Assembly: GCA_937874755.1 (NCBI GenBank)
Contig: CALNBC010000014.1
Coordinates: 1 to 12,484 of the forward strand
DNA: 12,484 nucleotides
Origin: an uncultured Clostridia bacterium
GTDB lineage: Bacteria; Bacillota; Clostridia; Christensenellales; CALWSW01
Reading direction: 5' to 3'
Shown here: positions 1 through 12,484 of the stretch, piece by piece
How positions within the stretch are numbered: position 1 is the first letter of the stretch
How the letters are laid out: each line of letters opens with the position of its first letter
Notes under the pieces: model-generated
The model's database searches: none
Seen by the model: the letters and a program-made list of their open reading frames with translations, nothing else
What the model was told of the DNA's origin: nothing
Program-made: the position numbers and the translations under genes

Positions 1-70
1 TAAGTCGAAACCGCCTGCGGGCGGTCTGGCGGCCATTCCCGCCAGACCGCCCGCAGGCGGTTTCGACTTA
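1..70. repeat. Perfect long palindrome (32-bp arms, 6-bp loop)
   Basis: Bases 1-32 are the exact reverse complement of 39-70, with the loop CCATTC at 33-38. The arms are GC-rich. The right arm contains the stop codon (68-70) of the leftward gene at 68-283, so on that strand the hairpin could end transcription, although no clear U-run is visible. The left arm begins at window base 1, so the true arm may be longer, or the palindrome may mark a contig edge or fold-back artefact. It could also be a copy of a dispersed palindromic repeat. Confidence 0.85.
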
Positions 71-283
71 TGCGTCCAAGGCTCTTTGAAAAGCCCGGTC
101 AAAACGTTCGTAGTCTTTTCGAGCCGTTTCCATCCAGGACTTGTACCGGCTCTTGTTGGGAGTCTGACTTTCGGCCGCGGAACGGTAGTTTTCCGCGGTC
201 GCCTGCTCTTGACATGCCAGGCAATCGCGGATGCGACGAGCAAGGTCAGTGCTCAAGGTGATAGTTACTTTCCTTTCGTCCAT
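68..283 (-). CDS. Small hypothetical protein, 71 aa
   Basis: I do not recognise this family. The start at 281-283 is chosen because the leftward strand reads GGAGGACACC directly before the ATG, a strong ribosome binding site; a longer in-frame version to 343 would run into the upstream gene. The product begins MDERKVTITLS, and the stretch TITLSTDLARRIRDCL could form a strand plus helix as in ribbon-helix-helix proteins, but that is a guess. The rest is hydrophilic, charged and probably helical (about residues 20-71), with no signal peptide or membrane segment. It lies 13 nt downstream of the small HTH gene and is probably co-transcribed with it. The stop codon lies inside the palindrome at 1-70. 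The context suggests an early or regulatory gene of a mobile element. Confidence 0.6.
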   Translation of the reverse strand: MDERKVTITLSTDLARRIRDCLACQEQATAENYRSAAESQTPNKSRYKSWMETARKDYERFDRAFQRALDA

Positions 284-296
284 GGTGTCCTCCGTT

Positions 297-512
297 TCAT
301 GATGCAGGTTCAAAAAGATCGTTGACTTTGTAGCCGAGTACATCGGCGACAGCTTTGGCGCGGAGGGGGTGCACTTTGTACGTTCCCTGCTCTAATCTAC
401 AGATTGCCGTGTTCCTTTTGCCAAAGCCCGCTTTTTCAGATAGCTGTATCTGTGATAATCCAGATAACTTTCTGGCAGCCCTTATCTCTGCACATTTTGG
501 CTTCAGATACAT
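297..512 (-). CDS. Small Cro/CI-type helix-turn-helix regulator, 71 aa
   Basis: A single-domain HTH_3 (Cro/CI, XRE-like) DNA-binding protein. The helix-turn-helix is visible in residues ~8-40: IRAARKLSGLSQIQLSEKAG, then GKRNTAICRLEQGTYKVHP, followed by the usual short C-terminal helices (LRAKAVADVLGYKVNDLF). It has no second domain. The start at 510-512 is supported by GGAGGACACA just before ATG, almost the same leader as the next gene leftwards, which begins 13 nt after this stop. It is divergently oriented to the S24 repressor at 673-1461, with about 160 bp of shared promoter region. That arrangement is typical of phage and ICE genetic switches, where a Cro-like or excisionase-type regulator opposes an autocleaving repressor. 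An antitoxin role is less likely because the partner gene does not resemble a toxin. Confidence 0.75.
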   Translation of the reverse strand: MYLKPKCAEIRAARKLSGLSQIQLSEKAGFGKRNTAICRLEQGTYKVHPLRAKAVADVLGYKVNDLFEPAS

Positions 513-552
513 TGTGTCCTCCTCTCACCTACATTTTTGTTGTCTAATCCAC

Positions 553-558
553 AATATA
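553..558 (-). promoter_or_regulatory. Leftward promoter -10 for the two small genes
   Basis: On the minus strand the sequence reads TGCTATATT, an extended -10 (TG-n-TATATT) about 40 bp upstream of the HTH gene start. The -35 position (roughly TTTTAA, 17 bp further up) is poor. The palindrome ACAAATTTGT (563-572) lies in the spacer, where a bound repressor would block this promoter. Confidence 0.45.
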
Positions 559-562
559 GCAT

Positions 563-572
563 ACAAATTTGT
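563..572. promoter_or_regulatory. Candidate operator, perfect 10-bp palindrome ACAAATTTGT
   Basis: A perfect palindrome inside the spacer of the leftward promoter, in the divergent region between the two HTH genes. It shares the ACA/TGT half-sites of the second palindrome at 638-653 but with different central spacing. Assignment as a repressor or Cro operator is inference from position. Confidence 0.35.
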
Positions 573-612
573 TTATTAAAAGCGTGTTAGCAAAATTCCC
601 CATCATTTTTTG

Positions 613-640
613 TTGAGTTTTCAGCGCTGTATGGTATTAT
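613..640 (+). promoter_or_regulatory. Rightward promoter of the S24 repressor gene
   Basis: The -35 is TTGAGT (613-618), the spacer is 16 bp and the -10 is TATTAT (635-640). This is a reasonable sigma-A type promoter whose start point would fall about 20-30 bp before the repressor start codon. The -10 overlaps the palindrome at 638-653, so the repressor probably regulates itself. Confidence 0.5.
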
Positions 641-653
641 TACACTTGTAATA
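638..653. promoter_or_regulatory. Candidate operator TATTACA-CT-TGTAATA
   Basis: An inverted repeat with 7-bp perfect arms (638-644 and 647-653) and a 2-bp centre, overlapping the end of the -10 and the start-point region of the repressor promoter. It is well placed for autorepression by the protein encoded at 673-1461. Confidence 0.5.
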
Positions 654-672
654 CGGCATTGGGGGAATGGAG

Positions 673-1461
673 ATGAGTATTGGAGATTCAATTCGTGCTT
701 TAAGGGTTAAAATGGGCCTTACACAAAAGCAGCTTGGCGAGGCAATAGGCATTGCGGAGCAGAGCATATATAGATATGAAAATGGTTTGTCTCATCCTAC
801 TTTTAGAATCCTAAGTAAACTTGAGAAATTTTTTGGTGTGCGTTTTGGATATAGCGGAGAAACCGATCTACAAGTTTCTAATGTATTAAATGAACGCACA
901 ATCGATGAGCTTAATTTACCTAAGAATCAAAAGGTGCGTGCCTACTATAATTTAGAGGATCGCAAGGATTCGATTATCACCTGGATTAAAAAGTTGGATT
1001 ATTCCCAATTTAATCGTGTTGAGCAGCTCCTTGATTTGGCTGGCATGTATTCTCTATCTGCCGATGACCCCTCTGATGGCATAAGTAATATTTCTGAGGG
1101 GCGAATAACCGTGCCAGTAGTTGGTCGCGCCGCCGCCGGCTTACCCATTGAAATGATCGAAACTCCAGAAGACGATGTACTTGCTGATACGCGTCGGGGC
1201 GACTTCGCCGTGATTGCCGATGGGGATAGCATGATTGATGCCGGGATCCGCGATGGAGACCTTTGCATTATCCGCCCGCAGCCGACTGTCGAGAACGGCG
1301 AAATCGCGCTCGTTTCCGTTGACGACGGCAGCACGATCAAGCGGTTTTACAAGGATGACGACAGCGTCAGGCTGGTTCCGTGCAATCCGTCGGATCGGAC
1401 ACAATTGTACGATTCTCATACGGAGATCCGAGTCTTGGGCAAGTTCATCAAAACTGTTTAG
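673..1461 (+). CDS. LexA/CI-like autocleaving repressor (HTH + S24 peptidase), 262 aa
   Basis: A two-domain phage/ICE-type transcriptional repressor. The N-terminal Cro/CI helix-turn-helix (~residues 4-58) includes IRALRVKMGLTQKQLGEAIG and EQSIYRYENGLSHP. A linker of ~80 residues follows, then a LexA/CI S24 peptidase domain (~145-262). Expected autoproteolysis elements are visible: an Ala-Gly scissile pair in GRAAAGLP (A155-G156), the nucleophile Ser186 in GDSM, and the general base Lys223 in STIKRF. By family knowledge, RecA filaments stimulate self-cleavage, so the element would be induced by DNA damage. The ATG at 673 is preferred over 667 because GGGGGA (661-666) sits 6 nt before it but directly abuts the earlier ATG. 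Composition shifts from ~37% GC (721-1020) to ~55% (1021-1440), suggesting a mosaic gene. It is too divergent in its N-terminal half, and in the wrong context, to be the host LexA. Confidence 0.88.
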   Translation: MSIGDSIRALRVKMGLTQKQLGEAIGIAEQSIYRYENGLSHPTFRILSKLEKFFGVRFGYSGETDLQVSNVLNERTIDELNLPKNQKVRAYYNLEDRKDSIITWIKKLDYSQFNRVEQLLDLAGMYSLSADDPSDGISNISEGRITVPVVGRAAAGLPIEMIETPEDDVLADTRRGDFAVIADGDSMIDAGIRDGDLCIIRPQPTVENGEIALVSVDDGSTIKRFYKDDDSVRLVPCNPSDRTQLYDSHTEIRVLGKFIKTV

Positions 1462-1518
1462 CCCGCTACTCGGCATTTTTGTATAAATTTCATTTACACG
1501 AATTAATATGCAACAAAT

Positions 1519-1538
1519 AGACGTCAAAACGTCTTTTT
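1519..1538 (+). terminator. Terminator after the S24 repressor gene
   Basis: A 6-bp perfect stem, AGACGT (1519-1524) with ACGTCT (1529-1534), loop CAAA, runs into five Ts. It lies 58 bp after the repressor stop codon. The stem is short, so its strength is uncertain. Confidence 0.55.
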
Positions 1539-1683
1539 GTGAGGTTTCTCTTTTTGTAGATTACAGTCTGCTTAAAGCTAGATGATTAGGGCGCTCCCGT
1601 CTTTTTATTCGATGCGGTTAGGGTGAGGTATGTCGCGGTTAACTTTAGCTCTTTCCTGCCTGTTCAGACGGCATACAAAAAAA

Positions 1684-1750
1684 CGCGCCTAACGCCCTAA
1701 AACAGGGAATCTGACGCGCTCTAACACTACCGTTAGGCAATGACCGTTAG
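1684..1750. repeat. Cluster of short direct and inverted TAAC/GTTA repeats
   Basis: GCCTAACG (1687-1694) is the exact inverse of CGTTAGGC (1731-1738). ACCGTTAG is directly repeated at 1729-1736 and 1743-1750 (14-bp period). TCTAAC (1720-1725) is inverted as GTTAGA (1746-1751) before TTTTATT. CCCT (1695-1698)/AGGG (1704-1707) and GCGC (1685-1688)/GCGC (1716-1719) can pair in between. It could be recombinase or regulator binding sites, or a nested RNA structure and terminator on either strand. Confidence 0.5.
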
Positions 1751-1801
1751 ATTTTATTGGTTCGGCCTTCCAGGGTCGTTTTTTTGTTTTTTGTGTTCGT
1801 T

Positions 1802-1820
1802 TTTTGACATGAGTTGTGCG
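1802..1820 (+). repeat. 19-bp direct repeat, copy 1
   Basis: TTTTGACATGAGTTGTGCG, identical to 1898-1916. The two copies are 96 bp apart, start to start. Copy 2 ends exactly where selO-like coding sequence begins, so the pair may be att-type or target-site sequence. Confidence 0.75.
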
Positions 1821-1860
1821 CCAATCTCATCCCACCTTAACCCCGGACAAATCCCCTAAT

Positions 1861-1882
1861 CCCGGGCTTTCCCGGGTCTTTT
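1861..1882 (+). terminator. Terminator-like CCCGGG hairpin
   Basis: CCCGGG (1861-1866), loop CTTT, CCCGGG (1871-1876), then TCTTTTC. It is a possible rho-independent terminator lying between the two 19-bp repeats; it would insulate the truncated selO from upstream transcription. Confidence 0.4.
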
Positions 1883-1897
1883 CATGCGTCCCACGTC

Positions 1898-1916
1898 TTT
1901 TGACATGAGTTGTGCG
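1898..1916 (+). repeat. 19-bp direct repeat, copy 2, at the selO breakpoint
   Basis: Identical to 1802-1820. Directly after it, the reading frame enters recognisable SelO sequence ([11 protein letters not shown] from about 1925), with no SelO-like residues before. Confidence 0.75.
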
Positions 1917-3112
1917 TGGTTACACGCGCACTGCTATTAGGCGAGCAAATAACTCCCTCTGGCGAGCGCGTCGACATTCAACTGAAGGGTTCGGGCAGAA
2001 CGGCGTTTTCTCGTCAAGGGGATGGAAGGGCGAGTTTGGGACCCATGCTTCGCGAATATATAATCAGCGAGGCGATGCATGCGTTCGGAATACCCACGAC
2101 GAGAAGTCTGGCGGTAGTTTTGACGGGTGAGCCTGTAATCCGCGAAAAGATGCTGCCCGGTGCGATACTGACCCGAGTCGCGTCCAGCCATATTCGCGTG
2201 GGCACGTTCGAATACGCCTCTAATATTGGCAATATCGAGGTGCTGTGCGCCCTCGCCGACTATACTATAAACCGCCATTTTATCGAAATTGCGGACGATG
2301 CAAACCGCTATCTGTCGCTACTTCGGGAAGTCATCAAGCACCAAGCATCGCTGGTGGCAAAATGGCAACTTGTCGGCTTCATACACGGCGTCATGAATAC
2401 CGACAATATGGCCATCAGCGGCGAGACGATAGACTACGGACCCTGTGCATTTATGGATGTGTACGACCCCGCGGTGGTGTTCAGTTCTATAGACATACAA
2501 GGTCGCTATGCCTACGGTAATCAGCCGGGCATCGCCGAGTGGAACATCGCACGATTTGCCGAGTCACTCATCCCTTTGATTGGCGGGGATCGCGGCAAGG
2601 CGGTCATGCTGGCGCAGGAAGAGGTGTCGCATTTTGAGGTACTGTTCAAAAGCCATTGGCTGGCGGGTATGCGAGCAAAGCTGGGAATCTTCAACGAAGA
2701 ACTTGGGGATGAAGCACTCATCGATACCCTTCTTGGCATGATGCAAAAATACAGGGCAGATTTCACCAACACATTCCTCGCCCTAACATTCGACAAAGAC
2801 GTGGATACTGCGCTTTTCGCCAGTGTTGAATTCGCTCATTGGAAGGATGACTGGCGCAAAAGGTTGCAAAGGCAGAAGCAGGGTGAGGAAGCTTCGCGCG
2901 AGTTAATGCGAAACAGCAACCCTGCACTCATTCCCCGCAACCATCGGGTGGAAGAAGCACTCGAAGCTGCGGTTGAGAAACGCGATTGCAGCAAGCTGAA
3001 CCGCCTGCTGGAAGCACTATCGCAGCCGTTCGCCCATACAGCGGCGCAAGCGGAATACGCCGAATTGCCCGATGCTTCTTTTTGCAACTACCAAACATTT
3101 TGCGGAACATAG
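1910..3112 (+). pseudogene. selO: SelO-family protein adenylyltransferase, N-terminally truncated
   Basis: SelO (YdiU/UPF0061) is a pseudokinase-fold enzyme that transfers AMP from ATP to Ser/Thr/Tyr of proteins. The 400-residue frame, read from TTG at 1910, matches the family from LLLGEQITP onward: QLKGSGR with the ATP-binding Lys26, [59 protein letters not shown] with D165/N166, TIDYGP with D175, NPALIPRNH, and a C-terminal FCGT whose Cys398 is where Sec sits in animal SelO. Family members are ~480-490 aa; the first ~95 residues (up to the LGDGR motif) are missing. The frame is closed by TGA at 1901 and has no ribosome binding site, and the break coincides with a 19-bp repeat. The body has no stops or frameshifts, so the truncation may be recent, or the 5' part may lie beyond the element to the left. 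Identity is certain; loss of function is inferred. Confidence 0.85.
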
Positions 3113-3164
3113 TGCCTAAAGCACCTCCCACCTGCCCGCACCACATTGATCAGCACGCATACAA

Positions 3165-3218
3165 AAAAGCCACACTCCATATTATTTAGTATGTACAAAC
3201 ATTGGGGGTGCGGCTTTT
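3165..3218 (+). terminator. Imperfect hairpin: selO-end terminator and/or mask over the next start
   Basis: AAAAGCCACACTCC (3165-3178) pairs with GGGGTGCGGCTTTT (3205-3218) through 12 Watson-Crick pairs, one G-T and one mismatch, around a 26-nt AT-rich loop. It lies ~50 bp after the selO stop. The 3' arm contains the GGGGGTG ribosome binding site and the first two bases of the probable TTG start codon of the next gene, so in a read-through transcript it would hide that start. Confidence 0.5.
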
Positions 3219-3840
3219 GACTACGACTTCGCGCGCCATTTCCGCAAGAAGGCGGAAGGACTCGGCGCTCGCAGAGCATCTTTATACAAACGGCAGGGCG
3301 TATATCTCTGGAATGTTGCCCATCATCATCGGATTTGCGTCAGGTTGGGCTGCTGTGCTGATCGCGGGAGGAATCGCTTATTACGGAGCCGCCCAGGCGG
3401 CGGTAGATTCGCTGGCGCACGGCGGTGTGGGGCTATTTGCGGGTATTCTAAGGGGAATTTGGGTGAATGCCTCCGCATATTTCTTCATAGCGGCAGGTGG
3501 GCTATTTTGGCCTATAGCTCCGCTTTCTGCTCTGTTTCTGGCGCTGTGGGCATTCCCGGCGGGGTGCGCGATGCCGCTGTTGTTTGCGCTTGGCGTAAAA
3601 GGTGCGATTTGCGCGGTGCTTTGCGTTATAATCCCTCTTTTGCTCGCACTGCCGATTTTTCTTCGCGCTTGGGCGGCAATGCTAAGGGGTGCCAGGGCTT
3701 CGCTGCACAATGAGCACATCGAAGGCTATGTTAAAACCGCGCTTCAAGGTGCGCTCTGGCTGATTCCCGTCTGCCTGGTGCAATGTGTGATTATGCCGCT
3801 CTTGTTCAGGGGTATTTGTGCACTGTTTTTTTATGGATGA
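3217..3840 (+). CDS. Polytopic membrane protein, SpoIIM-like (stage II sporulation protein M family)
   Basis: A 207-aa integral membrane protein. TTG at 3217 is chosen because GGGGGTG (3204-3210) sits 6 nt upstream; TTG 3202 and GTG 3208 are in-frame alternatives with no upstream site. A basic cytoplasmic N-terminus (SARRRKD) precedes ~5 hydrophobic segments: ~31-55, 85-105, 105-120, 125-147 and 179-205. Length, topology and an amphipathic start (AEHLYTNGRAYI before helix 1) resemble SpoIIM, the DUF95-type protein that in Bacillus works with SpoIID/SpoIIP to degrade septal peptidoglycan during engulfment. Position supports this: spoIIM lies a little upstream of deoB(drm)-punA-dacF in Bacillus and many Clostridia. 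Sequence identity looks weak, so a generic DUF95 membrane protein is the alternative. Its stop codon overlaps the -35 of the deoB promoter. Confidence 0.55.
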   Translation: MTTTSRAISARRRKDSALAEHLYTNGRAYISGMLPIIIGFASGWAAVLIAGGIAYYGAAQAAVDSLAHGGVGLFAGILRGIWVNASAYFFIAAGGLFWPIAPLSALFLALWAFPAGCAMPLLFALGVKGAICAVLCVIIPLLLALPIFLRAWAAMLRGARASLHNEHIEGYVKTALQGALWLIPVCLVQCVIMPLLFRGICALFFYG

Positions 3841-3865
3841 CGGTGCAAAGTCAGAATGGTATAAT
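3837..3865 (+). promoter_or_regulatory. Promoter of deoB-punA
   Basis: ATGACG (3837-3842; shares TGAC with TTGACA), a 17-bp spacer and a perfect TATAAT (3860-3865). The start would be near 3872, ~23 nt before deoB. The -35 overlaps the stop codon of the upstream membrane-protein gene. Confidence 0.65.
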
Positions 3866-3894
3866 GTAGAAAACCCTTTGGGTTTGGAGGCAGC

Positions 3895-5067
3895 ATGAAG
3901 AATAAAAAGATAATACTGATAGTGTTGGACAGCGCGGGTGTAGGCGAAATGCCCGATGCAGATGATTTCGGGGACGCGGGCGCAGACACGATAGGCAACA
4001 TAATAAAAAAACGCGGGCTGAACACTCCGAATATGGACGCGTTGGGGCTTCGCAGCATAAAGGGCACCAGTTTTTTCGAAGGGGGCGGGCGTATCGTCGG
4101 AAGCTTCGGCAAGGCGGCGGAGCTCACATGCGCTAAGGACACCACCAGCGGCCATTTTGAGCTTGCCGGCTTTATAATGGACAAGCCCTTCAAAACGTAC
4201 CCGAACGGCTTCCCCCGGCGCGTTATGGACGAATTCGAAAGGCGTATAGGCAGAGGAACCCTGGGTAACCGCACCGCTTCCGGAACGCAGATTATTAAAG
4301 AACTGGGCGACGAACACGTCGCGACCGGCAAGCCTATAATCTACACGTCGGCGGACAGCGTGTTCCAGATTGCAGCCCACGAAGAAGTCATACCACTGGA
4401 CGAGCTATACAGGCAGTGCAAAATAGCGAGGGAGCTCATGATGGGGGACGACCTCGTGGGCAGGATAATCGCCAGACCTTTCATCGGAACTAGCGGGAAC
4501 TACAAAAGGACAGAGAACAGGCGGGATTTCGCCCTGCCGCCGGAGAAGGATACGGTGCTCAACGCCCTGCAAGAGGCGGGGTACGACGTTGTAGGCGTCG
4601 GCAAAATAGAAGATATATTTTCAAAAAGCGGCTTGACCGAGGTAGACCACACCACGAATAACAAGGCGGGCACCGAATCCGCGATAAAATACGCAAACAG
4701 CAACAAAAACGGACTGATTTTTGTGAACCTTGTGGATTTTGATATGATGTACGGCCACAGGAACGACGTTGAAGGTTACGGAGCAGCGCTGGAAGCGTTC
4801 GATGCATGGCTTCCCGAAATCATGGCAGGCATGAGCGAATACGATTTGCTAATAATAACTGCGGATCACGGCTGCGACCCCAGCTTCCCCGGAACGGATC
4901 ATACCAGGGAATACATACCGCTTCTGTTATGGGGCAAGAACTTCAAAGCGGGAGTGGACATAGGCACGAGATCCACCTTTGCGGATGTCGCCGCGACCAT
5001 CGCGGACTTTTTCGATCTGGAGCCGTGGGCGGTCGGAACCTCCTTCCTGCCGGAAATTACCAATTGA
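3895..5067 (+). CDS. deoB: Phosphopentomutase
   Basis: DeoB interconverts (deoxy)ribose-1-phosphate and (deoxy)ribose-5-phosphate, linking nucleoside phosphorolysis to central carbon metabolism in the cytosol. At 390 aa it is the normal family length. The alkaline-phosphatase-superfamily Mn site is complete: D12 (IVLDSAGVGEMPDA), the phosphorylated T83 (AKDTTSGHFE), D283 and H288 (VDFDMMYGHR), D324-H325 (ITADHG) and H336 (GTDHTREY). Other family blocks are GNRTASGTQII, IYTSADSVFQIAAHEE and IARPFIG. GGAGG (3886-3890) lies 4 nt before the ATG. The gene has its own promoter and is followed after 10 nt by punA, so the two form a salvage operon. No nucleoside-repressor site was recognised. Confidence 0.97.
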   Translation: MKNKKIILIVLDSAGVGEMPDADDFGDAGADTIGNIIKKRGLNTPNMDALGLRSIKGTSFFEGGGRIVGSFGKAAELTCAKDTTSGHFELAGFIMDKPFKTYPNGFPRRVMDEFERRIGRGTLGNRTASGTQIIKELGDEHVATGKPIIYTSADSVFQIAAHEEVIPLDELYRQCKIARELMMGDDLVGRIIARPFIGTSGNYKRTENRRDFALPPEKDTVLNALQEAGYDVVGVGKIEDIFSKSGLTEVDHTTNNKAGTESAIKYANSNKNGLIFVNLVDFDMMYGHRNDVEGYGAALEAFDAWLPEIMAGMSEYDLLIITADHGCDPSFPGTDHTREYIPLLLWGKNFKAGVDIGTRSTFADVAATIADFFDLEPWAVGTSFLPEITN

Positions 5068-5077
5068 GGGGTGCATT

Positions 5078-5899
5078 ATGGACATCAAAAGCAGGATAAT
5101 CGGAGCGGCAAAACAAATAATGAGTGTTGTGGATTTTTCACCAGAGATAGGATTAGTTCTGGGTAGTGGCCTTGGGGATTATGCCGAAATGCTGGAAAAC
5201 CCAGTGATAATCGACTACGCCGACATACCCGGCTTCCCCGTATCCAGCGTGGCGGGGCACAAATCGCGCTTTGTGCTGGGGGAGCGGTTCGGCAGGAAGA
5301 TTATCGCAATGCAGGGAAGGTTCCACTATTACGAAGGCTATTCTCAGCAGGAACTCACGATACCCGTAAGGGCTATGCACCTGCTGGGCGTAGAAAAACT
5401 ATTGATAACCAACGCCGCAGGAGGCATAAATACCGCGTGGTCATCAGGCGCGCTGATGGCGATAACCGACCACATCAACTACTCGGGTGCGAATCCGCTG
5501 ATGGGACCGAATTTTGAAGAGTTCGGTTCGAGGTTCCCGGATATGTCCGAAGTGTACGACAGCGCACTTCGCGAAAAGCTGGTAGCAGAGGCAGAAAATG
5601 CCGGTATAAGGGTCGAGCGGGGCGTATACATCATGTTCACAGGTCCGAGCTACGAAACACCCGCGGAAATCCGCATGGCTAGGGCAATGGGTGCGGATGC
5701 GGTCGGAATGTCCACCGTGCCCGAGGCTATTGCGGCAAACCACTGCGGCATGAAAGTACTGGGAATTTCCTGCATCACAAACATGGCGGCGGGGGTACTA
5801 AAAGCCCCGCTGGATCACAAAGAGGTCATGGAGACGGCGAACAGGGTCAAGGGTAATTTTACCAAACTTATCGACATAGCGATTCAAAAGGTTTTTTGA
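5078..5899 (+). CDS. punA: Purine nucleoside phosphorylase (trimeric, PNP/MTAP family)
   Basis: Cleaves purine (deoxy)nucleosides with phosphate to free base and (deoxy)ribose-1-phosphate, the substrate of the adjacent DeoB. At 273 aa it is typical of the trimeric class. Motifs visible: phosphate loop GLVLGSGLG (S30), GHKSRF (H61), MQGRFHYYEGY (79-88), ITNAAGGI (110-117), the substrate-binding GPSYETPAEIRM (E193), and DAVGMSTVPEAIAANHCGM with ISCITNMAAG (N235). The Asn at 235 fits guanosine/inosine specificity of this class (family knowledge). The start at 5078 follows GAGGGG (5066-5071), which overlaps the deoB stop and implies translational coupling. A longer upstream reading frame would lie inside deoB and is rejected. 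A strong terminator follows at 5924-5948. Confidence 0.96.
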   Translation: MDIKSRIIGAAKQIMSVVDFSPEIGLVLGSGLGDYAEMLENPVIIDYADIPGFPVSSVAGHKSRFVLGERFGRKIIAMQGRFHYYEGYSQQELTIPVRAMHLLGVEKLLITNAAGGINTAWSSGALMAITDHINYSGANPLMGPNFEEFGSRFPDMSEVYDSALREKLVAEAENAGIRVERGVYIMFTGPSYETPAEIRMARAMGADAVGMSTVPEAIAANHCGMKVLGISCITNMAAGVLKAPLDHKEVMETANRVKGNFTKLIDIAIQKVF

Positions 5900-5923
5900 C
5901 CGAATTTACAGCATATTTTTGTT

Positions 5924-5948
5924 AAGGGCGGATTATACCGCCCTTTTT
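5924..5948 (+). terminator. Rho-independent terminator of deoB-punA
   Basis: Perfect 8-bp stem AAGGGCGG (5924-5931)/CCGCCCTT (5938-5945), loop ATTATA, ending in a run of five Ts. It lies 25 bp after the punA stop, so dacF needs its own promoter. Confidence 0.9.
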
Positions 5949-6020
5949 GTCATTAAGCACCTTGTATAGACAAAATGAGCCGTGAAAAAATAAGTTCATC
6001 AAAACATAGGAGGAATGAAC

Positions 6021-7190
6021 GTGGGTAAATTCAGGCGGTGGGCGGCAGCCACGCTGGCTGCAACCATATTGTTCGGGGCGCAATGGGCTTTTCCCGATCC
6101 TGTAAGGGCGGAAGAGTTGCCCTTTGCAGTAGACGCGAAGGCGGCGATCCTGATGGACGCCGCCTCCGGTCAAATAATATACGAAAAGAACGCGTACGAG
6201 AATTTCGACGTCGCGGGAATGACAAAATTGATGAGCGCGCTTATCGTATCCGAAGCGCTGGAATCAGGTGCGCTATCCCTAACCGATACTGCGAACGTAA
6301 GCAGCAACGCTGCGGGGCTGGGTGGTATGAGCGCCTTTTTGGCTGCGGCACAGGATTATTCCGTCGACGTACTCTATAAAGCTATGCTGATGATTTCCGC
6401 GAACGACGCGACTGCTGCACTCGCAGAGAAGCTTTGCGGCTCCACCGAAGCATTTGTCGCAAAGATGAACGAAAGGTCTGCAAGCCTGGGACTCACCGCA
6501 GTGTTCACCAGCGCAACAGGTCATAGGTCGGATGGTCAGGGGTTGAACGCTATGGATGCGGCTGTCATAGCCGCGCAGCTTTGCAAGCATCCGGGCGCGT
6601 TGGCTTACACTTCTATTTATATGGACGAGCTTCTGCATGCCGACGGAAGGCGCACAGAACTTGTCAATCCGAACAGGCTAGTCAGATTTTACTCTGGGTG
6701 CGACGGACTGTCCACCGGCTCGAACAATTCTGCAGGATATTCCGGAGCGTTTGCGGCTCAAAGAAACGGAACGCGCTATATAGCTGTGGTAATCGGTGCC
6801 AACAATTCAGACAACCGCTCGGCAATCGCTCAAAAACTGTTAGATCATGCCTTCGCTAACTATGAATCCGTGCTGGTCATAGAGGAAGGCAAGGGCGTTG
6901 CGAAGGATGTGCCCATCGAGGGTGGACGCAAGAAGTCGGTGCACGGTGTCGCCGGGAAAACGCTTTCTATGCTGCTCAAAAAGGGCGAGGCTTCGGGCAT
7001 AACGAAAGAAGTCGAAATCAGCGAACTGCTGACCGCCCCTGTGGAAGTGGGCGCTCAGATGGGGGAACTCATCGTCAAGCTAAACGGCACAGAGCTAGCC
7101 CGCGTTCCGATAGTAGCCTGCGAAACCGTCGAAAAGGCGTCGATAGGGAGCGCCCTGCGCACCATCTGGCTGAACTGGTTGCATATGTAA
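6021..7190 (+). CDS. dacF: DacF-like D-Ala-D-Ala carboxypeptidase homologue, probably inactive
   Basis: Low-molecular-weight PBP (S11) family, exported and membrane-anchored; active members trim the terminal D-Ala of peptidoglycan stem peptides. The GTG at 6021 is preferred because AGGAGG (6008-6013) is 7 nt before it but only 1 nt before ATG 6015. The 389-aa product has a signal peptide (KFRRW, hydrophobic core, cleavage near VRAEE), a transpeptidase-like domain (~35-275), a PBP5_C-type beta domain (~280-370) and a C-terminal amphipathic anchor (SALRTIWLNWLHM). The middle motif SAN is intact (S128-N130), but the SxxK nucleophile position reads G-M-T-K (Gly66, Lys69) and the KTG motif reads S-T-G (Ser232). 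Codons GGA and TCC confirm both changes. An otherwise intact frame with a dead active site implies a pseudoenzyme with a binding or scaffold role. Neighbours punA and lysA match the Bacillus dacF region, minus spoIIA. Confidence 0.9.
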   Translation: MGKFRRWAAATLAATILFGAQWAFPDPVRAEELPFAVDAKAAILMDAASGQIIYEKNAYENFDVAGMTKLMSALIVSEALESGALSLTDTANVSSNAAGLGGMSAFLAAAQDYSVDVLYKAMLMISANDATAALAEKLCGSTEAFVAKMNERSASLGLTAVFTSATGHRSDGQGLNAMDAAVIAAQLCKHPGALAYTSIYMDELLHADGRRTELVNPNRLVRFYSGCDGLSTGSNNSAGYSGAFAAQRNGTRYIAVVIGANNSDNRSAIAQKLLDHAFANYESVLVIEEGKGVAKDVPIEGGRKKSVHGVAGKTLSMLLKKGEASGITKEVEISELLTAPVEVGAQMGELIVKLNGTELARVPIVACETVEKASIGSALRTIWLNWLHM

Positions 7191-7220
7191 GGCTAATAAT
7201 TATACACAATGACGTAGAAT

Positions 7221-7248
7221 AATGCGGGCTGGATTGACAGCCCGCATT
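7221..7248. terminator. 11-bp perfect hairpin between dacF and lysA
   Basis: AATGCGGGCTG (7221-7231) pairs perfectly with CAGCCCGCATT (7238-7248) around the loop GATTGA. It lies 31 bp after the dacF stop, as expected for a terminator, but lacks a U-run. It overlaps the -35 and spacer of the lysA promoter, so it may instead be an operator. Confidence 0.6.
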
Positions 7249-7262
7249 CGTTATGCTAGAAT
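7234..7262 (+). promoter_or_regulatory. Near-consensus promoter of lysA
   Basis: TTGACA (7234-7239), exactly 17 bp, TAGAAT (7257-7262). The start would be near 7269, leaving a ~32-nt leader, too short for a lysine riboswitch. The -35 lies in the loop and 3' arm of the hairpin at 7221-7248. Confidence 0.8.
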
Positions 7263-7300
7263 TTTCCGGAAATATGACGAGAAGTCGGAGAATATAAAGA

Positions 7301-8614
7301 ATGAAACCATGGGAAAAAATCAGCGTCAGCGCTGCCGGCAATATGGTGTTTGGCGGATGCGACTGTATAGAGCTCGTTAAAGAATACGGAACTCCGCTTT
7401 ATGTACTGGATGAGCGTGTTGTGCGGGAAGTTTGTCGCGGATTCGATTCCGCCCTTCGCGGTGCGGGCGCACAAGGCAGGGTGTATTACGCCAGCAAAGC
7501 GCTTTCCACCACCGCCCTGTACCGCATAATAGAGCAGGAAGGTCTCGGGATAGACGTGGTCTCAGGCGGTGAATTATACACTGCGCAAAACGCCTCCTTC
7601 CCCGGCGAACGCATAGTCTTCCACGGAAACAACAAAACCCCCGATGAACTCAGGATGGCGGTCGAATACGGCGTAGGTTGCATAGTTATAGACAGTCACG
7701 AGGAGATAGGCACCCTTGCGGACATAGCGAGGGACTGCCGAAAGACGGTACGCGTATCCCTGCGCGTCAAGCCGGGAATAGAGGCACACACCCACGAATT
7801 CGTGCTCACCGCCATAGATGACTGCAAGTTCGGTCTCGGGCTGTACGACGGCGAGGCTCGCCTTGCCGTAAAAGAAATCCTCACTCGCAAAGAGCTAAAG
7901 CTAATCGGGCTCCACTGCCACATAGGTTCTCAAATATTCGAGAAAGAGCCCTTCTTCATAGCGGCGGACAGGCTTACGGATTTTGCCCTATCGATAAAGA
8001 AAGATCTGGATACCGAGATTAAAGAAATCAGCTTCGGGGGCGGTTTCGGCATAATGTATACCGAGAAGGACGCCGAGGCAGAGCCTTACGAATTCATAGG
8101 CGAGATGGTAGAAGCGCTATACAAAAACTGCGACGAAAAAGGTCTCCCGCATTACGACTTTTGTATCGAACCGGGCCGCGCCATAGTAGGCGAAGCCGGA
8201 ATAACCTTGTATACGGTGGGAACGGTCAAGCGCGTGCCGGGAGTGCGCACCTACGTCAGCGTGGATGGCGGTATGGGGGACAACCCTCGCCACATGCTCT
8301 ACGGTTCTGAATACACCGCAAAGCTGGTCAACAAACCCACCGCGGCAGCTACGGAAACGCTCGCCATTGCAGGGCGGTATTGCGAATCGGGTGATATTCT
8401 GATTAAAGAAGCCAAATTGCCTCCATGCCAGGCTGGAGATGTATTGGCGGTGTTCTCCACGGGCGCGTATAATTATTCTATGGCATCAAACTACAACCGC
8501 GTGCCGATACCCGCGATGGTGCTGGTAAACGAAGGTAAGCATGCGCAGATTGTGAAACGGCAGAGCTACGAACAGCTTATCGAGAACGACACTATGGCTC
8601 CCTGGCAGAAGTAA
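7301..8614 (+). CDS. lysA: Diaminopimelate decarboxylase
   Basis: PLP enzyme that decarboxylates meso-diaminopimelate to L-lysine, the last step of lysine synthesis. At 437 aa it is within the family's normal size. It has the alanine-racemase-like barrel with the PLP lysine K66 in VYYASKA, DVVSGGELYTA (85-94), FHGNNKT (107-112), GLHCHIGSQ (203-211), the phosphate-binding GGGFG (246-250), EPGRAIVGEAG (290-300), and the C-terminal domain elements DGGMGDNPRHMLYG (322-335) and CESGD (361-365), whose Cys completes the partner subunit's active site, plus GAYNYSMAS. ATG 7301 is preceded by GGAG with a rather long 10-nt spacing. It is monocistronic: own promoter and a strong terminator. The position after dacF recalls Bacillus, where spoIIA and spoVA genes lie between the two. 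Confidence 0.95.
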   Translation: MKPWEKISVSAAGNMVFGGCDCIELVKEYGTPLYVLDERVVREVCRGFDSALRGAGAQGRVYYASKALSTTALYRIIEQEGLGIDVVSGGELYTAQNASFPGERIVFHGNNKTPDELRMAVEYGVGCIVIDSHEEIGTLADIARDCRKTVRVSLRVKPGIEAHTHEFVLTAIDDCKFGLGLYDGEARLAVKEILTRKELKLIGLHCHIGSQIFEKEPFFIAADRLTDFALSIKKDLDTEIKEISFGGGFGIMYTEKDAEAEPYEFIGEMVEALYKNCDEKGLPHYDFCIEPGRAIVGEAGITLYTVGTVKRVPGVRTYVSVDGGMGDNPRHMLYGSEYTAKLVNKPTAAATETLAIAGRYCESGDILIKEAKLPPCQAGDVLAVFSTGAYNYSMASNYNRVPIPAMVLVNEGKHAQIVKRQSYEQLIENDTMAPWQK

Positions 8615-8646
8615 ACATCCCAAGAATAAACGATCAGTTAATTTCC

Positions 8647-8679
8647 GCGAAAAACCGGTGTTGAATGCCGGTTTTTCGC
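8647..8679. terminator. Rho-independent terminator after lysA
   Basis: Perfect 12-bp stem GCGAAAAACCGG (8647-8658)/CCGGTTTTTCGC (8668-8679) with a 9-nt loop. The A5/T5 blocks within the arms would let it work in both directions. It starts 33 bp after the lysA stop. Confidence 0.85.
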
Positions 8680-8727
8680 TATTTTGGGAATATATGCGAA
8701 CTTAAGTTTGCATCAAAAAGAAGGATT

Positions 8728-8755
8728 TTAGAGTTATTTAGCGTATTTATATATA
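8728..8755 (+). promoter_or_regulatory. Possible promoter of the dgt-dnaG-rpoD cluster
   Basis: TTAGAG (8728-8733), 16 bp, TATATA (8750-8755), in the very AT-rich leader 8680-8830. The -35 is weak and other AT-rich matches exist nearby, so this is only a best guess; some promoter is needed after the lysA terminator. Confidence 0.3.
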
Positions 8756-8830
8756 CATGAGTAGGTTTCAATGTTTTGGAGCAAAAAACATTCCATGTGG
8801 TTTTTACAAGGTTTTTTGAAAGGCGATTGA

Positions 8831-9832
8831 ATGAACACTAGACAGCAGCTTGAAAAGCTCGAAAGGAGCCTGCTCTCGGAGTACGCTGCAAAAAGCGCGG
8901 ATACCCAGGGGCGGGACAAGCCCCTGGAAAGCTGCGTACTTCGAACTGAATATCAGCGCGACAGGGACAGAATCATCCACTGCAAGTCATTCAGGCGGCT
9001 TAAATACAAAACGCAGGTGTTTCTTTCTCCGGAAGGCGACCATTACCGCACCAGGCTGACCCATACCCTCGAAGTGTCCCAAATTGCTCGTACTATTTCG
9101 CGTGCGCTGTGCCTGAACGAGGATCTCACCGAGGCGATTGCCCTGGGTCACGACCTTGGGCATACCCCCTTCGGGCATATAGGCGAGGCGGTGCTCGATT
9201 CTGTTCTGCCGGGTGGATTTCGGCATAATGTTCAAAGCGTGCGCGTCGTCGAAAAGCTGGAGCACGACGGCGAAGGTCTAAACCTCACAAAAGAAGTACG
9301 AGACGGTATACTGAACCACACCAAAGACGGTAACCCCTGCACCCTCGAAGGGAAAGTCGTCAGCTACGCCGACAGGATTGCCTATATAAACCACGATATA
9401 GACGATGCAATCCGCGCCGGTGTGCTATCCGCCGCCGTCCTTCCGAAGGACTGCCTAAAAGTTCTGGGCGACTCCCACGGCAACAGGATAAACAACATGA
9501 TACTCGACATAGTTCACGAGAGCGACGGCAAAGGTTACGTTCGCATGTCCCCTGTTTTTGAGGAATACATGGCGAAGCTCAGGGGGTTCATGTTCGAGAA
9601 TGTATACACCAACCCGACCGCCAAATCGGAAGAAGGCAAGACCAAAGGGCTGCTCGAGGAGCTGTACCGGCATTTTCTGGCCAATGTTTCGAGCCTTCCC
9701 CCCGAATTCGTAAAATACATCGACACAGACGGTCGCGAAGTAGTCACCGCGGACTATATCGCCTGCATGACGGACAGGTTCGCAATCAATACGTATCAAA
9801 GCATTTTTATTCCCAAATCCTGGGGATATTGA
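8831..9832 (+). CDS. dgt: Deoxyguanosinetriphosphate triphosphohydrolase-like HD-domain protein
   Basis: An HD-superfamily dNTPase hydrolysing dNTPs to deoxynucleoside and triphosphate in the cytosol; it adjusts dNTP pools. At 333 aa it matches the short Dgt-like subgroup common in Firmicutes. Visible are YQRDRDRIIHCKSFRRLKYKTQVF (40-64, the opening block), the first metal His H78 in RLTHTLEV, the H107-D108 pair in GHDLGHTPFGH, and D181 in SYADRIAYINHD, completing the H...HD...D set. The N-terminal ~35 residues are charged and helical. The ribosome binding site (AAAGG ~8 nt before ATG) is moderate. It is followed by dnaG after 99 bp and then rpoD, an order known from many Clostridia (recalled), placing nucleotide hydrolysis beside replication initiation. 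Nucleotide specificity cannot be read from the sequence. Confidence 0.92.
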   Translation: MNTRQQLEKLERSLLSEYAAKSADTQGRDKPLESCVLRTEYQRDRDRIIHCKSFRRLKYKTQVFLSPEGDHYRTRLTHTLEVSQIARTISRALCLNEDLTEAIALGHDLGHTPFGHIGEAVLDSVLPGGFRHNVQSVRVVEKLEHDGEGLNLTKEVRDGILNHTKDGNPCTLEGKVVSYADRIAYINHDIDDAIRAGVLSAAVLPKDCLKVLGDSHGNRINNMILDIVHESDGKGYVRMSPVFEEYMAKLRGFMFENVYTNPTAKSEEGKTKGLLEELYRHFLANVSSLPPEFVKYIDTDGREVVTADYIACMTDRFAINTYQSIFIPKSWGY

Positions 9833-9931
9833 CGCGATTGAATAAAAAAGAAGGAACGAACACAAGAATGGCGAATAATATAGCGCATTTTCATAAAATA
9901 AATGCATTGTTATCACGAAAGGGTGTGTGTA

Positions 9932-11728
9932 ATGGCGTATTTCCCGGATGCATGGCTGGAAGAACTCATCTCAAAGTGTGACATAGCAGCCCTCGCCTCC
10001 GAATACGTTCAGCTTAAACCTCGGGGAGGAAGACTGTGGGGCTGTTGCCCCTTCCATCATGAAAAAACACCTTCATTCTCCGTCTCGCCGGACAAGAATA
10101 TGTACTACTGCTTTGGCTGTAAAAAGGGCGGCTCCCTGATTAACTTTGTGATGGACATTGAGAATGTTTCATTTGTCGATGCCGTCCGCCAGCTCGCCGA
10201 AAGGGTGGGGATGGAGCTTCCTGAGCATTCAGACGAAAAGGGAGCGGTTCAAAACCGCGAAAAGCGAGAAAAAATGTATTCTGCGACCAGGGAGGCGGCG
10301 CTTTTTTACCACCAGCGTCTAAAGCAGCCCATGGGACGGGAGGCCTGCGAATACCTCGCCAAAAGGGGTGTCTCCGCCGAAACCACCACCGCCTTCGGGC
10401 TTGGCTGGGCACCGGATGGGTGGGACGGAGAACTATTCAAACACCTGAACAATAATGGTTATTCGCCAGAAACGCTCACCGAAGCGGGGCTTTGCTCAAA
10501 GTCCAAAAAAGACGATTCCAAGTATTACGACTGGTTTAGGGGGCGCGTAATATTTCCGATAATCGGCTCATACAACCGGGTTGTCGGCTTCGGTGCCCGC
10601 GCAATGGGCAACGAGCAGCCAAAATACCTCAATACCTCCGAGACCCCCATATTCAACAAGCGTAAGATCCTGTTCGGGCTCAATAGGCTCAAGGGCAAAA
10701 ATCCAGGCAGGATAATACTCGTCGAAGGCTATATGGACGTCATCGGTCTGCACGAACACGGGATTGTCAACGCGGTTGCATCCCTGGGAACCGCACTCAC
10801 TCAACAGCAGGCGAGGCTACTCAAAAATACCGTCTCCGAAGTGATTTTGGCTTACGATGGCGATTTTGCCGGTCAGAAGGCGACTCTGGAGGCGTTGAAA
10901 ACACTAGAAGCCGAAGGGTTGATTGCCCGGGTGCTCAGTTTTCCTAATGGCATGGATCCAGACGAGTTCTTGCTATCAAAAGGTGAGGATGCGTTTCGCG
11001 CTCTTTGCGATGAAGCGGTTTCACAAAACTCCTTTAGGCTAAACTACCTAAAAAGTGACTACGACTTGAACAGCGAAGACCAAAGGATGGCGTTTGCGAG
11101 GGCGGGGAGCAATCTTGTATCCCAGTTTTCACCCGTCGAGCAGGAGCATTATTTTGCCGAACTGGCTAGCATGACCGGGTTTTCTCGGGAAACGCTGGCG
11201 CTGGAAGCCCAAACAGCGGGTATTCGTGAGGTGCATAAGAATACCGTTACCAATTATCGGAATACTAGAAATGCTATGACAAAACTTCCTAGCGAAGATG
11301 ACAGGCGCAGAAACGCAGAAGGATTGCTCATTCGCCTTGCGATAGACGACCCGGCGTATATACCCCGCATCGAAGAACAAAAGCAGCTTATCACCGGCGC
11401 AGGCGCAACTGCGCTTATGGATACGCTGAAGGATATGCCCCGGGGCGACCCTGAGGCACTCCAGGTGTTTGTCAGCCGCATGGAAGGGAACGCTTCCTCG
11501 TGTTTTGCGCAGTGCATGTCCATGCCCGAATGCGAAGATCCCGAAACCTGTTTTTCAGAATGTGTTGCGGAGCTCATAAGGCTGGACAGAGAAAGCGAAA
11601 TCGAAAAGCTGCAACAACAGTTTCAGGATGATACTACAACAAAGGATAAAAAAGCAGAATTGCTTAGGCGAATAGGAGAGTTACGTGGAAAAAACGACGA
11701 AGCAGAAGGTCGCGGATATGAACCCTAA
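9932..11728 (+). CDS. dnaG: DNA primase
   Basis: Synthesises RNA primers for Okazaki fragments and works with the replicative helicase. ATG 9932 (MAYFPDAW) is preferred over ATG 9902 because family members start here and AAAGGG lies 8 nt upstream. The 598-aa protein is full length: CHC2-type zinc finger (C39, H42, C60, C63 in CCPFHHEKTPSFSV...YYCFGC), RNA-polymerase core ~115-250 with FPIIGSYNRVVGFGAR and PKYLNTSETPIFNK, TOPRIM ~258-345 (E265 in VEGYMDV, D309/D311 in AYDGDFAGQKA), and a helical C-terminal helicase-binding region. Odd feature: residues 524-544 hold five cysteines, spaced C-x3-C-x5-C-x5-C-x3-C, in the helicase-binding part. The 3' end overlaps rpoD by 44 nt, implying coupling. 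Confidence 0.97.
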   Translation: MAYFPDAWLEELISKCDIAALASEYVQLKPRGGRLWGCCPFHHEKTPSFSVSPDKNMYYCFGCKKGGSLINFVMDIENVSFVDAVRQLAERVGMELPEHSDEKGAVQNREKREKMYSATREAALFYHQRLKQPMGREACEYLAKRGVSAETTTAFGLGWAPDGWDGELFKHLNNNGYSPETLTEAGLCSKSKKDDSKYYDWFRGRVIFPIIGSYNRVVGFGARAMGNEQPKYLNTSETPIFNKRKILFGLNRLKGKNPGRIILVEGYMDVIGLHEHGIVNAVASLGTALTQQQARLLKNTVSEVILAYDGDFAGQKATLEALKTLEAEGLIARVLSFPNGMDPDEFLLSKGEDAFRALCDEAVSQNSFRLNYLKSDYDLNSEDQRMAFARAGSNLVSQFSPVEQEHYFAELASMTGFSRETLALEAQTAGIREVHKNTVTNYRNTRNAMTKLPSEDDRRRNAEGLLIRLAIDDPAYIPRIEEQKQLITGAGATALMDTLKDMPRGDPEALQVFVSRMEGNASSCFAQCMSMPECEDPETCFSECVAELIRLDRESEIEKLQQQFQDDTTTKDKKAELLRRIGELRGKNDEAEGRGYEP

Positions 11729-12484
11729 GGACAGCAAGGTTAAAAAAACCACCAAGAAAAAGGAATCGCTGCCTGAAAACATTTTGGAGCAGGAAACTGC
11801 CGCGGTTGAGGGTGACGAGGTTAAAGCCGCGCCCAACGAAACAGAAATACTGACCGAAATCACGTCGGAGGAAGATGCCGTGGTGGACGACGGTCAGATT
11901 AAAGCTGCGCCTGAGAAAACACCCCCCCAAAGGAAGCGCAAACCCACGGCTAAAAAGGTGGTAGCAAAGCAAACCGCAGAAGAAGTCGAACAGGCAAAGC
12001 AGGGCGGCAACGCTCCCAACTCTTCAGAAGTGGCTAAAAACCAGACTGCCGATGCGGACGATGTCGAACTCGATGAGAACGACGATGCTGACGAGTTATT
12101 CGCCGACGCTGACAACGATGAAACGGTGATGGATATCGAGGCTGACATTTGGCACACTGAACCATATGAAAAACGCTTTGCTGCTCTTGCTGCCTTGGCA
12201 AGGGAAAAGGGCGGTCACATAACGGAACAGGAACTCGCTTCAAGCATCGAAGGACTAGAGCTCGACGCTGACCAGATAGACGAGCTTTACTCCACGTTGG
12301 AAAGTATGAATATCGAGGTAATCCGCAACGAAAGCGACCTTGCTGATGACCTAGCCACCATTGCCGCCTCGGTGAACGACGAAAAGGAAGAGGAAGACAA
12401 AGACGCCCTTTCCGTTCCCGCCGGCATAAATATAGACGATCCTGTGCGTATGTACCTAAAGGAGATAGGCAAAGTCCCCCTTCT
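11685..12484 (+). CDS. rpoD: Primary RNA polymerase sigma factor RpoD/SigA, 3' end outside window
   Basis: The vegetative sigma factor; only the first 266 codons are present. GTG 11685 is chosen because AGGAG (11674-11678) lies 6 nt upstream; ATG 11718, in the same frame, has only a weak GAAGG. Residues 1-~155 are low-complexity: a Lys-rich start (KVKKTTKKKE), acidic stretches, a basic patch (PPQRKRKPTAKK, ~80-91) and a second acid-rich part (DADDVELDENDDADE). A degenerate 19-residue repeat with core V/I-K-A-A-P occurs at 35-53 and 61-79. Residues ~160-213 match sigma region 1.1 (LAREKGGHITEQELASSIEGLELDADQIDELYSTLE). Region 1.2 starts at INIDDPVRMYLKEIGKVPL (249-266). In Bacillus SigA region 1.2 starts near residue 100, so this protein is ~150 residues longer at its N-terminus. 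Confidence 0.93.
   Translation, partial: MEKTTKQKVADMNPKDSKVKKTTKKKESLPENILEQETAAVEGDEVKAAPNETEILTEITSEEDAVVDDGQIKAAPEKTPPQRKRKPTAKKVVAKQTAEEVEQAKQGGNAPNSSEVAKNQTADADDVELDENDDADELFADADNDETVMDIEADIWHTEPYEKRFAALAALAREKGGHITEQELASSIEGLELDADQIDELYSTLESMNIEVIRNESDLADDLATIAASVNDEKEEEDKDALSVPAGINIDDPVRMYLKEIGKVPL

What the first reader, a model, noticed from the sequence alone, without database searches (positions are those of the whole stretch)
6210..6725. DacF homologue with two of three catalytic signatures destroyed: a probable penicillin-binding pseudoenzyme
Seen directly: the SxxK tetrad is G-M-T-K (GGA codon where Ser is expected) and KTG is S-T-G (TCC where Lys is expected), while SAN, the signal peptide, the C-terminal beta domain and the amphipathic anchor remain, with no stop or frameshift over 389 codons. 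In S11 enzymes (family knowledge) the SxxK Ser is the acyl-enzyme nucleophile and the KTG Lys contacts the substrate carboxylate, so the protein should not hydrolyse D-Ala-D-Ala. Conservation of the fold suggests selection for another role, such as peptidoglycan or partner binding.
Basis: partly seen in the sequence, partly recalled or inferred. Interest (0 to 1): 0.72.

Follow-up and report, generated by a model that had tools for sequence, protein, structure and literature searches.

The report
Spore-linked dead wall-trimming enzyme clade
A gut bacterium's copy of a spore-wall-trimming enzyme has lost the two residues it needs to cut, and a whole group of related bacteria carry similarly disarmed but well-preserved copies, so the protein probably does a non-cutting job.

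The parts
6021..7190 (+). pseudo-dacF coding sequence, 389 aa (alternative ATG at 6015)
   Evidence: AGGAGG 7 nt before GTG 6021; database protein P0001 starts there
6120..6803 (+). Peptidase_S11 domain
   Evidence: Pfam PF00768, E 4.5e-49
6216..6227 (+). SxxK remnant: Gly-Met-Thr-Lys
   Evidence: Ser in 373 of 373 rows outside the clade
6396..6404 (+). SxN motif kept: Ser-Ala-Asn
6711..6719 (+). KTG remnant: Ser-Thr-Gly
   Evidence: Lys in 373 of 373 rows outside the clade
6861..7136 (+). PBP5_C beta domain
   Evidence: Pfam PF07943, E 6.6e-15
7143..7184 (+). C-terminal helix, probable membrane anchor
   Evidence: helix 375-388 in the model; anchoring is inference from PBP5
5964..5992 (+). 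forespore (sigma-F type) promoter-like site GTATA-N14-TGAAAAAATA
   Evidence: a published consensus was read in PMC3416734; a motif match only
6008..6013 (+). ribosome-binding site AGGAGG
   Evidence: sequence
5924..5945 (+). terminator-like hairpin after punA, so dacF may have its own promoter
   Evidence: 2 such sites found in the region, 1.5 expected by chance
3202..3840 (+). divergent SpoIIM-like membrane protein in the SpoIIM position
   Evidence: hhalign to 4 positional homologues, probability 88.5%, E 2.7e-6; three of those four match Pfam SpoIIM
3895..5067 (+). deoB/drm-like phosphopentomutase gene, frequent neighbour
   Evidence: Pfam Metalloenzyme; synteny
5075..5899 (+). punA/pupG-like purine nucleoside phosphorylase gene, frequent neighbour
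   Evidence: Pfam PNP_UDP_1; synteny
7301..8614 (+). lysA-like diaminopimelate decarboxylase gene, frequent neighbour
   Evidence: Pfam; synteny

Best explanation
The gene encodes a pseudoenzyme derived from DacF, the forespore DD-carboxypeptidase. It is probably secreted and membrane-anchored, keeps the whole PBP5-type fold, but cannot use the S11 mechanism because the nucleophile (Ser to Gly) and the KTG lysine (Lys to Ser) are gone (loss shown from sequence; inactivity inferred). It belongs to an old clade of such proteins found in nine family-level groups, most of whose genomes still carry sporulation genes (shown for the genomes tested). Most likely it is made in the forespore (inferred from locus and promoter motif) and works by binding peptidoglycan stem peptides non-covalently in its retained cleft, shielding pentapeptides from trimming or positioning the intact S11 enzymes, so tuning spore-wall cross-linking (inferred). 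My step probabilities: no S11 catalysis 0.93; selected non-catalytic role 0.85; forespore expression 0.6; stem-peptide binding as the working step 0.45.
Against: E. coli PBP5 S44G loses its septal localisation, which its authors put down to failure to bind and hydrolyse substrate; this speaks against a strong stem-peptide reader. Several cleft positions are relaxed in the clade (103, 160, 231, 235, 241), and in family f11 3 of 4 loci have also lost the SxxK Lys and 4 of 4 the SxN Asn. No dN/dS for the window's own subclade: its only nucleotide pair is saturated (pS 0.75, pN 0.33), and the L214/L215 pair is itself near saturation (dS 1.3) and still has Ser. The promoter motif reaches p<0.05 in 5 of 10 degenerate loci, window included, two of the five being one genus. 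SpoIIAB is missing in G043 (96% complete), and SpoIVA in G048 (98% complete), whose truncated DacF also lacks the Lys. No expression or activity data exist here.
Confidence: 0.55

Rival explanations
1. Pure protein scaffold: the fold and C-terminal beta domain hold spore-envelope proteins together, and the old cleft has no ligand role.
For: Cleft positions 66, 103, 160, 231, 235 drift while the fold stays; the PBP5_C domain is kept; S44G in PBP5 seems to lose substrate targeting.
Against: Thr232-Gly233 is invariant, Lys69 and Asn128 are kept in 56 of 63 each, and Ser234 and Tyr240 become fixed in the clade, which a functionless cleft would not need.
Confidence: 0.3
2. Slow decay: DacF is dispensable in these lineages and is on its way out; the conservation is only residual.
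For: Repeated, different Ser replacements (Gly, Thr, Asn); further loss in f11; 7 of 20 further genomes searched had no match at E 1e-30.
Against: dN/dS 0.10 and 0.075 in the two pairs measurable; no in-frame stop reported for the degenerate genes; 63 clade rows (62 distinct sequences) that can be aligned at all three motifs.
Confidence: 0.09
3. A changed catalytic mechanism, for example Ser126 of SxN acting with Lys69, on the same or another substrate.
For: Ser126 (54 of 63) and Lys69 (56 of 63) are mostly kept in the clade.
Against: No S11 enzyme known to me works so (recalled); some members have Asn, Cys or Gly at Ser126; laboratory S44G PBP5, which keeps those two residues (recalled), is dead.
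Confidence: 0.05
4. DacF died because these bacteria lost sporulation.
For: In Bacillus norwichensis (L010) dacF is followed by ORFs that I take, by place and recall, for spoIIAA-AB-sigF, while none of the 121 order loci shows a spoIIAA or spoIIAB match within the flank held.
Against: Of the 12 degenerate genomes tested, matches over the cut-off: Spo0A 11, SpoIVA 10, SpoIIAB 11 (G163 and G130 were recognised as degenerate only). The window's genome has the sigF operon. Loci with intact dacF also lack adjacent spoIIA.
Confidence: 0.01

Closest known systems
Bacillus/Clostridioides DacF (S11 DD-carboxypeptidase of the forespore)
   Same: Fold, domain order, place after nucleoside genes, forespore-type promoter motif; C. 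difficile dacF is under sigma-G control (PMC3789822, passages)
   Different: Ser nucleophile and KTG Lys missing; the spoIIA operon is not adjacent
E. coli PBP5 (DacA) and its laboratory mutant S44G
   Same: Best solved structural matches are PBP5/PBP6; S44G is the same Ser-to-Gly change as in the window (PMC2909392, passages)
   Different: A natural, clade-wide and twofold loss, against a single laboratory mutation
E. coli PBP5 K213R (only the title of the 1992 paper seen, in the reference list of PMC9430164)
   Same: Change of the KTG Lys is said to abolish carboxypeptidase activity
   Different: That mutant still binds penicillin; the window protein also lacks Ser
S. aureus PBP4 S75C (PMC6346638, abstract and passages)
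   Same: Inactive S11-type protein that still contacts muropeptides by NMR
   Different: A transpeptidase; Cys rather than Gly; still acylated by beta-lactams
Pseudopeptidases such as fungal Ecm14 (PMC7706225, start of abstract in search listing)
   Same: A conserved peptidase-family protein predicted to lack activity
   Different: Metallocarboxypeptidase family of fungi; unrelated fold (recalled)

Membership tests
Peptidase S11 / DacF (as a homologue) | S11 domain and PBP5_C domain by profile | tested here: met
   Pfam E 4.5e-49 and 6.6e-15, both over the cut-off
Peptidase S11 / DacF (as a homologue) | PBP5-type fold | tested here: met
Peptidase S11 / DacF (as a homologue) | Place after deoB and punA | tested here: met
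Serine DD-carboxypeptidase (as an enzyme) | SxxK nucleophile Ser | tested here: not met
   Gly66
Serine DD-carboxypeptidase (as an enzyme) | SxxK Lys | tested here: met
   Lys69
Serine DD-carboxypeptidase (as an enzyme) | SxN | tested here: met
   Ser126-Ala127-Asn128
Serine DD-carboxypeptidase (as an enzyme) | KTG | tested here: not met
   Ser231-Thr232-Gly233
Serine DD-carboxypeptidase (as an enzyme) | D-Ala release and penicillin acylation | not testable with these tools
   Needs purified protein
Forespore (sigma-F/sigma-G) regulon | Forespore promoter | tested here: inconclusive
   Motif at 5964-5992; excess over control genes in dacF loci, but p<0.05 in 5 of 10 degenerate loci only
Membrane-anchored secreted PBP | Signal peptide and C-terminal amphipathic helix | tested here: inconclusive
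   Helices 2-23 and 375-388 in the model; no signal-peptide predictor was run

The most novel reading that the evidence does not exclude
The clade has turned a cutting enzyme into a non-covalent reader of peptidoglycan stem peptides: the Gly where the nucleophile stood leaves a hole that can accept intact D-Ala-D-Ala, and the fixed Thr-Gly-Ser edge and Tyr240 hold it, so a forespore-made shield protects pentapeptides and sets spore-wall cross-linking, while the intact S11 enzyme encoded about 4-6 kb downstream in four of the ten genomes examined does the trimming.
Probability: 0.3. Interest if true: 0.78.

Novelty: new variant of a known kind. Interest (0 to 1): 0.6.

Why it matters
Penicillin-binding proteins are a classic enzyme group, and I found no report of a natural, conserved clade of catalytically dead ones (searches; listings only, open-access library). 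If the reading holds, spore-wall building in a large group of mostly uncultured bacteria uses a DacF protein for something other than cutting, which makes the question of non-enzymatic roles of low-molecular-weight PBPs testable. It also warns that automated names ('D-alanyl-D-alanine carboxypeptidase', as sources give for P0003, P0004 and P0006) are probably wrong for this clade.

Tried and rejected
Sporulation loss as the cause: my first idea after reading the locus; contradicted. Adjacent spoIIA as a marker: no spoIIAA or spoIIAB match next to intact or degenerate dacF in the 121 order loci, within flanks of at most about 9 kb and often less. A sigF-like match lies 6-7 kb upstream in 8 loci, all with intact dacF; it may be another sigma factor and was not followed.

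A single, strictly first loss of Lys: suggested (in f2, f22, f16 and f31 some rows keep Ser without Lys), but P0150 (NVIK/KTG) lies inside the clade as sister to L214 (100/95). So either Lys was lost once and regained once, or it was lost several times; I cannot tell which. The firm statement is only that every clade row lacks at least one of the two.

Species trees: the SpoIVA tree was spoiled by one wrong-strand row (G001) and the RpoB tree by six; both were redone. In some searches G163 and G130 were labelled intact without having been checked; one search showed both degenerate. RpoB alone resolved little. In SpoIVA alone seven of the eight then-known degenerate genomes that have SpoIVA grouped at 98/93, G130 stood beside them (93/55), but G001 (the window's family) and G163 stood elsewhere (AU p 0.09 for holding those eight together). 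With corrected labels the joint RpoB+SpoIVA tree of 29 genomes puts the 12 degenerate genomes on one side of a branch, with weak support (49/93; 50% of 200 bootstrap trees; G352 left out for its long branch).

Codon-model dN/dS with IQ-TREE printed no omega value, so only pairwise estimates are used. Outright decay was considered and rated low.

Full report
WHAT WAS CLAIMED AND WHAT IS THERE. The window holds an open reading frame from GTG 6021 (or ATG 6015) to TAA 7190. Pfam gives Peptidase_S11 and PBP5_C. In the 389-aa numbering the SxxK tetrad is Gly66-Met-Thr-Lys69, SxN is Ser126-Ala-Asn128, and KTG is Ser231-Thr-Gly233. Each altered motif keeps part of itself: the SxxK Lys and the Thr-Gly of KTG.

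NOT AN ERROR, NOT RECENT. A search of 5.8 billion proteins scored 7,998 candidates and gave 149 hits, 120 listed. All 22 best hits after the window itself (P0002-P0023, 51-86% identity) have Gly in place of Ser and Ser, Ala or Met in place of Lys. In the window's order I read 121 loci (the window plus 120 fetched): 10 lack the KTG Lys, of which 6 also lack the Ser; 111 keep both. Of 80 loci from public genome contigs, 78 keep both and 2 are truncated before SxxK but keep KTG. A follow-up of 20 further genomes, 13 of them with a match at 1e-30, found 8 more degenerate DacF genes in families f31 and f11 and one truncated one in f22 without the Lys. The order was sampled, not exhausted: 396 genomes drawn from a larger group, 251 with a match at 1e-60. 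Of the 33 family codes in its listing I read full-length DacF in 28; 9 are degenerate (f1, f2, f7, f11, f16, f22, f23, f26, f31). Codes f5, f10, f21 and f30 were not read, and f19 only in part. The name Christensenellales comes only from source labels (P0003 and P0006, P0124); P0111 and P0150 carry the wider labels Clostridiales and Eubacteriales.

ONE CLADE. With the motif columns masked, 38 rows without the KTG Lys form one clade against 61 rows with it (97/95; 98% of 200 bootstrap trees). A second search with a profile of 20 clade members (2,599 hits, best 120 listed) brought the alignment to 447 rows; 7 paralogue rows and 4 rows with gaps at the motifs were dropped, leaving 436. Counts: 373 with both residues, 11 with Ser but no Lys, 51 with neither, 1 with Lys but no Ser. 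All 63 rows lacking something (62 distinct sequences) form one clade (FastTree, local support 98). A careful tree of 98 rows repeats this for the 40 of them it holds (99/88). These figures rest on capped hit lists, so they do not show that no dead S11 exists elsewhere. Within the 38 rows the Ser position changed state at least four times. The order of loss is not settled: P0150 keeps Lys and has Asn for Ser, and is sister to a lineage that keeps Ser and has Ala for Lys.

VERTICAL INHERITANCE. A joint RpoB+SpoIVA tree of 29 genomes places the 12 degenerate-DacF genomes (nine families) on one side of one branch, weakly supported (49/93). SpoIVA alone groups seven of eight at 98/93 but puts the window's family, and G163, elsewhere. 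So a single origin of the condition is plausible but not shown.

THE CLEFT IS REMODELLED, NOT SCRAMBLED. In the 63 clade rows Thr232 and Gly233 are invariant, Lys69 and Asn128 are kept in 56 each, Ser126 in 54. Ser234 and Tyr240 are nearly fixed (62 each) although variable outside. Position 103, in a Gly-Gly-Ser loop, is Ser in 366 of 373 outside but in 4 of 63 inside. Family f11 goes further: Arg for the SxxK Lys in 3 of the 4 loci read, Gly for the SxN Asn in 4 of 4.

OTHER S11 ENZYMES ARE INTACT. In the 10 degenerate genomes first examined, 32 S11 genes were listed: 10 are the degenerate DacF genes and 22 are others. I read 21 of the 22; one, in G106, had no locus. SxxK is intact in the 20 whose frame covers it (L262 is truncated), and SxN and KTG in all 21 (with L250 and L252 completed). 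In G002, G016, G023 and G043 one intact S11 gene lies about 4-6 kb downstream of the degenerate dacF; its place after scpA-scpB-ytfJ resembles that of dacB in B. subtilis (recalled).

SPORE CONTEXT. In L216, L217 and L129, and in part in L218, dacF lies in a cluster that I read as argR, recN, spoIVB, spo0A, spoIIM, deoB and/or punA, dacF, lysA (not in L129 or L218), an M50-like protease, scpA, scpB and ytfJ. Spo0A and SpoIIM rest on profile matches (the L129 protein in the SpoIIM place has no SpoIIM match), lysA, deoB, punA, scpA, scpB and ytfJ on tblastn; argR, recN, spoIVB and M50 are by eye and recall. L216 shows no deoB and L129 no punA. L214 and L215 do not have this downstream order. The window's 212-aa membrane protein at 3202-3840 sits where SpoIIM stands and matches its profile distantly. 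Spo0A, SpoIVA and SpoIIAB pass their cut-offs in 11, 10 and 11 of the 12 degenerate genomes. The Spo0A miss is G000 and the SpoIVA misses are G000 and G023, genomes 72-74% complete; the SpoIIAB miss is G043, 96% complete. G048, whose truncated DacF lacks the Lys, has no SpoIVA match although 98% complete. G022, in which no DacF was found, has neither SpoIVA nor SpoIIAB over the cut-off. The window's genome carries spoIIAA-spoIIAB-sigF. A sigma-F-type motif lies upstream of the window gene. With dinucleotide shuffles, 5 of 10 degenerate dacF loci (window included; two are one genus), 11 of 90 usable intact dacF loci and 4 of 203 control-gene regions reach p<0.05; Mann-Whitney against controls p 8e-4 and 5e-6. 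Because I saw the window's site before testing, the window should not count: 4 of 9 remain.

MECHANISM. In E. coli PBP5 the same Ser-to-Gly change abolishes penicillin binding and carboxypeptidase activity and the protein no longer gathers at the septum (PMC2909392, passages); the inactive protein worsens shape defects, and the same paper says PBP6a appears inactive as a carboxypeptidase and may protect some pentapeptides (PMC4916385, passages). A dead S. aureus PBP4 still contacts muropeptides (PMC6346638, abstract and passages). From this I infer a binding, not cutting, role. Steps shown: loss, clade, conservation, fold prediction, spore-gene context. Steps inferred: inactivity, forespore expression, stem-peptide binding, effect on cross-linking.

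NOVELTY. Pseudoenzymes are well known. I found no report of a natural clade of dead DacF or other S11 proteins in the listings; the library holds open-access papers only.

Noticed in passing
window 1910-3112: SelO homologue whose match starts at profile position 89 of 466 with a TTG start; the three frames just upstream (1461-1960) hold many stops, so the 5' part looks lost or damaged.
   Followed up: partly
window 3202-3840: No Pfam or NCBIfam hit at ordinary thresholds, yet it fits the SpoIIM position and a small SpoIIM profile; a very divergent SpoIIM.
   Followed up: yes
G002, G033, G018, G163 and others: Several genomes of the order have two Spo0A matches over the cut-off, one of them within a few kb of dacF in these four.
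   Followed up: no
L356, L357, L360, L361: Family f11 DacF has lost the SxN Asn in 4 of 4 and the SxxK Lys in 3 of 4: a deeper stage of active-site loss.
   Followed up: partly
G022, G031, G053, G005, G011, G055, G045: No DacF match at E 1e-30 in 7 of 20 genomes searched: lost or too diverged. G022 also lacks SpoIVA and SpoIIAB over the cut-off.
   Followed up: no
P0150: Inside the dead clade but keeps KTG and has Asn for the Ser; sister to a lineage with the opposite loss.
   Followed up: yes
window 667-1461: Helix-turn-helix plus S24 peptidase protein (LexA or phage-repressor type) upstream of SelO.
   Followed up: no
several f28 loci, e.g. L118: The match of the order-wide search reports one in-frame TAA; not examined.
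   Followed up: no
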